This document shows, piece by piece, positions 1 through 64,000 of a stretch of 64,000 bases of DNA (its first letter is position 1; the number at the start of each line of letters is the position of its first letter). The stretch comes from Frigidibacter sp. GTDB lineage: Bacteria; Pseudomonadota; Alphaproteobacteria; Rhodobacterales; Rhodobacteraceae. The position numbers and the translations under genes are program-made. The stretch is taken from positions 496,001 to 560,000 of the forward strand of contig NZ_JAUYTT010000008.1 of NCBI RefSeq assembly GCF_030695035.1, given 5' to 3'. The notes beneath the pieces are model-generated. The model saw only the letters and a program-made list of their open reading frames with translations, was not told the origin of the DNA and did not search any database.

Positions 1-264
1 AAGGCGGTGGAAGCTCCGGTCGCGGAGACCGTGGCGGAAACCCCGGTCGCCGAGGCTGGCGATGCTGCAGGCGAGACCCGCGCCCCGGCCGAACCCGCCG
101 CCGATCTGGCCGCATCCGCGGAACTGGTCGAAGCGATGGCCCCGGTGACGGTGCCCGAGCCGGCCCCGGTCGAGCCCCCGGTCGAGCCCGAGGCTGATGC
201 GGGCCCGGATGCGGACGCCGATGCCGATGGCAAGCCCAAGCGCCGCGGCTGGTGGTCGCGCTAA
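1..264 (+). CDS. rne: Ribonuclease E/G C-terminal end (partial)
   Basis: The frame is open from the first base to the TAA at 262-264, so the 5' part lies outside the window. The visible 87 residues are an Ala/Pro/Glu/Val-rich, disordered tail ending in a basic, aromatic KRRGWWSR. Such a tail is typical of alphaproteobacterial RNase E, whose C-terminal half scaffolds the RNA degradosome. No catalytic part is visible, so the call rests on tail composition and on the neighbours: ccdA/TusA next door and amiC, mrcA and prfB nearby, a common alphaproteobacterial grouping. A strong hairpin terminator follows. Another Pro/Ala-rich protein cannot be excluded. Confidence 0.6.
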   Translation, partial: KAVEAPVAETVAETPVAEAGDAAGETRAPAEPAADLAASAELVEAMAPVTVPEPAPVEPPVEPEADAGPDADADADGKPKRRGWWSR

Positions 265-292
265 GCGCGACGCCTCACGTTGAACACGTCAC

Positions 293-322
293 AGCGCCGG
301 ACCTTCGGGTCCGGCGCTTATC
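293..322 (+). terminator. Rho-independent terminator after rne
   Basis: Perfect 11-bp stem AGCGCCGGACC (293-303) / GGTCCGGCGCT (308-318) closed by a TTCG tetraloop and followed by TTATCGTTT. It begins 29 bases after the rne stop codon. Confidence 0.85.
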
Positions 323-421
323 GTTTGGGGTGTGTGCAGAGAGTTCGCTGAGCAGGTGCGATAGTCGGCGGGCGATACAACCCGCAGGGCCCGAACACCC
401 CGCGCGCGTCAGACCTGCCGG

Positions 422-649
422 TCACCCCCTGCGGATCGTGAATCCCTGCTCCTCGCCCGCATCCTCGGCCGCCAGCAGCTCATGCCCGGCCTCGGTGCAG
501 AAATGCGGCAGGTCGATCCAGGCGACAGGGTCGGTGGTCCAGATCCGCAGCACGGCGCCCTGCGGCAGGCCGAGCAGCGCCTTGCGGGCCTTCAGCACCG
601 GCAGCGGGCACAGCAGCCCGCGCGCGTCGATTTCGAGGTCGTAGTCCAT
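422..649 (-). CDS. TusA/SirA-family sulfur carrier protein
   Basis: A 75-residue protein with the family signature DARGLLCPLPVLKARKAL near the N terminus. Cys14 in the CPxP motif is the persulfide-carrying residue of TusA-like proteins. The length matches the family (about 75-80 residues). Members relay sulfane sulfur for tRNA thiolation, molybdenum cofactor or other sulfur-transfer routes, acting in the cytoplasm. It lies divergently from ccdA with a 93-bp gap. Whether this copy serves tRNA modification or another sulfur pathway cannot be told from sequence. Confidence 0.85.
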   Translation of the reverse strand: MDYDLEIDARGLLCPLPVLKARKALLGLPQGAVLRIWTTDPVAWIDLPHFCTEAGHELLAAEDAGEEQGFTIRRG

Positions 650-742
650 CCCGGGCGAGGTAGGCGCCGTGGGGCGATTTGTCCACGGCGAAGTGATGGC
701 TTGCCGCGTGACGGGGCGCGGCGGATCGGCTAAGCCCTTGGC

Positions 743-1495
743 ATGTTCGGGATAGACCTCATCGACGCCAGCTTCCTGCCGGCCGCCACTGTCGCGCTGG
801 TTGCGGGGCTGCTCTCATTCCTATCGCCCTGCGTGCTGCCCATCGTGCCGCCCTACCTGGCCTATATGGGCGGCATCGGCATGGCGGATCTCGGCCGCGA
901 GGGCCGCGCCAGCCGCAAGGCGCTGCTGGCGGCGGCATTCTTCGTGCTGGGGCTGTCCACCGTCTTCCTGTTCCTCGGCTTCACCGCCTCGATCTTCGGG
1001 CGGTTCTTCTTGCAAAACCAGGGTTGGTTCAACACCGCCGCCGGGATCATGGTGATGATCTTCGGCGCGCATTTCCTTGGCGTCATCCGCATCCCGCTGC
1101 TGCTGCGCGAGGCGCGGATGGATGCGGGCGACCGCGGCGGCTCGGCGCTTGGCGCCTATGTGCTGGGGCTGGCTTTTGCCTTTGGCTGGACGCCCTGCAT
1201 CGGCCCGCAGCTTGGCCTGATCCTCAGCCTTGCGGCGCAGGATGCCAGCATCGCCCGCGGCACCGGCCTGCTCGCGATCTACGCCATCGGCCTCGGTATC
1301 CCCTTCCTGCTCGTCGCCGCCTTCTTCCCGCGGCTGACCGGCGCCATGGCCTTCTTCAAGCGCAACATGGAACGGATCGAGCGGATCATGGGCCTCTTGC
1401 TCTGGACCATTGGCCTGCTGATGCTGACCGGCGGCTTCTCGCAATTCTCCTGGTGGCTGCTGGAGACCTTCCCGGCGCTGGCGACGCTTGGCTGA
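743..1495 (+). CDS. ccdA: Cytochrome c biogenesis / thiol-disulfide transporter CcdA
   Basis: A 250-residue polytopic inner-membrane protein with about six hydrophobic segments. Two conserved cysteines sit in LSPCVLPIVPPYL (Cys30) and GWTPCIGPQLGL (about Cys152). These are the redox-active pair that carries electrons from cytoplasmic thioredoxin to periplasmic partners for cytochrome c maturation and disulfide reduction. Length and motif spacing fit CcdA, the short form without DsbD's periplasmic domains. The ATG at 743 begins just before the first hydrophobic segment. It stands as a single gene between the TusA-like gene and the chemosensory pair. Confidence 0.93.
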   Translation: MFGIDLIDASFLPAATVALVAGLLSFLSPCVLPIVPPYLAYMGGIGMADLGREGRASRKALLAAAFFVLGLSTVFLFLGFTASIFGRFFLQNQGWFNTAAGIMVMIFGAHFLGVIRIPLLLREARMDAGDRGGSALGAYVLGLAFAFGWTPCIGPQLGLILSLAAQDASIARGTGLLAIYAIGLGIPFLLVAAFFPRLTGAMAFFKRNMERIERIMGLLLWTIGLLMLTGGFSQFSWWLLETFPALATLG

Positions 1496-1632
1496 GCCCT
1501 CGGCTCGCCCGTTTGATTAAAACCCGAACCACCCCGCTGCGGTTAAGCATGCGGAAACCTGCGATCCCTAGTTTGCCCTTCATCTGAGGACTCCGGCGCC
1601 CGCTTGCGCCGCGCAACTGGGAGAGATCGTTC

Positions 1633-2220
1633 ATGCCCCGCCGCCTTGCCGCTGCCGCAGCCTTCGCGCTTGCCGCTGCCCTGCCCGCCACCACATCGCC
1701 CGCCAATGCCGCCGAGCTTGAAGGCCGCCTGAAGGCCTATGCCGAGACCGAGGTTGCCGCCTGGGTGCAGGATCCGGTGCTGATCGGGGCGATCCTGGCG
1801 GCCAACACGGCCCACGCCGCGCTGACCCCCGAGGGGATTACGGCGCTGGACCTTGCATGGCGCGCCGAGGTTGGCGCGGGACAGACCCCGACCATAACGC
1901 CGGTGGTGGAGAATGCCGCCTCGGACTTCCTGCGCGCGCAGATGCAGGCAGCAGGCGGCGCCATAACCGAAGTGTTCGTGATGGACGCCCAGGGGCTCAA
2001 CGTCGCGGCCTCGGGCATCACCTCGGATTACTGGCAGGGGGATGAGGAGAAGTTTTCCGAGACCTATCCCGCCGGCCCCGGCGCCCTGCATCTTGGTGCA
2101 ATCGAGCTGGACGAGTCCACCCAGATCTACCAGGCGCAGGTGTCGATGACGGTCACCGATCCGGCCACCGGGCAAGCCATCGGCGCGATCACCGTCGCGC
2201 TGAATGCCGAGATGCTCTGA
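1633..2220 (+). CDS. Secreted PDC/Cache-like sensor domain protein
   Basis: A 195-residue protein with a cleavable signal peptide (about residues 1-26, ending ANA) and no other membrane segment, so probably periplasmic. The body contains FVMDAQGLNVAASGITSDYW and a late GQAIGAITVALN strand, the pattern of a PDC/Cache small-molecule sensor domain as found outside the membrane in chemoreceptors and sensor kinases. Here it stands alone, with its gene 65 bp upstream of a chemoreceptor gene on the same strand. It may be a diffusible ligand-binding partner of that receptor. The domain call is by pattern only and the ligand is unknown. Confidence 0.65.
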   Translation: MPRRLAAAAAFALAAALPATTSPANAAELEGRLKAYAETEVAAWVQDPVLIGAILAANTAHAALTPEGITALDLAWRAEVGAGQTPTITPVVENAASDFLRAQMQAAGGAITEVFVMDAQGLNVAASGITSDYWQGDEEKFSETYPAGPGALHLGAIELDESTQIYQAQVSMTVTDPATGQAIGAITVALNAEML

Positions 2221-2285
2221 CCCGACCAAGGCGGGGCCACCCCGGCCCAAGCCCCCATCCCCCTTTTCCCTTCAAGGATTTTACG

Positions 2286-4895
2286 ATGGCTCGCTCTCAA
2301 GACCCGGCACGCGGCGGCCGTTATCTGCCCCGATCGGTCTTTGCCAAGACCGCGATGCTGTTTGCGATCTGCGTCACGCTGATTATCGTCACCATGGCGG
2401 TTCTGGACGCCCGGACAACCGAACGCACCGCCCAGGATGGTGTCGAGAAATATGCGGGCCTGATCGTTGACATGCTCGGACACGAGGCGGGCGCCGGCAT
2501 CCAGTTCAAGAACACCGAGGCGGTGACAGAGTTGTTTCGTCGCGTGCTGGAGGAGAGCCCCGAAACGGTGCTGTCGCTGGCCGCCTATGACCTGCAGGGT
2601 CAGATGTTCACTCAGGTCGGCCAGGAACCGAACGCGGCGATGGCGGCTGCGGCCGTCGAGGCAATGTCCGCTGACCACGTCTACTCAACCGGGGATCACA
2701 GGACTTTCGCCCACCCGGCCTTTTTCGGAAAGGACCGGGTGGTGACAGGCGCGGTGGTGATATACGCCGACGACAGCCTGGCCGCCACGCTGGTGCGCGA
2801 CATCCATATCCGCTCCTATCTGACCGGGGGCGTGCTGCTTCTGGTCTCGCTGCTTGCCATGTCCATGCCGTTCCGCCGCATGGTCTCGCGGCCGCTGGTG
2901 GCGGTGAACGGGGCGATGCAGCGGGTCGCGGGCGGAGACTATGCCGTCGAGGTGCCCGCGCTGAACCGGCATGACGAGATCGGTGCAATTGCCCAATCGC
3001 TTGAGACCTTCCGCAACTCGCTGCAAAACGCCGCCGAGACAACGCGGATCGGCCTGTTCAAGGGCGCTGCCTATGAGGGCTGTTCGGCGTCACTGATGAT
3101 CTGCGACACCGACATGAAGATCCTGTTCGTGAACCCGGCGGCACTGACAATGATGGCCGAGCATGAGGGCGCGATCCGTGCGCGCGTGCAGAGCTTCGAT
3201 CCCAGATCGCTCGTCGGCCGCAACATGGATGAGTTCCACGCCGGCAACCCCACCGCCCGGCGCAGGCTGGCGGATCTGTCGGCATTGCCGTTGCGGGCCG
3301 AACTTAACTTCGGCCGGGCAAATCTGGTGATCGAGGTCAACGCCGTGCGCGGCACCGATGGCAGCCATATCGGTTTTGTCGTCGAGTGGAAGGATCTGTC
3401 GGTGGAGCTGCGCAATGCCGCCGTGCTCGAGGCGATCGACGCCAGCCAACTGCGCGCAGAGTTCACGCCGATGGGGCAGCTCGAATCCGCAAATGCCACC
3501 TTCTATCGGGCGCTTGGCCGCAGTGCCGAGCAGCTGCAAGGGGTCGATCTCCGCAGCAATATCCATGTCGAGGGGTTCGACACCTCCGAGAAGATGTTGC
3601 AGGCTTTGAGCCAGGGCCAAAGCGTCACCGGCCAGATCCGGCTGGAGCGTCCCGATGGCGGCGAGGTGATCCTCGATGGCAGCTTCGGCGTGGTGCGGGA
3701 TCGCAAGAACCAGGTTCGCAGCCTGATCCTGCTGGGCACCGACGTTACCGCCACCGAAACCGCGAAAGCGGCGTCCGAGCTCGCCCGCAGCCAGATGGAA
3801 GCGGCACAGCACCGGGTGGTCGAGGCGCTGCGCCTTGGCCTTGAACAGCTGGCGGCGGGCGATCTGACCACCAAGCTCTCGGAACCCTTCACCGAGGAAT
3901 ACGAGCGGCTGCGCGCCTATTTCAACGAGGCGACAGACCAGCTGCGCGCCGCGATGCAGGGCGTTGTCGAAAATGCCGAGGCGATCCGCGGCGAGGCCGG
4001 CGAGATTTCCTCTGCCGCCGACGACCTCAGCCGGCGCACCGAACAGCAGGCGGCGACGCTGGAACAGACCGCCGCAGCGCTGGACCAGCTGACCTCCTCG
4101 GTCAAGTCGGCCGCCGAGGTCGCGGGCCAGGCGAACCGCATGGTCTCGGAAGCCAAGGCCAATGCCGAGATGTCGGGCAATGTGGTCCGCGAGGCGGTGG
4201 TGGCGATGGGCGAGATCGAGGAAAGCTCTGGCAAGATTTCCCGCATCACCAGCGTGATCGACGAGATCGCTTTCCAGACCAACCTTCTGGCGCTGAACGC
4301 CGGGGTCGAAGCGGCGCGGGCCGGCGAGGCGGGGCGCGGCTTTGCCGTCGTCGCTTCCGAGGTGCGGGCCCTTGCGCAGCGATCGTCGGAGGCCGCGCGC
4401 GAGATTGCAGGGCTGATCTCTGCCTCCTCGCATCAGGTCAAGCGCGGCGTCGATCTGGTCGGTCAGGCGGGCCAGGCGCTTGGCGGCATCGAAACCTCGG
4501 TCGCGGATATCTATTCCTGCGTCTCGGATATCGCGGTGTCGTCGCGCGAACAGTCCTCGGGCCTTGCCGAGATCAATATCGCGGTGAACCAGCTCGACCA
4601 GGTGACCCAGCAAAACGCCGCTATGTTCGAGCAGACCACCGCCGCCAGCCATTCGCTGAACCGTGAGGCCGAGGCGCTGACCGCGACGATGGGCCGGTTC
4701 CGCACCGGCGCCGCCGGCAGCGGTGCCCCGGCCCGCCCGGCAGCGCGCCCGCAAGCCGCCCCGGCCCGCACCGCCAGCAAACCGGCGCCGCGCCCCGCCC
4801 CGCCCAAGGTGGCCATCGCCTCGGGCGGCGGCCGCCGCCTGACCGCGCTGGCCGTGAAGCCTGCGCCGAGCAATGACGACTGGGAGGATTTCTAA
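2286..4895 (+). CDS. Methyl-accepting chemotaxis protein with PAS domains
   Basis: An 869-residue chemoreceptor. TM1 is about residues 22-42, followed by a periplasmic sensor region of about 130 residues. TM2 is about 177-196, then a HAMP domain to about 250. Two PAS-like regions (about 265-375 and 382-490) follow, then a second HAMP-like segment with AAGDLTTKL (about 515-560) and a long signalling coiled coil. The hairpin tip IDEIAFQTNLLALNAG near residue 656 binds CheA/CheW. A Pro/Ala-rich linker leads to a C-terminal DDWEDF, which fits the xWxxF tether that recruits CheR/CheB. RBS-like AAGGA precedes the start. It is probably co-transcribed with the PDC-like gene upstream. Confidence 0.92.
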   Translation: MARSQDPARGGRYLPRSVFAKTAMLFAICVTLIIVTMAVLDARTTERTAQDGVEKYAGLIVDMLGHEAGAGIQFKNTEAVTELFRRVLEESPETVLSLAAYDLQGQMFTQVGQEPNAAMAAAAVEAMSADHVYSTGDHRTFAHPAFFGKDRVVTGAVVIYADDSLAATLVRDIHIRSYLTGGVLLLVSLLAMSMPFRRMVSRPLVAVNGAMQRVAGGDYAVEVPALNRHDEIGAIAQSLETFRNSLQNAAETTRIGLFKGAAYEGCSASLMICDTDMKILFVNPAALTMMAEHEGAIRARVQSFDPRSLVGRNMDEFHAGNPTARRRLADLSALPLRAELNFGRANLVIEVNAVRGTDGSHIGFVVEWKDLSVELRNAAVLEAIDASQLRAEFTPMGQLESANATFYRALGRSAEQLQGVDLRSNIHVEGFDTSEKMLQALSQGQSVTGQIRLERPDGGEVILDGSFGVVRDRKNQVRSLILLGTDVTATETAKAASELARSQMEAAQHRVVEALRLGLEQLAAGDLTTKLSEPFTEEYERLRAYFNEATDQLRAAMQGVVENAEAIRGEAGEISSAADDLSRRTEQQAATLEQTAAALDQLTSSVKSAAEVAGQANRMVSEAKANAEMSGNVVREAVVAMGEIEESSGKISRITSVIDEIAFQTNLLALNAGVEAARAGEAGRGFAVVASEVRALAQRSSEAAREIAGLISASSHQVKRGVDLVGQAGQALGGIETSVADIYSCVSDIAVSSREQSSGLAEINIAVNQLDQVTQQNAAMFEQTTAASHSLNREAEALTATMGRFRTGAAGSGAPARPAARPQAAPARTASKPAPRPAPPKVAIASGGGRRLTALAVKPAPSNDDWEDF

Positions 4896-5002
4896 GCCGC
4901 GCCACACGTGCCGCTGTCCCGCCCAAGGCGCGACACCAGCATTGCCGGGGCAAGGACGCGTCTTTCAAGCAGCACTGGATGTCAGATGGTCAACGCGTTC
5001 GT

Positions 5003-6298
5003 CTATTCGCGCCCGGACGCCGCCAAGAGTGCCGCCGCAACAAGGCCGGGCGCCCCTGCGGCCAGCCCCAGCGGCGCAAGGATGTGGCCCGCGAACTCTG
5101 CCTCGGCAAGGGCGGCAGGCAGATCGTCCTCGACATGCCCCCCCGCCGCGGCAAAGAGCGGCAGGCACAGGGCAGGCGCGGGCAGGCCGCGGGCGAAGTC
5201 GGCAATCCGCGGCGCCTGGTCGATGAAGGCCGTGCGCATCTCGGCAAAGGGCATCTCGGCGATGATCGCCCGCGCGAGGCGGCGCGCCACCGCAGCGGGC
5301 GCCGGGCTCTTGAACGAGCCATGCGCAGCGATGATCAGGTTGGTCTCGGCCGCGCGCAGCCCGTGTTCGGCCAGTGCCGCGCGAAGGGCCAGCAGGGCCA
5401 GCGTCAGGATGCCGGGATCGAGCCCGAAGGGCGGCAGGATCTGCGCGCCTCGCCTGCTGTCGTTCGCGGGTGACGCAGCATTGCCGGGCAGCGCTGCGGC
5501 TGCTGGCCGCAAAGGATCGGGCGCGCCCGACGCGACTGTTGGCAGCATGCCGGCATCGAGGCCGAAGCGCGGCGGGGTCTGCCCGCCCTGCGTGCCGTCG
5601 CTCGCAGCAGGCGCCGCATCAGCGGGCAGTGGCGCAGCTTCGCGAAGTGCCGGATCGCGCGCGCCCATCGCAGCGATCTTTTTCGCGCCATCTGCAGCGG
5701 GTCGCTTTGGTCCTGCCTCCTCCGCACCGCCACCCCCGTCCCGTCCGGGTCCTGACTGGCTCTCCGGGTTTGCAACCTCGGTGCCATGTGCAGATCCGCC
5801 GCCCGTCTCCAAGCAACCGGTGTCGACGCCCTGGTCCCGGAGCCCTTTCGAGGGCGAGGCTGCACAGGCCTCACCATGCGCGCTTGCGTCGCCGGGCATC
5901 CCTGCACGCTCGGGGTTGCCGCCGCCTGCTGCCTCCTCCCCGCTGCCCATGCCTGAACCGCGCTGCACGACCTCCACCCCCGCCGCCCGCAATCGGGCCG
6001 GCAGGTTCACCTGCGTGAACCAGCCATCGGCGATGAACATCGGGTAGATCAGCAGCGGGGCAGAATTCGCCCCAGCCTTGGCCAGCGCCGCCTCCAGCGC
6101 GCCGGATGCGGCTAGGGTTGCCGCCTCCACGTGCCAATCCGCCGGCAACTCCACGGCCACCCGCTCGGCGAAGCGCGCCAGCGCCGCCTCGGCCGGGCCG
6201 GGATCGGAGGGCTGACCATGCGCCACGATCAGGGCGCGGTGCAATGCGGTCGAGCTCTCCGGTTCAGGACCGCCCGCATTCGACAAGGGACGCTTCAT
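5003..6298 (-). CDS. CbiX/SirB-like chelatase domain protein with expanded linker
   Basis: About 431 residues from ATG 6298 (a TTG at 6310 is also in frame). The N-terminal part (HRALIVAHGQPSDPGPAEAAL) and C-terminal part (NLIIAAHGSFKSPAPAAVARR) each match a CbiX-type half domain with an AHG motif, as in sirohydrochlorin cobalto/ferrochelatases. Ordinary two-domain members are about 230-250 residues. Here roughly 180 residues of Gly/Ala/Pro-rich low-complexity sequence separate the halves. It includes a diverged 46-residue tandem duplication (138-bp period, about 5407-5682). Whether it is still a chelatase is uncertain. It lies 57 bp after prfB on the same strand. Confidence 0.7.
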   Translation of the reverse strand: MKRPLSNAGGPEPESSTALHRALIVAHGQPSDPGPAEAALARFAERVAVELPADWHVEAATLAASGALEAALAKAGANSAPLLIYPMFIADGWFTQVNLPARLRAAGVEVVQRGSGMGSGEEAAGGGNPERAGMPGDASAHGEACAASPSKGLRDQGVDTGCLETGGGSAHGTEVANPESQSGPGRDGGGGAEEAGPKRPAADGAKKIAAMGARDPALREAAPLPADAAPAASDGTQGGQTPPRFGLDAGMLPTVASGAPDPLRPAAAALPGNAASPANDSRRGAQILPPFGLDPGILTLALLALRAALAEHGLRAAETNLIIAAHGSFKSPAPAAVARRLARAIIAEMPFAEMRTAFIDQAPRIADFARGLPAPALCLPLFAAAGGHVEDDLPAALAEAEFAGHILAPLGLAAGAPGLVAAALLAASGRE

Positions 6299-6355
6299 GC
6301 AGCGTTCCAAGGCAATGGCACCGGAGAGTGGCGCGACACGCCCGAAAGTGCCACC

Positions 6356-7483
6356 TCACACCTCGGCATTGGCCTCGGCGCGGCTCTTGCCGGCCACGTC
6401 CAGCGCCAGCGTTGCCGCCATGAACGCATCGAGATCACCGTCCAGCACCCCCGACGTATCCGATGTCTCATGCCCGGTGCGCAGGTCCTTCACCATCTGG
6501 TAAGGCTGCAGCACGTAGGATCGGATCTGGTTGCCCCAGCCAGCATCGCCTTTGGCGGCGTGCTGCGCATTGACCTCGGCGTTGCGGCGGTCCAGCTCCA
6601 TCTGATAGAGCCGCGATTTCAGCGCCGCCATGGCATTGGCCCGGTTCTGGTGCTGCGACTTCTCCGAACTGGTCACCACGATATTGGTCGGCAAGTGGGT
6701 AATGCGCACGGCGGAGTCGGTGGTGTTGACATGCTGCCCGCCCGCGCCCGAGGAGCGGTAGGTATCGATGCGGATCTCGTTGTCGGGGATGACGATCTCG
6801 ATATTGTCATCGACCACCGGATAGACCCAGACCGAGGAGAACGAGGTGTGCCGCCGCGCCGCTGAATCGTAGGGCGAGATGCGCACCAGCCGGTGCACCC
6901 CCGATTCCGACTTCAGCCAGCCATAGGCATTCTGCCCCGCGATCTTGTACGAGACGGAGCGGATGCCCGCCTCCTCGCCCGCAGTCTCGGCCATCAGCTC
7001 GACCTTGTAGCCCTTCTTCTCGGCCCATCGCACATACATCCGCGCCAGGATCGAGGCCCAGTCACAGGACTCGGTCCCGCCCGCGCCGGCGTTGATCTCG
7101 AGGAAGGTGTCATTGCCATCGGCCTCGCCATCCAACAGCGCCTCCAGCTCCTTGGCGGCGGCCTCGGCGGCGAGTACCTTCAGGCTGGCCTCGGCCTCGG
7201 CGATGATCTCGTCATCGCCCTCGGCCTCGCCCATGCCGATCAGCTCGATATTGTCGTTCAGCCCGGCCTCGATGCGGCGATAGGCCTGCACCTTGTCCAT
7301 CAGCACCTGACGCTCGCGCATCAACTTCTGCGCGCGCTCGGGATCGGCCCACAGATCGCCATCCTCGATCATGGCGTTCATCTCTTCCAACCGATGCGGC
7401 GCCGTCTCCCAATCCATCCGCTGGCCGAGCAGTTTCAGCGATTTACGGATGGTCTCGCAGGTGTTCTGGGTATCGGCGCGCAT
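6356..7483 (-). CDS. prfB: Peptide chain release factor 2
   Basis: A 375-residue class I release factor that recognises UGA/UAA stop codons. The universal GGQ motif (residues 248-250 in [12 protein letters not shown]) drives peptidyl-tRNA hydrolysis. The stop-reading loop shows [13 protein letters not shown], where RF2 usually has SPF, and the C-terminal [21 protein letters not shown] block is typical of RF2. The frame is continuous, so the +1 programmed frameshift known from E. coli prfB is absent. It lies downstream of mrcA on the same strand, with a methyltransferase gene between. Confidence 0.97.
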
Positions 7484-7594
7484 GGGTCACTTCCGGCTGG
7501 TTCAGTCGCTTGACATAGCGTCTTGCATCGTCAGGGGCAACAGGGGCGGGCTATAGGCGTGTGGCAAGCGCAGCCAGGGTCAGAGTCTTGCGGT

Positions 7595-8449
7595 TCAAGG
7601 TGAAACCCACTCCGGCATACCTCCCAAGTGCTCCGTAGCGGAACGGGCCGCCGCGAAGGGCGACGGATCGCGCCCCGTGAAGGACGCGGGGGCCACCAGT
7701 GGGAAGTCATCGCGAAAGCGAGCGATGCTGTACTCCTCGATTGTCACGTCGTGCCAGCGGGCGAGGATCGCGTCATAGGCGTCCGACAGCACCCGGTTCG
7801 CAGGATCGCCGCCTTCGATCATGACGAGCCCCGTCGGCGCGCAATCAAGCACCGTCACCCGCAGATCGGGACGGTGTTCAGTCAGGATCGGCAACAGCTT
7901 CCACACATCGCCTGTCCAAGCACCTGCGGGCGCGGCACTGACCTCGCGCGTCGTCATGGCCCGGCCAAAGGGATAGCAGTCGTGCAGCGCAATCACCCCG
8001 CCGGGGGCCAAGCAGCGCTCGGTCCCGATCAGGTCGCGCAGCAGGTATTCGAACAGGTGCATCCCGTCGAGAAAGGCGAAGCCGAACCGCGCCCCCAGCC
8101 TAGCCGGCGCCGCCGACGCGAAGAATTCGTCCGACGTTTGCTGGAACAGGTGTAACTCCCGCTTTGGGCCCATTACGCCCTCCGCCAAGCGAAAGAACGG
8201 GTCCACCGCGACCGTGGGGCTGCAGATCGGGGCAAAGCTGCGCCCGGTGCGGCAGCCCACCTCCAAATACCAGTCAAAAACATGGGTCGCATGGATCTCG
8301 TGCAACACGCCCACGTAATGCGGACCCGTGGCGCGGCCGAATTCCACCCTGTCCCGGTCGGTGACGCCCGCTCGCAAGTCGCGCCGCGCCTCGTTGCGCT
8401 TTCGCCTGGCTTCGCCCCCGCCGAACATTCGACCGATGGAACCGATCAT
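7595..8449 (-). CDS. Class I SAM-dependent methyltransferase
   Basis: A 284-residue soluble protein. Motif I is seen as YLEVGCRTGRSF, followed by an acidic strand-2 end (VAVDPFF) and FGFAFLDGMHLFEYLLRDL with the later LAPGGVIALHDCYPF. This resembles the Methyltransf_24 type of Rossmann-fold methyltransferases, including a metal-binding-like D/H pattern. The substrate is unknown; relatives often sit in cell-surface glycan or natural-product contexts. It is inserted between mrcA and prfB on the same strand, 54 bp downstream of the mrcA stop. Confidence 0.75.
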   Translation of the reverse strand: MIGSIGRMFGGGEARRKRNEARRDLRAGVTDRDRVEFGRATGPHYVGVLHEIHATHVFDWYLEVGCRTGRSFAPICSPTVAVDPFFRLAEGVMGPKRELHLFQQTSDEFFASAAPARLGARFGFAFLDGMHLFEYLLRDLIGTERCLAPGGVIALHDCYPFGRAMTTREVSAAPAGAWTGDVWKLLPILTEHRPDLRVTVLDCAPTGLVMIEGGDPANRVLSDAYDAILARWHDVTIEEYSIARFRDDFPLVAPASFTGRDPSPFAAARSATEHLGGMPEWVSP

Positions 8450-8503
8450 CCCGTATTTCCCCTGGTGTCGTTGTGATGACGTAGCTGAGGTGTCGGGGCG
8501 GCG

Positions 8504-11056
8504 TCAGTACAGCCCGCCGGAACTCAGCGTGCCGAAATCCGCCTTCTTCGGGATCACCCGGCTCTGCCCGGTCGAGGTGGTGATCGCGGTGCCCTCATCG
8601 CCGCCCTGCTCGCCATAGGCGAACAGCGGCAGGTTCTGCCCCATCGCGAAGCCGCCATCGACATAGGCGCCAAAGCCGATGAAGCTGTCCTCGCCGTCGC
8701 GGAAGTATTCCGACACGACATGGTCGCCCACGGCATCGTCGGGCAGGCGCGCGCCGGTGAAGCGGTCGATCTTGATGAAGTGCCCGCCGGGCGGCACCTT
8801 GAACTTGCCCCCCCCGTACTCCTTGATCGCCTCTTGCATGAAGCTCTGGAACACCGGGCCGCACATGCCGCCGCCCGAGGCGCTGCCAAGGCTGCGCGGC
8901 TGGTCATAGCCGATGTAGCAGCCAGCGACGAGGTTCGAGGAGAAGCCGATGAACCACACGTCCTTGGCATCATTGGTGGTGCCGGTCTTGCCGGCGATCG
9001 GCACCGGCAGGTTGATGCCGCGCGCGGTGCCGCGCTGCACGACGCCTTCGAGCATCGAGGTCAGCTGATAGGCGGTGATGGCGTTCATCACCCGCTCACG
9101 GTTCGACGCGATCTGCGGGGCCTTGCCGGCGGGCAGGCTGTCTGCGGCGCAATCGTTGCAGATGCGCTGATCGTGGCGATAGACGGTGCGGCCCCAGCGG
9201 TCCTGCACCCGGTCCACCAGCGTCGGCTCCACCCGCTCGCCGCCATTGGCGAACATGGCGTAGGCGGCCACCATCTGGAACAGCGTGGTTTCCTGCGCGC
9301 CAAGCGCGTTGGCCAGGAAGGGCGACATCGGATTGTAGACGCCGAAGCGTTCGGCATAGCCCGCCACCACATCCATGCCGATTTCCTGCGCGACCCGCAC
9401 GGTCATCAGGTTCCGCGACTGCTCGACCCCGGTGCGCAGCGGCGTCGGGCCATAGAAGCGGTTGGAGGCGTTCTTGGGCCGCCACATGCCTTGCGGGGTA
9501 TCCACCTCGATGGGCGCGTCGACGACGATGGTCGCAGGGGTGAAGCCGCTGTCCAGTGCGGCGGCATAGACGAAGGGCTTGAAGGAGGAGCCCGGCTGGC
9601 GCTGCGCCTGCGTCGCGCGGTTGAAGACCGAGGACTGGTAGGAGAAGCCACCCTGCATGGCGATCACCCGGCCGGTGTTCACGTCCATCGCCATGAAGGC
9701 ACCCTGGATGTCAGGCACCTGGCGCAGGGTCCAGCGGATGAAGCTGCCATCGTCATCGCTGGTCATCTGCCGCACCAGCACCACGTCGCCCACCGTCAGC
9801 AGGTCGCCCGCGACACGGGCTTGCGGCGCACGCTCGCGCCCCGGCATCAGCTTGCGCGCCCAGGTCACATCCTCGGCCGGGATCCAGTGGCCATCCTCGT
9901 CATCCGGGGTGCCCTCGATGCCGATGCGGGCGTCGCGCTCACCGATCTCCAGCACCACGGCCGGGGACCAGCCTTCGATGTCGCGTGGCACTTCGGCGGC
10001 ACCAAGCGCGGCGCGCCAGGTATCTTCGCTGCCAAGGGTGGCGGGCTCCAGCGTCACGCCGGTGCCGCGCCAGACGCCGATGGAGCGGTCGTATTTCTCC
10101 AGCGCCCGGCGCAGGGCGAGGGCGGCGACCGACTGCATGTCGGGATCGACGGTGGCGCGGATCGACAGGCCGCCGCCGAAGAACTCTTCCTGCCCGAAGC
10201 TGCGCGACAGCTGGCGGCGGATCTCGTCGGTGAAGTAATCGCGCGGCGGCAGCGCCTCGCGGAAGGCCGGGAAGTCGCCGTTCTGGACCGAGCGGAGCGG
10301 TTTAGCCGCCTCGGAGACCGCGGTCGCCTCGTCGATATAGCCGTTCTGCCACATCTCGCGCAGCACATAGTCGCGCCGCTCGCGCACCCGCTCTTTCGCG
10401 GTTACGGGATGGTAGCGGCCCGGGGCCTGCGGCATCGAGGCAAGGGTCGCCGCCTCATGCGGTTCCAGCTCTGCCATGGTCTTGTTGAAATAGGTCTGCG
10501 CCGCCGCCGCCACGCCGAAGGAGTTCTGCCCGAGGAAGATCTCGTTGAGGTACAGCTCCAGGATCTTGTCCTTGCTCAGAGTCTCCTCCAGCCGGGTCGC
10601 CAGGATCAGCTCCTTGACCTTGCGTTCGGCAGACCGGTCGGACGACAGCAGGAAGTTCTTCATCACCTGCTGGGTGATGGTCGAGGCGCCGCGGACGTTT
10701 TCGCCGCGCGAGCGGATCGCCTCCACCCCCGCCGCGACGATGCCGCGGGCGTCAAAGCCACCGTGGTGGTAGAAATTCTTGTCCTCGGCCGAGATGAAGG
10801 CGCCCTTCACCAGATCGGGCACATCCTCGATCGGCACGAACAGGCGCCGCTCCTCGGCGAATTCGTCGATGATGCGGCCTTCGCCGGAATAGATGCGGCT
10901 GATGGTTTTCGGGGTGTATTGCGCCAGCTGCTCATGGTTGGGCAGGTCGCGGCCATACATCCAGAAGATGGCGCCCACCGACAGCGCGACAAAGGCCGCA
11001 CCGATGGTGATCGCGGAAAAGATCGCGCCGACGAAGTTCAGGAGGAAACGGATCAA
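8504..11056 (-). CDS. mrcA: Penicillin-binding protein 1A (bifunctional transglycosylase/transpeptidase)
   Basis: An 850-residue class A PBP that polymerises and cross-links peptidoglycan in the periplasm. An N-terminal membrane anchor (about residues 8-32) is followed by a glycosyltransferase domain with EDKNFYHHGGFD, GASTITQQVMKN and RKVKELILA motifs. The transpeptidase domain carries SSFK (Ser490, Lys493), SRN and KTGTTND. An OB-like insert lies between the two catalytic domains, as usual for PBP1A. amiC lies about 1.3 kb upstream on the same strand, with an unrelated hydrolase gene between on the other strand. Confidence 0.97.
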   Translation of the reverse strand: MIRFLLNFVGAIFSAITIGAAFVALSVGAIFWMYGRDLPNHEQLAQYTPKTISRIYSGEGRIIDEFAEERRLFVPIEDVPDLVKGAFISAEDKNFYHHGGFDARGIVAAGVEAIRSRGENVRGASTITQQVMKNFLLSSDRSAERKVKELILATRLEETLSKDKILELYLNEIFLGQNSFGVAAAAQTYFNKTMAELEPHEAATLASMPQAPGRYHPVTAKERVRERRDYVLREMWQNGYIDEATAVSEAAKPLRSVQNGDFPAFREALPPRDYFTDEIRRQLSRSFGQEEFFGGGLSIRATVDPDMQSVAALALRRALEKYDRSIGVWRGTGVTLEPATLGSEDTWRAALGAAEVPRDIEGWSPAVVLEIGERDARIGIEGTPDDEDGHWIPAEDVTWARKLMPGRERAPQARVAGDLLTVGDVVLVRQMTSDDDGSFIRWTLRQVPDIQGAFMAMDVNTGRVIAMQGGFSYQSSVFNRATQAQRQPGSSFKPFVYAAALDSGFTPATIVVDAPIEVDTPQGMWRPKNASNRFYGPTPLRTGVEQSRNLMTVRVAQEIGMDVVAGYAERFGVYNPMSPFLANALGAQETTLFQMVAAYAMFANGGERVEPTLVDRVQDRWGRTVYRHDQRICNDCAADSLPAGKAPQIASNRERVMNAITAYQLTSMLEGVVQRGTARGINLPVPIAGKTGTTNDAKDVWFIGFSSNLVAGCYIGYDQPRSLGSASGGGMCGPVFQSFMQEAIKEYGGGKFKVPPGGHFIKIDRFTGARLPDDAVGDHVVSEYFRDGEDSFIGFGAYVDGGFAMGQNLPLFAYGEQGGDEGTAITTSTGQSRVIPKKADFGTLSSGGLY

Positions 11057-11250
11057 GGGGCAGCTCCGGGAGGTTCCGCGCCTCTATAGCCGGGGTGGCG
11101 GCGAGGGTCAAAACAACTCGGTGTCAGGGGTGCGCCCGGGGACGGGATCGGGGATGGGTGCGCGAAAGCCCGCCGGGCGGGGGCTGGCCGGGGAACGCGC
11201 TCGGGCTCGTGGGGGTTTCTGTGGAGCCAGGATTGCAAGGAGACAAGCAG

Positions 11251-12300
11251 ATGAGCGCCCTGACCGAGACCACCGCCGGCGTGCTGTCTGCGCTGTTCGG
11301 CGGCAGCCCAGCAAAGCCCGGCCCGCAGATGCAGGCGGTGCTGGACCGGCTGGAGGCTCTTGGCGCGCGCCCGGCAGGGACGGTGGACGCGGCCGCGTTC
11401 CGGGCGCAACCAGGCCCGGCGGATGCGGTCGCCTCGCTTCTGGCCGAGGGGGTTGGCACGCCGCCCTCGGACAAGGGCCTTCAGATTCGCGACTTTTCGG
11501 TGCCGGGCGCGGCGGGGGAGATCGCGGCGCGGGCCTATCTGCCGCAGGGGCCGGGGCCCTTGCCGGTGATCGTCTATTTCCACGGCGGCGGCTGGGTGCT
11601 TGGCGGGCTCGACGCCTATGACGCCACCGCCCGCGCGCTGGCGCTTGGCGCAGAAGCGCTGGTGCTGGCCTTCGACCATCGCTGCGCGCCCGAGCATCCC
11701 TTCCCTGCCGCGCATCTGGACGCGGTGGCCGCCTGGCAATGGGCCAGCGAAAACGCGGCGGAGTTCGGCGGCGATCCCCTGCGGATGGCCGTCGCGGGCG
11801 AGAGCGCGGGCGGCAACCTCGCCATCGGCGTGGCGCTGGCGGCGCGCGACCGCGGAATGACGCCGCCTCTGCATCAGTTGCTGGTCTACCCGGTGGCGGG
11901 GAACGACCTGGACACCGCCTCCTACCGCTCCCATGCCGAGGCTGCCCCGCTTGGCCGGCAGGGGATGGAGTGGTTCATTGCGCAGGCCTTCCCCATTGAC
12001 GGACAGACCGAAGACCCGCGGCTGAACGTCGTGGCGCGCGACGATCTGGCGGGGCTGCCGCCCGCCACCATCCTGAATGCGCGGATCGACCCGCTGCTGT
12101 CGGAGGGCGAGACGCTGGCGGCGCGGCTGATCGAGGCGGGGGTGCCGGTGACGCAGCGCACCTTCGACGGGGTCACGCATGAGTTCTTCGGGATGGGCGC
12201 GGTGGTGGAGACGGCGCAAGAGGCAATGGACCTGGCGACGGGCCGGCTGCGCCATGCCTTCCACAGCGGCGCGCCCGGAGCCATGGCGACCCTGCTCTAA
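11251..12300 (+). CDS. Alpha/beta hydrolase of the hormone-sensitive-lipase (HSL) family
   Basis: A 349-residue enzyme. The oxyanion-hole motif HGGGW and the nucleophile elbow GESAGGN (Ser185) define the HSL-type esterase/lipase family, and the final catalytic His lies in DGVTHEFFGM. The ATG at 11251 is chosen because AAGGAGA lies 7-13 bases upstream; the open frame runs further 5' without a comparable RBS. Likely a cytoplasmic carboxylesterase on small acyl esters, with the actual substrate unknown. It sits antiparallel between mrcA and amiC and looks like a later insertion into that pair. An 18-bp direct repeat spans its stop codon. Confidence 0.88.
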   Translation: MSALTETTAGVLSALFGGSPAKPGPQMQAVLDRLEALGARPAGTVDAAAFRAQPGPADAVASLLAEGVGTPPSDKGLQIRDFSVPGAAGEIAARAYLPQGPGPLPVIVYFHGGGWVLGGLDAYDATARALALGAEALVLAFDHRCAPEHPFPAAHLDAVAAWQWASENAAEFGGDPLRMAVAGESAGGNLAIGVALAARDRGMTPPLHQLLVYPVAGNDLDTASYRSHAEAAPLGRQGMEWFIAQAFPIDGQTEDPRLNVVARDDLAGLPPATILNARIDPLLSEGETLAARLIEAGVPVTQRTFDGVTHEFFGMGAVVETAQEAMDLATGRLRHAFHSGAPGAMATLL

Positions 12301-12323
12301 ACCTGCATCGCGACCCTGCTCTA
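12282..12323. repeat. 18-bp direct repeat across the hydrolase stop codon
   Basis: CATGGCGACCCTGCTCTA at 12282-12299 recurs as CATCGCGACCCTGCTCTA at 12306-12323, one mismatch with a 24-bp period. The first copy encodes the last residues of the hydrolase; the second lies between its stop and the amiC stop. Confidence 0.8.
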
Positions 12324-12324
12324 G

Positions 12325-13554
12325 CTACTGCCGGATCAGCCGCGCCTCTGCCGCATCCGCCTCGGCCCAGGCCCGGACCCCGGCCAGCAGCGCCGCTTGC
12401 ATCTGCGCGCGCCAGGCCGGGTCCATCAGCCGCGCGCGGTCGGCAGCGGAGGACATGAACCCCACCTCCAGCAGCACGGACGGGATGTCGGGCGACTTCA
12501 GCACCGAGAAGTCCGCCGCCTGCACCGGGCGGCGATGGGTCTTCAGCCCCGCCGCCTTGATCCCATCGGCCAAGGCCATCGCCAGCCTGTCAGCGCGGGG
12601 CTGGGTTTCGGTGCGCGCCAGGTCCATCAGCACCCCCGCCACCTCATCATCGTGGCCATCAAGGTCGATCCCGGCCAGCAGGTCGGCGCGGTCATGGCGT
12701 TCGGCCAGCAGCGCAGAGGCGGTGTCGGAGGCGTCTTCCGACAGCGTGTAGATCGTCGCCCCCACCGCCTCGCCCTCGGCCAGAGCATCGGCGTGGAGCG
12801 AAAGGAACAGGTCCGCCCCCGCCGCCCGCGCGGCCGAGATGCGGGTTTCCAGCGGCACGAAGACATCCTCGGTCCGCGTCAGCTCCACCTGTATCCCGCC
12901 GCGGCGCAGCACCTCTTGCAGCTCGCGCGCGAAGGCCAGCATCAGATGCGCCTCGGTCAGCCCCGCCGCCTCGGCCCCGGGATCGAGCCCGCCATGGCCG
13001 GGGTCGAGCACCACCACCAGCGGTGCCTCTCCGGTCTGGCGCTGCTTGGCGGGCTTGGTCACCACCGGGTCGGGCAGGTCCCAGATCGTGCCCTCCACCG
13101 CGCGGCCCGGATCGGCGGCGACGGCGGCAAGCCCCGCGGCATCGGTAGGTTCAAGCCGGATCCGCACCGAAGCGGGATCGGTCTCCTGCCAGGCCGAGGA
13201 CACCAGGAACGGCCCGTCCAGTTCCGCCACCAGCCGCGACCAGCCGGGGCGAAAGACGCCCCAGCGAAGCTCGGTGACATGGGCGGAGCGGTCGAGGGAC
13301 AGCGGGTCGGCGCCCTGGAAGGACACTTCGCGGAAATCCACCACCAGCCGCGGCGGATCTTGCAGCAAGAACACCCGGAACGGCACCGGCTGCGACAGCG
13401 CCAGCGTGACAGAGATGCCCCCCGCCCGGTCCTCGACGCCCGAGGCACCGGCGTTGAGCCGCGCCAGCGCCGTCAGCTCCTGCGCCGCGGCAGGCAGCAC
13501 CAGCATCAGCGCGGCCAGCAAAGGCGCCAGTCTGCGAAGAAGAAACCCGATCAT
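12325..13554 (-). CDS. amiC: N-acetylmuramoyl-L-alanine amidase
   Basis: A 409-residue periplasmic cell-wall amidase. A signal peptide (about residues 1-24, ending AAAQ) precedes an AMIN domain that targets the septum, then an Amidase_3 catalytic domain. Zinc-site motifs are visible: VVLDPGHGGLDPG (His), GLTEAHLML (Glu), LFLSLHADAL (His) and SVLLEVGFMS (catalytic Glu). It cleaves the amide between MurNAc and L-Ala during daughter-cell separation. It lies upstream of mrcA on the same strand. Confidence 0.94.
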   Translation of the reverse strand: MIGFLLRRLAPLLAALMLVLPAAAQELTALARLNAGASGVEDRAGGISVTLALSQPVPFRVFLLQDPPRLVVDFREVSFQGADPLSLDRSAHVTELRWGVFRPGWSRLVAELDGPFLVSSAWQETDPASVRIRLEPTDAAGLAAVAADPGRAVEGTIWDLPDPVVTKPAKQRQTGEAPLVVVLDPGHGGLDPGAEAAGLTEAHLMLAFARELQEVLRRGGIQVELTRTEDVFVPLETRISAARAAGADLFLSLHADALAEGEAVGATIYTLSEDASDTASALLAERHDRADLLAGIDLDGHDDEVAGVLMDLARTETQPRADRLAMALADGIKAAGLKTHRRPVQAADFSVLKSPDIPSVLLEVGFMSSAADRARLMDPAWRAQMQAALLAGVRAWAEADAAEARLIRQ

Positions 13555-13624
13555 GCCTCTGCCCTTTTCGCGCCAGCATAGCGATGAGCGGCGCGAATCC
13601 CTAGCCCCACCTCATGCTGGCGCA

Positions 13625-14776
13625 TCACGCCTGGCGGGCGGCCATGAACTTGGTCAGCCGGGCGATCCCCTCGGCGATGTCGGCGGTGGACCCGGCATAG
13701 GAGAAGCGCAGCGTGGTGCCGCCGCGGACCGGATCGAAATCCAGCCCCGGCGTGACCGCGACCCCGGCCCCCGCCAGAATCTCCGCGGCAAAGGCGCGGC
13801 TGTCCGTCTTCAGCCCCGACACATCGGCATAGATATAGAAGGCCCCGTCCGGCGGCGCGATCCTGTCAAAGCCGGCGCCCGGCAACCCCTCCAGCATCAG
13901 CTGGCGGTTGCAGGCATAGACGGCGCGGTTCGCCTCCAGCTCGTCCACGCAATCCAGCGCGGCAAGGGCGGCGACCTGGCTGGCATGGGGCGGGCAGATG
14001 AACATGTTCTGCGCCAGCCGCTCGACGATGCGGACGTGATCCTCGGGCACCACCATCCAGCCGATGCGCCAGCCGGTCATGCTGAAATACTTGGAGAAGG
14101 AGTTGATGACATAGACATCATCCGAAATCTCCAATGCGGAAATCGCGCGCCCCTCGTAATGCAGCCCGTGGTAGATCTCGTCCGACACGAAGGCCAGATT
14201 GCGCTCGGCCGCGACATGGATCAACGCCGCCAGCGCATCGCGGCCGAGCATGGTGCCGGACGGGTTGCCGGGCGAGGCGACGATCAGGCCCGCCAGATCG
14301 GGGGCCAGCGCCACATCCTCAGGGTTCGGTTGCAGCCGGTCCTCGGCCCGCGCGGGAATGCCCACCGGCTCCAGCGACAGCGCGCGCAGGATCTGGCGGT
14401 AGGACGGGTAGCCCGGCTCGCCAAGCGCCACCCGGTCGCCGGCATCGAAAAGCGCGGTGAAGGCCAGCAGGAAGGCGGCGGAGGAGCCGGCGGTGACGAT
14501 GACCCGGGCCGGATCAAGCTCCACCCCATACCAGCGGGCATAGAGCGCGGCGATCCCGGCACGCAGCTGCGGCAGGCCGAGGGCGACGGTGTAGCCAAGG
14601 GCACCCTGCTCCATCGCCCGGGCCAGCGCAGCACGGGCGGCGGCGGGCGCGGGGGTCGAGGGCTGGCCGACCTCCATATGGATGATGTGGCGGCCCGCGG
14701 CCTCGGCGGCGCGCGCGGCCTCCATCACGTCCATCACGATGAAGGGATCGACAAGCCCGCGCCTTGATGTCCGCAT
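13625..14776 (-). CDS. PLP-dependent class I/II aminotransferase
   Basis: A 383-residue fold-type I aminotransferase of the aspartate aminotransferase superfamily. The PLP Lys229 lies in NSFSKYFSMTGWRIGW. Also visible are GQPSTP near the N terminus, ASPGNPSGTM (cofactor Asn) and the C-terminal TLRFSYAGS with the carboxylate-binding Arg. Substrate specificity (aspartate, alanine or aromatic amino acids) cannot be set by eye. It is a monocistronic minus-strand gene, divergent from the dsbA-like gene. Confidence 0.88.
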   Translation of the reverse strand: MRTSRRGLVDPFIVMDVMEAARAAEAAGRHIIHMEVGQPSTPAPAAARAALARAMEQGALGYTVALGLPQLRAGIAALYARWYGVELDPARVIVTAGSSAAFLLAFTALFDAGDRVALGEPGYPSYRQILRALSLEPVGIPARAEDRLQPNPEDVALAPDLAGLIVASPGNPSGTMLGRDALAALIHVAAERNLAFVSDEIYHGLHYEGRAISALEISDDVYVINSFSKYFSMTGWRIGWMVVPEDHVRIVERLAQNMFICPPHASQVAALAALDCVDELEANRAVYACNRQLMLEGLPGAGFDRIAPPDGAFYIYADVSGLKTDSRAFAAEILAGAGVAVTPGLDFDPVRGGTTLRFSYAGSTADIAEGIARLTKFMAARQA

Positions 14777-14954
14777 CTAGCGTCTCCATGCTGCCCCGCA
14801 GCCCCCACGGGCGTGCCTTGCGTTCATTTCAGCCGCGGCGGGCAAGGTCAATGCCAGCCCCTGCGGCGCGAGGTCCGTTGCGGCGCGGCGGCATCCGTGC
14901 CAAGCCCACGGGCAGAAGAATAGCGGCGCTGCCGCCCGAACCGGAGACGATACG

Positions 14955-15722
14955 ATGACCCGCCCCGCCTTCGCTCAACGGCGCTTCGCGCTAGCCCTCG
15001 CCGCGACCCTGACCCTTGGCACCCCTGCCCTGGCCTTCGACATCACCTCGATGACCCAGCCCGAAAGCGAGGCCTTTGGCGAGGCGGTGCGCGGCTACCT
15101 GATGGAGAACCCCGGGGTGCTGATGGAGGTAATCGCAGAGCTGGAGGCGCAGCAGGCAGAGGCGCAGTCCTCGGGCGATAGCGCACTGGTGCTGTCCAAC
15201 GCCGCTGACATCTATGAGGACGGGTTCTCCTGGGTCGGCGGCAATCCCGAGGGCAGCCTGACGGTGGTGGAATTCATCGACTACCGCTGCGGCTATTGCC
15301 GCAAGGCGCATTCCGAAGTGCTGGAGCTGGTGGAGACAGATGGCGACATCCGCTACATCGTCAAGGAATTCCCGATCCTCGGCGAGGAGTCGGTGATCGC
15401 CTCGCAATTCGCCGTTGCGGCGCTGCAGGTGGCCGGGCCCGAGGCCTATGAGAAGATCAACCATGGCCTTTACACCGAGTTCCGCGGCGCGATGACGGCC
15501 GAGCGTCTGGCGGCCTTCGCCACCGATCTGGGGCTGGACGGCGCGGCGATTGCCGCCGGAATGGACTCGCCCGAAGTGGCCAAGGTGCTGAACGACAACC
15601 AGCTGCTGGCACAGCGCCTGCAGATCGAGGGCACCCCGACCTTCGTGATGGGCGACCAGCTGCTGCGCGGCTATGTCCCGCTGGAGGGAATGCGCGCGAT
15701 GGTGGCGGATGTGCGGGGGTAG
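14955..15722 (+). CDS. DsbA/ScsC-like periplasmic thiol oxidoreductase
   Basis: A 255-residue secreted protein: signal peptide about residues 1-28 (ending ALA), then a Glu/Gln-rich helical N-terminal stretch that in ScsC relatives mediates oligomerisation. The thioredoxin fold has the active site CGYC (Cys112/Cys115) in IDYRCGYCRKAH and the cis-proline motif EGTPTFVM. It likely forms or isomerises disulfides in the periplasm. A very strong hairpin terminator lies 41 bp downstream, so it is probably a single-gene transcript. Confidence 0.9.
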   Translation: MTRPAFAQRRFALALAATLTLGTPALAFDITSMTQPESEAFGEAVRGYLMENPGVLMEVIAELEAQQAEAQSSGDSALVLSNAADIYEDGFSWVGGNPEGSLTVVEFIDYRCGYCRKAHSEVLELVETDGDIRYIVKEFPILGEESVIASQFAVAALQVAGPEAYEKINHGLYTEFRGAMTAERLAAFATDLGLDGAAIAAGMDSPEVAKVLNDNQLLAQRLQIEGTPTFVMGDQLLRGYVPLEGMRAMVADVRG

Positions 15723-15762
15723 ATCCCCCGTTCCAAGCGGGCCATTGGACTCTTTGGCCCCG

Positions 15763-15803
15763 GGCGCGGGTGACTTGCCGACGGCAAGTCACCCGCGCCT
15801 TTT
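15763..15803 (+). terminator. 17-bp perfect hairpin terminator after the dsbA-like gene
   Basis: GGCGCGGGTGACTTGCC (15763-15779) pairs perfectly with 15783-15799 around a 3-nt loop (GAC) and is followed by TTTT. It is one of the longest perfect stems in the window. Confidence 0.85.
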
Positions 15804-15885
15804 GACCGGAGGCGCAAGCCGCAGGGTGAGGGGGATGCCGCTTTCTCGGATCGCCCCGATCTCTGCAAGGCACCTTGAAACAGGT

Positions 15886-16317
15886 TCAGCCGTTTGATGG
15901 CATCTTAAGTCTCTGCAAAGGCCGCATCAGCAGAACTGCCACAGACCCGGCGACGCCGATAGCGATGCAGAGGCCGAACTCCCCCCAGCCCATATTGTGG
16001 AACCTGAACAGAGACTTCGCCACGAGGTATCCAAGGACCATCGCTGTGAGAAGGTTCGGGCCATGGCTCGTTGCCGCGCGAACCGGGATCAACAACGAGA
16101 ATGCCACGGCCCCGAGGGCCACATAGGTGCGGAAAAGCCAGTCCAAGCGCTGCGTGCGCTCAAGGAAACCCTGGAAGTCTCGCGGACCGGGGAGATTGAG
16201 AATTTCCGATGCCTGGTCACGAAGCTGCAGCTGCGTCGGCCATGTCAGGTGCTGAAGGAGAAACGCGAAAGCTATCGGCAGAAAGAAGATCAGTGCGTAT
16301 CGCAAGGCCATGACCAT
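15886..16317 (-). CDS. Small integral membrane protein, unknown function
   Basis: About 143 residues from ATG 16317, chosen for GAGGGTGG just upstream. A GTG at 16350 overlapping the ispG TGA (GTGA) would add 11 residues and suggest translational coupling. Four hydrophobic segments are seen: ALRYALIFFLPIAFAFLL, a segment near TYVALGAVAFSLLI, LLTAMVLGYLVAKSLF and LCIAIGVAGSVAVLLM. A polar, Gln/Arg-rich loop lies between the first two. I do not recognise a family. The position immediately downstream of ispG is the only context. Confidence 0.6.
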   Translation of the reverse strand: MVMALRYALIFFLPIAFAFLLQHLTWPTQLQLRDQASEILNLPGPRDFQGFLERTQRLDWLFRTYVALGAVAFSLLIPVRAATSHGPNLLTAMVLGYLVAKSLFRFHNMGWGEFGLCIAIGVAGSVAVLLMRPLQRLKMPSNG

Positions 16318-16346
16318 GCCACCCTCTGCATGGCCTTCCGAGCCCC

Positions 16347-17495
16347 TCACCCCGCCTGCACCAACTGCGCAGCCGCCTCGGCCTCCGCCTCGGCCGCCTG
16401 TATCGCCGCCGCCTTCGCCTCGACCAGTTCAACGATATGGTCGATCATCCGCTCATTCCCCAGCTTGTGGACCTGCTTGCCGGCCAGATAGACCATGCCG
16501 GACCCTGCCCCGCCGCCGGTGAAGCCGATATCGGTCATCAGCGCCTCGCCCGGGCCATTGACCACGCAGCCGATGATGCTGAGGCTCATCGAGGTGGTGA
16601 CATGCGCCAGCCGGTCCTCGAGCGCCGAGACGGTCTTGATCACGTCGAAGCCCTGCCGCGCGCAGCTGGGGCAGGAGATGATGGTGACGCCGCGGTGGCG
16701 CAGGCCGAGCGATTTCAGGATCTCATACCCCACCTTCACCTCCTCGACCGGATCGGCCGAGAGCGAGACGCGGATGGTGTCGCCGATGCCCATCCACAGG
16801 AGGTTGCCAAGGCCGATGGCGGATTTCACCGTACCGGAGACCAGCCCCCCGGCTTCGGTGATGCCGAGGTGGATCGGCGCGTCGGTCGCCTCGGCCAGCG
16901 CCTGATAGGCGGCGGCGGCGAGGAACACGTCGGAGGCCTTCACGCTGATCTTGAACTCGTGGAAATCGTTGTCCTGCAACAGCTTGATATGGTCCATACC
17001 GGATTCGACCATCGCATCCGGGCAAGGCTCGCCGTATTTCTCCAGCAGATGCCGCTCCAGCGAACCGGCATTCACGCCGATGCGGATGGAGCAGCCATGA
17101 TCCTTGGCCGCCCGCACCACCTCGGCCACGCGGCGGGCGTCGCCGATATTGCCGGGGTTGATGCGCAGGCAGGCGGCGCCCGCCTCGGCGGCCTCGATGG
17201 CGCGTTTGTAGTGGAAATGGATGTCCGCGACGATCGGCACCGGGCTTTCGCGGCAAATCTCGCGCAGGGCCTGGGTGCTGGATTCGTCGGGGGTGGAGAT
17301 GCGGACGATATCGGCGCCCACATCGGCCGCCGCGATCACCTGCGCCAGGGTGGCGCGCACGTCGGACGTGTCGGTGTTGGTCATCGTCTGCACCGAGATC
17401 GGCGCATCGCCCCCCACGGCCACCTTGCCGACCATGATCTGGCGCGACTTTCGACGATAGATATTGCGCCAGGGGCGGACGGTGTTGAGCGACAT
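16347..17495 (-). CDS. ispG: 4-hydroxy-3-methylbut-2-en-1-yl diphosphate synthase (IspG/GcpE)
   Basis: About 382 residues from ATG 17495, which has GAGG 8 bases upstream; an ATG at 17522 is in frame without an RBS. IspG is the penultimate MEP-pathway enzyme for isoprenoid precursors and carries a [4Fe-4S] cluster. Cluster ligands are visible in [12 protein letters not shown] and [10 protein letters not shown]. The N-terminal TIM-barrel signature is IRISTPD-like ([11 protein letters not shown]) with INPGNIGD. The C-terminal tail is an Ala/Glu-rich helix. Confidence 0.96.
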
Positions 17496-17580
17496 CGAGA
17501 AACCTCGTTGGTCTGCGGTCACCGCCTAGATAGGCGCAGCCCCGGCCCGAGGCAACCGCAAGCGGGCCGGAACCCATCCG

Positions 17581-18810
17581 TCACTCGGCGGGTTCGGCGC
17601 CCGGGATTTGCGCTTGCGCAACGGCCACGATCTTGGCCAGGTCCGGATCTTGCGTGAGGTCCGCGACGGCAAAGCTGCCGGTCAGGTCTTCGGGCGAGAG
17701 CTTGAGGTTCTTGACCACCTGCGCGCCCGGCGCAGCGGGGCCATAGGTCTGGCCGTTCACCGCAAAATAGACGGAGCCGGAGTTGCCTGCGCGCAGCACC
17801 GGGGGCTGTTCCATGGCGGGAACCGCGTAACGCTCACCCGCGTCCAGGATCTTCTCGAACAGCACCGAGCCATCGGCCGCTGACACCCGCACCCAGGACG
17901 GGCGCACCGCAACGAGTTCCACCGCCGGCGCGCCTTCGGCCACGGTGCGGACGGTCGCATCGGCATCGGTATTGGCCTCGGCCACCGCCGCCTCGATCCC
18001 GGCATTCACCCCGGCAAGGCTACCCGGGATGCTGGCCGCGGCCGAGAGGCCGGCCAGCGCGCCCACGGTCTGCGGGTCGATGGACGCAATCGGTCCGTCA
18101 CGCGCCACCAGCACCGGCACGTCCAGCGCCTCGGGGCGATAGAGCCGGTCCAGCGCATCTGTCTGGGGCAAGGACACATCGGCCTCGGCCGTCATCGCAT
18201 TGCCTTGCGAGAGGTTGTCGAGCGGGTCCAGCTCTGCCACCACGCCCGGCGCCTGATCGACGGGCGAGAGGCGCACCTTCTGCACCTCTTGCAGCACCGA
18301 CCAGCCGCCATAGCCAATCGCCACCACCAGCGCGAGCAGCACCAGCACAGAGCCGACAGCGCCGGGTTCGACATGGCTGAACATCGCCTTGCCGCGCGGC
18401 ACGAAGAGGGCATTCGGGTTGGCCAGCGGGTCGCCATATTCGGCGGCCTTCTGTCGCACCGAAACCGGCTTGGGACCCGAGGCAGCGGGCGCGAGCCCAT
18501 GCGCCGGCACGAAGCTCGATTCCTCGCAGAAACGGGCAAAGGCCCAATCCGGGTCGAGGCCCAGATAGCGGGCGTAAGAACGGACATAGCCAGAGATGAA
18601 GCCGGGGGTCTCAAACGCCGCAAGATCCGCATTCTCGATGGCCGCGATGTAGCTGGCCTTGATCTTCAGCTCACGCTGCACATCAAGCAGGGATTTCGAG
18701 AGTGTAGCGCGTTCGCCGCGCATCACATCCCCCAACCGCAGTTCGAAACCGTCAAAGCCCTTGGGCTTGTCGACCTCCTGCGTCGAAGGAGAAGTCCTCC
18801 GCCCGATCAT
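17581..18810 (-). CDS. rodZ: RodZ-like helix-turn-helix membrane protein
   Basis: About 409 residues from ATG 18810. The N-terminal cytoplasmic HTH region (LGDVMRGERATLSKSLLDV...YIAAIENAD...SGYVRSYARYLGLD) matches the MreB-binding HTH_25 domain of RodZ. A single transmembrane helix (VGSVLVLLALVVAIGYGGW) is followed by an Ala-rich linker. A C-terminal beta domain of the DUF4115 type (PSWVRVSAADGSVLFEKIL...VYFAVNGQTYGP) ends the protein. RodZ links MreB filaments to the elongasome. It is upstream of ispG on the same strand, a frequent arrangement. Confidence 0.9.
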   Translation of the reverse strand: MIGRRTSPSTQEVDKPKGFDGFELRLGDVMRGERATLSKSLLDVQRELKIKASYIAAIENADLAAFETPGFISGYVRSYARYLGLDPDWAFARFCEESSFVPAHGLAPAASGPKPVSVRQKAAEYGDPLANPNALFVPRGKAMFSHVEPGAVGSVLVLLALVVAIGYGGWSVLQEVQKVRLSPVDQAPGVVAELDPLDNLSQGNAMTAEADVSLPQTDALDRLYRPEALDVPVLVARDGPIASIDPQTVGALAGLSAAASIPGSLAGVNAGIEAAVAEANTDADATVRTVAEGAPAVELVAVRPSWVRVSAADGSVLFEKILDAGERYAVPAMEQPPVLRAGNSGSVYFAVNGQTYGPAAPGAQVVKNLKLSPEDLTGSFAVADLTQDPDLAKIVAVAQAQIPGAEPAE

Positions 18811-18922
18811 GCGCCTGCCCCGTTCTGTCCCCAACGATCGACGATTCGTCGTCGCCTGATTTCGCCCGACCTATTGAGCTTTCTGTAGCACAGGGCAAGC
18901 CATCATGCACATGCAGAAGGGG

Positions 18923-20152
18923 TCAGGCCGACATCTCGGCGCGATTTAGCGCACAACGCGACCAGAGCGCGTCCATTGCCCGCACAAGATGGTCGATCTG
19001 CTTTGGATCATGCACCGGCGAGGGGGTGAAGCGCAGACGCTCGGTCCCGCGCGGCACGGTCGGAAAGTTGATCGGCTGGACATAGACGCCGAAGTCTTCC
19101 AGCAGCATGTCGGACAGCATCTTGCAATGCACCGGGTCGCCGACATGCACCGGCACGATATGGCTGCCATGGTCGATGATCGGCATCCCCAGCGACTTGA
19201 GCCGCATCTTCAGGATCCGGGCGTGGAGTTGCTGGGCATCGCGCAGCTTCTGCCCTTCGGCGGTTTTCAGGAAGGCGATAGAGGCTGCGGCCCCGGCGGC
19301 CACGGCCGGCGGCAGCGAGGTGGTGAAGATGAAGCCCGGCGCATAGGAGCGGATCGCATCGACCATCCGTGCCGAGGCCGCGATATAGCCGCCGAAGACC
19401 CCGAAAGCCTTGCCAAGCGTGCCGTTGATGATGTCGATCCGCCCGGCCAGCCCGTCACGTTCCGCGATGCCGCCGCCGCGCGGGCCATACATGCCCACCG
19501 CATGAACCTCATCGAGATAGGTCAGCGCGCCGAACTCCTCGGCCAGGTCGCACAACTCTTCGATCAGCCCGAAATCGCCATCCATCGAATAGATCGATTC
19601 AAAGGCGATCAGCTTGGGCGCCGCCGGATCGTCGGCCGCCAGAAGTGCGCGCAGATGGGCAAGGTCGTTGTGGCGGAAGATGCGCTTGGCGCCGCCGTTG
19701 CGGCGGATGCCCTCGATCATGCTGGCGTGGTTGAGCGAGTCCGAATAGATGATCAGCCCCGGGAACAGCACCGGCAGCGTCGAAAGCGTCGCGTCATTGG
19801 CGATATAGGCGCTGGAGAAGACCAGCGCGGCCTCTTTCCCATGCAGATCGGCCAGCTCCGCCTCGAGCCGCTTGTGATAGACCGTGGTGCCAGAAATGTT
19901 GCGCGTGCCGCCCGAGCCGGCGCCGGTCGCGTCCAGCGCCTCATGCATCGCGGCAAGGACAGCCGGATGCTGGCCCATGCCCAGATAGTCATTGCCGCAC
20001 CAGACGGTGATCGCCTGCTCCTGCCCGTCGGGACGCCGCCAGACCGCATTCGGGAAGGCGCCCTTGCGCCGCTCGATATCGATGAAGGTGCGGTAGCGCC
20101 CCTCGTCATGCAGCCGCTGGATCGCCGTATCGAGCGCCTTGTCATAGTCCAT
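18923..20152 (-). CDS. hemA: 5-aminolevulinate synthase
   Basis: A 409-residue PLP enzyme that condenses glycine and succinyl-CoA to 5-aminolevulinate, the first committed step of the Shemin route to heme and bacteriochlorophyll. The PLP Lys248 lies in [15 protein letters not shown], and [23 protein letters not shown] and [16 protein letters not shown] are typical. The sequence closely follows Rhodobacter HemA from MDYD onward. An FnrL-type box (20212-20225) lies 60 bp upstream, so induction at low oxygen is likely. Confidence 0.98.
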
Positions 20153-20211
20153 CGTTCGTCTCCTGGCCCGTTCGCTGGGGGATGGACTAGGCTCTCCATC
20201 CGCGTTCTGCC

Positions 20212-20225
20212 TTGATACCGATCAA
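20212..20225 (-). promoter_or_regulatory. FNR/FnrL-type box upstream of hemA
   Basis: TTGATACCGATCAA is a perfect match to TTGAT-N4-ATCAA, the binding site of FNR-family regulators. FnrL is known to act on hemA in Rhodobacter sphaeroides. The site lies 60 bp upstream of the hemA start and 178 bp from the divergent peptidase gene. Confidence 0.85.
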
Positions 20226-20403
20226 TTGGGGGCAGAGTCATGGTGCAAATTGACGCAAAGCGGGAAAAAGGCTGTGACCGGTGGGCTGACGGGTCGGAGT
20301 TTAAAGAGATTTCTGCAGCCCCGGCGGCGCTCTCCCGCCCCCTCTGGACAGTGCGACCCCGCCTGCTAGGCTCCGCGCCAACCCCGACATGAAGGAGACG
20401 GCG

Positions 20404-21774
20404 ATGACCCTCGACACCGTATTGGCCCGGATCGACGAAACCCTGCCCGAGGCGGTGGACCGGCTGCTGGAGCTGCTGCGCATCCCCTCCGTCTCCACCG
20501 ATCCGGCCTTTGCCGAGGCTTGCGCCAGCGCCGCCGACTGGCTGGTCGATGACCTCTGCGAGCTCGGCTTCGACGCCTCCGTCCGCCCCACCCCCGGCCA
20601 TCCGATGGTCATGGCGCGCGCGAAAGGCCCCGGCAAGCACATCCTCTTCTACGGCCATTACGACGTGCAACCCGTTGATCCGCTGAACCTCTGGAACCGC
20701 GACCCTTTCGATCCCGAGCTGCAGGACACCCCCAAGGGCCGCGTCATCCGCGGCCGCGGCGCCAGCGATGACAAGGGCCAACTGATGACTTTCCTCGAGG
20801 CCTGCCGCGCCTGGAAAGCGGTCCACGGCACCCTCCCCGGCAACCTGACCATCTTTCTGGAGGGCGAGGAGGAATCCGGCTCCCCCAGCCTCGTGCCGTT
20901 CATGGAAGAGAATGCCGAGGAGCTGCGCGCAGACCTCGCCCTGATCTGCGACACCGGCCTCTTCGCGGACAAACCCGCCATCGTCACCATGCTGCGCGGG
21001 CTGGCGGGGGATGAGGTGACGATCACCGGTCCGTCGAAAGACCTGCATTCGGGCATGTATGGCGGCCTCGCCATGAACCCGCTGCGGCTGCTGACCAAGA
21101 TCCTCGGCGGGATGTTCGACGATCAGGGCCGCGTCACCATCCCCGGCTTCTATGACGATGTGCGCGAACTGCCGGACGAGATCCGCGCACAGTGGCAGGG
21201 CCTTGGCTTCGATCATGCCGGGTTCCTCGGCGAGGTCGGCCTGTCGCTCCCGGCGGGCGAGCAGGACCGCACCCCGCTGGAAATGCTCTGGTCGCGGCCC
21301 ACGGCCGAGATCAACGGCATGTGGGGCGGCTATCAGGGCGCGGGGTCGAAGACGGTGATCCCCTCGCAGGCCTTCGCCAAGCTGACCTTCCGGCTGGTGC
21401 CGGGGATGGACCCGGAGAAGGTGCAGACCCTGTTCCGCGACTGGGTGCGCGCGCAGGTGCCGGCCGATTGCACCGTCAGCTTCAGCCCCAAGGCCGGCGC
21501 CCCCGCCTCGGAAATGGCTGTGGGCGACCCGGCCTTCGAGGCGGCGCGGCTGGCGCTGTCCGAGGAATGGGGCCAGCCCGCGGCCTTTGTCGGCTGCGGC
21601 GGGTCGATCCCGATCGCGGGGCATTTCAAGACCGTGCTGGGGATGGACGCGATGCTGATCGGCTTTGGCCGCGACGATGACCAGATCCACTCGCCGAACG
21701 AGAAATACGACCTTGAATGCTTCCACAAGGGCATCCGCTCCTGGGCGCGGGTGCTGGACCGGATCGCCGGGTGA
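20404..21774 (+). CDS. M20-family metallopeptidase (dipeptidase)
   Basis: A 456-residue cytoplasmic zinc peptidase. Metal-site motifs in order: FYGHYDVQPVDP (His, then Asp), GRGASDDKGQ (bridging Asp), FLEGEEESGSPS (catalytic Glu pair) and CDTGLF (Asp); a dimerisation domain follows, with the C-terminal IHSPNEKYDLE (His). The YGHYDVQP form is common in broad M20 dipeptidases/carnosinase-like enzymes. The ATG at 20404 has AAGGAGA 7-13 bases upstream and is preferred over ATG 20389. It overlaps the GNAT gene downstream by TGATG, so the two are one operon. Confidence 0.9.
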   Translation: MTLDTVLARIDETLPEAVDRLLELLRIPSVSTDPAFAEACASAADWLVDDLCELGFDASVRPTPGHPMVMARAKGPGKHILFYGHYDVQPVDPLNLWNRDPFDPELQDTPKGRVIRGRGASDDKGQLMTFLEACRAWKAVHGTLPGNLTIFLEGEEESGSPSLVPFMEENAEELRADLALICDTGLFADKPAIVTMLRGLAGDEVTITGPSKDLHSGMYGGLAMNPLRLLTKILGGMFDDQGRVTIPGFYDDVRELPDEIRAQWQGLGFDHAGFLGEVGLSLPAGEQDRTPLEMLWSRPTAEINGMWGGYQGAGSKTVIPSQAFAKLTFRLVPGMDPEKVQTLFRDWVRAQVPADCTVSFSPKAGAPASEMAVGDPAFEAARLALSEEWGQPAAFVGCGGSIPIAGHFKTVLGMDAMLIGFGRDDDQIHSPNEKYDLECFHKGIRSWARVLDRIAG

Positions 21775-22214
21775 TGGTGACCGTTCGGGAAGCCGTCGCG
21801 ACCGACGAAGCGGGCTGGCGCCCCCTGTGGGACGCCTACCTCGCCTTCTACCACATGGACCTGCCGCCCGAGGTGACCGCTTCCACCTGGGCGCGGATCC
21901 TTGACCCTGCGGGCGGCATCGGGATGCGCGTGGCGGAGGAAGACGGCACCCTCCTCGGCTTCGCCACCTGGGTCACCCATCCCTCGACCTGGACTCTCAC
22001 CCCCGATTGCTACCTCGAGGACCTGTTCGTGGACGAAGCCGCCCGCGGCAAGGGCGTCGGCCGCGCGCTGATCGAGGATCTGGCGGCGCTTGGCCGCGCG
22101 AACGGCTGGTCGCGGCTCTACTGGCACACGGCCGAGGGGAATACGCAGGCACGGCGGCTCTACGACAGCTTCACGCCCGCGGACGGGCATGTGCGGTACC
22201 GGGTGAAGCTGTAG
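21774..22214 (+). CDS. GNAT-family N-acetyltransferase
   Basis: A 146-residue protein whose ATG overlaps the stop of the peptidase gene (TGATG). The GNAT acetyl-CoA site is clear in LFVDEAARGKGVGRALIEDL (R/Q-x-x-G-x-G/A), preceded by a beta-4 strand with CYLED and followed by YWHTAEGNTQARRLYDSF, the usual motif B tail. The substrate is unknown. Coupling to a dipeptidase hints at acetylation of an amino acid or peptide product, but that is inference. Confidence 0.88.
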   Translation: MVTVREAVATDEAGWRPLWDAYLAFYHMDLPPEVTASTWARILDPAGGIGMRVAEEDGTLLGFATWVTHPSTWTLTPDCYLEDLFVDEAARGKGVGRALIEDLAALGRANGWSRLYWHTAEGNTQARRLYDSFTPADGHVRYRVKL

Positions 22215-22302
22215 GGGATCGTCCGCGAGGGCCGCCCTCGGGCGCCCGCCCTGCCCCGGCCGATACGGCATCTCGGGGCCGTTGGTCCGGGCAAGGAAGA
22301 AG

Positions 22303-22379
22303 TGGCGCGGTTGACGGGGCTCGAACCCGCGACCCCCGGCGTGACAGGCCGGTACTCTAACCAACTGAGCTACAACCGC
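22303..22379 (-). tRNA. tRNA-Asp (GTC)
   Basis: A 77-base cloverleaf with encoded CCA: acceptor GCGGTTG/CAACCGC plus discriminator G, D-arm GCTCAGTTGGTTAGAG, anticodon stem CCGGC/GCCGG with loop CTGTCAC (anticodon GTC), extended GGGTC and T-loop TTCGAGC. It is identical to the copy at 24400-24476. Confidence 0.97.
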
Positions 22380-22491
22380 GCAATGGGGGGCTACCTAGCC
22401 GCTGAGGCTGGGGGCGTCAAGCACGAATGCGCAGGGGATTGCGGGAGGGAAGCGGGCGCGTCAGGGTGGGCTGGGTGACGGGGAGCGGGTG

Positions 22492-24345
22492 ATGGCAGAG
22501 ACGGCGGCAGAGGCGGCGTACAGAGCGGCGCTGGACGAGATTGAGAGGGTGAAGCGGGAGGGGGGGACGGAGCTCCACTTCGACGACGAGCTTTTTCACG
22601 CGCTGGATCAGATCCCGCCCGAGGTGGCAGAGATCGTTGGGCTGCAGGTGCTCAACCTCAGTCAAACCGCCGTTTCGAACCTTGCCTCACTGGCAAGCCT
22701 CAGTTTCCTGAAAAGGGTCGATCTAAGCCAAACCGCCGTTGCCGATCTGGGTCCCCTTGCGGGCCTCACTGCATTGGAAGTGCTCATACTTGGTCAAACC
22801 GCCGTTTCCAGCCTCGCACCCCTCGCCGCTCTTCGCGCCCTAGAAGTGCTCGTTCTCGACCAGACTGCCGTTTCAGACCTTACGCCCATCACAGGCCTCA
22901 CCGCACTCCGAAGGCTAACACTTGACCGGACTGCTGTATCTGACCTTGCCCCGCTCTCAGACTTGACCGCGCTACAGTGGCTCGATCTTAGCGAGACACT
23001 TGTTGCCGATCTCGTGCCCCTCACCGGCCTAGTTGCTCTACAGATGCTCTGGCTTAACCAGACTTCGGTTTCTGACCTTGCCCCAATCGCGGGCCTCACA
23101 GAGCTTCAAGGTCTCGGCATCAGTCAAAGCGCTGTCTCCGACCTTGCCCCCATCTCGAATCTCACTGCATTGCAGATGCTCTGGCTCAGCCAGACCACCG
23201 TTTCCAACGTCGGTCCCGTGACCGAATTCGCTGCTCTTTCCGATCTGACCTTGTTTGGCAGCATGGTGGACGACCTACGCCCGATTTGCAGGCTGGAAAA
23301 GCTTGGTAGTGTTGGCTCTCCCGGTTTAAACTTCTTCGATACACCCGCAACTCAGTTGGATTCGGAACTGGCACGGCTGGCGGAAATCGATGACGAGAAA
23401 GACCGCGCCCGCCAGACCCTCGCCTATCTCAACACCCTGCCCCCTTGGCCGGAGCCCTACACCCCCAAGGCTCGCCCCGACGGCCTGCCGCCGGGGCCGA
23501 TTGGCGCGTTGCCCGTGCCGCCGGAGCAGGACGCAGCCCTCCCGCTGATCTGGGGCGAGAAGGGGTTCTCCTTCCTCGCCGCGCAGGTCGGGGCCGATCC
23601 GGTGACCGAGGCGGTGCTGGAAGACCTGCTGCCGCTGATCGAGGACCTGCGCCGCAAGGGCAACCGGCATGACGACCTCTACCGCCTCGCGGGCGAGTTG
23701 CAGGAGCGGGCGACGGGCGAGATTTCCTCGCTCAACATGGTCAAGCTGCATCTGAGCTATCAGAAGCTGCGCCGCGTCTATGTGGGGCTGGAGGGGCGCG
23801 CCGAGCGGTTCGACGACGAGACGGTGACCGCCATCGCCGGGGTGCTGGAGATCGTGCCGGGGGTGACGCTGGCCGATGCCGGCGTGCAGGTGCTGATCGA
23901 GCGGCAGGAGAAAGAGCGGGCGCGCGTGGTCACGCCCGAGGTGGCCGAGGCCGAGGGGCAGGTGCTGGTCTCGGTACAGGCCAAGGACGCGCCCTTCGAC
24001 CCCGCGGTGCAGGATGCGGCACGGGTGATCCTGCTGCCCGGCATGGATGACCGGCTGTCGGCCAGCCGGGGGGTCTTGTCGCGGAACGCTGTGATCGTGG
24101 TGCTCAAGTATGTTGGGGGCGCTGCCGCAGCCGGCGCTGTCGGCGGTCCCGTCGGCAACTACGTTTACGAACACGGGCCGCAGCTTCTGGCGCTTGCCCA
24201 GACGATGGGCGACGACGCCTATTTCTGGGCGCAGATGATCCTGGCAAAGTTCAAGGGACAGTATGAGCTGGCAATGGGGATCGCGCGGGAGGTCACACAG
24301 GCGGGCCCCGTCCGTCTGCGCCCGGACAAGCGCGACAAACCCTGA
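22492..24345 (+). CDS. Leucine-rich repeat protein with unknown C-terminal domain
   Basis: A 617-residue protein from ATG 22492 (GGGAG lies 7-11 bases upstream; a GTG at 22489 is in frame). Residues about 45-265 are ten consecutive 22-residue repeats of the form LxxLxLxQTAVSDLAPLxxLTA, the internalin-like/SDS22-like LRR class. No signal peptide is visible. The remaining about 340 residues have a Pro-rich linker, a helical region rich in charged residues, and near the end a Gly/Ala-rich hydrophobic stretch (about 540-565) that might insert in a membrane. I recognise no family for this part. The LRR portion is visibly less GC-rich than the flanks and the C-terminal portion. It lies alone between two identical tRNA-Asp genes. 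Confidence 0.8.
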   Translation: MAETAAEAAYRAALDEIERVKREGGTELHFDDELFHALDQIPPEVAEIVGLQVLNLSQTAVSNLASLASLSFLKRVDLSQTAVADLGPLAGLTALEVLILGQTAVSSLAPLAALRALEVLVLDQTAVSDLTPITGLTALRRLTLDRTAVSDLAPLSDLTALQWLDLSETLVADLVPLTGLVALQMLWLNQTSVSDLAPIAGLTELQGLGISQSAVSDLAPISNLTALQMLWLSQTTVSNVGPVTEFAALSDLTLFGSMVDDLRPICRLEKLGSVGSPGLNFFDTPATQLDSELARLAEIDDEKDRARQTLAYLNTLPPWPEPYTPKARPDGLPPGPIGALPVPPEQDAALPLIWGEKGFSFLAAQVGADPVTEAVLEDLLPLIEDLRRKGNRHDDLYRLAGELQERATGEISSLNMVKLHLSYQKLRRVYVGLEGRAERFDDETVTAIAGVLEIVPGVTLADAGVQVLIERQEKERARVVTPEVAEAEGQVLVSVQAKDAPFDPAVQDAARVILLPGMDDRLSASRGVLSRNAVIVVLKYVGGAAAAGAVGGPVGNYVYEHGPQLLALAQTMGDDAYFWAQMILAKFKGQYELAMGIAREVTQAGPVRLRPDKRDKP

Positions 24346-24357
24346 CCCCCCAAAGCC

Positions 24358-24385
24358 AAAAGCCCCCGCTTGCGCGAGGGCTTTT
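24358..24385 (+). terminator. Terminator after the LRR gene
   Basis: AAAAGCCC (24358-24365) pairs with GGGCTTTT (24378-24385), with an inner CGC/GCG extension after one mismatch. The flanking A and T runs could make it work in both directions, also for the tRNA-Asp transcribed toward it. Confidence 0.75.
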
Positions 24386-24399
24386 CGGTCTTGGGAAGG

Positions 24400-24476
24400 T
24401 GGCGCGGTTGACGGGGCTCGAACCCGCGACCCCCGGCGTGACAGGCCGGTACTCTAACCAACTGAGCTACAACCGC
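24400..24476 (-). tRNA. tRNA-Asp (GTC), second identical copy
   Basis: A 77-base gene with the same sequence as 22303-22379, including the encoded CCA and the anticodon loop CTGTCAC. It lies in the same orientation, so the pair forms a 77-bp direct repeat around the LRR gene. Confidence 0.97.
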
Positions 24477-24786
24477 AAACTTCCCGTCCGGGTGCCGAAG
24501 CATGGCGCCGAACGTGGAGCGTGTAATAGGCATAGCCGGGGGGGACGTCAAGCGGGCCCGTGCGGAAATTCGAGCGGGGGAATGGGTGGGGGGATCGGGC
24601 GGTATGGGCCTGTCCGGGAAGGGGGAAACGCCGGTTGGGGGCAGTGCAGAGCGTGCGATCACGGCGCAGGCGGCGGAAAAAATCTACCCTGTGGCGGCCG
24701 GCAGATCGCAGCAGCCTGCCCGTTTCCCAGACCAAGCACCGGGGTTTTAGGCGCGGGTGCATAGGCCTTCCACACCCGCGCCAAGG
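24477..24786. other. Gene-free interval between tRNA-Asp and gabT
   Basis: About 310 bp with no convincing reading frame. It would hold the promoter of the second tRNA-Asp gene (read leftward), and at its right end the hairpin that terminates gabT. No other structure was recognised. Confidence 0.5.
24750..24782 (-). terminator. Hairpin just downstream of gabT
   Basis: A perfect 10-bp stem GGCGCGGGTG (24750-24759) / CACCCGCGCC (24773-24782) around a 13-nt loop, starting 4 bases after the gabT stop. It lacks a good T run on the minus strand (TAAAAC follows), so it may act as a 3' stabiliser rather than a classic terminator. Confidence 0.55.
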
Positions 24787-26076
24787 TCAGCCGCGCGCGG
24801 CCAGCACCGAGGCCTCGAGGATCTCCAGCGCCTCACCCATCACCGCATCGGGGATGGTCAGCGGCGCGAGGAAGCGGATGACGTTGCCATAGACGCCGCA
24901 GGTCAGCAGGATCAACCCGCGCGACAGCGCCTCCTCGCGCACCCGGCCAGCAAACCCGGCATCGGGCGCGCCGGTGCCGGGCACGGCAAACTCCACCGCG
25001 TTCATGAAGCCCGGGCCGCGGATATCGGCGATCTGCGGCACCGCCTCCTGCATCCCCGCCAGCCGCTGCTTCAGCCGCTGGCCGAGGCGCGTTGCGCGGT
25101 CACACAGCTGCTCTTCCTCGATCACGTCCAGCACCGCATTGGCGGCGGCGATGGCCAGCGGGTTGCCTGCATAGGTGCCCCCCAGCCCGCCGGGGTTCGG
25201 GCTGTCCATGATCTCGGCGCGCCCGGTCACGGCGGAGATCGGCAGGCCGCCGCCAAGCCCCTTGGCCATGGTGGTGATGTCGGCGGCGACCCCGTGATGC
25301 TCCATCGCGAACAGCTTGCCGGTGCGGGCAAAGCCGGTCTGCACCTCATCCACGATCAGCACGATGCCATGGGTGTCGCAGATCGCGCGCAGGCTGGCCA
25401 TGAAGCCGGCGGGCACTTCGTAGAAGCCGCCCTCGCCCTGCACCGGCTCGATCAGGATCGCGGCCACGCGGGTTGGCTCCAGATCGGCCTTGAACAGGCG
25501 GTCGAGCGCGGCCAGCGAGTCCTCGGCCGTGACGCCCTGAAGCGCGATCGGGAAGGGAAGGTGCCAGACATCGGCCATCATCGGGCCGAAGCCGGCCTTG
25601 TAGGGCTGCACCTTGCCGGTCAGCGCCATGCCCATGAAGGTGCGGCCGTGAAAGCCGCCCGCGAAGGCGATGACGGCGGCGCGCCCGGTGTAGTGGCGGG
25701 CGATCTTAACCGCATTCTCCACCGCCTCGGCGCCGGTGGTGGCGAAGAGGGTCTTCTTGGGAAAGTCGCCCGGCACCTTGTCGTTCAGCCGCTCGGCCAG
25801 GGTCACATAGTTCTCATAGGGAACGACCTGGTGGCAGGTATGGGTGAAGCGGTCCAGCTGCGCCTTTACCGCCGCGATCACCTTGGGATGCCGGTGCCCG
25901 GTGTTCACCACGGCGATGCCGGCGGCGAAGTCGATGTAGCGGGCGCCGCCCTTGTCCCAGATTTCTGCGTTCTCGGCACGGTCGGCATAGACCTGCGTGG
26001 TAACGCCGACGCCGCGGGCGATGGCGGCGGTGCGGCGGCCCGAAAGGGCGGCGTCGGTGATGGTGCTGTGGGTCAT
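24787..26076 (-). CDS. gabT: 4-aminobutyrate aminotransferase
   Basis: A 429-residue class III PLP aminotransferase. The PLP Lys272 is in TTMAKGLGGGLP, the cofactor-binding Asp in LIVDEVQTGFARTG, and the phosphate-binding TTGAEAVENAVKIAR and AGGFHGRT motifs are typical of GabT. It converts GABA and 2-oxoglutarate to succinate semialdehyde and glutamate. The ATG at 26076 begins MTHSTITDAALS, the usual N terminus. It is divergent from a MerR-XRE-cupin regulator, with an inverted repeat between them, and close to a polyamine uptake operon with an aminobutyraldehyde-type dehydrogenase. This supports a putrescine-to-GABA-to-succinate route. Confidence 0.92.
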   Translation of the reverse strand: MTHSTITDAALSGRRTAAIARGVGVTTQVYADRAENAEIWDKGGARYIDFAAGIAVVNTGHRHPKVIAAVKAQLDRFTHTCHQVVPYENYVTLAERLNDKVPGDFPKKTLFATTGAEAVENAVKIARHYTGRAAVIAFAGGFHGRTFMGMALTGKVQPYKAGFGPMMADVWHLPFPIALQGVTAEDSLAALDRLFKADLEPTRVAAILIEPVQGEGGFYEVPAGFMASLRAICDTHGIVLIVDEVQTGFARTGKLFAMEHHGVAADITTMAKGLGGGLPISAVTGRAEIMDSPNPGGLGGTYAGNPLAIAAANAVLDVIEEEQLCDRATRLGQRLKQRLAGMQEAVPQIADIRGPGFMNAVEFAVPGTGAPDAGFAGRVREEALSRGLILLTCGVYGNVIRFLAPLTIPDAVMGEALEILEASVLAARG

Positions 26077-26107
26077 GGCGGGATGTCCTGAAGGGGTTTT
26101 GCGATTC

Positions 26108-26126
26108 CTTGCAGTTTTCCTGCAAG
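26108..26126. promoter_or_regulatory. Inverted repeat in the gabT/regulator divergent region
   Basis: CTTGCAG (26108-26114) and CTGCAAG (26120-26126) form a perfect 7-bp inverted repeat around TTTTC. It lies 32 bp upstream of gabT and 72 bp upstream of the regulator gene, in an AT-rich patch with TATACA nearby. It is a plausible operator for the regulator. Confidence 0.55.
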
Positions 26127-26197
26127 AATTGTTGGCGAGCCTATACAAAACCCGCATCCGTGCAATATCCCTTGTGAGGTGATCGCAAGGAGGCCCG

Positions 26198-27013
26198 ATG
26201 CCCGAGGACATGACCCCAGACCCGCCGCGCTACCGGGTGGCAGAGGCGGCGCGCGCGGCCGGCGTCGCGCCCTCGACCCTGCGGCTGTGGGAGACGCAGG
26301 GGCTGATCGCGCCGGCCCGCCTCGCCTCGGGCCAGCGGGTCTATTCCGAGGCGGATGTGGAGCGGCTCTGCCGCATCGCCTTCCTGCGCCGCGAGGACGG
26401 GCTGAACCCCGCCGCGATCCGCGCCGCGCTGGCGGGCGACGCCCCTGCCCCTGCGCCCTCCTCGCCCGCCGCCGCGCCGGACCTCGGCCCCCAGCTGCGC
26501 CGCCTGCGGCTGGCCCGCGGCGAGACGCTGGAGCAGGCGGCGGCGGCTTTGTCCGTGTCGTCATCGGCCCTGTCCACGCTGGAACGCACGGGGGCGGGCG
26601 TGTCCTTCAAGACCCTGCATGACATCGCCCGCCATTACGGCACCACCGTGTCGAGCCTTTCGGGCCAGGACGCCCCCGGCGGCGCCGTGGTGCGGGCCGG
26701 GGCGCGCCGCCACTGGCCGATGCCGGTGCCGGGGGTGACGGTCGAGCTGCTGGCCGAGGGGCGCAACCAGATGGATTGCCACCTCTTCCGCCTCGCCCCG
26801 GGCGCCGCCAGCGAGGGCGGCTATGGCCATGAGGGCGAGGAATTCCTGCACCTGCTTGAGGGCCGCTTCCGCATCGTGCTCGACGGCACCGAGGCGCATG
26901 ACCTCGGCCCCGGCGATTCCCTCTATTTCGCCAGCAAGCGGCCCCATGCCTGGATGAACCTTGGCGAGGGGGAATGCGTGCTGATCTGGGTGAATACGCC
27001 GCCGAGTTTCTGA
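26198..27013 (+). CDS. MerR-XRE-cupin fusion transcriptional regulator
   Basis: A 271-residue protein with three modules. Residues about 8-80 are a MerR-type winged HTH (YRVAEAARAAGVAPSTLRLWETQGLI...YSEADVERL). Residues about 95-150 are an XRE/Cro HTH (QLRRLRLARGETLEQAAAALSVSSSALSTLE). Residues about 185-268 are a cupin (GYGHEGEEFLHLLEGRF...LGPGDSLYFASKRPHAW). XRE-cupin regulators such as PuuR control polyamine/GABA genes, which fits the neighbours. The extra N-terminal MerR domain is unusual. Divergent from gabT with a palindrome between. Confidence 0.88.
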   Translation: MPEDMTPDPPRYRVAEAARAAGVAPSTLRLWETQGLIAPARLASGQRVYSEADVERLCRIAFLRREDGLNPAAIRAALAGDAPAPAPSSPAAAPDLGPQLRRLRLARGETLEQAAAALSVSSSALSTLERTGAGVSFKTLHDIARHYGTTVSSLSGQDAPGGAVVRAGARRHWPMPVPGVTVELLAEGRNQMDCHLFRLAPGAASEGGYGHEGEEFLHLLEGRFRIVLDGTEAHDLGPGDSLYFASKRPHAWMNLGEGECVLIWVNTPPSF

Positions 27014-27029
27014 GGTTCTGGCGGAAGCC

Positions 27030-27081
27030 GGGGGGCCTTCAGCCCCCCGCGCCCCCCGAGGATATTTAGGCAAAGAAGAGA
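27030..27081. repeat. Intergenic repeat copy 1 (G/C hairpin plus 20-mer)
   Basis: A GGGGGG/CCCCCC hairpin (27030-27046) is followed by GCCCCCCGAG and the 20-mer GATATTTAGGCAAAGAAGAG (27061-27080). The 20-mer recurs with one or two changes at 34094-34113 and 43207-43226, each preceded by a C run. Here it follows the stop of the cupin regulator. Confidence 0.8.
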
Positions 27082-27179
27082 GGAAGAAGGGGCGCGGGCT
27101 TCCCGCACTCGGCGCTTTCGTCCGGGCGGCGCGGTGCCTATCCTTGCTGCGCGGACTGCCCGCACGGAGCCCCAGCCTG

Positions 27180-28082
27180 ATGGCCTTTACCCTGCGCCAG
27201 TTGCAGTTCTTCGTGGCCGCCGCCGAGGCCGGATCGGTGTCGGCGGCGGCGCGGGCGCTATCGATCTCGCAATCCTCGGTCACCGAGGCGATCCGCGGGC
27301 TGGAGGAGGATCTGGGCGTCACCCTGTTCGAGAGGCGGGCGCGCGGGCTGGACCTGACCCATCGCGGCAGCCTGTTCCTGCGCCATGCCAGCCAGATCCT
27401 CGGCGATGTCGCCACCGCCCGGCAGGCGTTCCGCGAGGAGCCGGGGCTGGAGGGCGGGCGGCTGAGCCTTGGGGTGACCTCGCTGGTCGCGGGCTATGTG
27501 CTGTCGGACATGCTCAGCCGCTTTCGCCGCGCCTTTCCGGCGGTGGAGGTGACGGCGCTGGAGGAGACCGGCGAGTACCTCCAGCACCTGCTGATCGGCG
27601 GCGAGCTGGACGTGGCGGTGCTGCTGACCTCGGCCATCCGCGAGCGGGCGGCGCTGAACGTGGAAACGCTGCTGGTCTCGCCCTACCGGCTGTGGCTGCC
27701 GATGGGGCACCCTCTGGCCGAGGCGGAGGCAATCGCGCCCGAGGATCTGGCGGGCGAGAATTTCATCATGCTGACGGTTGACGAGATCGAGGAGAGCACC
27801 CGGCGGCTGATGGCGGGGTTTTCGGTGCGCCCGCGCATCGCGTTCCGCACGAGGTCGGTAGAGGCGGTGCGCAGCCTGGTGGCCACCGGCGCCGGGGTGG
27901 CGCTGCTGCCGGGGCTGGTCTACCGGCCCTGGTCGCTGGAGGGGGACCGGATCGAGATCCGCGACGTGTCGGGCGATCTGCCCTCGGTGCAGGTGGGCCT
28001 TGCCTGGCGCAAGGGCGCGCCGCTGCCGGGGCCGGCGCGCAGCTTCATCAAGGCGGCGCAGGCGGCGGTGCCGGTGCGGTGA
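27180..28082 (+). CDS. LysR-family transcriptional regulator
   Basis: A 300-residue LTTR from ATG 27180. The N-terminal wHTH reads TLRQLQFFVAAAEAGSVSAAARALSISQ, followed by the linker helix and a periplasmic-binding-protein-like effector domain (LSLGVTSLVAGYVLSDML ... GAGVALLPGLV). It lies 140 bp upstream of the polyamine-type transporter operon on the same strand. The gap holds two LysR-type dyads, so it is the likely regulator of that operon. Effector unknown, perhaps a polyamine or a product of its breakdown. Confidence 0.92.
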   Translation: MAFTLRQLQFFVAAAEAGSVSAAARALSISQSSVTEAIRGLEEDLGVTLFERRARGLDLTHRGSLFLRHASQILGDVATARQAFREEPGLEGGRLSLGVTSLVAGYVLSDMLSRFRRAFPAVEVTALEETGEYLQHLLIGGELDVAVLLTSAIRERAALNVETLLVSPYRLWLPMGHPLAEAEAIAPEDLAGENFIMLTVDEIEESTRRLMAGFSVRPRIAFRTRSVEAVRSLVATGAGVALLPGLVYRPWSLEGDRIEIRDVSGDLPSVQVGLAWRKGAPLPGPARSFIKAAQAAVPVR

Positions 28083-28089
28083 TCTAGCC

Positions 28090-28135
28090 ATCGGCATTTC
28101 CGATAGGTGCCTTCATTCTTTTGCATTTGCGAAAG
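28090..28135. promoter_or_regulatory. Two LysR-type dyads upstream of the transporter operon
   Basis: ATCGG-CATTT-CCGAT (28090-28104) fits the T-N11-A LysR pattern. CTTTTGC-ATTT-GCGAAAG (28118-28135) is a second, one-mismatch inverted repeat. Centres are about 30 bp apart, roughly three helical turns, as in paired LTTR recognition/activation sites. Confidence 0.5.
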
Positions 28136-28222
28136 GTCAGGCGCCGGACTTACCGTTTGGCATCACCGGAAAACCCGGGCCCGATGGCCGCCAACGCGCG
28201 GCGCTGCAACAGGGAGTTGCCC

Positions 28223-29395
28223 ATGATCCGTCAGACCACCACACCCGCCCTTCGCCTCGCCGGCACCACCGCGCTGGCCCTGCTTGTAACCCTGCACCCC
28301 GCCCTCGCCCAGATGACCGAGATCGGCGCGGCGGAGGGGCAGGTCAACATCGTCGCCTGGCCCGGCTATATCGAGCGCGGCGAGACCATGCCCGACTTCG
28401 ACTGGGTGACCCGCTTCGAGGAGGCCTCTGGCTGCAAGGTCAACATCAAGACTGCCAACACCTCGGACGAGATGGTGGCGCTGATGAACGAGGGCGGGTT
28501 CGATCTTGTCACCGCCTCGGGCGATGCCTCGCTGCGGCTGGTGGCGGGCAAGCGGGTGCAGCCGGTGAACGTGGATCTGATCCCGTCCTGGTCCGCGGTC
28601 GATGACCGGCTGAAGGACGCGCCCTGGCACACGGTCGATGGCGTGCATTACGGTGTGCCCTATGCCTGGGGCCCGAACGTGCTGATGTACAACACCGAGG
28701 CCTTTGGCGACACGCCCCCCACCTCGTGGAACGTGGTGTTCGAGGAGATGACCCTGCCGGACGGCCAGTCCAACAAGGGCCGGGTGCAGGCCTATGACGG
28801 GCCGATCCATGTGGCGGATGCCGCACAATACCTGATGGTGCATCAGCCGGATCTGGGCATCACCTCGCCCTATGAGCTGACCGAAGACCAGTACAAGGCA
28901 GCGCTGGACCTTCTGCGCGGGCAGCGCGAACTGGTCGCGCGCTACTGGCATGACGCCTTCATCCAGATGGATGATTTCAAGAACGAGGGCATCGTGGCTT
29001 CCGGCTCCTGGCCCTTCCAGGTGAACCTGCTGCAATCCGAAGGCTTCCCCGTCGCCAGCACCATCCCCGAGGAAGGCGCGACCGGCTGGGCCGATACCAC
29101 GATGATGCATGTCGACGCCGAGAACCCCAACTGCGCCTATATGTGGATGGAGCATACCCTGTCCTCGAACCTGCAATCGGACCTGTCGGTCTGGTTTGGC
29201 GCCAACCCGGTCGTCCCCGCCGCCTGCACCGACGGGTCGGGGATGCAGACCGCCGAGGGCTGCACCAAGAACGGGCTGGATGATTTCGAGCGCATCAAGT
29301 TCTGGACCACCCCGGTCGCCAGCTGCCCGGGCGGCGATTGCGTGCCCTATTACCGCTGGGTCAGCGACTATATCGGCGTGATCGGCGGGCGCTGA
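28223..29395 (+). CDS. ABC transporter substrate-binding protein, PotD-like
   Basis: A 390-residue periplasmic protein with a signal peptide about residues 1-29 (ending ALAQ). It has the spermidine/putrescine-binding pattern: VNIVAWPGYIERG near the mature N terminus, FDLVTASGDAS, GVPYAWGPNVLMYN and a late WFGANPVVP. The mature protein has several cysteines toward the C terminus (ACTDGSG...EGCTKNG...ASCPGGDCVPY), which may form disulfides. AGGGAG lies 7-12 bases before ATG 28223. It heads an operon for CDA-like protein, ATPase, two permeases and an aldehyde dehydrogenase, and is separated from them by a hairpin. Confidence 0.88.
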   Translation: MIRQTTTPALRLAGTTALALLVTLHPALAQMTEIGAAEGQVNIVAWPGYIERGETMPDFDWVTRFEEASGCKVNIKTANTSDEMVALMNEGGFDLVTASGDASLRLVAGKRVQPVNVDLIPSWSAVDDRLKDAPWHTVDGVHYGVPYAWGPNVLMYNTEAFGDTPPTSWNVVFEEMTLPDGQSNKGRVQAYDGPIHVADAAQYLMVHQPDLGITSPYELTEDQYKAALDLLRGQRELVARYWHDAFIQMDDFKNEGIVASGSWPFQVNLLQSEGFPVASTIPEEGATGWADTTMMHVDAENPNCAYMWMEHTLSSNLQSDLSVWFGANPVVPAACTDGSGMQTAEGCTKNGLDDFERIKFWTTPVASCPGGDCVPYYRWVSDYIGVIGGR

Positions 29396-29401
29396 TCCCC
29401 G

Positions 29402-29427
29402 GGGGCGGCCCCGAGCCGCCCCTTTTT
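29402..29427 (+). terminator. Hairpin/attenuator between the SBP gene and the rest of the operon
   Basis: GGGGCGGC (29402-29409) pairs with GCCGCCCC (29415-29422), loop CCCGA, followed by TTTTT. Its position inside the operon suggests partial termination or 3'-end protection, giving more SBP than membrane components. Confidence 0.75.
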
Positions 29428-29446
29428 CCTGCTTGAAGGACCAACC

Positions 29447-29839
29447 ATGACCGATGCCGAGCTGATCCGGCGCGCTGGCGAGGTGACTCGGCCGCGCAGC
29501 CTTGGAAAGACCGTCGAGGCCGGAGCCGTCGGCGCCGCGATCCTGGCGGGCAGCGGCGCGGTGTTCTGCGGCGTCTCGATCGACGCGGCCTGCGGCATCG
29601 GCTTTTGCGCCGAACATGGCGCCGTGGCCGCGATGGTCACCGCGGGGGAGAGCCGGGTTCTGGCAATGGTCGCGGTCCATGCGGCTGGCCATGTCGTCGC
29701 CCCTTGCGGGCGCTGCCGCGAGCTGGTGATGCAGATCGACTCCGGCAATGCCGCAACCCGCGTGCTGCTGCCGGGAACGCGCGTGCTGCCCCTGGCGCAG
29801 CTGCTGCCGGATTGGTGGCAATCGGAGAGCCTGCCATGA
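29447..29839 (+). CDS. Cytidine deaminase-like zinc hydrolase
   Basis: A 130-residue protein with the zinc motifs GFCAEHGAVAAM (Cys-Ala-Glu: first zinc ligand and catalytic Glu) and APCGRCRELVMQ (PCxxC ligands). This matches the cytidine/blasticidin-S deaminase superfamily in length and spacing. Its stop overlaps the ATPase start (ATGA), so it is translated as part of a polyamine-type transporter operon. A nucleoside substrate seems odd there. It may deaminate or hydrolyse a guanidino- or aminated compound linked to the imported ligand, which is inference. Confidence 0.82.
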   Translation: MTDAELIRRAGEVTRPRSLGKTVEAGAVGAAILAGSGAVFCGVSIDAACGIGFCAEHGAVAAMVTAGESRVLAMVAVHAAGHVVAPCGRCRELVMQIDSGNAATRVLLPGTRVLPLAQLLPDWWQSESLP

Positions 29840-30837
29840 TCGCTGCCGTCGACTTCACCCATGTCTCGCGCCAGTTCGGCAGCGGCGCCGCGGCGGTCCG
29901 CGCCGTCGATGACGTGAGCCTGGCCATTGCCGAGGGGGAGTTTTTCGCCATGCTCGGGCCCTCTGGCTCGGGCAAGACCACCTGCCTGCGGTTGATCTCG
30001 GGGTTCGAGAGCCCCAACGAGGGCACCATCCGCATCTTCGGGCAGGACATGGGTGCCGTGCCGCCGAACCGGCGCCATGTGAACACGGTGTTTCAGGATT
30101 ACGCCCTCTTCCCCCACATGACCGTGCGCGACAATGTCGCCTACGGGCTGATGGTGCGCGGCATGGACCGGCGCACGCGGCTGGCACGGGCCGAGGAGAT
30201 GCTGGCGCTGGTGCATCTGCCGGAGTTCGGCGGCCGGAAGCCCGGGCAGCTGTCGGGCGGGCAGCGGCAGCGGGTGGCACTGGCGCGCGCGCTGGTGAAC
30301 GAACCGCGGGTGCTGCTGCTGGATGAGCCCTTGGGCGCGCTGGACCTGAAACTGCGCGAGGCGATGCAAGATGAGCTGAAGAGCCTGCAAAAGCGGCTTG
30401 GCATCACCTTCGTCTTCGTGACCCACGATCAGGGCGAGGCGCTGAGCATGGCCGACCGCGTGGCGGTGTTCAGCCGCGGCAAGATCGTGCAGACCGGCAG
30501 CCCCGCCGAGGTGTATGAGCGCCCCGCCACGCGCTTCGTGGCGGATTTCGTCGGCTCCTCCAATGTGCTGTCCCCCGAGCAATCGGCCCGCCTCGGCGGC
30601 CCCGCGCGCTGGACCAGCCTGCGGCCCGAGGCGATCCGGCTGGCGGGCGAAGGCACCCCCGGCACCGTCACCGCCCTGCGCTATCTGGGCGCGGGCACCC
30701 GCGTCGCCGTGGCGCTGGAGGCGGGCTTGGATCTGGGCGTGCTGCTGCCCGCAGGCGCGCCGGTCCCGGCCCCCGGCGAGGCGGTGCGCCTGACATGGGA
30801 GCGCAGCGCGATGCATGCGATGGAGGGCGAGGAATGA
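29836..30837 (+). CDS. ABC transporter ATP-binding protein, PotA-like
   Basis: A 333-residue nucleotide-binding subunit. Walker A GPSGSGKTT, Q-loop (VFQDYALFPHMTV), signature LSGGQRQR, Walker B LLLDEPLGALD and switch His (FVTHDQ) are all present. A C-terminal TOBE/OB region (SLRPEAIRL...) follows, as in PotA/FbpC-type importers. Start and stop both overlap their neighbours by ATGA, so subunits are translationally coupled. Confidence 0.93.
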   Translation: MIAAVDFTHVSRQFGSGAAAVRAVDDVSLAIAEGEFFAMLGPSGSGKTTCLRLISGFESPNEGTIRIFGQDMGAVPPNRRHVNTVFQDYALFPHMTVRDNVAYGLMVRGMDRRTRLARAEEMLALVHLPEFGGRKPGQLSGGQRQRVALARALVNEPRVLLLDEPLGALDLKLREAMQDELKSLQKRLGITFVFVTHDQGEALSMADRVAVFSRGKIVQTGSPAEVYERPATRFVADFVGSSNVLSPEQSARLGGPARWTSLRPEAIRLAGEGTPGTVTALRYLGAGTRVAVALEAGLDLGVLLPAGAPVPAPGEAVRLTWERSAMHAMEGEE

Positions 30838-31778
30838 GCGCAGCCCTTGAACCGGCCCATCCCCCTCGCGGCCCGGGCGACCGGCTGACCGGCCTGTTCT
30901 GGCGCCGCCCTTGGGTCTTGCTTGCCCTGCTGCTGGCGCCGCCGCTGCTGTGGCTGGGGGTGGTCTATGTCGGCTCGCTGGTCGCGCTTCTGTGGCAGAG
31001 CTTCTATTCCATCGACGAGTTCAGCGGCATGGTGGTGCCGGAACTGACGCTGAAGACCTATGCCGAACTGCTGCGCCCCTCGAATGCCGATGTGATCCTG
31101 CGCACCGCGACGATGGCGGCGGCGGTCACCCTTGCCTCGGCGGTGCTGGCCTTCCCCATCGCCTATTACGCGGCGCGCTATGCCAAGGGCCGCTGGAAGG
31201 CCGCCTTCTACCTTGGCGTGATGCTGCCGCTGTGGTCGAGCTATCTGGTCAAGGTCTATGCCTGGAAGCTGATCCTGGCGAAGGAGGGGATCGTGACCTG
31301 GGCCTTCGAGGGGCTTGGCGCAGGGAACCTGCTGAACGCGGTGCTGGCGATCCCGGTGATCGGGGGCAATTCGCTGTCCACCAGCTATATGGGCACGTTC
31401 CTGGTGTTCCTCTATGTCTGGCTGCCCTTCATGATCCTGCCGATGCAGGCCTCGCTCGAGCGGGTGCCGGCGACGATGCTGGAAGCCTCCAGCGATCTTG
31501 GCGCGCGGCCGGGGCAGACCTTCCGCCATGTGATCCTGCCGCTGGCGATGCCGGGGGTGATTGCCGGGTCGATCTTCACCTTCTCGCTGACGCTGGGGGA
31601 TTACATCATCCCGCAGATCGTCGGATCGTCGCGGCTGTTCATCGGGCAGGCGGTCTACACGCTGCAGGGAACGGCGGGGAATATCCCGCTGGCGGCGGCC
31701 TTTGCGGTGGTGCCGATCCTGATCATGCTGGTCTATCTCGCCGTGGCCCGGCGGCTGGGGGCGTTCGATGCACTCTGA
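30834..31778 (+). CDS. ABC transporter permease, PotB-like
   Basis: A 314-residue inner-membrane subunit with about six hydrophobic segments after a short cytoplasmic N terminus. The EAA coupling loop reads [27 protein letters not shown], docking to the ATPase. The ATG at 30834 overlaps the ATPase stop (ATGA). The gene overlaps the next permease by 11 bases. Confidence 0.92.
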
Positions 31779-32574
31779 TCGCGCCCCATTGATGCTGAAG
31801 GTTGCGGCGGTGGCGGGGCTTGCCTTCCTGCACCTGCCGATCCTACTGATCTTCCTTTACGCCTTCACCACCGAGGAGCGGACCTACCAGTTCCCGCCCC
31901 CCGGCCTGACGCTGAAATGGTTCGGCGTGGCGTGGGAGCGGCCGGACATCTGGCCGCCGCTCTACCTGTCGCTGAAGGTCGCCGCGATCTCGACTGCGCT
32001 GGCGCTGGTGCTGGGAACACTGGCCGCCGCTGCGATGGCGCGGGCCCGGTTCTTCGGGCGGGACTCGATCTCATTGCTGGTGATCCTGCCGATCGCCCTG
32101 CCCGGCATCATCACCGGCATGTCGCTGCGATCCGCCTTCGCCATTGCCGATATCCCGTTCTCCACCCTGACCATCGTGCTGGGGCATGCCACCTTCTGCG
32201 TGGTCATCGTCTACAACAACGCCGTGGCCCGGTTCCGGCGGCTTGGCGGCTCGATGCTGGAGGCGAGCGCCGATCTTGGCGCCAACGGCTTCCAGACCTT
32301 CCGCTTCGTGATCCTGCCCAACCTCGGCTCCGCCTTGCTGGCTGGCGGGATGCTGGCCTTCGCGCTGTCCTTTGACGAGGTGATCGTCACCACCTTCACC
32401 GCCGGCCAGCAAAGCACCCTGCCGATCTGGATGCTGAACGAACTGGTGCGCCCGCGGCAGCGCCCGGTCACCAATGTCGTCGCCATCGTCGTCTTTGCGG
32501 CCACCTTCGTGCCGATCCTCATCGCCTATACCCTGACCCGCGGCGGCGCAGACACCGCCGGGGGCGGCAAATGA
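31768..32574 (+). CDS. ABC transporter permease, PotC-like
   Basis: A 268-residue inner-membrane subunit with about six hydrophobic segments and the EAA loop [24 protein letters not shown]. Together with the PotB-like subunit it forms the translocation pathway. The sequence [16 protein letters not shown] is typical of the PotC side. Its stop overlaps the dehydrogenase start by ATGA. Confidence 0.92.
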
Positions 32575-34040
32575 AAGAGAGTGCCATGACCGAGGACCAG
32601 ACCCTGACAATCGACACCGACCTGCTGATCGGCGGCAGCTTCGAGGCGGGGCAAGAGCCCGGCGAGCCGGTGCTGAACCCGCGCTCTGGCAAGCTGATCC
32701 TCGATCTGCCCGAAGCCTCGACCGATCAGGTGGACCGTGCGGTGGCCGCCGCCCGCGCCGCCTTTGCCGGCTGGTCGCGCACCACGCCTGCCGAACGCTC
32801 CGCTGCCCTCCACGCCATTGCAGACCGGATCGAGGCCGAGGCGGGCGGCTTTGCGGCACTGGAGGCGCTGAACTGCGGCAAGCCGATCAATGCCGCCACC
32901 AATGACGAGCTGCCCGCCATCGTCGATTGCTTCCGCTATTTCGCAGGCGCGGTGCGCTGCCAGTCCGGCACCGTCGCGGGCGAATACCTGGCCGGGCATA
33001 CCAGCATGATCCGCCGCGACGCAGTGGGGGTCATCGCCAGCATCGCACCCTGGAACTATCCGCTGATGATGATGGCCTGGAAGCTCGCCCCGGCCATCGG
33101 CGGCGGCAACACGGTGGTGTTCAAGCCGTCCGAGCAGACGCCGCTGACCGCGCTGAAACTGGCGCGGGTGCTGGCCGATGTGCTGCCCGAGGGCGTGGTC
33201 AACATCCTGCCCGGGCGCGGGCAGACGGTGGGCAGCTACCTGATCAACCATCCCGGGGTGGACATGATCTCGCTGACCGGCGATGTGGCGACGGGCCGCA
33301 AGATGCTCGATGCCGCGGCGAAATCGGTGAAGCGGACGCATCTGGAGCTTGGCGGCAAGGCGCCCGTCGTGGTGTTCGACGATGCGGACATTTCCGAGGT
33401 GGTCGAGGGGCTGCGCGCCTTTGGCTATTACAATGCCGGGCAGGACTGCACCGCCGCCTGCCGGATCTATGCCGGGAAGAAGGTCTATGAGCGGCTGGTG
33501 GCGGATCTGTCCTCGGCAGTGTCCAGCATCGCGCTCGGGCTCGAGGATGATACGGCCAACGAGATCGGGCCGCTGATTTCCCTGCGCCAGCGCGACCGGG
33601 TCGCCAGCTTCGTCGAACGCGCCCGAGAGCAGAGCCATATGGAGGTGACGGCGGGCGGCGAGGTCATGGGCAATGGCGGCGGCTTCTTCTACCGCCCCAC
33701 CGTGATCGCCGGGGCCCGGCAGAGCGACGAGATCGTGCGGCGCGAGGTGTTCGGGCCGGTAGTGTCGGTCACGCCCTTCGACGATGTCGATCAGGCGGTG
33801 GACTGGGCCAATGACAGCGATTACGGGCTGGCAAGCTCGGTCTGGACCCGCGATGTCGGCCGCGCGATGGCAACGGCGGCGCGGCTGCGCTACGGCTGCA
33901 CCTGGGTCAACACGCATTTCATGCTGGTCAACGAGATGCCCCATGGCGGGCTGAAACAGTCGGGCTATGGCAAGGACCTGTCGGCCTATGCGCTGGAGGA
34001 TTACACCGTGGTGCGGCATGTGATGGTGAAGCACGGGTAG
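32571..34040 (+). CDS. Aldehyde dehydrogenase, gamma-aminobutyraldehyde dehydrogenase type
   Basis: A 489-residue NAD-dependent aldehyde dehydrogenase. Catalytic Cys293 is in [11 protein letters not shown] and the general base Glu259 in [19 protein letters not shown] and [21 protein letters not shown] bind cofactor. The GQDCTAACR form is typical of 4-aminobutyraldehyde/betaine-aldehyde dehydrogenases (PatD/YdcW). Encoded directly after a polyamine-type importer (ATGA overlap), it would oxidise 4-aminobutyraldehyde to GABA for GabT encoded about 6.5 kb away. ATG 32586 (MTEDQ) is an alternative start. The enzyme making the aldehyde from putrescine is not in this window. Confidence 0.85.
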
Positions 34041-34083
34041 CGTGGCGCTTGTGGCCAGCGGCGGCGGGCCGTCTGCCCCCCGC

Positions 34084-34116
34084 ACCCCCCGAGGATATTT
34101 AGACAAAGAAGAGGGG
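34084..34116. repeat. Intergenic repeat copy 2
   Basis: A C run then GATATTTAGACAAAGAAGAG (34094-34113), lying between the convergent stops of the aldehyde dehydrogenase gene and the hydantoinase-like gene. It touches the latter's stop. Two differences or fewer from the other copies. Confidence 0.8.
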
Positions 34117-34117
34117 A

Positions 34118-36097
34118 TCAGTCCCGGGTCTGTCTGGGGCGGCCGGAGGCGGTGATGCGCAGTTTGGCTTCAATGAAGACGGTTTGCCCCTCGATCTGGG
34201 CCTCGCGGCGCTGCTCGTCGCGGGTGATCTGCGGGTCGGGCAGGCCCGCGGCGGCGGCGGCGGCGCGGGCCTTTGCCTCCAGCGCGGGGGCGAGGGCTTT
34301 GAGCGCGGTTTCGGGGTCGGGATAGGCGGCGGGGCCGTCGGGCAGGTGGGCCACGAAGCGGCCCGGGCCGGGGCTGGAGACCAGCGCCTCGGCATGCATG
34401 GAGACGCGGCCCACCACCGCGCCGATGGCATTGGCGACATCGCCATCGGGCGGCAGGATTACCGGGGTGTGCAGGCGGTCGGCCACCGCGCCGTAGTAGC
34501 TGGCGGCGGAGGCGCCGAGGCCGATCAGGGGCACACCGAGGGATGCCTGCATCCGCAGCGTGCCGCTGTGCCCCGAGAGCGCGGCGCGCAGCAGCGGGTC
34601 GGCGGGGGCGGCAGTGAAGCCGTCTTCGGCCAGCGCGGCCTCCAGCAGGCAGTCCACCGTCTGCGCGGTGAGTTGGTCGATGATGCGCGCGGCCAGCGCC
34701 CCTGCCCCCGCCGCAATGCGCTCGCCCTTTGCGCTGCGCCGGCGGGCCATGAGGGCGAGGGCCTTTTCGGCGGCGCCCGTGTCCCAGACCGCCAGCCGCC
34801 CCAGCACATGGGAGGCGTCGGAGGGCGTGACCCCGGCGATCATCACGAGGCCCCGCGACCACAGCCTTTGCAACGCCGCCTGATCCATGCGGGAGCCGAG
34901 CGCCTTTCCCAGCGGCTGAGCCTGCCCCGCCAGCCGTGCCAGCAGCGCCGCCTCGCGCGCGTCCAGCCCCGGGGCCTCGGTCGCCATCGGCAGCACGAAG
35001 CGGCCGGCCTCGGCGGCGGGGATCTCGGTCGCCAGCGCAGCATCGAGCGTGGCGTGGACCATCTGGCTATGATCCACCGCCAGCAGCGACACCGGGATCA
35101 GACGCCGCGGGCCAAGGCGCAGGCCGGTATCCCCCAGCGGCACCAGCCCCTCGGCCAGATGCACCTCGCTGTCGCCGCCAAGACCGGTGGTGCGCATCGC
35201 CACCGCCTCGACCATCGTGCGCCAGGGGCCGACGCGGGCGCCGTCCGGGTCGATGGCGGGGCGCCCGCCGCGCAGCAGCGCCACATCGGTGGTGGTGCCG
35301 CCAATGTCCGCCACCAGCGCCTCGGCCATCCCGGTCAGCCAGCGCGCGCCCTCAATGGACGCCGCGGGGCCGGAGAGGATGGTCTCGATGGGCCGCTCGC
35401 GCGCCTGGCCCGCCGAGATCAGCGCGCCATCACCCCGCACCACCATCAGCGGGGCGCTGATGCCGCGGCGGGCAAGGTGCCCCTCGCAGGCGTCGATCAG
35501 CCGGGCGATCATGTCCAGAAGGCGCGCATTCAGCACCGCCGTCAGCGCGCGCTTCGGCCCGTTCAGCCGGGCGGAGAGGTGATGCGAGCAGGTGACGGGC
35601 CAGCCCTGCGCGCGCAGCAGGTTGGCGGCGGCCAGCTCATGCGCCGGGTTGCGGGTGGCGAAGGCCGCGGCCACGGCGAAGGCGGAGACCTCAAGGCCCT
35701 CCAGCGCGGCCTTCAGCGCGGCAAGATCCAGCGGCGCAGCCTCCGTCCCGCCTGCGCCATGCCCGCCGGCGATGCGGATCACCGGGTCGCCGCGCATCGC
35801 CTCGGCGAGGCCGGCGCGGGCCAGGTCGGCCTCGGAAAAGCCGATGGCGACGAGGGCCGCGCGCCCGCCCTGCCCCTCGACCAGCGCATTGGTGGCGAGG
35901 GTGGTGGAGAGGGAGACCATGGCGACCTGCGCAGGATCGGTGCCCGCCAGCACAGCGTCGATGGCCGCGCCAATCCCCAGTGACAGGTCGGCGCGGGTGG
36001 TCAGGGCCTTGGCCTTGGCCAGCACGCCCTGCCCCTCACGCAGCAGCACCGCATCGGTGAAGGTGCCGCCGGTATCGACGCCCAGAAGAAGTGCCAT
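34118..36097 (-). CDS. Hydantoinase/oxoprolinase family protein (HyuA-like)
   Basis: A 659-residue ATP-dependent amidohydrolase-like protein of the ASKHA fold. The N terminus GVDTGGTFTDAVLL is the diagnostic Hydant_A_N phosphate-binding motif. The central domain has VRGDGALISAGQARERPIETILSGPAASIEGA and ADIGGTTTDVALLRGG, both characteristic. HyuA normally pairs with a HyuB subunit, and none is visible here. Substrates in the family are hydantoins, 5-oxoproline and related cyclic amides. It is 57 bp downstream of the GMC oxidoreductase gene on the same strand. Confidence 0.9.
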   Translation of the reverse strand: MALLLGVDTGGTFTDAVLLREGQGVLAKAKALTTRADLSLGIGAAIDAVLAGTDPAQVAMVSLSTTLATNALVEGQGGRAALVAIGFSEADLARAGLAEAMRGDPVIRIAGGHGAGGTEAAPLDLAALKAALEGLEVSAFAVAAAFATRNPAHELAAANLLRAQGWPVTCSHHLSARLNGPKRALTAVLNARLLDMIARLIDACEGHLARRGISAPLMVVRGDGALISAGQARERPIETILSGPAASIEGARWLTGMAEALVADIGGTTTDVALLRGGRPAIDPDGARVGPWRTMVEAVAMRTTGLGGDSEVHLAEGLVPLGDTGLRLGPRRLIPVSLLAVDHSQMVHATLDAALATEIPAAEAGRFVLPMATEAPGLDAREAALLARLAGQAQPLGKALGSRMDQAALQRLWSRGLVMIAGVTPSDASHVLGRLAVWDTGAAEKALALMARRRSAKGERIAAGAGALAARIIDQLTAQTVDCLLEAALAEDGFTAAPADPLLRAALSGHSGTLRMQASLGVPLIGLGASAASYYGAVADRLHTPVILPPDGDVANAIGAVVGRVSMHAEALVSSPGPGRFVAHLPDGPAAYPDPETALKALAPALEAKARAAAAAAGLPDPQITRDEQRREAQIEGQTVFIEAKLRITASGRPRQTRD

Positions 36098-36154
36098 GCC
36101 TGCCCGCCCATCCTGTTCCCCCGCGCTTTGCGACAGATCGCGCCGCGCGGCAAG

Positions 36155-37792
36155 TCAGCCCGCATCCTCAAGGATCATCTCGGCGCCCTTCCAGCCCATC
36201 AGGATCGCGGGCGCGTTGGTATTGCCGCCGATCAGCGTGGGGAAGGCCGAGGCATCGCAGACCCTGAGCCCCGACAGCCCGTGCACGCGCAACCGCGCAT
36301 CCACCACCGAGCCCGCCGCATCCGGCCCCATCCGCGCCGAGCAGCTGGCGTGATAGACGGTGCCGCTGCGGGCGCGGAAGTCGGCGATCAGCGCCTCGTC
36401 ATCCGCCACCACGGGGCCGGGACGCAGCTCCTCGGCGATCAGATCGGCCAAGGGCGGCTGCGCCGCGATCTTGCGCAGCATCTTCACCGCCGCCAGCATC
36501 TCGGCCACATCCGCCTCGGTGGAATAGGCGTTCGCGGTGATGCGCGGGGCGGCAAAGGGATCGGCGCTGCGCAGGCTGATGCGGCCGCGGCTGGTGGGGC
36601 GACAGTTCGAGAGGCCAAGCGACAGGCCGGGGAACGGGTCGGGGGTCAGCACCGGACGCTCGCCTGCGCGGGGGATCAGCGTGGAGAAGGCCTGCATGTA
36701 GAGCTGCATGTTGGGGCGGCTCAGGCCGGGGGCGGTGCGGAAGAAGCCGCCGCCCTGGTTGATCGACATCGCCAGCGGCCCGCGCCCGGTCAGCAGCCAG
36801 CGCGCCCCGACCAACGCCTTGCCCCACCAGGGCCGCAGCACCTCGTTCAGCGTGCGGGTCTTCATCCGCCAGGTGTAGTTGAGCCCCTGATGGTCGCAGA
36901 GGTTGCCGCCCACATTGGCATTGTCGAGCAGCACCGGCAGGCCGAGCGCGGCGAGATCCGCCCCCGGCCCTACGCCCGACAGCATCAGAAGCTGCGGCGT
37001 ATTGACGGCGCCGCCCGACAGGATCACCTCCCGCCCCGCCCGTGCCACATGCAGCGCGCCCTTGTGGCGGTATTCGACACCGGTGGCGCGGCGGCCCTCG
37101 AAGATCACGCGGGTGGCCTGCGCATGGGTGCGCACCGTCAGGTTCGCGCGCCGCATCGCCGGGCGCAGGAAGGCGCGGGCTGCCGACATCCGCCGCCCGC
37201 CCTTAACCGTCAGCTGGTAGACGCCGGCGCCTTCTTGCGAAGCGCCGTTGAAGTCGGGCGTCTCTGGGATGCCAGCGGCGGCACAGGCGCGCAGATAGGC
37301 ATGGGTCAGCGGATGCAGGTCACGCCGGTTGGCGCTGACATGCAGCGGGCCGCCGGCGCCGCGCCAGTCGTCGGCGCCGCCCTCCCAATCCTCGATGGCG
37401 CGGTAGGCGGGCAGCACGTCCGCCCACCCCCAGCCCGGATTGCCCGCCGCCTGCCAGTCGTCATAATCGCTGGAATGCCCGCGGATCCAGACCATCGCGT
37501 TGATCGAGGACGATCCCCCCAGCAGCTTGCCCCGCGGCCAGTGATCGGCCTGCCCGGCAAGGCCCGGATCAGGCTCGGTCCGGTAGCACCAGTTCACCGC
37601 GGGGTCATGGAACAGCTTGCCATAGCCCAAGGGCATCTGCACGAACAGCCGCCGGTCGCTGCCCCCTGCCTCCAGCAGCAGCACCCGGTGGCGGCCGGAG
37701 GCGGTCAGCCGATCCGCCAGCACGCAGCCCGCCGATCCGGCGCCGACGATCACATAGTCATAGCCCGCCGCATCTTGTGCCACCGCGCCCAT
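36155..37792 (-). CDS. GMC-family FAD oxidoreductase (choline dehydrogenase-like)
   Basis: A 545-residue flavoenzyme from ATG 37792, chosen because GGAG lies 7 bases upstream. FAD site YVIVGAGSAGCVLADRL at the N terminus, GMC signature 1 WPRGKLLGGSSSINAMVWIRG and signature 2 VILSGGAVNTPQLLMLSGVGP are clear, as is the C-terminal GGNTNAPAILMGWKGAEMI. The active-site His lies in YHASCSARMG. GMC enzymes oxidise alcohols such as choline or polyethylene glycol. The substrate here is not known. Likely in one operon with the hydantoinase-like gene and divergent from a GlxA-type regulator. Confidence 0.93.
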   Translation of the reverse strand: MGAVAQDAAGYDYVIVGAGSAGCVLADRLTASGRHRVLLLEAGGSDRRLFVQMPLGYGKLFHDPAVNWCYRTEPDPGLAGQADHWPRGKLLGGSSSINAMVWIRGHSSDYDDWQAAGNPGWGWADVLPAYRAIEDWEGGADDWRGAGGPLHVSANRRDLHPLTHAYLRACAAAGIPETPDFNGASQEGAGVYQLTVKGGRRMSAARAFLRPAMRRANLTVRTHAQATRVIFEGRRATGVEYRHKGALHVARAGREVILSGGAVNTPQLLMLSGVGPGADLAALGLPVLLDNANVGGNLCDHQGLNYTWRMKTRTLNEVLRPWWGKALVGARWLLTGRGPLAMSINQGGGFFRTAPGLSRPNMQLYMQAFSTLIPRAGERPVLTPDPFPGLSLGLSNCRPTSRGRISLRSADPFAAPRITANAYSTEADVAEMLAAVKMLRKIAAQPPLADLIAEELRPGPVVADDEALIADFRARSGTVYHASCSARMGPDAAGSVVDARLRVHGLSGLRVCDASAFPTLIGGNTNAPAILMGWKGAEMILEDAG

Positions 37793-37959
37793 GCGCATTC
37801 TCCGCTCTGCCCGCGGGGCCGAATGCACCACCGCGCGCGCGCGGCAGCCCTTCCATTTGCGACGCGCCGATGCCGCTTTCGGCTGGCGCCTGCACCGGCC
37901 GTTCGCTGCGCCCGCACAAGAGCCTTGCGCGAAACAGGGCAAGCACCTAACCCATTCAC

Positions 37960-38931
37960 ATGTCCGAGAGCACGCCCCTCCCCGCCGCGCAGGTCATCGC
38001 CCTGCTTGTCCTGCCGCAGACGCCGATGCTGGCCATCGCGGCGGTGATCGACCCGCTGCGCGAGGCGAATGCGGTGCTTGAGCATGAGGCCTATGTCTGG
38101 CGACTGCTGTCTTCGGCGAGCCTGGGGGCGCCGCTGGCCGATGGCAGCGAGCCTGCCTATGCCGGAAGCACCCCCGATGCCGCAGGCGCCGATGCGCTGA
38201 TCGTGCTGGCGGGGCCGTGGCAGGGCTGGATGGACTCGCGTGCGTTGCTGCGGCCGATCCGGCGGGTCGTGCCGCAGATCGGTTGTCTGGGCGCGGTCGG
38301 GGGCGGCGTGCGGGTGCTGGCCGCCACGGGCGAGTTGGACGGGATCAAGGTTGCCTGCACGCCGGAGGCCGCCGCCGACCTGGTCGCCGCCCATCCCGCC
38401 GTTGCCGCGACCGCCGCGCCCTGGGCCTGGGCCAAGAGCCGGATGACCGCCGCGACCCCACTTGGCGGCACCGGCATGATGCTGCAGATGCTGCGCGCCC
38501 GGCATGGGGCCGATCCGGCGGGCGAGGTCGCCGCGCGGCTCGGCTGGCCCGTGTCGGCATCCGCCCCGGCGACGACCAGCGGCACCGGCGGCGACCCGCG
38601 GGTGGCGGCAGCTATCGCCCAGATGCAGGCCAGCATCGCCGCCCCGCAAAGCGCCGCCGCCATCGCGCAGGGCCTTGGCATCTCCTCCCGTCGGCTCGAA
38701 GGGCTGTTCCGGGCCGAGCTTGGCACCGGCCCCGGCGCCTATGCGCTGGACCTGCGGCTGGCGGCCGCGCGGGCCCTTGTCGAGGCGGGGACAGAGCCGC
38801 TGGCAGCCATCGCCGCGGCCACTGGATTCTCCTCGGCCGGCACGCTCGCCCGGGCGTTTCGCAGCCGCTATGACATCAGCCCCTCGGCCCTGCGCCGGCA
38901 GGCTGATTCCCAAGCGCCTGCACAGGGTTAA
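37960..38931 (+). CDS. GlxA-type AraC-family transcriptional regulator
   Basis: A 323-residue protein with an N-terminal DJ-1/PfpI-like domain (about residues 10-180; VIALLVLPQTPMLAIAAVIDPLREAN, ADALIVLAGPW) and a C-terminal AraC double HTH (about 205-315; AAAIAQGLGISSRRLEGLFRAELGTGP and TGFSSAGTLARAFRSRYDISPS). GlxA-type regulators respond to amines such as glycine betaine, carnitine or choline-related compounds. Divergent from the GMC/HyuA genes, which it probably controls. Confidence 0.9.
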   Translation: MSESTPLPAAQVIALLVLPQTPMLAIAAVIDPLREANAVLEHEAYVWRLLSSASLGAPLADGSEPAYAGSTPDAAGADALIVLAGPWQGWMDSRALLRPIRRVVPQIGCLGAVGGGVRVLAATGELDGIKVACTPEAAADLVAAHPAVAATAAPWAWAKSRMTAATPLGGTGMMLQMLRARHGADPAGEVAARLGWPVSASAPATTSGTGGDPRVAAAIAQMQASIAAPQSAAAIAQGLGISSRRLEGLFRAELGTGPGAYALDLRLAAARALVEAGTEPLAAIAAATGFSSAGTLARAFRSRYDISPSALRRQADSQAPAQG

Positions 38932-39072
38932 GCGGCGTTCTTCACGCACCAATGCCCGCGCCGCTTTCTTGGGCAGCGCCGCATTCCTTCGCCCAGAAGC
39001 CGGGCATCTGAGCCCGAATGCCAGTGCCGCACCCGGCGCCGCCCCCCTGCGCTCTTGCGCCGCGCAAAGTGA

Positions 39073-40323
<1,251 letters not shown>

Positions 40324-40351
40324 GATCAGAGCAGGTTATGGCATGACAGGG

Positions 40352-40384
40352 CCCCCGGAGCGTTTGGCGCTCCGGGGGTTTTTT
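40352..40384 (+). terminator. Strong terminator after takP
   Basis: An 11-bp perfect stem CCCCCGGAGCG (40352-40362) / CGCTCCGGGGG (40368-40378), 5-nt loop, then TTTTTT. It begins 28 bases after the takP stop. Confidence 0.92.
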
Positions 40385-40412
40385 GTTTGGGGGTAGTTGC
40401 TGTCATAGGGTA

Positions 40413-40504
40413 GCGCCTGTCCGCCGGGTGGGCGCTGCAACGCCCATTCTAGGCACTCTATGGTGCGGCCCAACAAGCGCCTACCCGAGGGGGCGGACGG
40501 GCGC
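40413..40504. repeat. 92-bp interrupted palindrome between the TRAP genes
   Basis: Two nested inverted repeats. GCGCCTGTCCGCC (40413-40425) matches 40492-40504 inverted at 12 of 13 positions. CCGGGTGGGCGCT (40424-40436) matches AGCGCCTACCCG (40476-40488) with one change. The arms are about 24-29 nt with a 39-nt centre and a 5-nt bulge. There is no reading frame or transposase. Confidence 0.7.
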
Positions 40505-40625
40505 TGCCCGGCGGCACTAAAGCGCCTTGTTCCGGGCAAGAGGGTAAAACGTGTCTGGCGGCCTCCCGAACGAAGGCCGGCGGCCCTTTCGGGCCGCCGG
40601 TCTGGTCGCAGGGGCCGAAGGCCTC

Positions 40626-42413
40626 TCAGTTCGCCGGTGCAGGTGCCTGCAGCCCGGGCGGGAGCCCGAGGCCCGGTACGGCCGGCGCAGGAGCGGGAGC
40701 TGCCCCCGGGGCCGGGGCAGCGCCGGGCGCTCCCAGACCTCCGCCCAAGCCGCCGCCGAGGCCTCCGCCCAAGCCGCCCCCAAGCCCGCCAGCACCGAGG
40801 CCGGGCATCTGCGGCAAGGTGATGGTCACGTTCGAAGTGTCGATGACCGGCCCCTTGTAATGCATCACCATCTGCGGGAACGAGATCACCACCGCGATCA
40901 TCACGATCTGGATGAACACGAAGGGCACGGCCCCCCAGTAGATCTGCGCCGTGGTCACGGGCTGCATCGTGATCCCGGTGACCTTGTCGACATAGGGTGA
41001 TTTCGGCGCGACCGATCGCAGGAAGAACAGCGCAAAGCCGAAGGGCGGGTGCATGAACGAGGTCTGCATATTCACCCCGAGGATCACCCCGAACCAGATC
41101 AGGTCGATGCCAAGGCTCTCGGCCGCGGGGGCCAGCAGCGGCACGATGATGAAGGCCAGCTCGAAGAAGTCGAGGAAGAAGGCCAGGAAGAACACCAGCA
41201 CCGACACCGCGATCAGGAACCCGGTCTCGCCGCCCGGCAGCGAGGTCAGCAGATGCTCGACCCAGATATGCCCGTTGACCCCGTAGAAGGTCAGCGAGAA
41301 TACCCGCGCGCCGATCAGAATGAACATGACGAAGGCCGAGAGCCGCGTGGTCGAGGCCAGCGCCTGGGTGATGACGGTCAGGCTGAGCCGGCCCTTGACG
41401 GCTGCCAGGAACAGCGCCCCCACCGCGCCCATCGCGCCGCCCTCGGTCGGCGTGGCGATGCCGAGGAAGATGGTGCCAAGCACGAGGAAGATCAGCGCCA
41501 GCGGCGGGATCAGCACGATGATGACCTGCTGCGCCAGCCGCGACATCGCGTTGATCTTCAGGCCCTTGTCGAGCAGGGCGACGATGTAGATGAAGATCAC
41601 CGCCGCCGCCGCGCCCAGAATGTCGGCATTTGCGCCGTGGGTCGGGGCCAGCCAGACATGGGTGCCGTAGCCGATGGCCATGCAGACCGCCAGCGCGACG
41701 GCCAGCGAGGTGACGCCATTGCCGAGGGTCCGCGCCTCGAGCGGCAGCGCCGGCATCGAGGCGGGGCGGAACACCGACATCACGAAGACATAGCCCATGT
41801 AGAGCGCAGTCAGCACCATGCCGGGGATCAGCGCGCCCTTGTACATGTCGCCCACCGACCGGCCGAGCTGGTCGGCCAGAACGATCAGCACAAGGCTGGG
41901 CGGGATGATCTGCGCCAGCGTGCCCGAGGCGGCGATGACGCCCGAGGCGATGCGCCGGTCATAGCCATAGCGCAGCATGATCGGCAGCGAGATCAGCCCC
42001 ATCGCGATCACCGAGGCGGCAACGACGCCGGTGGTGGCGGCCAGCAGCGCGCCGACGATGATCACCGCATAGGCGAGGCCGCCGCGCACCGGGCCGAAGA
42101 GCTGGCCGATGGTATCCAGCAGATCCTCGGCCATGCCCGAGCGTTCCAGCAAGATGCCCATGAAGGTGAAGAACGGGATCGCCAGCAGCGTCTCGTTCGA
42201 CATCACCCCCCACATCCGTTCAGGCATCGCGTTGAGCAAGGGCCAGCTGAGGTTGATCGAGCCGCCCGACATCGGCGCAAGCTCGACCCCGATGAAGAAG
42301 AACAGAAGACCATTGGCGGCCAGCGCGAAGGCGACCGGATAGCCGACCAGCAAAAAGCCGATCAGCGACAGGAACATGATCGGCGCCATGTTCTGCGCGA
42401 TGAACTCCATCAT
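40626..42413 (-). CDS. TRAP transporter large permease (DctM/TakM-like)
   Basis: A 595-residue inner-membrane protein with at least a dozen hydrophobic segments, the ion-coupled translocation subunit of a TRAP importer. Conserved DctM blocks include FMGILLERSGMAEDLL, GGLAYAVIIVGALLAATTG, SGTLAQIIPPSLVLIVLAD and PTEGGAMGAVGALF. After the last membrane segment and QMPGL, the C terminus is a low-complexity tail of about 55 residues with four (LGGG) units and then Ala/Pro repeats, longer than usual for DctM. Start overlaps the DctQ stop (ATGA). Probably works with the TakP-like protein. Confidence 0.93.
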   Translation of the reverse strand: MMEFIAQNMAPIMFLSLIGFLLVGYPVAFALAANGLLFFFIGVELAPMSGGSINLSWPLLNAMPERMWGVMSNETLLAIPFFTFMGILLERSGMAEDLLDTIGQLFGPVRGGLAYAVIIVGALLAATTGVVAASVIAMGLISLPIMLRYGYDRRIASGVIAASGTLAQIIPPSLVLIVLADQLGRSVGDMYKGALIPGMVLTALYMGYVFVMSVFRPASMPALPLEARTLGNGVTSLAVALAVCMAIGYGTHVWLAPTHGANADILGAAAAVIFIYIVALLDKGLKINAMSRLAQQVIIVLIPPLALIFLVLGTIFLGIATPTEGGAMGAVGALFLAAVKGRLSLTVITQALASTTRLSAFVMFILIGARVFSLTFYGVNGHIWVEHLLTSLPGGETGFLIAVSVLVFFLAFFLDFFELAFIIVPLLAPAAESLGIDLIWFGVILGVNMQTSFMHPPFGFALFFLRSVAPKSPYVDKVTGITMQPVTTAQIYWGAVPFVFIQIVMIAVVISFPQMVMHYKGPVIDTSNVTITLPQMPGLGAGGLGGGLGGGLGGGLGGGLGAPGAAPAPGAAPAPAPAVPGLGLPPGLQAPAPAN

Positions 42414-42994
42414 TTGCGGATCTCCTCCACCAGCGCTGCGCCTTCCTTCTCGGCTGCCTCATGGGCAGAGATGAAGGGGGTGGGATCGTCCATCAGCCCG
42501 CGCATCACCGCGATCTTCTTGATGATCTCGGAAATGCCCTGAAAAAACAGCAGCGTGAAGCCTGCCAGCAGCAGCGCCTTGGCCGGCCAGATTACCAGCC
42601 CGCCCGAGTTGTTGGACATCTCCCCCGAGCGGATCGACATCGAGACATAGGGGATGAACAGATAGATCATCAGCACCAGGAAAGGCATCAGGAAGAACAC
42701 ATGGCCGAAGAGGTCGATCCAGTGCTGCACCCGGCGCGAGAAGGCGCCATAAACGATGTCGATGCGGATATGCTCGTTTTGCTTCAGCGTGTAGGCCGCC
42801 GCCAGCAGGAACGCCGCGCCGAACAGATACCATTGCAGTTCCAGCCAGGAATTCGACGATACGTTCATCGTCTTGCGGATCACCGCATTGGTGGCGCTGA
42901 CCAGCACCGCCACCAGGATCAGCCAGGACACGGCCTTTCCGATGATCTCATTCACCCGGTCGATGACTGCAGACAGGGTTAGTAAACCACCCAT
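42410..42994 (-). CDS. TRAP transporter small permease (DctQ/TakQ-like)
   Basis: A 194-residue four-TM subunit: segments near VSWLILVAVLVSATNAVI, SWLELQWYLFGAAFLLAAAY, HVFFLMPFLVLMIYLFI and LLAGFTLLFFQGISEII. NSWLELQWYLFGAAFLLAAAYTLKQNEHIRID holds the usual DctQ Glu-Trp and Arg-Ile-Asp positions. The C-terminal cytoplasmic tail is charged. First gene of the minus-strand permease pair, ATGA-overlapped with the large permease. Confidence 0.93.
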   Translation of the reverse strand: MGGLLTLSAVIDRVNEIIGKAVSWLILVAVLVSATNAVIRKTMNVSSNSWLELQWYLFGAAFLLAAAYTLKQNEHIRIDIVYGAFSRRVQHWIDLFGHVFFLMPFLVLMIYLFIPYVSMSIRSGEMSNNSGGLVIWPAKALLLAGFTLLFFQGISEIIKKIAVMRGLMDDPTPFISAHEAAEKEGAALVEEIRK

Positions 42995-43198
42995 AGCCGT
43001 CCTCCCTCACATTCAGTTCACCCCCCGCTACGGTGCCGCAGCGGGTCCTGCTTCCCTATGGCCGAGGCATGGGAATGCGTCAATCGGAACAGGTCCGAAA
43101 CGGCCTTAAAAGAACGGAATTCCGGGGCTTTGGCGGGTGACACAGCGACGCGGTCGATGGCCCGGGCCGCCGCCCCCGCGCGGGGGCGCTGCCCCCGC

Positions 43199-43231
43199 AC
43201 CCCCGGGATATTTGGGCAAAGAAGAGGGGGA
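43199..43231. repeat. Intergenic repeat copy 3
   Basis: A C-rich run, then GATATTTGGGCAAAGAAGAG (43207-43226), preceded at 43171-43195 by CGCCCCC/GGGGGCG hairpin-forming sequence. It lies between the dctQ start and the opgG stop. Confidence 0.8.
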
Positions 43232-43258
43232 CGTACGGGGGAGCGAGTCTTGGCGCCC

Positions 43259-44860
43259 TTACCGGGCGCGGTCGTATTGCGCGGGCTGGACCTGACCGAG
43301 CCAGGTTTCGGTGAGAGGCGCGCCGTTGCGCGACAGATAGGCGCGCATGTCCACCGTCTCCACCCCCGGGGCGGCGATGTCGAAGATCAGCCGCCAGCGG
43401 TCGGTGCCCACCACCGGCAGGGTGTAGGCCTGCACCAGCTCTACCCCTTCGGGCAGGGTGATCTCAGGCGTCACGCCGTCCTGCTGGCCGAGGCCCTTGA
43501 CTGCGGGACCCTCGAAATCCAGCACCATCTTGAGGTGCCCCGGCGGGCGCGGATGGCCCGGGATGCCGCCGGCGCCAATGCGGGTGGCGACGGTGCGGGC
43601 GAGCGGCGTTTCGACCGGCGCGTCGATGCCCCAATGCATCTTGTAGTCGAACTGCATCGCGCTGCCGGCCTGTGGCTGATCGGCCGGGTTCCAGAAGGCG
43701 ACGATATTGTCGTAGATCTCGTCATTGGTCGGGATCTCGACAAGTTGCACGGCGCCCTTGCCCCAGCCCGACAGCGGCTCGATCCAGACGGCGGGGCGCT
43801 TGTCGTAGAAGACCCCGTCATCCTCGTAATTGGCATAGTTGCGGTCGCGCTGGATCAGGCCGAAACCTCTGATGTCCTGCCCGAAGAAGCTCGAGGTGAC
43901 GACGCGGGCCGGGTTGTTCAGCGGGCGCCAGATCTGCTCGCCATTGCCCATGACCATCATCAGCCCGTCAGTGTCATGCACCTCGGGGCGCCAGTCGAAG
44001 CCGAGCACGCGGTTGGTTTCGGAATACCAGAACATCGAGGTCAGCGGGCCGATCCCCAGCCGTTCGACCGGGGCGCGGAAGAACAGGCGGCTGGAGATTT
44101 CCATGACCTGGCCCTTGCCCTCGGCATTCGTGGTCTTAATCCGGTAGGCGCCGGTGACGGAGGGGCTGTCCATCAGAGCGTGGATCACCACGTCCGAGGA
44201 GCCATCGGCGGGCTTCTCGATGTAGAACTCGGTGAAGCGGGGAAATTCCTCGGGGGTGCCAAGGCCGGTGTCGAGCGCGAGGCCGCGGGCCGAGAGCCCG
44301 TATTGGCGCAGCGCGCCATCGGTGCGGAAATAGGCGCCGCCGAGGAAGCTGATCCAGTCGGTCTTCAGATCCTCGCGCATCAGGCGGAAGCCGGCAAAGC
44401 CGGTGCCTTCCGTGAGGTCGCGGGCCGGGCTGTCCTCGGGCATGTCGAAGAAGCGCGGGTCATAGACCACCTCGCGCGACTGGTCGCCCTCGACCATGGC
44501 CATCTTTACCGGGCTGCGGAAATAGGTGCCGAGGTGGAAGAACTGCACCGGCACCTCGCCGACCTTGACGGTGGCCTCGGGCCGGAAGCGGATGCGCCAA
44601 TGTGCGTCATAGTCGATCCGCTCCAGCACCTCGGGCTGCGCCACCTTCGGGGCCTGATAGGGCGCGGCGGCCAGTGCCTTGGCCCGTTCGGCCAGCAGCT
44701 CGAACGAGAACGGCTGCGGCGCGGCGAGGGCCGGGTTGAAGGGCGCGGCGGTTTCGGCCGAGACCTGGGTCACCGTCTCGGCGGTGGCGGCGAGGGGCAG
44801 CGCCAGCGCGACGAGCGCCGCGAGACGGAAGATGGGGCGGAACGGGGCGGGACGGCGCAA
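43259..44860 (-). CDS. opgG: Periplasmic glucan biosynthesis protein (OpgG/MdoG)
   Basis: About 533 residues. OpgG is needed for the backbone of osmoregulated periplasmic glucans. Family blocks include FELLAERAKALAAAPYQAP, YDAHWRIRFRPEA, VQFFHLGTYFRSPV, FRTDGALRQYGLSARGLA, IGPLTSMFWYSETN and VLGFDWRPEVHDTDGL. No ATG or GTG fits close to the signal peptide. A TTG at 44860 with GGAG 7 bases upstream gives a clean signal peptide ending TAAE. The upstream open frame continues to 45031 but lacks signal-like sequence. No OpgH glucosyltransferase gene lies beside it in the window. Confidence 0.9.
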   Translation of the reverse strand: MRRPAPFRPIFRLAALVALALPLAATAETVTQVSAETAAPFNPALAAPQPFSFELLAERAKALAAAPYQAPKVAQPEVLERIDYDAHWRIRFRPEATVKVGEVPVQFFHLGTYFRSPVKMAMVEGDQSREVVYDPRFFDMPEDSPARDLTEGTGFAGFRLMREDLKTDWISFLGGAYFRTDGALRQYGLSARGLALDTGLGTPEEFPRFTEFYIEKPADGSSDVVIHALMDSPSVTGAYRIKTTNAEGKGQVMEISSRLFFRAPVERLGIGPLTSMFWYSETNRVLGFDWRPEVHDTDGLMMVMGNGEQIWRPLNNPARVVTSSFFGQDIRGFGLIQRDRNYANYEDDGVFYDKRPAVWIEPLSGWGKGAVQLVEIPTNDEIYDNIVAFWNPADQPQAGSAMQFDYKMHWGIDAPVETPLARTVATRIGAGGIPGHPRPPGHLKMVLDFEGPAVKGLGQQDGVTPEITLPEGVELVQAYTLPVVGTDRWRLIFDIAAPGVETVDMRAYLSRNGAPLTETWLGQVQPAQYDRAR

Positions 44861-45095
44861 GGCGGGACTCCACGGGATGGATGTATCAGGGGCGCTATGT
44901 CGCCTGACATGGCCAAAAAGCAAGAGGGTTCTGCGTGGCGGGGCCCCGGAATGCTGCACGCGCGAGATTTCGCGCGGCCGCTGTTCCGAAACCGGCCGGG
45001 TTCTGCCGTTTTTGGGATATCGGGACGGCATGCGGGGCCTTGCGGCGGCGCTGCGGGTTGGGGAATGTGGCCCGGGCCAGGATGGGAGACAGGCG

Positions 45096-45899
45096 ATGCG
45101 CGACTGGGACGATGCCTATGCCAACGGGGCCCATATTCCGGGTGCGGAGGGTTTCGTGCCACACTGGCAGGCCGAGGCGGAGGCGTTCCGGGAGGCGGCG
45201 GGCGGGCAGATCGACATCGCCTATGGCGCGGGGCCGCGTGAGCGGCTGGACCTGTTCCTGCCGGAGAGGGCGCCGGGCGGGCTCTGTGTCTTCGTGCATG
45301 GCGGCTACTGGAAGGCCTTCGACAAGTCGGTCTGGTCGCATCTGGCGGCGGGGGCGCGGGCGCAGGGATGGGCGGTCGCCCTGCCCTCCTATCCGCTGGC
45401 GCCGGAGGCACGGATTTCGGAGATCACCGCGGCGGTGGCGCGGGCGATTACCCACGCCGCTGCGCTGGTGCCCGGGCCTGTGCGGCTGGCAGGGCATTCG
45501 GCAGGCGGGCATCTGGTGGCGCGGATGGTTTGCACGGACACGCCGTTGCCCGAGGCGGTGGTGGCGCGGGTGGAACATGTGCTGAGCATCAGCGGCGTGC
45601 ATGACCTGCGCCCGCTGCTGGCGACGCAGATGAACGACGTGCTGGGGCTGACGCTGGAGGAAGCGCGGGCGGAGAGCCCTGCCCTTGCCGAACCGCGCCC
45701 CGGAACGCGGCTGACCGCTTGGGTCGGCGCGGCAGAGCGGCCGGAGTTTCGCCGCCAGTCGGCGCTGATCGCCAATGCCTGGGCCGGGTTCGACACCGAG
45801 ATGCGGCTGGTCGAGGTGCCTGGCCGGCACCATTTCGACGTGATCGCGGATCTGGCATCTCCCGTGAGCGCGCTGACCCGGGCCTTTGCCGGAGCCTGA
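45096..45899 (+). CDS. Alpha/beta hydrolase, kynurenine-formamidase-like
   Basis: A 267-residue hydrolase. HGGYWKAFDKSVW is the oxyanion loop, GHSAGGHL (Ser135) the nucleophile elbow, and a late VPGRHHFDVI supplies the His. HGGYW plus GHSAGGHL is the pattern of bacterial kynurenine-formamidase-like/esterase proteins. The ATG at 45096 has GGGAGA 6-11 bases upstream. There are no tryptophan-catabolism neighbours, so the substrate is open. Single gene divergent from opgG. Confidence 0.85.
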   Translation: MRDWDDAYANGAHIPGAEGFVPHWQAEAEAFREAAGGQIDIAYGAGPRERLDLFLPERAPGGLCVFVHGGYWKAFDKSVWSHLAAGARAQGWAVALPSYPLAPEARISEITAAVARAITHAAALVPGPVRLAGHSAGGHLVARMVCTDTPLPEAVVARVEHVLSISGVHDLRPLLATQMNDVLGLTLEEARAESPALAEPRPGTRLTAWVGAAERPEFRRQSALIANAWAGFDTEMRLVEVPGRHHFDVIADLASPVSALTRAFAGA

Positions 45900-46209
45900 G
45901 CGGCAGCGCAGACGAATCGACCGATTCGGCCGGGCCCGCCCTTCACCCACAGGTTGAACGCGCAGATTCGCCGCCCTGCCCCCCAAGCCAAGTCCTTACG
46001 CCATCACGGCTTCTGCCCGCAATAGCAGCACATCGCGCCAGAGGTTCTGCTTTCGTTTGCCTGCGAACGAGACTGTTGCCAGACGGCGCGTCCCGCGCTT
46101 AGCTGCTGTCACATGATTGACGTATCCGAGAGATAGGCGTCCGGACATCGGCCCTCCGGTTCTCACCGCAGGGCCCCTCTGATCCAACCGGACCTTTAGG
46201 GAGTTTGAA
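45900..46209. other. Intergenic region upstream of the second ABC operon
   Basis: About 310 bp without a supported gene. Near the left end is a 7-bp inverted repeat CGAATCG-AC-CGATTCG (45913-45928), just after the hydrolase stop. The right half should hold the operon promoter. No confident -35/-10 pair was found. Confidence 0.5.
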
Positions 46210-47316
46210 ATGAAATCGACCGTGAAAGCGTCGGGCGCCATTGCCCTTGCCGCGCTGCTGGCCTCGACCGCGATGGTCTCGGCCCAGTCGCTGGCCGAGC
46301 TGGAAGCTGCTGCCAAAGCCGAAGGCATGCTGACCACCATCGCCCTGCCGCATGACTGGTGCGGCTATGGCGCCGTGATCGAGGGCTTCAAGGCGAAGTA
46401 CCCGGAAATCACCGTGAACGAACTGAACCCGGATGCGGGTTCGGCGGACGAGCTGGAAGCGGTTCGCGCCAACAAGGACAACACCGGCCCGCAGGCGCCG
46501 GACGTTCTGGACGTGGGCCTGGCCTTCGGTCCGCAGGCGCAGGCCGAAGGGCTGCTGATGCCCTACAAGGTCTCGACCTGGGATGAGATCCCGGCCGAGG
46601 TGAAGGACCCCGATGGCCACTGGTATGCCGACTACTACGGCGTGATGGCCTTCGGCGTGAACACCGACCTGATCGAGACCGTTCCGACCAAGTGGGAAGA
46701 CCTGCTGAACAGCGAATACGCGGCCTCCTTCGCGCTGACCGGCGACCCGCGCGCCTCCAACCAGGCGATCCTCGGCGTCATGTCAGCCGGCATGTCGCGC
46801 GGCGGCGAGCCGGGCGAAGAGTCGGGCAAGCTGGGCCTCGAGCTGATGGCGGAAATGAACAAGGCCGGGAACTTCGTTCCGGTTGCGGGCAAGACCGGCA
46901 CCATCGCGCAGGGCCAGACCCCGATCGTCGCTGCCTGGGACTACAACCTGCTGGCCTGGCGTGACAGCCTCGCGGGCAACCCGCCGATGGAAATCGTGAT
47001 CCCGGAAGGCCCGAGCCTTGCTGGCGTCTACGTGCAGGCGATCTCGGCCTACGCCCCGCATCCGAACGCTGCGAAGCTGTGGATGGAATACCTCTATTCG
47101 GACGAAGGTCAGCTTGGCTGGCTGGCTGGCTACTGCCACCCCGCCCGTTTCGTGGCGATGACCGAAGCCGGCAAGATCCCGCAAGAGATGCTGGACAAGC
47201 TGCCCCCGGCCGAGGGCTATGCCCGCGCCGTGTTCCCGACCGTGGAACAGCAGGAAGCCAACAAGAAAGTGGTTTCCGAGCAGTGGGACGCCGTCGTCGG
47301 CGCCAACGTCCAGTGA
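46210..47316 (+). CDS. ABC transporter substrate-binding protein
   Basis: A 368-residue periplasmic protein: signal peptide about residues 1-25 (ending VSAQ), then a type-II periplasmic-binding fold with LEAAAKAEGMLTTIALPHDWCGY, APDVLDVGLAFGPQA, YYGVMAFGVNTDLIETVPTKW and a late SEEGQ-like segment (YSDEGQLGWLAGYCHPARF). It has two cysteines in the mature part. The related importer subunits follow in the same operon. Its class is the iron/polyamine/phosphonate-type SBP group; the ligand cannot be assigned. Codon choice is strongly biased, consistent with high expression. Confidence 0.88.
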   Translation: MKSTVKASGAIALAALLASTAMVSAQSLAELEAAAKAEGMLTTIALPHDWCGYGAVIEGFKAKYPEITVNELNPDAGSADELEAVRANKDNTGPQAPDVLDVGLAFGPQAQAEGLLMPYKVSTWDEIPAEVKDPDGHWYADYYGVMAFGVNTDLIETVPTKWEDLLNSEYAASFALTGDPRASNQAILGVMSAGMSRGGEPGEESGKLGLELMAEMNKAGNFVPVAGKTGTIAQGQTPIVAAWDYNLLAWRDSLAGNPPMEIVIPEGPSLAGVYVQAISAYAPHPNAAKLWMEYLYSDEGQLGWLAGYCHPARFVAMTEAGKIPQEMLDKLPPAEGYARAVFPTVEQQEANKKVVSEQWDAVVGANVQ

Positions 47317-47326
47317 TCTGACACCC

Positions 47327-47360
47327 GCGCCCGCCCTTTGAGAAAGGGGCGGGCGCTTCT
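47327..47360 (+). terminator. Hairpin/attenuator after the second SBP gene
   Basis: GCGCCCGCCC-TTT (47327-47339) pairs with AAA-GGGGCGGGCGC (47343-47356) with a single bulge, followed by TTCT. It lies between the SBP gene and its permease genes, as in the polyamine operon. Confidence 0.7.
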
Positions 47361-47377
47361 CTGTCCGGAGCCGCCCG

Positions 47378-48301
47378 ATGACCGACGCAACCCTTGCTGC
47401 TCCGGCGCCCGAGCCGGTGGAAGTTCAGGCCCCGCGCCCGCGCCCTTCACGGGCAGCGGCGCTGCCGCTGAAATGGCTGGGCGTCGCGCCCTTCATGCTG
47501 TTCGCGCTGCTGTTCCTGATCATGCCGACCATCCATATCGTGCTGGGGGCGTTCCAGACGCCCGAGGGCGCCTTCACCCTGCGCAACCTGCAGGGGCTGG
47601 CCGTGCCGCAGGTGGTGCGCCCGTTCATGCTGTCGATCAAGATCAGCGTGTTGACCGCGGGCCTTGGCTGCCTCTTCGGCCTGATCCTTGCCGCCGCCGT
47701 CACCAAGGGCGGGCTGCCGGGCTGGATCCGCGATGCGATGCTGACCTTCTCGGGCGTTGCGTCGAACTTCGCCGGGGTGCCGCTGGCCTTTGCCTTCATC
47801 GCCACGCTGGGGCGGCTGGGGCTGGTGACGGTGATCCTGAAGGAGGTGTTCGGCATCAACCTTGCCGCGACCGGGTTCAACCTGATCAGCTTTCTGGGCC
47901 TGACGCTGACCTACCTGTATTTCCAGATCCCGCTGATGATCCTGATCATCACCCCCGCGCTGGACGGGCTGAAGCGCGAATGGCGCGAGGCGGCCGAGAT
48001 CCTGGGCGCGAGCGGGTCGCAATACTGGCGCATGGTGGCGCTGCCGGTGCTGTGGCCGTCCTTGCTGGGCACCTTCGCGCTGCTGTTTGCCAATTCCTTC
48101 GGGGCCGTCGCCACCGCGATGGCGCTGACCGGATCGTCGCTGTCCATCGTGCCGATCATCCTGTTTGCGCAGATCCGCGGTGACGTGCTGCAAGACCCGC
48201 ATCTGGGCTATGCCATCGCCTTTGGCATGATCGTCATCACCGGCATCGCCAACCTCGTCTATATCGTGCTGCGCACCCGCGCCGAGAAGTGGATCAAATG
48301 A
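47378..48301 (+). CDS. ABC transporter permease
   Basis: A 307-residue inner-membrane protein with about six hydrophobic segments and the EAA loop REAAEILGASGSQYWRMVALPVLWPSLLG. A Pro/Ala/Arg-rich cytoplasmic N terminus of about 30 residues precedes the first segment. The start is 22 bases after the attenuator hairpin. Its stop overlaps the next permease start (ATGA). Confidence 0.92.
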   Translation: MTDATLAAPAPEPVEVQAPRPRPSRAAALPLKWLGVAPFMLFALLFLIMPTIHIVLGAFQTPEGAFTLRNLQGLAVPQVVRPFMLSIKISVLTAGLGCLFGLILAAAVTKGGLPGWIRDAMLTFSGVASNFAGVPLAFAFIATLGRLGLVTVILKEVFGINLAATGFNLISFLGLTLTYLYFQIPLMILIITPALDGLKREWREAAEILGASGSQYWRMVALPVLWPSLLGTFALLFANSFGAVATAMALTGSSLSIVPIILFAQIRGDVLQDPHLGYAIAFGMIVITGIANLVYIVLRTRAEKWIK

Positions 48302-49089
48302 TGGGATCGCCGCGCTTCTGGTCCTGGGCCGCCCTTGTCGCTGGCCTGCTGTATTTCTTCCTGCCGCTGGTGGGCATGTTCGAATTCTCGCTGCGCGCCC
48401 GGCGCGGGGAGTATTCGTTCCAGGCCTACACCAACGTGCTGAGCGATCCGCAATTCCGCGAGACCTTCATGTATTCGGTGGTGGTCGCGCTCTTCACCAT
48501 CGTGCTGGGGGTGCTGATCGTGGCGCCCACCGCCTTCTGGGTGCGGCTGAAGCTGCCGAAACTGCGCCCGGTGATCGAGTTCATCACGCTGCTGCCGCTG
48601 GTGATCCCGCCCATCGTGATCGTCTTCGGCTATATCCGCCTCTACAACACTTCCAGCTGGCTGCCGCTGACCGGCACCGCGATGGGGACCAATATCCTGC
48701 TGACCTTCGGCTATTCGGTGCTGGCGCTGCCCTACATGTACCGCGCCGTGGATACCGGGCTGCGCACCATCGACGTCGCGACGCTGACCGAGGCGGCGCA
48801 GAGCATGGGCGCCAGCTGGTTCACCATCATCACCAAGCTGATCTTGCCCAATATCCTGTCGGCCATCCTGTCGGGGGCGTTCCTGACCTTCGCCATCGTG
48901 ATCGGCGAATACGTCTTTGCGGCGCTGCTGAACCGGCCGGGCTTCGGGCCCTACATGGTCTGGATGGGCGGCAACAAGGCCTATGAACCGGCCGCGCTGG
49001 CGGTCATCGCCTTCGGCATCACATGGGCCTGCATGGGTGTGATCCAGCTGGCCACGCGACTTTCCAAACATAACAGGGTGCAACGCTGA
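48298..49089 (+). CDS. ABC transporter permease
   Basis: A 263-residue inner-membrane protein from ATG 48298 overlapping the previous stop (ATGA). It has about six hydrophobic segments and the EAA loop TEAAQSMGASWFTIITKLILPNILS. The segment FAIVIGEYVFAALLNRPGFGPYM is typical of the second permease of PotC-like importers. Its stop overlaps the ATPase ATG (TGATG). Confidence 0.92.
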   Translation: MMGSPRFWSWAALVAGLLYFFLPLVGMFEFSLRARRGEYSFQAYTNVLSDPQFRETFMYSVVVALFTIVLGVLIVAPTAFWVRLKLPKLRPVIEFITLLPLVIPPIVIVFGYIRLYNTSSWLPLTGTAMGTNILLTFGYSVLALPYMYRAVDTGLRTIDVATLTEAAQSMGASWFTIITKLILPNILSAILSGAFLTFAIVIGEYVFAALLNRPGFGPYMVWMGGNKAYEPAALAVIAFGITWACMGVIQLATRLSKHNRVQR

Positions 49090-50138
49090 TGGCCTTCCTG
49101 AAGATCGAGCATCTGGAGAAATCCTTCGGCTCCACCCGTGTGGTCAAGGATTTCGACCTCGAGATCCAAAAGGGCGAATTCATCTCGCTGCTTGGCCCCT
49201 CGGGCTGCGGCAAGACCACGGTGCTGCGGATGGTAGCGGGGTTTGAAACCCCCTCCAGCGGCGCCATCGTCATCGACGACAAGGACGTGGTCGCCCTGCG
49301 CCCGAACCAGCGCAATATCGGCATGGTGTTCCAGGCCTATGCGCTGTTCCCCAACCTGACCGTCGGCGAGAACGTCGCCTTCGGCCTGAAGATCAAGGGC
49401 GTCGGCAAGGACGAGCGCGAGGCGCGGGTGAAGGAGATGCTGACCATGATCGGCCTGCCCGATCTCGGCAACCGCTACCCATTCCAGCTGTCGGGCGGGC
49501 AACAGCAGCGCGTGGCGCTGGCCCGCGCGCTGGCGATCCAGCCGCATGTGCTGCTGCTCGATGAACCGCTGAGCGCGCTTGATGCCAAGATCCGCGTCAG
49601 CCTGCGCACCCAGATCCGCGAGATCCAGCGCGAGCTGCAGATCACCACCATCTTCGTGACGCATGACCAGGAAGAGGCGCTGTCGATTTCCGACCGGATC
49701 GTGGTGATGAATGGCGGCGTGGCGGAACAGGTCGGCGCGCCCTTCGAGATCTACAACCGTCCGGCCACCCGGTTCGTGGCGCAATTCGTCGGGACGCTGA
49801 ACCTGATCGAGGCGGATGTGATCGCGCCCGAAAGCGGCACCGTGCGGATCGGCACCACCGAGATCAGCCTTGGCCGGCCGCTGAAACCCGGCCGGGTGAC
49901 ACTGGCCTGCCGGCCCGAGGCGGTGAGCTTGGGCCTCGCCGAAGGGCGCCCGCTGGTGCTGCACGCGGAAATCGGCGAGGTGCATTTCCTTGGCGCGGTG
50001 ATCCGGGTTCAGGCCCGGGCCGGGCGCACCCAGCTGTCGCTGGACACATTCAACCGCCCCGACACCCCGCCCCCCGCTGCTGGCGACAAGGTGCAGGTCT
50101 CGATCTCGCCCGCCGATCTTCTGGTGCTCGAGGCCTGA
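49089..50138 (+). CDS. ABC transporter ATP-binding protein
   Basis: A 349-residue ATPase: Walker A GPSGCGKTT, Q-loop MVFQAYALFPNLTV, signature LSGGQQQR, Walker B LLLDEPLSALD, switch FVTHDQEEALS, and a C-terminal TOBE region (LACRPEAVSL...VHFLGAVIRV). It closes the SBP-permease-permease-ATPase order. The small RBBP9-like gene 90 bp further on may be in the same transcript. Confidence 0.94.
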   Translation: MAFLKIEHLEKSFGSTRVVKDFDLEIQKGEFISLLGPSGCGKTTVLRMVAGFETPSSGAIVIDDKDVVALRPNQRNIGMVFQAYALFPNLTVGENVAFGLKIKGVGKDEREARVKEMLTMIGLPDLGNRYPFQLSGGQQQRVALARALAIQPHVLLLDEPLSALDAKIRVSLRTQIREIQRELQITTIFVTHDQEEALSISDRIVVMNGGVAEQVGAPFEIYNRPATRFVAQFVGTLNLIEADVIAPESGTVRIGTTEISLGRPLKPGRVTLACRPEAVSLGLAEGRPLVLHAEIGEVHFLGAVIRVQARAGRTQLSLDTFNRPDTPPPAAGDKVQVSISPADLLVLEA

Positions 50139-50228
50139 CAGCCTTCACGCAGGCTTGCGCCGCGTGTGCGGAACCGCCCCCTGCGCCCCGCGTTCCCGCT
50201 GCAGAGCAGGACACAGGGGCGCAGATCC

Positions 50229-50771
50229 ATGACCAAGACACTGATCATTCCGGGCCGTCACGGCGCGGAGGTCGCCCATTGGCAGCATTGGTGGGCGATG
50301 CGAGACCCCGCCGCGCTGATTGTCGCGCAAGAGCCCTGGGCAGCCGATGCCCCCGACGCCTGGGAAATGCAGGTGGCCGGCGCGATCCTGGCGCATCCGG
50401 GCGCGATCCTCGTCGGGCATGGCTATGGCGCGGTGGTGGCGGCGCGGCTGCTGACCCATTGGCCGCAGCTGCAGGTCGCAGGCGCGCTGCTGGTGGCCCC
50501 GGCTGACCCCGACTCCGGCCCCCTGCCCGAGGGCCGGATCACCGTTCCCGCCCTGTTGGTCGCCAGCCGCAACGACCCGCATCTGCCCTTTGCCGCCGCG
50601 ATGCATCAGGCGCGGCTATGGGGCGTGGAGCCGGTGGATATCGGCCGCGCCGGGCATATCGATACCGAGGCAGGATTTGGCCCCTGGCCTGAGGGGATGG
50701 AGCTGCGCGACGGGCTGCGCCACGGCCTCACCGCCGGACCCGTGGCCCCCCGGATCCGCCGCGGGCGGTAA
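50229..50771 (+). CDS. RBBP9/YdeN-family alpha/beta hydrolase lacking the nucleophile serine
   Basis: A 180-residue protein from ATG 50229. The fold pattern fits the RBBP9 family: LIIPGRHGAEVAHWQHWW at the N terminus, ILVGHGYGAVVAARLL at the elbow, ALLVASRNDPHLPF (acid) and GRAGHIDTEAGFGPWPEG (His). In the family the elbow reads GHSLG. Here it is GHGYG, so Gly65 stands where the catalytic serine should be. The protein may be non-catalytic or use another mechanism. Convergent with the orphan TRAP SBP gene. Confidence 0.8.
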   Translation: MTKTLIIPGRHGAEVAHWQHWWAMRDPAALIVAQEPWAADAPDAWEMQVAGAILAHPGAILVGHGYGAVVAARLLTHWPQLQVAGALLVAPADPDSGPLPEGRITVPALLVASRNDPHLPFAAAMHQARLWGVEPVDIGRAGHIDTEAGFGPWPEGMELRDGLRHGLTAGPVAPRIRRGR

Positions 50772-50801
50772 GAAGGGGCGCCGCAGGGGCGCCCCCTTGG
50801 G

Positions 50802-51890
50802 TCAGCGGTAGGGATACCCGGCCTTTTCCATCGTCGCGGCGTAGCGCTTGAACGCATCCACCACCTTGGCCGAGCGCGGGCTTTCCGCCGCGATCTCATC
50901 CCAGAAGGCGGCGGAATCGGCGATCACCTGCTGCCATTCGGCATCGGGAAGCTGGGTCAGCTCCATCTTCTCGCCCTCGACCCGCAGCTTGGCCTCGCCG
51001 CCCCAATACCAGACGTTCCGGTAATAATGCGACTGGTCGATGGTCGAGCGGAACAGCTGCTGCAGATGCGGCGGCACTTTGGCCCAGCTTTCGGTATTGG
51101 CGAAATAGCTGCCGCACCACGCGCCGGTGACAGAGTTGGTCAGCGCATAGTTGCACACATCGGCCCAGCCGACCTCGTAGGCTTCGGTAAAGCCGCACCA
51201 GGCCACGCCGTCCAGCTCGCCGGTCTGCAGCGCGACCTCGACATCGTCCCACGGCACCGTCACCGGGATCAGTCCGTATTTGGACAGGAACCGCCCGGCG
51301 GTCGGCACGCCGAACACCCGCTTGCCGTTCATGTCGGCCAGGCTGTTGATCGGGTCGATGGTGAAGATATGCAGCGGATCCCAGGCGCCCGAGGACAGCC
51401 AGGTGACATTGTCCACCTCGCCATACGCCTCTTCCCAGATCTCGTTCAGCCCGTAATAGGCAAACATCGCCGGCAGATCGAGGCTGAAGCGGGTGTTGAA
51501 CGGGAAGTAGCCGCCGAAGACCGAGATATCGACCGGCGAGGCCATCGTGGCATCATCGGATTGCACCGCGTCGATGGTGCCGTTCTGCATGGCGCGGAAC
51601 AGCTCGGACGTCGGCACCAGTTGGTCGGCGTAATACAGCTCGATCTCCATCTCGCCATTGGCAGCGGCGTTGAAGGCGTCGATCTGCGGCTTGATGACAT
51701 GCGCACCAAGCGGGGCGCCCGAATAGGTCTGCAGCCGCCACTTGATCGGCGCCGACTGCGCGTTGACATAGGGCGCGGCCAGCGGCGAGGCGGCCAGCGC
51801 AGCGCCGCCAAGCCCGGCGCGCTGCAGGAACTTGCGCCGGCTGGCGAGGATCACCTCGGAGGGCGATTGCGTCTTCGGGGTCTCTGTCAT
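50802..51890 (-). CDS. TRAP transporter substrate-binding protein (DctP-type), orphan
   Basis: A 362-residue protein from ATG 51890, which has AAGGAG 8-13 bases upstream. A twin-arginine signal SRRKFLQRAGLGGAALAA ends near YVNAQ. The mature part (IKWRLQTYSGAPLGAHVIKPQIDAF, SELFRAMQNGTIDAVQSD, GWADVCNYALTNSV and a late EWQQVIADSAAFW) fits DctP-type proteins. No DctQ/DctM genes lie beside it. It is 60 bp downstream of the GlpR-like regulator on the same strand, so it may be made with that regulator. Its permease partner must be elsewhere, perhaps the Tak-like pair 8 kb away. Confidence 0.88.
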   Translation of the reverse strand: MTETPKTQSPSEVILASRRKFLQRAGLGGAALAASPLAAPYVNAQSAPIKWRLQTYSGAPLGAHVIKPQIDAFNAAANGEMEIELYYADQLVPTSELFRAMQNGTIDAVQSDDATMASPVDISVFGGYFPFNTRFSLDLPAMFAYYGLNEIWEEAYGEVDNVTWLSSGAWDPLHIFTIDPINSLADMNGKRVFGVPTAGRFLSKYGLIPVTVPWDDVEVALQTGELDGVAWCGFTEAYEVGWADVCNYALTNSVTGAWCGSYFANTESWAKVPPHLQQLFRSTIDQSHYYRNVWYWGGEAKLRVEGEKMELTQLPDAEWQQVIADSAAFWDEIAAESPRSAKVVDAFKRYAATMEKAGYPYR

Positions 51891-51950
51891 CTCTTCACTC
51901 CTTGTCATTGTTGCCGGTCTCTCTTGGCCCTCTTCCGGGGCCGCTTGTCG

Positions 51951-52706
51951 TCAGCGCCAGAGCACCTCGGCCGCCCGCAGCCGGCCTTGCAGCGCGGCGT
52001 CGGGTTCAGCTTCGGTCACCAGCATATCCACCCGCCGGGCGGGGCAGACCCGAAACGCCGCCTTGCGACCGAGCTTGGAGCTGTCGGCCAGCAAGATCAC
52101 CTGATCGGCATTCTCGATCATGGCGCGGGCGATCTGCGATTCATCGAAATCAGCATCGGTCGCCCCGGCGGCGGTGTCAAAGCCCGCCACCGTCAGCAGC
52201 GCATGATCGGCCTGGAATGCGGCAATCTGCGCCAGCGCAACCGGGCCCACGGTCTGGTCATTGCCGGCATTGAAGCCGCCCCCCAGCAGGAACACCCGGT
52301 TGCCGCGGTCGGCGGCGGCAAAGATCTGCGCGATGCGCAGCGAGTTGGTGATAACAGTGAAGCCCCCCACCGGCGCCAGCGCCTCGGCGGCAATGACTGT
52401 CGTCGAGCCGGTGTCGATGAACAGCGTATCCCCCGGCTCGACCAGCTGCACCAGCTTCTCGGCGATGATGCGTTTGGCGGCGGCATTCTGGGTCATCCGC
52501 TCCTGAAAGCTGCCCTCGGTCAGCAGCCGCAGCCGCTTGGCCCCACCATGCACCTTCTGCACCAGCCCGCCTTCGGCCAATTGGGCAAGGTCGCGGCGGA
52601 TGGTTTCGGCCGACACCCCGAAGCGGTCGGCAAGCGCCTCGACCGACATCTGGCCTTCCTGGCCGATGGCTTCTGCGATCCCTGCCTGGCGCGCCTTGGG
52701 TTTCAT
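51951..52706 (-). CDS. DeoR-family repressor, GlpR-like
   Basis: A 251-residue regulator from ATG 52706 (GGAGG 4-8 bases upstream). N-terminal HTH: MSVEALADRFGVSAETIRRDLAQLAEGGLVQKVHGGA, the DeoR signature. The C-terminal sugar-phosphate sensing domain has LFIDTGSTT, TVITNSLRIA, LLGGGFN and SSKLGRKAAF. GlpR-type repressors sense glycerol-3-phosphate. Divergent from an FAD-FAD-FGGY-kinase operon resembling glpA/glpB/glpK, which supports a Glp-like role. Confidence 0.88.
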   Translation of the reverse strand: MKPKARQAGIAEAIGQEGQMSVEALADRFGVSAETIRRDLAQLAEGGLVQKVHGGAKRLRLLTEGSFQERMTQNAAAKRIIAEKLVQLVEPGDTLFIDTGSTTVIAAEALAPVGGFTVITNSLRIAQIFAAADRGNRVFLLGGGFNAGNDQTVGPVALAQIAAFQADHALLTVAGFDTAAGATDADFDESQIARAMIENADQVILLADSSKLGRKAAFRVCPARRVDMLVTEAEPDAALQGRLRAAEVLWR

Positions 52707-52893
52707 GCAGCCTCCTGCTTTCACAAGCGAAGCCGAACGCGCCTGCGTGTGTCAACGGTTTTTACCAGAAATATGGCAAGGAAACTGACCGAACCTTGTG
52801 GAATTGTTGACTGAACGGGCAAGTCATGGCAAATCCGGGAAGACCTGCCCCCGTCAGGGCAGGGCCCGCGCCTGCCACGAAAGGACGCGCCAG

Positions 52894-54336
52894 ATGCCCC
52901 CGCGAGCCAGCCCACCTGCCAGCGCGCCAAACTCCACGCCAGACTCTACGCTGCCAGAGGGCCGCTTTGACGTTGCGGTGATCGGCGCCGGCATTGTCGG
53001 CTGCGCGCTGGCAAGGCGGTTGACGCTGGACGGCGCGCGGGTGGTGGTGCTGGAAAAGGCGGCCGAGGTGCTGGACGGCGCCTCCAAGGGCAATAGCGGC
53101 ATCCTGCACACCGGGTTCGACGCACCCGAAGGTTCGCTGGAGCTGGACTGCATCAAGGCCGGCCATGCCGAATACCATGAGATCCGCGAGCGGCTGAACC
53201 TGCCGCTGATGCGTTCTGCCGCGCTGGTGCTGGCCTGGACCGACGCGGAAGCCGCCGCCCTGCCCGGCCTGATCGCCCAAGCGCAGGCGAATGGCGTGAC
53301 CGATGTCCAGGCGCTGGACGCCGCCGAGGTGCTGGCACTGGAACCGGGCTTGGCGCCCTCGGTGCAGGCCGGATTCCGGGTACCGGGCGAGGCGATCATC
53401 GACCCGTGGTCCGCCGCCCATGCCTACCTGCTGCAGGCGCTGGAGAATGGCGCGGTGCTGCTGCGCGGCTGCGAGGTGACGGGCGGAAGCTATGACGGCG
53501 CGGGCTGGCGGCTGGAAACGCCCCGCGGAGCCGTGACCGCCGGCCTCGTGATCAACGCCGCCGGCAATTACGGTGACATCGTGGATCAGCGGCTGATCGG
53601 CCGCACCGATTTCACCCTGCGCCCGCGCAAGGGGCAGTTCGTGGTCTATGACAAGCCCGCCGCCGCCTTGGTCGGGCATATCCTGCTGCCCGTGCCGACG
53701 AAAACCACCAAGGGCGTCGTCGTCTGCCGCACGATCTGGGGCAACCTGCTGGTCGGCCCCACCGCCGAGGATCAGGACGAGCGCGCGACCGCCACGCTGG
53801 TGCCCGCGGCGCTGGCGGCGCTGAAGGCGCGGGGCGAGGCGATCCTGCCGGGGCTGGCCGCGCAGCAGGTCAGCGCCGTCTATGCCGGGTTGCGCCCCGC
53901 CACCCAGTTCAAGGACTACCAGATCCGCCGGCATGAGGGGCAGGCCTATATCACCGTGGGCGGCATCCGCTCTACCGGCCTCACCGCCGCGCTTGGGATT
54001 GCCCGCCATGTTGCGGGGCTGGCCGCGGGGGAAGCGCCCTGGCAGCCACCGGCGGACCCGCTCTGGCCGCAGATGCCGATGCTGGCCGAGGACGGGCTGC
54101 GCGACTGGCAATGCGCAGGCAATGGCGGCATTGTGTGCCATTGCGAAAAGGTCACCCGGCGCGAGGTCGAGGCGGCGTTGACCGGGCCGCTGGCCGCGCA
54201 GACGCTTGCGGGGCTGAAACGCCGCACAAGGGTGACGATGGGGCGCTGTCAGGGCTTCTACTGCACGGCCGAACTGGCCGAGGTGACCCGCGGGCGGCTG
54301 GCGCAACCGATGGTAGGACAAGACGATGGCGCATGA
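52894..54336 (+). CDS. FAD oxidoreductase with BFD-type [2Fe-2S] domain, GlpA-like
   Basis: A 480-residue flavoenzyme. FAD site DVAVIGAGIVGCALARRL, then a DAO-type domain with SKGNSGILHTGFD, LVINAAGNYGDIVD and YAGLRPATQFKDY. The C-terminal 90 residues contain VCHCEKVTRREVEAAL and GRCQGFYC, the four cysteines of a BFD-like [2Fe-2S] domain. This arrangement matches GlpA-type glycerol-3-phosphate dehydrogenases and relatives oxidising 2-hydroxy acids. It heads the operon divergent from the GlpR-like gene and overlaps the next gene by 11 bases. The electron acceptor is unknown. Confidence 0.85.
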   Translation: MPPRASPPASAPNSTPDSTLPEGRFDVAVIGAGIVGCALARRLTLDGARVVVLEKAAEVLDGASKGNSGILHTGFDAPEGSLELDCIKAGHAEYHEIRERLNLPLMRSAALVLAWTDAEAAALPGLIAQAQANGVTDVQALDAAEVLALEPGLAPSVQAGFRVPGEAIIDPWSAAHAYLLQALENGAVLLRGCEVTGGSYDGAGWRLETPRGAVTAGLVINAAGNYGDIVDQRLIGRTDFTLRPRKGQFVVYDKPAAALVGHILLPVPTKTTKGVVVCRTIWGNLLVGPTAEDQDERATATLVPAALAALKARGEAILPGLAAQQVSAVYAGLRPATQFKDYQIRRHEGQAYITVGGIRSTGLTAALGIARHVAGLAAGEAPWQPPADPLWPQMPMLAEDGLRDWQCAGNGGIVCHCEKVTRREVEAALTGPLAAQTLAGLKRRTRVTMGRCQGFYCTAELAEVTRGRLAQPMVGQDDGA

Positions 54337-55576
54337 GCTACCGGCAGAATGCGACGTCGCCATCATCGGCGCCGGCCCCGCCGGGCTGGCGGCTGCTGCC
54401 GAACTGCGGGAGTGTGGCGCCGGCCGGGTGATCGTGCTGGACCGCGAGCCCGAGGCGGGCGGCATCCCCCGCCACTGCAACCATCCGCCCTACGGGCTGC
54501 GCGAGTTTCGCCGGCTGATGCGCGGCCCCGCCTATGCGGCGCGGCTGGTGCAGGCGGCCTGGGACTCGGGCGCGCTGATCTACACCGGCGCCACCGTTAC
54601 CGCGCTGCACAGCGGCCCTCGGCTGACCGTGTCAACCGCCGCAGGGGTGCAGAATATCGTTGCAGGGCGGGTGTTGCTCGCCACCGGGGTGCGCGAGTCG
54701 AGCCGGGCAGAGCGGCTGATCGGCGGCACCAAACCCGGCGGCGTGCTGTCGACCGGGGCGCTGCAGGGGCTGGTGCATCTCAGAGGGATGCGGCCCTTTC
54801 AGCGCCCGCTGCTGCTGGGGAGCGAGCTGGTCGCCTTCTCGGCGCTGCTGACCTGCCGCAAGGCCGCAATCCGCCCGGTGGCAATGGTGGAGCCCTGTGT
54901 GCGCACCGTCGCGCGCTGGCCTGCCGCGCTGCTGCCACGGATGCTGGGGATTCCGCTGCACCTGAACACCGATCTGGTGGCGATCCATGGCGAGGACCGC
55001 GTGCGCGAGGTTGTCTTGCGGGGCCCCGACGGGAAAGATCGCAGCCTGCAGGCCGACGGCGTCATCGTCTCGGGCCGCTTCGTGCCGGAAGCAACGCTGC
55101 TGCGCATGGGGCATCTGGAGGTGGATCCGCGCAGTGGCGGGCCGGTGGTGGACCAGTTCGGCCGCTGCTCTGACCCGGCCTATTTCGCCGCCGGCAACCT
55201 GCTGCGCCCGGTCGAGACGGCGGGCTGGAGCTGGGAAGAGGGGTGCCGCGCGGGGCGTGCTATCACCGCCAGCCTGCGCGGTGCCCTGCCCCCACCCGGC
55301 GGCGGGCTGCAGGTGCTGGCCGAAGGCGCCGCGCTGAAATATGTTCTGCCGCAGCGGCTTGTGCCGCGCGGCTGCGGCGCCGGGGCGGCCGACATACTGC
55401 AGCTGCGGGTAACGCGCCCCGTCGCGGGCCGGCTGGTCGTGACGCGCGCGGGGGCCGAGATCTGGTCGGGCCAGATCCGCGCCCTGCCCGAACGCCGGCT
55501 GACCGTGCCGATTGCCGCGCTGCCAGTGGGCGAGACCGGCACGCTGACCCTGCGCCTCGAGGAACGGGCACCGTGA
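54326..55576 (+). CDS. FAD-dependent pyridine-nucleotide-type oxidoreductase, GlpB/HcnB-like
   Basis: A 416-residue protein with a Rossmann FAD site DVAIIGAGPAGLAAAAELRE, CNHPPYGLREF, VLLATGVRESSRAERL (ATG motif) and YFAAGNLLRPVETAGWSWEEG near the C-terminal FAD contact. Such proteins pair with BFD-containing partners as in GlpAB-like or opine/hydroxyproline oxidase complexes, passing electrons onward. It lacks the CxxC of thioredoxin reductases. It overlaps both neighbours (11 bases upstream, GTGA downstream), so the three products are likely made in fixed ratio. Confidence 0.82.
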   Translation: MAHELPAECDVAIIGAGPAGLAAAAELRECGAGRVIVLDREPEAGGIPRHCNHPPYGLREFRRLMRGPAYAARLVQAAWDSGALIYTGATVTALHSGPRLTVSTAAGVQNIVAGRVLLATGVRESSRAERLIGGTKPGGVLSTGALQGLVHLRGMRPFQRPLLLGSELVAFSALLTCRKAAIRPVAMVEPCVRTVARWPAALLPRMLGIPLHLNTDLVAIHGEDRVREVVLRGPDGKDRSLQADGVIVSGRFVPEATLLRMGHLEVDPRSGGPVVDQFGRCSDPAYFAAGNLLRPVETAGWSWEEGCRAGRAITASLRGALPPPGGGLQVLAEGAALKYVLPQRLVPRGCGAGAADILQLRVTRPVAGRLVVTRAGAEIWSGQIRALPERRLTVPIAALPVGETGTLTLRLEERAP

Positions 55577-57000
55577 TCCTCGCGCTCGATCAGGGCACTA
55601 CCAGCACCCGGGCGCTGATCGTGGATGCAGGCGGGCGCGCCCGGACCCTGCTGTCGCGCCCGCATCGGCAGATCTACCCGCGCCCCGGCTGGGTAGAGCA
55701 TGACCCCGAAGAGCTGATCGCGAACCTTGCCGCCTGCATCGCTGCGGCGGGGGCGGAAGCGCCTCTGGCCGCGGGCCTCGCCAATCAGGGCGAAAGCTGC
55801 CTCGCCTGGGAGGCGGGCACTGGCCGGCCGATCAGCCCGGTGATCGTCTGGCAGGACGCGCGCACCGAAGACATCTGCGCCCGGCTGCGGGCCGAAGGGG
55901 CCGAGGTGCTGACGCTGGCGGTGGCGGGGCTGCCACTGGACCCCTACTTTTCCGCCTCCAAACTGGGATGGTTGCTGCGCGAGCTGCCCGAGGCGCGGGC
56001 GCTGGCCGCAGCGGGGCGGCTGCGGCTGGGAACCACCGATGCGTTCTTCCTGGAACGGCTGACCGGGCGGTTTGTCACCGACATCACCACCGCCTCGCGC
56101 ACCTCGCTGATGAACCTCGAACGGGGGGAGTGGGATGCGGACCTTTGCGCCCTGTTCGGCGTGCCGGTGGAGTGCCTGCCGCAGATCGTGCCAAGCCTGG
56201 GCGTTTTCGGCACCCTTCCGGGCGGCCTGACGCTGAACGCGAGCCTCGTCGATCAGCAGGCGGCGCTCTACGGCCACGGTTGCCGCGCGCCGGGGGATGC
56301 CAAGATCACCTTCGGCACCGGCGCCTTTGCGCTGGCGGTGACAGGCGCGCTGCTGCGGCCGGGTGTGGGGGGCCCGCTGCCCACGGTCGCATGGCAAAAA
56401 GTCGGCGCGGCGCCGGTTCATGCGCTGGAAGGCGGCGTCTATTGCGCCTCCTCTGCGGTAAACTGGGCGCGGGGGTTGGGCCTGTTTTCTGAATTTCGGG
56501 AAATTGCGGACTTCGCCGCGCCGCCCGCCCTCGACCGCGGGCTGGCTTTCGTTCCGGCGCTCAGCGGCCTTGCCTGCCCGCACTGGAACCGGGCCGCGCG
56601 AGGGGCCTGGCTGGGGCTGGGGCTGGATACATCGCCCGCCGACATGATGCAGGCGCTGCTGGAGGGCGTCGCTCTGCGCAGCGCCGAGGTGATCGCGGCG
56701 ATGGACCGGGTGCAGCCGGTGGGATCGCCAGTGTCCATCGACGGTGGGATGAGCGCGAATGACTATTTCTGCCAGTTCCTCGCCGATGTACTGACCCGCG
56801 AGGTGATCGCGTCGGATGAACCGGAGCTGACCGCCGTTGGCATCGCTGCCCTCGCCGCAGAAGGGGCAGGCGTGCCGATCACCGCGCGCCGCTCAGGCCG
56901 CACGGCCAGCCCGCGCGCAGATGCAGCCGCCCTGCTCCCCGCCCGCCGCGCCCGCTTCGCCGCCGCTCGCGCGGCGGTCGAGGGCTACGCCGCCAGCTAA
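55573..57000 (+). CDS. FGGY-family carbohydrate kinase, glycerol-kinase-like
   Basis: A 475-residue kinase with a GTG start overlapping the preceding TGA. N-terminal phosphate loop ILALDQGTTSTRALIVD is typical of GlpK. Further motifs are IVWQDARTEDIC, TDITTASRTSLMNL, ITFGTGAFALAVTG, the GLACPHWNRAARGAWLGL block (FGGY signature region) and SIDGGMSANDYFCQFLADVL. Slightly shorter than canonical glycerol kinase (about 500). Together with the GlpR- and GlpA-like genes it suggests phosphorylation of glycerol or a close polyol. Its stop codon overlaps that of the opposing permease gene. Confidence 0.88.
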   Translation: MILALDQGTTSTRALIVDAGGRARTLLSRPHRQIYPRPGWVEHDPEELIANLAACIAAAGAEAPLAAGLANQGESCLAWEAGTGRPISPVIVWQDARTEDICARLRAEGAEVLTLAVAGLPLDPYFSASKLGWLLRELPEARALAAAGRLRLGTTDAFFLERLTGRFVTDITTASRTSLMNLERGEWDADLCALFGVPVECLPQIVPSLGVFGTLPGGLTLNASLVDQQAALYGHGCRAPGDAKITFGTGAFALAVTGALLRPGVGGPLPTVAWQKVGAAPVHALEGGVYCASSAVNWARGLGLFSEFREIADFAAPPALDRGLAFVPALSGLACPHWNRAARGAWLGLGLDTSPADMMQALLEGVALRSAEVIAAMDRVQPVGSPVSIDGGMSANDYFCQFLADVLTREVIASDEPELTAVGIAALAAEGAGVPITARRSGRTASPRADAAALLPARRARFAAARAAVEGYAAS

Positions 57001-58730
57001 CTCCGCCAGGGCAGCGTGCCCGGCGGCAGCCACCCCGCCAGCCGGTCCAGCGCCAGCGCCAGCAGCAGCACGAAGCCGACAGAGGCCGCCGACAGCGCGG
57101 CTGCCCCGGTGGAATTGCCCTCGTATTGCAGCGAGAACACCATCACGCCCACCGTCTCTACCCCGCTCGACCACAGCAGCGCCGAGAGCGTCAGCTCGTT
57201 GAACGCGGTCAGGAACACCAGCACCGCCCCCGCCACCAGCGAGGGCGCGGCCATCGGTGCGGTGATGCGGGCGATGCGGGTCAGAAGCCCGGCGCCGACA
57301 ATCCGCGCCGCCTCGTCCAGCGCCGGTTCCGTGCCCGCCATCGCCACCGTTGCGGGGCCAAGCACCAGCGGAAGGAAACGCGCAAGATAGGCGAGCAGCA
57401 AGATGGTGGAAGTGCCGTAGATCGAGACGCCCACACCCGGCAGCGGCGGCAGGAACACCAGGATATAGGCCAGCGCCAGCACCGTGCCCGGCACCACGAA
57501 GGGCGCATCCGTCAGCCAGAGCAACCGCCGCGCGAGCATATGCCGCCGCTGCGCCGCCATGTAGCCGATGCCAAGGGCAACCGCCGCCGAAATCACCGCC
57601 GCCGCCAGCGACAGCCAAGCCGAATTGGCAAAGGCGCGGCGGATCGTGGCGTTGCTCAGCAGCGTGTCAGTGAAGTTGCCAAAGGTCAGGGTCTCCAGCG
57701 TCAGCGGCACACCAAGCGCGGGCGACAGCGCCGTCCCCAGCAGCGCCAACATCGGCAGCACCGCCATCACGATCAGAGCCGCCCAAAGCCCCGCCTCCAC
57801 CGGCAGCCGCCAGCGCCCCAGTTCCAGCGGCTGCAAGGGCCGCCCGCCCCGGTCCACCGGCACCGCGCGGCGCACCATCAGCGCGCGCAAGCCAAGCGCC
57901 GCCCCGGCCAGCGCCACCAGCAGCAGCGCCAGCACCGCCACCTGCCCGATCACCGCCGGGCCAAAACCGTTCAGCCGCTGATAGATCAGCGTCGTCAGCA
58001 TCGAGAACCGCCCCGGGATCCCCAGCAGCGCCGGCACCCCGAAATTGCCAACCGCCGCCGCAAAGGCCAGGATCGCGCCCGAGGCGGCGGCAGGCGCGAC
58101 CAGCGGCAGCACCACGCGGGCCAGGATGCGCCCGCGCCCGGCGCCTGCGATGCGCGCCGCCTCGACCAGATCCTCGGGCAGCGCCGCCAGCGCGGCGCGC
58201 ACGGCGAGGAAGACCAGCGGCATATGCTCGATCCCCATCAGCGCGATGATGCCGCCGGCCGAATACATCGGGTTGGTCTGGCCCGGCGCAGGCGCAAGGC
58301 CAAGCGGGCCGAGGATCGGCGAGGACGACCCCATCAGCTCGATCCAGGCCAGCGCCATGATCTGCGAGGGGATCAGCAGCGGCGCGAGGATCAGGAAGGT
58401 CATCGCCACCCGGCCCCGCAGCCGCAGCATCCCCATCGCCAAAGCCAGCGCCACGCCAAGCACCGCCGAGACCACGACCGACCCGGCCGAGGCATAGACG
58501 GTATTGCCAAGCGCCCGGTGGGTGGCGCGGGAGGAAAGGCCGTCGCGGATCAGCCCGAAGCTCTCCCCGGCGTCATTCGCCCCGAACGCCTCGGCGAACA
58601 GCCGCAGCAGCGGCCAGAGCCCCAGCACCAGCACGTAAAGCGCCAGCAGGGCGACGAGCAGATGCTCGCCGCCCCGGCCACTTAGCATGAACCGGGCACT
58701 GCGCTCGGCCGGTAGCCCCGTGTCAGCCAC
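56997..58730 (-). CDS. Fused ABC transporter permease (two modules)
   Basis: A 577-residue inner-membrane protein with two permease modules in one chain and two EAA loops: EAARIAGAGRGRILARVVLPL (about residues 190-210) and EAARIVGAGLLTRIARITAPM (about 480-500). This layout is typical of ferric-iron (FbpB/AfuB) and 2-aminoethylphosphonate-type importers. The GTG start at 58730 overlaps the SBP stop by 8 bases; ATG 58688 is an alternative. Last gene of a minus-strand operon carrying two Pho-box-like sites. Confidence 0.88.
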   Translation of the reverse strand: MADTGLPAERSARFMLSGRGGEHLLVALLALYVLVLGLWPLLRLFAEAFGANDAGESFGLIRDGLSSRATHRALGNTVYASAGSVVVSAVLGVALALAMGMLRLRGRVAMTFLILAPLLIPSQIMALAWIELMGSSSPILGPLGLAPAPGQTNPMYSAGGIIALMGIEHMPLVFLAVRAALAALPEDLVEAARIAGAGRGRILARVVLPLVAPAAASGAILAFAAAVGNFGVPALLGIPGRFSMLTTLIYQRLNGFGPAVIGQVAVLALLLVALAGAALGLRALMVRRAVPVDRGGRPLQPLELGRWRLPVEAGLWAALIVMAVLPMLALLGTALSPALGVPLTLETLTFGNFTDTLLSNATIRRAFANSAWLSLAAAVISAAVALGIGYMAAQRRHMLARRLLWLTDAPFVVPGTVLALAYILVFLPPLPGVGVSIYGTSTILLLAYLARFLPLVLGPATVAMAGTEPALDEAARIVGAGLLTRIARITAPMAAPSLVAGAVLVFLTAFNELTLSALLWSSGVETVGVMVFSLQYEGNSTGAAALSAASVGFVLLLALALDRLAGWLPPGTLPWRS

Positions 58731-59712
58731 CGAAGAGGTCCGCGAAGGCCTGCTTGGTTGCCTGATCGTCGGTCAGCATCACGCCGGCGTCGGCCGGCAG
58801 GATCTTCAGCGTGTCGACGGCGGGGTAGCCTTCGGGCTGCGCCACACCGGCGAGGATCGGGAAATAGCCCTGCGCCACCGACTGCTCCTGCGCGGCCTTC
58901 GACAGCTGCCAGTCGACGAAGACCTTCGCCGCGTCCGGGTTGTCGCTGTCCTTCAGGATCGCGACCGGCTGGGTGATCGAGGACACGCCCTCGGCCGGGA
59001 ACACGAACTCCACCGGCGAGCCCTTGGCCTTGGCGTTCATCGCCATGTATTCGATGATGATGCCATAGGCTTTCTCGCCGCGCGCCACAGCCTCGATCAC
59101 GGTGCCGTTGCCTTGACCGGCCACCGCGCCATTGTCGGCCAGCGTCTGGTAGTAGTCCCAGCCGAATTCCGGCTGCTGCACCATCGTGCCGACATGGATG
59201 ACGGCCGCGCCGGAATAAAGCGGGCTCGGCATGATCAGCGAGGCGGCGGTTTCGGGTGCGGTCAGGTCGGCCCAGGAGGTCGGGGCCGCGTCCACCATCG
59301 TCGTGTTGTAGACGATGCCGGTGGTGATCAGCTTGGTGCCGAAAAAGGTCATGTCCGGGTCGATCAGCGCGGCGGGGACGCCTTCCACCGGCGCATCCGT
59401 GTAGGCCAGCAGCCGGTCATCGTTCTTCAGCTGGGTCATCGCCACGGCATCGGCGATCAGCATCACGTCGGCGGGGGTCGATCCGGCGGTGAACTCCGCC
59501 TGAAGCTTGCTCATCAGCTCGGTGGTGCCGGTGCGGAACACCTCGACGGTGATCTCGGGGTGGTCCTTGTTGAAGGCCTCGACCACCAGCGCCATCTGGT
59601 CATTGGGTTGCGAGGTATAGACGGTGATGGTGCCGGTGGCCTGCGCGAAAGCGGGGCCGGTCAGCGCGGTGCCAGCCAGAAGCGCGAGGGCGAGAGAGGT
59701 GCGGAGGGTCAT
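58723..59712 (-). CDS. ABC transporter substrate-binding protein (AfuA/FbpA/PhnS-like class)
   Basis: A 329-residue periplasmic protein: signal peptide about residues 1-23 (ending AFAQ), then TITVYTSQPNDQMALVVEAFNKDH, PADVMLIADAVAM, TTGIVYNTTMVDAAPTSWADL, a central GNGTVIEAVARGEKAYGIIIE and a late VDWQLSKAAQEQSVAQGYFPI. This is the ferric/thiamine/aminoethylphosphonate SBP class. The Pho box 50 bp upstream argues for an organophosphorus ligand over iron. I could not place the paired tyrosines used by ferric-binding members. Confidence 0.87.
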   Translation of the reverse strand: MTLRTSLALALLAGTALTGPAFAQATGTITVYTSQPNDQMALVVEAFNKDHPEITVEVFRTGTTELMSKLQAEFTAGSTPADVMLIADAVAMTQLKNDDRLLAYTDAPVEGVPAALIDPDMTFFGTKLITTGIVYNTTMVDAAPTSWADLTAPETAASLIMPSPLYSGAAVIHVGTMVQQPEFGWDYYQTLADNGAVAGQGNGTVIEAVARGEKAYGIIIEYMAMNAKAKGSPVEFVFPAEGVSSITQPVAILKDSDNPDAAKVFVDWQLSKAAQEQSVAQGYFPILAGVAQPEGYPAVDTLKILPADAGVMLTDDQATKQAFADLFGG

Positions 59713-59761
59713 ATCTTAGCCTTTTCATCAAGGATGTCTGGCCGCTTGGTAGCCCCCTCGC

Positions 59762-59779
59762 TTGACAGTCGCGTGACAG
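59762..59779 (-). promoter_or_regulatory. Pho box (PhoB-binding site) upstream of the SBP gene
   Basis: On the minus strand CTGTCAC-GCGA-CTGTCAA: two 7-bp direct repeats with 4-bp spacing, matching the CTGTCAT-N4-CTGTCAT PhoB consensus at 12 of 14 repeat positions. It lies 50 bp upstream of the SBP start, in the 110-bp gap after the histidine-phosphatase gene. Confidence 0.75.
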
Positions 59780-59822
59780 TCGGCGGGGAAAGAAACATTC
59801 GGGAGTCACATTTGCGACGGCA

Positions 59823-60422
59823 TCACCGCGGGCGATAGGTCGCCAGCAGCGGATCGGCCAGTTCCGCCGCACCCAGAACCCGCAAGGACCAGTCGGGGGC
59901 CTCGCCCTCCTCCTGCTCGCGCTGCCACAGAACCGGCACGGCATTGGCGAAGCGCGGCAATTCCACGCCGGGACACAGCAGCGCGCCAAGAACCCGCGCG
60001 GTGCCGGAATGGCCGACGATCAGCACCGGGAAGGGCGGGGTCACGGTCGCCAGCGCGGCGGTGACGCGGCTTTGGAACGCGCCCGGCCCCTCGCCGCCCG
60101 GCGGCACCATGTCGCGGACCAGCGCGCCATAGGGCTGTTCTTCCCATATGCCCCAGTTGCGTTCGGCCAGCCCCGGCAGCAGCCGCACCGGCAGCCCGTG
60201 CCGCGCCGCGACCGCCTCGGCGGTCACCCGCGCGCGGATCTGCGGCGAGGACCAGATGGCCGCGATCTGAACCCCCGCCAGCAGGTCTGCCGCGGCCTCG
60301 GCCTGCGCGAGCCCTTCGGCGTTCAGCGGCACATCGGTGGAGCCGGCGATGATGCCCGCGCGGTTATGCGCCGTCTCGCCATGGCGCAGGAACAGGAAGG
60401 ATTGGTCGAACAGCGGGATCAC
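59823..60422 (-). CDS. Histidine phosphatase family protein
   Basis: A 199-residue phosphoglycerate-mutase-superfamily protein. FLFLRHGETAHN carries the phosphorylated His14 with its Arg partner; the second half-site is IVGHSGTARVLGALL, and the acid Glu lies in GLAERNWGIWEEQPYG. Such enzymes remove phosphate from small phosphoesters in the cytoplasm. The GTG start overlaps the stop of the metallo-hydrolase gene (GTGA), placing it inside an ABC-transporter operon with Pho boxes. It probably dephosphorylates the imported compound. Confidence 0.88.
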   Translation of the reverse strand: MIPLFDQSFLFLRHGETAHNRAGIIAGSTDVPLNAEGLAQAEAAADLLAGVQIAAIWSSPQIRARVTAEAVAARHGLPVRLLPGLAERNWGIWEEQPYGALVRDMVPPGGEGPGAFQSRVTAALATVTPPFPVLIVGHSGTARVLGALLCPGVELPRFANAVPVLWQREQEEGEAPDWSLRVLGAAELADPLLATYRPR

Positions 60423-61513
60423 CAGCGCAGCTCCCGCGCTTGGACCAGCGGCAGATCGGGCAACGCGGCGGCCAGATCGGCGGCGCCGTTGAGTTCGGCG
60501 AAGGCCGCCATTGCAAGGCGGGGCTGCACCGAGGCGGCCAAGGACGCGATGCCGCTGAGACGCGGATGCACGTTCCAGCGGTGGAAACTCGCCCCGCCCG
60601 AGGCCACCAGCTCCGCGGCGGGCTTGCCGGTTGCCAGATGGCCGGTGAAGACGATTTCCGCCTCGCCCGATTTCGCGAACCGCGCGATCAGCGCCGCCGC
60701 CAGCCCGGCATCGCCATTGGGCTTGGCCGCGATCATCACGCCCTGCGCCGGGCTGTCCGCCGCCAGCGCCGCGGTGCCCGCCAGCATCCCCGCCAGCGCC
60801 TCGGCGCCGCCCGGCACCAGCGCGCCGGGATGGTCCAGCAGCACGCTTGCCACCTGCCGATGCGCGGGGCAGAGCGCCACCGGCAGCCCCTTGGCGGCGA
60901 AGGCCATCGCCATCTCCAGCCCGCGCCCACCCGCCGGGGCCGGGAGCAACAGCGGGCGGGTGGCGGCGAGGGCCATGAGGTCCGCGACCTGATCGACGAG
61001 TGGCTGATCGCCAGCGCCATAGGAGGCGTCGAAGACCAGCGCCGCGGCGGGGGGTGGCGGCTCGCAGGGGTAAAGCGTGCTCTCGGCGCTCATGTCGCCG
61101 GTATAGAGCAGCCCGCCCGCGCCGCCGATCCGCATCCAGACCGCGCCGGGGGCATGGCCGGACGGCCCCGTCTGCACCGTCAGCCCGGCCACCTGCACAG
61201 CGCCGCGGATCGGCAAGTCCTGCGCATGGGCAAGCCGCGGGTCATCGGTCAGCGCCCGCACCGGCGCGGTAGCGTAGACGGGGGGATCGCCAAGGCCGGG
61301 CGCCAGATCCAGCGCGCCGATATGGTCGGGATGGCCGTGGCTGATCAGCATCGCATCCACCGGGCCCACGCCCGAGAGGTCGGGACGCATTCCAGCATCG
61401 GGACCCTCGCCCAGATCAAGCAGCAGCCGCGCCCCCGCCGTCTCCAGCAGGAAACAGGCCGGGCCCTTGACGCCAAAGCCGGAGATCGCGCGCAGATGAA
61501 AACCCGGCGCCAT
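60419..61513 (-). CDS. Metallo-beta-lactamase-fold hydrolase, beta-CASP-like
   Basis: A 364-residue protein from ATG 61513 (TGATG overlap with the ATPase stop; a GTG at 61516 is also possible). The zinc motif HGHPDH is at residues 59-64 in MLISHGHPDHIGALD, with a later GLLYTGDMSAES (metal Asp). The second half (IVFTGHLATGKPAAELV...RWNVHPRLSG) resembles the beta-CASP/RMMBL insert of nucleic-acid processing members, but the setting inside a transporter operon suggests a small phosphodiester or lactone-type substrate. Function is inferred from context only. Confidence 0.82.
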   Translation of the reverse strand: MAPGFHLRAISGFGVKGPACFLLETAGARLLLDLGEGPDAGMRPDLSGVGPVDAMLISHGHPDHIGALDLAPGLGDPPVYATAPVRALTDDPRLAHAQDLPIRGAVQVAGLTVQTGPSGHAPGAVWMRIGGAGGLLYTGDMSAESTLYPCEPPPPAAALVFDASYGAGDQPLVDQVADLMALAATRPLLLPAPAGGRGLEMAMAFAAKGLPVALCPAHRQVASVLLDHPGALVPGGAEALAGMLAGTAALAADSPAQGVMIAAKPNGDAGLAAALIARFAKSGEAEIVFTGHLATGKPAAELVASGGASFHRWNVHPRLSGIASLAASVQPRLAMAAFAELNGAADLAAALPDLPLVQARELRW

Positions 61514-62610
61514 CACGCCACCTCAAAGGCCGGTTGCAGCGCCATCGGCGCCAGTGCCTCCCGCGGCAGAACCCAGCCGCCCGACAGGCCGAGCGTGACC
61601 TCGGTGCCGGGTGCCACCGGGGCCGCGCTGCGCACCTCGATCAGGTCCGCGCCCGCGCCCTCCAGATCCACCGACAGCATGTAATCCCCGCCCTCGAAGC
61701 GCAGATCAGCGACGCGGCCCGCAAGCCGCGGCTGGCCCTGCACCACATCCAGCGTCAGGTCGCGGGCGCGCAGGCAGAGCCAGCCCGGTCCGGCGGGCGC
61801 GGCGCCCGGCAGCACCAGATCGCGGCCCATCAGCCGCACCCGCAGCCCGGCACCCTCCGCCCCCAGCACCTCCACCGGCACGGTGCGCCCCTGCCCCACG
61901 AAGCGCGCCACCATCGCCGAGGCGGGGCGGGCGAACAGCTCCTGCGGCGGGGCGATCTGCTGCATCCGGCCCTTGTCCATCACCGCGACCAGATCGGCCA
62001 GCGCCATTGCCTCATTCTGGTCATGGGTGACGAAGACGAAGGTGGTGCGCGCCTGGCGGTGGATGCGGCGGAACTCGGCCAGCATCGCCTGGCGCAGATG
62101 GGCGTCGAGGTTGGCCAAGGGCTCATCGAGCAGGATCAGCGCGGGCCGCATTGCCAGGCTGCGCGCCAGTGCCACCCGCTGCCGCTGCCCACCCGACAGT
62201 TCATGCGGGCGGCGGTCTGCATGACCCTCCAGCCCGACCAGGGCCAGCGCCTCATGGGTCCGCGCCCGCTGTTCGGCCTTGCTCAGCCCGCGCAGGCCGA
62301 GGCCGAAGGCGATGTTGCCGGCAACGGTCATGTGCGGCCACAGCGCGTAGGACTGGAACACCATCCCCAGATCGCGCTGCGCCGGTTCAACGAATCTCCC
62401 CGCGCCCGCGACGACCCGCCCGCCAAGCGCGATGGTCCCGGCATCCGGCCGCTCCAGCCCCGCGATCAGCCGCAGCACCGTAGTCTTGCCACAGCCCGAG
62501 GGGCCGACCAGCGCAAAGAACGCCCCCGAGGGCACGGTGAAGCTGACGCCATCCACGGCGGTGGTGGCGGCGAAACGTCGGGTCACGGTGTGGAATGCAA
62601 TCTCGGCCAT
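61513..62610 (-). CDS. ABC transporter ATP-binding protein
   Basis: A 365-residue ATPase from ATG 62610; an ATG at 62661 is in frame, but the Pho box would then lie inside the gene. Walker A GPSGCGKTT, Q-loop MVFQSYALWPHMTV, signature LSGGQRQR, Walker B LLDEPLANLD, switch FVTHDQNEAMAL and a C-terminal TOBE region are present, as in FbpC/PhnT-type importers. First gene of the operon ATPase, MBL hydrolase, histidine phosphatase, SBP, fused permease. Confidence 0.92.
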   Translation of the reverse strand: MAEIAFHTVTRRFAATTAVDGVSFTVPSGAFFALVGPSGCGKTTVLRLIAGLERPDAGTIALGGRVVAGAGRFVEPAQRDLGMVFQSYALWPHMTVAGNIAFGLGLRGLSKAEQRARTHEALALVGLEGHADRRPHELSGGQRQRVALARSLAMRPALILLDEPLANLDAHLRQAMLAEFRRIHRQARTTFVFVTHDQNEAMALADLVAVMDKGRMQQIAPPQELFARPASAMVARFVGQGRTVPVEVLGAEGAGLRVRLMGRDLVLPGAAPAGPGWLCLRARDLTLDVVQGQPRLAGRVADLRFEGGDYMLSVDLEGAGADLIEVRSAAPVAPGTEVTLGLSGGWVLPREALAPMALQPAFEVA

Positions 62611-62648
62611 AGGCTCCGGTCCTTGGGCCCCCGCGGTAGCGCGCCCGG

Positions 62649-62666
62649 ATGACGGCTTCATGACAG
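62649..62666 (-). promoter_or_regulatory. Pho box (PhoB-binding site) upstream of the ATPase gene
   Basis: On the minus strand CTGTCAT-GAAG-CCGTCAT: direct repeats matching the PhoB consensus at 13 of 14 repeat positions with the standard 4-bp spacer. It lies 39 bp upstream of ATG 62610. Confidence 0.8.
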
Positions 62667-62716
62667 GGGTGCCGCCGCGTCGCAGGTCCTAACGGCAATA
62701 GCCACATCACATAGCG

Positions 62717-62743
62717 AAATGACCGGCCAGAGGCCGGTCATTT
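62717..62743 (-). terminator. Hairpin between the small secreted protein gene and the ABC operon
   Basis: A perfect 12-bp stem AAATGACCGGCC (62717-62728) / GGCCGGTCATTT (62732-62743) around a 3-nt loop, 58 bp after the stop of the small gene. The only T run is the short TTT at the stem end, so it may be a weak or bidirectional terminator. Confidence 0.65.
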
Positions 62744-62801
62744 GCTGAATGCATCTCTCGCGCCAATCCTGACCCTGCGCCCCAGGAGGCGCAAGTCAGA
62801 C

Positions 62802-63050
62802 TCAGTTGGTCGAGGTGGTCGCGGTGGTCGAGCTCGTGCCGTCCTGGCTGTTGGCCGCAATCGCGGTCGTGGCAAGCATGACGCCGCCAACGATCAGCAG
62901 GTTGGTGGCCGGGAGGGTCACACCAGCGATAGTGGCCGGAAGGCCCGTCGCAGGCGCCACGGTGGGCGCCGGCGGCGCATCTTGAGCAATGGCCGGAACG
63001 ATGGCAGCTGCCGAAATGATGAGGGCGGAAGCGAGAATCTTGATGGTCAT
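62802..63050 (-). CDS. Small secreted or membrane protein, unknown function
   Basis: An 82-residue protein from ATG 63050 (GGAG 9 bases upstream). Signal-like segment about residues 5-23 (ILASALIISAAAIVPAIAQ), then a Pro/Ala-rich stretch, a second hydrophobic segment (LLIVGGVMLATTAIAA) and a Ser/Thr-rich tail. I recognise no family. The layout is typical of small envelope proteins found beside stress genes in Rhodobacteraceae. A 6-bp palindrome lies in its 5' region and a hairpin follows it, so it is a separate transcript. Confidence 0.65.
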   Translation of the reverse strand: MTIKILASALIISAAAIVPAIAQDAPPAPTVAPATGLPATIAGVTLPATNLLIVGGVMLATTAIAANSQDGTSSTTATTSTN

Positions 63051-63094
63051 GGGATAAACTCCTACTGCGGGGTGGTTCATGGATAGCACATTCT

Positions 63095-63109
63095 GCTGTG
63101 CAGCACAGC
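63095..63109. promoter_or_regulatory. Palindrome upstream of the small secreted protein gene
   Basis: GCTGTG-CAG-CACAGC is a perfect inverted repeat with 6-bp arms, 45 bp upstream of ATG 63050. It could be an operator or a 5' leader hairpin. Confidence 0.4.
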
Positions 63110-63342
63110 CGCAAATCTATCCTTGAAGCGAACAAATTAAGGGCGGCCCGCGGGAACACGCCTATCGAGGCGGCGATATACGCGCCTAAGGCCGAACTGA
63201 CCGGGCGCGCCGCCTTGCCTCCGCGGCGCGGGTCGCGGGTGGCAGCCTCTCGCGAGTCGCGCCATCCGCGATCTCTCGCGCCGAGACTGAAGGCAGGTAG
63301 GGGCCCGGATGAAGGAGGACGCCCCGGTTCAGCGCCGTCCCC

Positions 63343-64000
63343 TTACTCCGCCGGCATCCGCCCCACCCGGGCCGCCTCTGCCAGCTCCTGATGCAGCCGC
63401 ACCTCCTCGGCCGCCTTGGGTTTGGACAGGCCCGCCAGCAGCAGGTAAGCCACCGGCGTCAGGTAGAGCGTGGCGACAGTGGCCAGCCCCAGCCCGCCGA
63501 CGATGATCCAGCCCAGAACCTCGCGCGCCTCGGCTCCCGCGCCGAAGGCGAAGACCAGCGGCAGGCCGCCAAGCACCGTCGCCACCATCGTCATCATCAC
63601 CGGGCGCAGGCGCACGGTGGAGGCCTCTTCAATGGCCTCGCGGACGGATCGCCCCTCATCCCTGAGCTGGTTGGCGAATTCGACGATCAGGATGCCGTTC
63701 TTGGCCATGATCCCCACTAACAGGACCAGGCCGATCTGGCTGTAGACGTTGAGGCTGCCCCCCGTCACCGCCATCGCCACCACCGCGCAGGCAAGACCAA
63801 GCGGCACCGTCGCCATCACGATGAAGGCCGACACGAAGCTTTCGAACTGCGCCGCCAGCACCAGCAGCACGATCAGCAGCGCCATGCCGAAGGTGATCAG
63901 CAAGCCACCCGAGGTTTCCCCCAGCGTCGCCGCCTCGGCCAGCGGGATCAGCCGCGCATTGTCGGGCAGCACCTCGGCCGCGAGGGTCTGCACCTGCGCC
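63343..64000 (-). CDS. RND efflux pump inner-membrane subunit, C-terminal part (partial)
   Basis: The frame is open to the right edge, so the gene begins outside the window; about 218 residues are visible. LLVLAAQFESFVSAFIVMATVPLGL, GLVLLVGIMAKNGILIVEFANQLRDEG, VRLRPVMMTMVATVLGGLPLVFAFGAGAEAR and the final segments ending YLTPVAYLLLAG are the last five membrane helices of AcrB/MexB-type HAE1 transporters. It exports drugs or toxic compounds using the proton gradient. Confidence 0.95.
   Translation of the reverse strand, partial: AQVQTLAAEVLPDNARLIPLAEAATLGETSGGLLITFGMALLIVLLVLAAQFESFVSAFIVMATVPLGLACAVVAMAVTGGSLNVYSQIGLVLLVGIMAKNGILIVEFANQLRDEGRSVREAIEEASTVRLRPVMMTMVATVLGGLPLVFAFGAGAEAREVLGWIIVGGLGLATVATLYLTPVAYLLLAGLSKPKAAEEVRLHQELAEAARVGRMPAE

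Follow-up and report, generated by a model that had tools for sequence, protein, structure and literature searches.

The palindrome between the convergent genes takP and dctM in the analysed window (the whole 64,000-nt stretch of a Frigidibacter sp. contig) is a degenerate copy of an intergenic repeat, dispersed and about 165 bp long, which we call family A. We think it probable that the repeat is a non-autonomous, REPIN-like palindrome of the Rhodobacterales and that the window holds a decayed copy of it. The evidence consists of copies elsewhere, intergenic placement mostly at gene 3' ends, a structure held across genera, presence and absence at corresponding sites, truncation, and the presence or absence, at one and the same site, of a module in one of its hairpins (R).

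Results

Element in the takP/dctM gap

In the gap, the takP terminator is followed by the palindrome and then by a short hairpin behind dctM. The features are given below with their window positions and strands.

39211..40323, + strand: takP, DctP-type TRAP binding protein (Pfam DctP, 229.7 bits).
40348..40382, + strand: takP intrinsic terminator, independent of the element (terminator calling).
40404..40540, + strand: whole family A repeat copy, 137 bp, with about 30 nt of the usual centre missing.
40408..40425, + strand: left outer arm GGGTAGCGCCTGTCCGCC, pairing with 40492-40509 (18 nt, 89% complementary).
40425..40436, + strand: left inner arm, pairing with 40476-40487 (12 nt, 92% complementary).
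40437..40475, + strand: centre, 39 nt between the inner arms, with the form of the family motif TTCTAGGCACTCTATGGTGC.
40476..40487, + strand: right inner arm, pairing with 40425-40436.
40492..40509, + strand: right outer arm GGCGGACGGGCGCTGCCC, the family's more conserved arm.
40506..40537, + strand: tail hairpin T (GCCCGG...CCGGGC), with counterparts in other genera.
40574..40603, no strand: short hairpin just behind dctM, outside the element (inverted-repeat detection).
40626..42413, - strand: dctM, TRAP large permease, convergent neighbour (Pfam DctM, 341.3 bits).

A sequence-only reading had noted a 92-bp interrupted palindrome here, with nested inverted arms of about 24-29 nt around a 39-nt centre. 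The nested arms, of 18 and 12 nt, and the centre were confirmed. The 92 bp do correspond to the palindrome; the full unit is slightly longer and includes the third hairpin, T.

The nhmmer profile was built from nine full copies of the window's own genome, the window copy among them. It matched 40404-40540 over model positions 1-167 of 167 (109.5 bits, E 6e-33), with no second match in the window at E <= 10. In the alignment with 53 other copies, the second half of the family centre is absent from the window copy. Compared to the consensus, three changes fall within its first 15 bases, and its GTAG is the product of a C to T change that is absent from the 54-copy consensus.

The proposed folding into a long hairpin was checked against 200 dinucleotide shuffles, none of which was as good on either strand. 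The RNA fold of 40400-40520 has an energy of -77.6 kcal/mol on the + strand (z -6.35) and -66.7 kcal/mol on the - strand (z -3.99). None of 397 random 137-nt stretches of the GC-rich window folded as well as the element (mean -55.7 and best -80.1 vs -80.6), a margin that is thinner than the one against shuffles.

No intrinsic terminator (GC stem and T-run) was called within the element; the scan of 39700-41200 called three sites, namely the takP terminator and two sites inside genes. The palindrome is indeed additional to the takP terminator, as had been claimed. The genus set consisted of five genomes: G000 (own), G001 (F. albus SP32), G002, G003 and G004. By eye, a terminator-like hairpin is seen behind takP in all four other members, G001-G004, and hairpins like that at 40574-40603 are seen at the same spot in G002, G004 and G079. 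The element does not seem to be required for takP termination. The DctM tail itself is Gly/Ala/Pro-rich and of low complexity (window 40626-40850, - strand), and similar GC-rich repeats lie there in several relatives.

Relatives of takP were compared at 14 loci, including that of the window. In nine others dctM lies convergently behind takP, and when searched with the Frigidibacter profile, which diverged forms could escape, none of these nine gaps has the element (E <= 0.1). The takP/dctM gap of G003 (C1, about 2039616-2040700; loci L122 and L190) has about 1 kb of other DNA and is without the element. In F. albus, dctM falls outside the fetched stretch around takP. The element most likely arrived at takP/dctM in the window's own lineage.

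Copies in the genome, the genus and beyond

The search for related copies that the sequence-only reading had suggested gave at least 40 matches in the own genome at E <= 1, which were grouped by hand into at least 20 places with short remnants counted. The nine-copy profile recovers 19 of 20 places at E <= 1e-3, and the 20th is a 30-nt left end. Six weak matches of 16-28 nt (C26:243786, C1:37702, C13:47039, C6:319733, C4:411372 and C4:255914) were judged to be chance. An independent local palindrome peculiar to the takP/dctM gap, either fortuitous or a large terminator, would suit the lack of the element in the same gap of relatives. However, it is refuted by the full-length matches to copies elsewhere in the genome, and we give it practically no chance. 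That copies do exist goes against one of the two outcomes that had been named as counting against a mobile or REP-like origin; the other, a lack of conservation at this site in relatives, is what we found. A REP-like relic, as had been proposed, fits the observations: there are other genomic copies, and the window copy is degenerate and missing from the corresponding gap in relatives.

Among the fetched loci there are 59 distinct full-length copies (31 from F. albus, 11 from G003, 10 from the own genome and seven others), so that 52 of the 59 come from Frigidibacter. Family A is present in three of the five genus genomes (G000, G001 and G003); G002 and G004 gave no match among the best 13 candidates scored per genome. 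With the same number of candidates scored, weaker matches, mostly R with or without T, were obtained in at least 13 of 32 same-family genomes of other genera, and none in 24 genomes outside the family. An exact 25-mer of the left end occurs in 35 stretches of named genomes, namely 27 of F. albus, seven of other Rhodobacterales and one by chance. The last is in an Angelakisella MAG, where the left arm alone matches (13.1 bits). One F. albus stretch (L090) is a left-end remnant.

Plasmid records matched in 144 of 72,556 cases (Pseudosulfitobacter 129, Leisingera 13, Paroceanicella 1 and Ruegeria 1), and among the 30 of these matches listed, all from Pseudosulfitobacter, the matching part is R-T. 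In one such plasmid (CP070882.2:23160-23237; L279:3001-3078) the R-T part, which carries no annotation, is flanked by a GntR regulator gene and a convergent RelE/ParE toxin gene. None of 50,697 phage records matched. Rfam 15 gave no match at the element (window 40000-41000, E <= 1) or at the copies in L143, L226 and L249 (E <= 0.5). One F. albus copy has a tRNA gene (L143:4193-4264) at a distance of about 1 kb, and no link is implied.

Conserved structure

The unit of about 165 bp has the order hairpin L, variable centre, hairpin R, which is approximately the reverse complement of L, and tail hairpin T. The unit can therefore adopt either a single long hairpin or separate ones. In the consensus of 54 copies the left part reads CAGAGGGCAGCGCCCGTCCGCC-GGGTGGGCG, the centre is about 70 nt long and variable with two TTCTAGGCG motifs, and the right part reads AGCGCCCGCCC-gag-GGGGCGGACGGGCGCT-GCCC, followed by T and then by CAAG. 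Purines usually come after the terminal CAAG. Other genera have a short form with almost no centre. At L108:1603-2375 (Pseudorhodobacter PARRP1) three copies stand in tandem, flanks included, and a small palindrome of another kind, AGCGATTGCAAGCAATCGCT, interrupts the R module of the middle copy. In more than one genus, other palindromes have thus entered the apex of R.

Over the 54 copies there are 10 changes in the right arms vs 43 in the left arms. Between genera, 6 of 18 arm pairs are changed on both sides. Pairing is held in 245 of 270 cells vs 215 +- 5 for shuffled partners (0 of 2000 shuffles reach it), in 15 rows chosen for clear arms, a choice that leans towards pairing, and with a partner shuffling that does not preserve the relatedness of the rows. 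These rows are the Frigidibacter consensus and 14 of 34 loci; the 20 left out comprise six without a row, three of Frigidibacter type and 11 that were unclear, decayed or misplaced by the script. With one row per genome (11 rows) 180 of 198 cells pair vs 158.8 +- 4.2, and with the decayed L049 added 259 of 288 pair vs 228.0 +- 4.9; 0 of 2000 shuffles did as well in either case. Within Frigidibacter the arms hardly vary and a double change is seen in 0 of 34 pairs, so the structure there is invariant rather than covarying.

Departures from arm pairing in the 54 copies are 32 G-T vs 6 A-C cells of 972, together with 15 other mismatches. In other words, G-T pairs are kept 32 times on the + strand of the element vs 6 times for the other strand, or 11 vs 5 by columns. 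This excess hints, weakly when taken by columns, that the fold of one strand matters. A strand-specific RNA role was considered and is not supported, as orientation relative to codirectional genes is the same in 17 cases and opposite in 18; the wobble pairs nonetheless favour one strand.

Site differences between species

For 19 own-genome sites we compared the corresponding regions of other species. The F. albus regions contain the element in 10 of 18 cases, those of G003 in 5 of 17 (two of them remnants) and those of G002 in 0 of 15, and one further site is common to all three carriers. Conversely, when 29 F. albus sites were located in the own genome, 25 are without the element (E <= 0.01), three have remnants and one has a full copy. 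Both flanks are present at 23 of the 25, within 350 nt at 21. This comparison excluded at least seven F. albus copies that were already paired, short or too near the locus end. Sister species have opposite orientations in the same gap at two sites, and species differ in a 70-nt palindromic insert in R at five sites (L158, L160, L165, L166 and L169). Short remnants in the own genome correspond to full sister copies at three sites (L163, L170 and L171), so loss does occur.

Eleven of the 29 F. albus sites (ten empty and one with a different palindrome, family B below) were read by eye for a target-site duplication; none was noticed, and the flanks are diverged. The ten empty sites have 1-85 nt of other sequence between the flanks, with ragged junctions. 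Given both, some of the differences could be due to loss, replacement or recombination. As for the earlier suggestion of a MITE-like element, mobility is borne out by the polymorphic sites, while neither a target-site duplication nor a Y1_Tnp transposase in the five genus genomes was found. A classical MITE, derived by internal deletion from a DDE insertion sequence and having terminal inverted repeats and a target duplication, would account for inverted arms, a length of about 165 bp and polymorphic intergenic sites. We nevertheless regard it as quite improbable: with T located beyond R, the two outer ends do not form inverted repeats, target duplications were not seen at the 11 sites, and an unsystematic look at the fetched loci noticed no parent element.

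Placement among genes

Gene contexts were taken from a custom gene finder, which near the element returned the Pfam-supported genes with three of six starts differing and one tiny extra call, so starts are approximate. Both neighbours are visible for 69 of 72 copies in the three genus genomes, with copies common to two species counted twice. None of the 69 is inside a gene, and two run into the end of a predicted gene, over 21 and 7 nt. The coding share of the window is 91%. There are 35 copies in codirectional, 20 in convergent and 14 in divergent gaps, vs 228, 43 and 51 other gaps of the same loci, which gives an excess of convergent gaps (20/69 vs 43/322, Fisher p 0.003). The distance to gene 3' ends has a median of 30 nt and is below 50 nt in 48 of 75 cases, vs a median of 115 nt and 1 of 63 cases for gene 5' ends. 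The element end facing the near stop shows no preference (24 vs 24).

At several family A sites the corresponding gap is filled by another palindromic repeat, family B, which is about 250-330 bp long (seen, for instance, in L226 around 598-682). Some of its copies have the insert module AAATCCTCCAGTGGAGGATTT, common to the R of family A. The own genome has at least 45 family B matches, hand-grouped into at least about 40 places from the best 40 of 185 candidates scored. Family B is found in the own-genome gap at 5 of the 29 F. albus family A sites, and in sister species at two own-genome family A sites (L154 and L165). Judged by raw counts, different palindromes thus recur in the gaps that follow genes.

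The convergent excess would also fit a function, namely a bidirectional 3' boundary at which the hairpin ends or protects the transcripts of both convergent genes and is retained for that. Copies are often very near stop codons, the symmetry would allow function in either orientation, and the five F. albus gaps filled by family B in the own genome look as though some palindrome were wanted there. Still, we find such a boundary rather unlikely. The gene takP has its own terminator, so that a bidirectional transcription block at takP/dctM is probably redundant, and none of the nine other convergent takP/dctM pairs has the element. In addition, 25 of the 29 F. albus sites lack it in the own genome, only 20 of the 69 copies are convergent, and avoidance of promoters and genes alone would yield the same closeness to 3' ends.

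Discussion

We consider it probable that family A spreads itself and is not a special switch at takP/dctM. Its copies would most likely spread through a putative enzyme that recognises the folded strand, in which R and T are most constrained, and inserts it. Insertions would persist where they are harmless, just behind stop codons and in either orientation. Transcripts in either direction would carry the unit as a long hairpin, which may shield 3' ends; at takP/dctM such shielding is more probably a side effect than what accounts for the element's presence.

Several known systems resemble this repeat. Rhizobium-specific intergenic mosaic elements (RIME) are a mosaic of palindromes between genes in Alphaproteobacteria, and family A is alike as an intergenic palindrome mosaic in the same class, a likeness of description and not of sequence. 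REPINs, in the parts of PMC3116915 drawn on here, have inverted conserved ends and a variable spacer, with 71 or 110 bp between REP starts. They form a single-strand hairpin, are extragenic, leave singlets as remnants and occur in tandem clusters; an enzyme reading the folded strand has been proposed for their spread (PMC3116915). Family A shares with this account the inverted conserved ends, variable spacer, hairpin, extragenic location, remnants and tandems (the three copies of L108). It differs in having an extra hairpin T outside R and an optional module inside R, no GTAG end in its consensus, and no Y1_Tnp/RAYT in the five genus genomes.

The RAYT search (Y1_Tnp, PF01797) found none in the five genus genomes at E <= 1, while 10 of 14 control genomes gave a hit in the same search. 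We therefore do not assign family A to the RAYT-borne class. The GTAG- and CGTC-tagged REPs, as far as the portion of PMC3733652 used here describes them, are likewise short palindromic intergenic repeats, and the CGTC REPs lack a dedicated transposase. Family A ends, in contrast, are CAGAGGGCAGCG and CCGGGCAAG, untagged and with CGTC at neither end; Rhodobacter, Paracoccus and Roseobacter do not occur in the main text of that paper. Br-REP1 of Bradyrhizobium, going by the excerpted account in PMC5082802, is also alphaproteobacterial, with three palindromes in a row and an uneven copy number between species, and was also first found between convergent genes. Its sequence is different, with a CCGGAATCTCGAGATTCCGG core as quoted there. 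The same account gives E. coli REPs a role at transcript ends, and by analogy such a role is possible for family A.

A more general proposal would be a RAYT-free class of modular mobile palindromes, in which a putative enzyme reads folded R and T and places units just after stop codons. The same gaps would then be targeted repeatedly, in either orientation and by both families, A and B, which have a common R-apex module. We regard this as doubtful. Our literature search found no published description of family A or of palindromic intergenic repeats of Rhodobacteraceae; two papers on Paracoccus mobile elements (PMC3281130 and PMC11578231) could bear on the point. The best reading is that family A is a new REPIN-like, non-autonomous mobile palindrome of the Rhodobacterales. 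At the TRAP locus, no special switch need be assumed. With its filled and empty pairs among sister species, and with RAYT not found in the genus genomes, family A offers a tractable case for the spread of REP-like repeats without a dedicated transposase.
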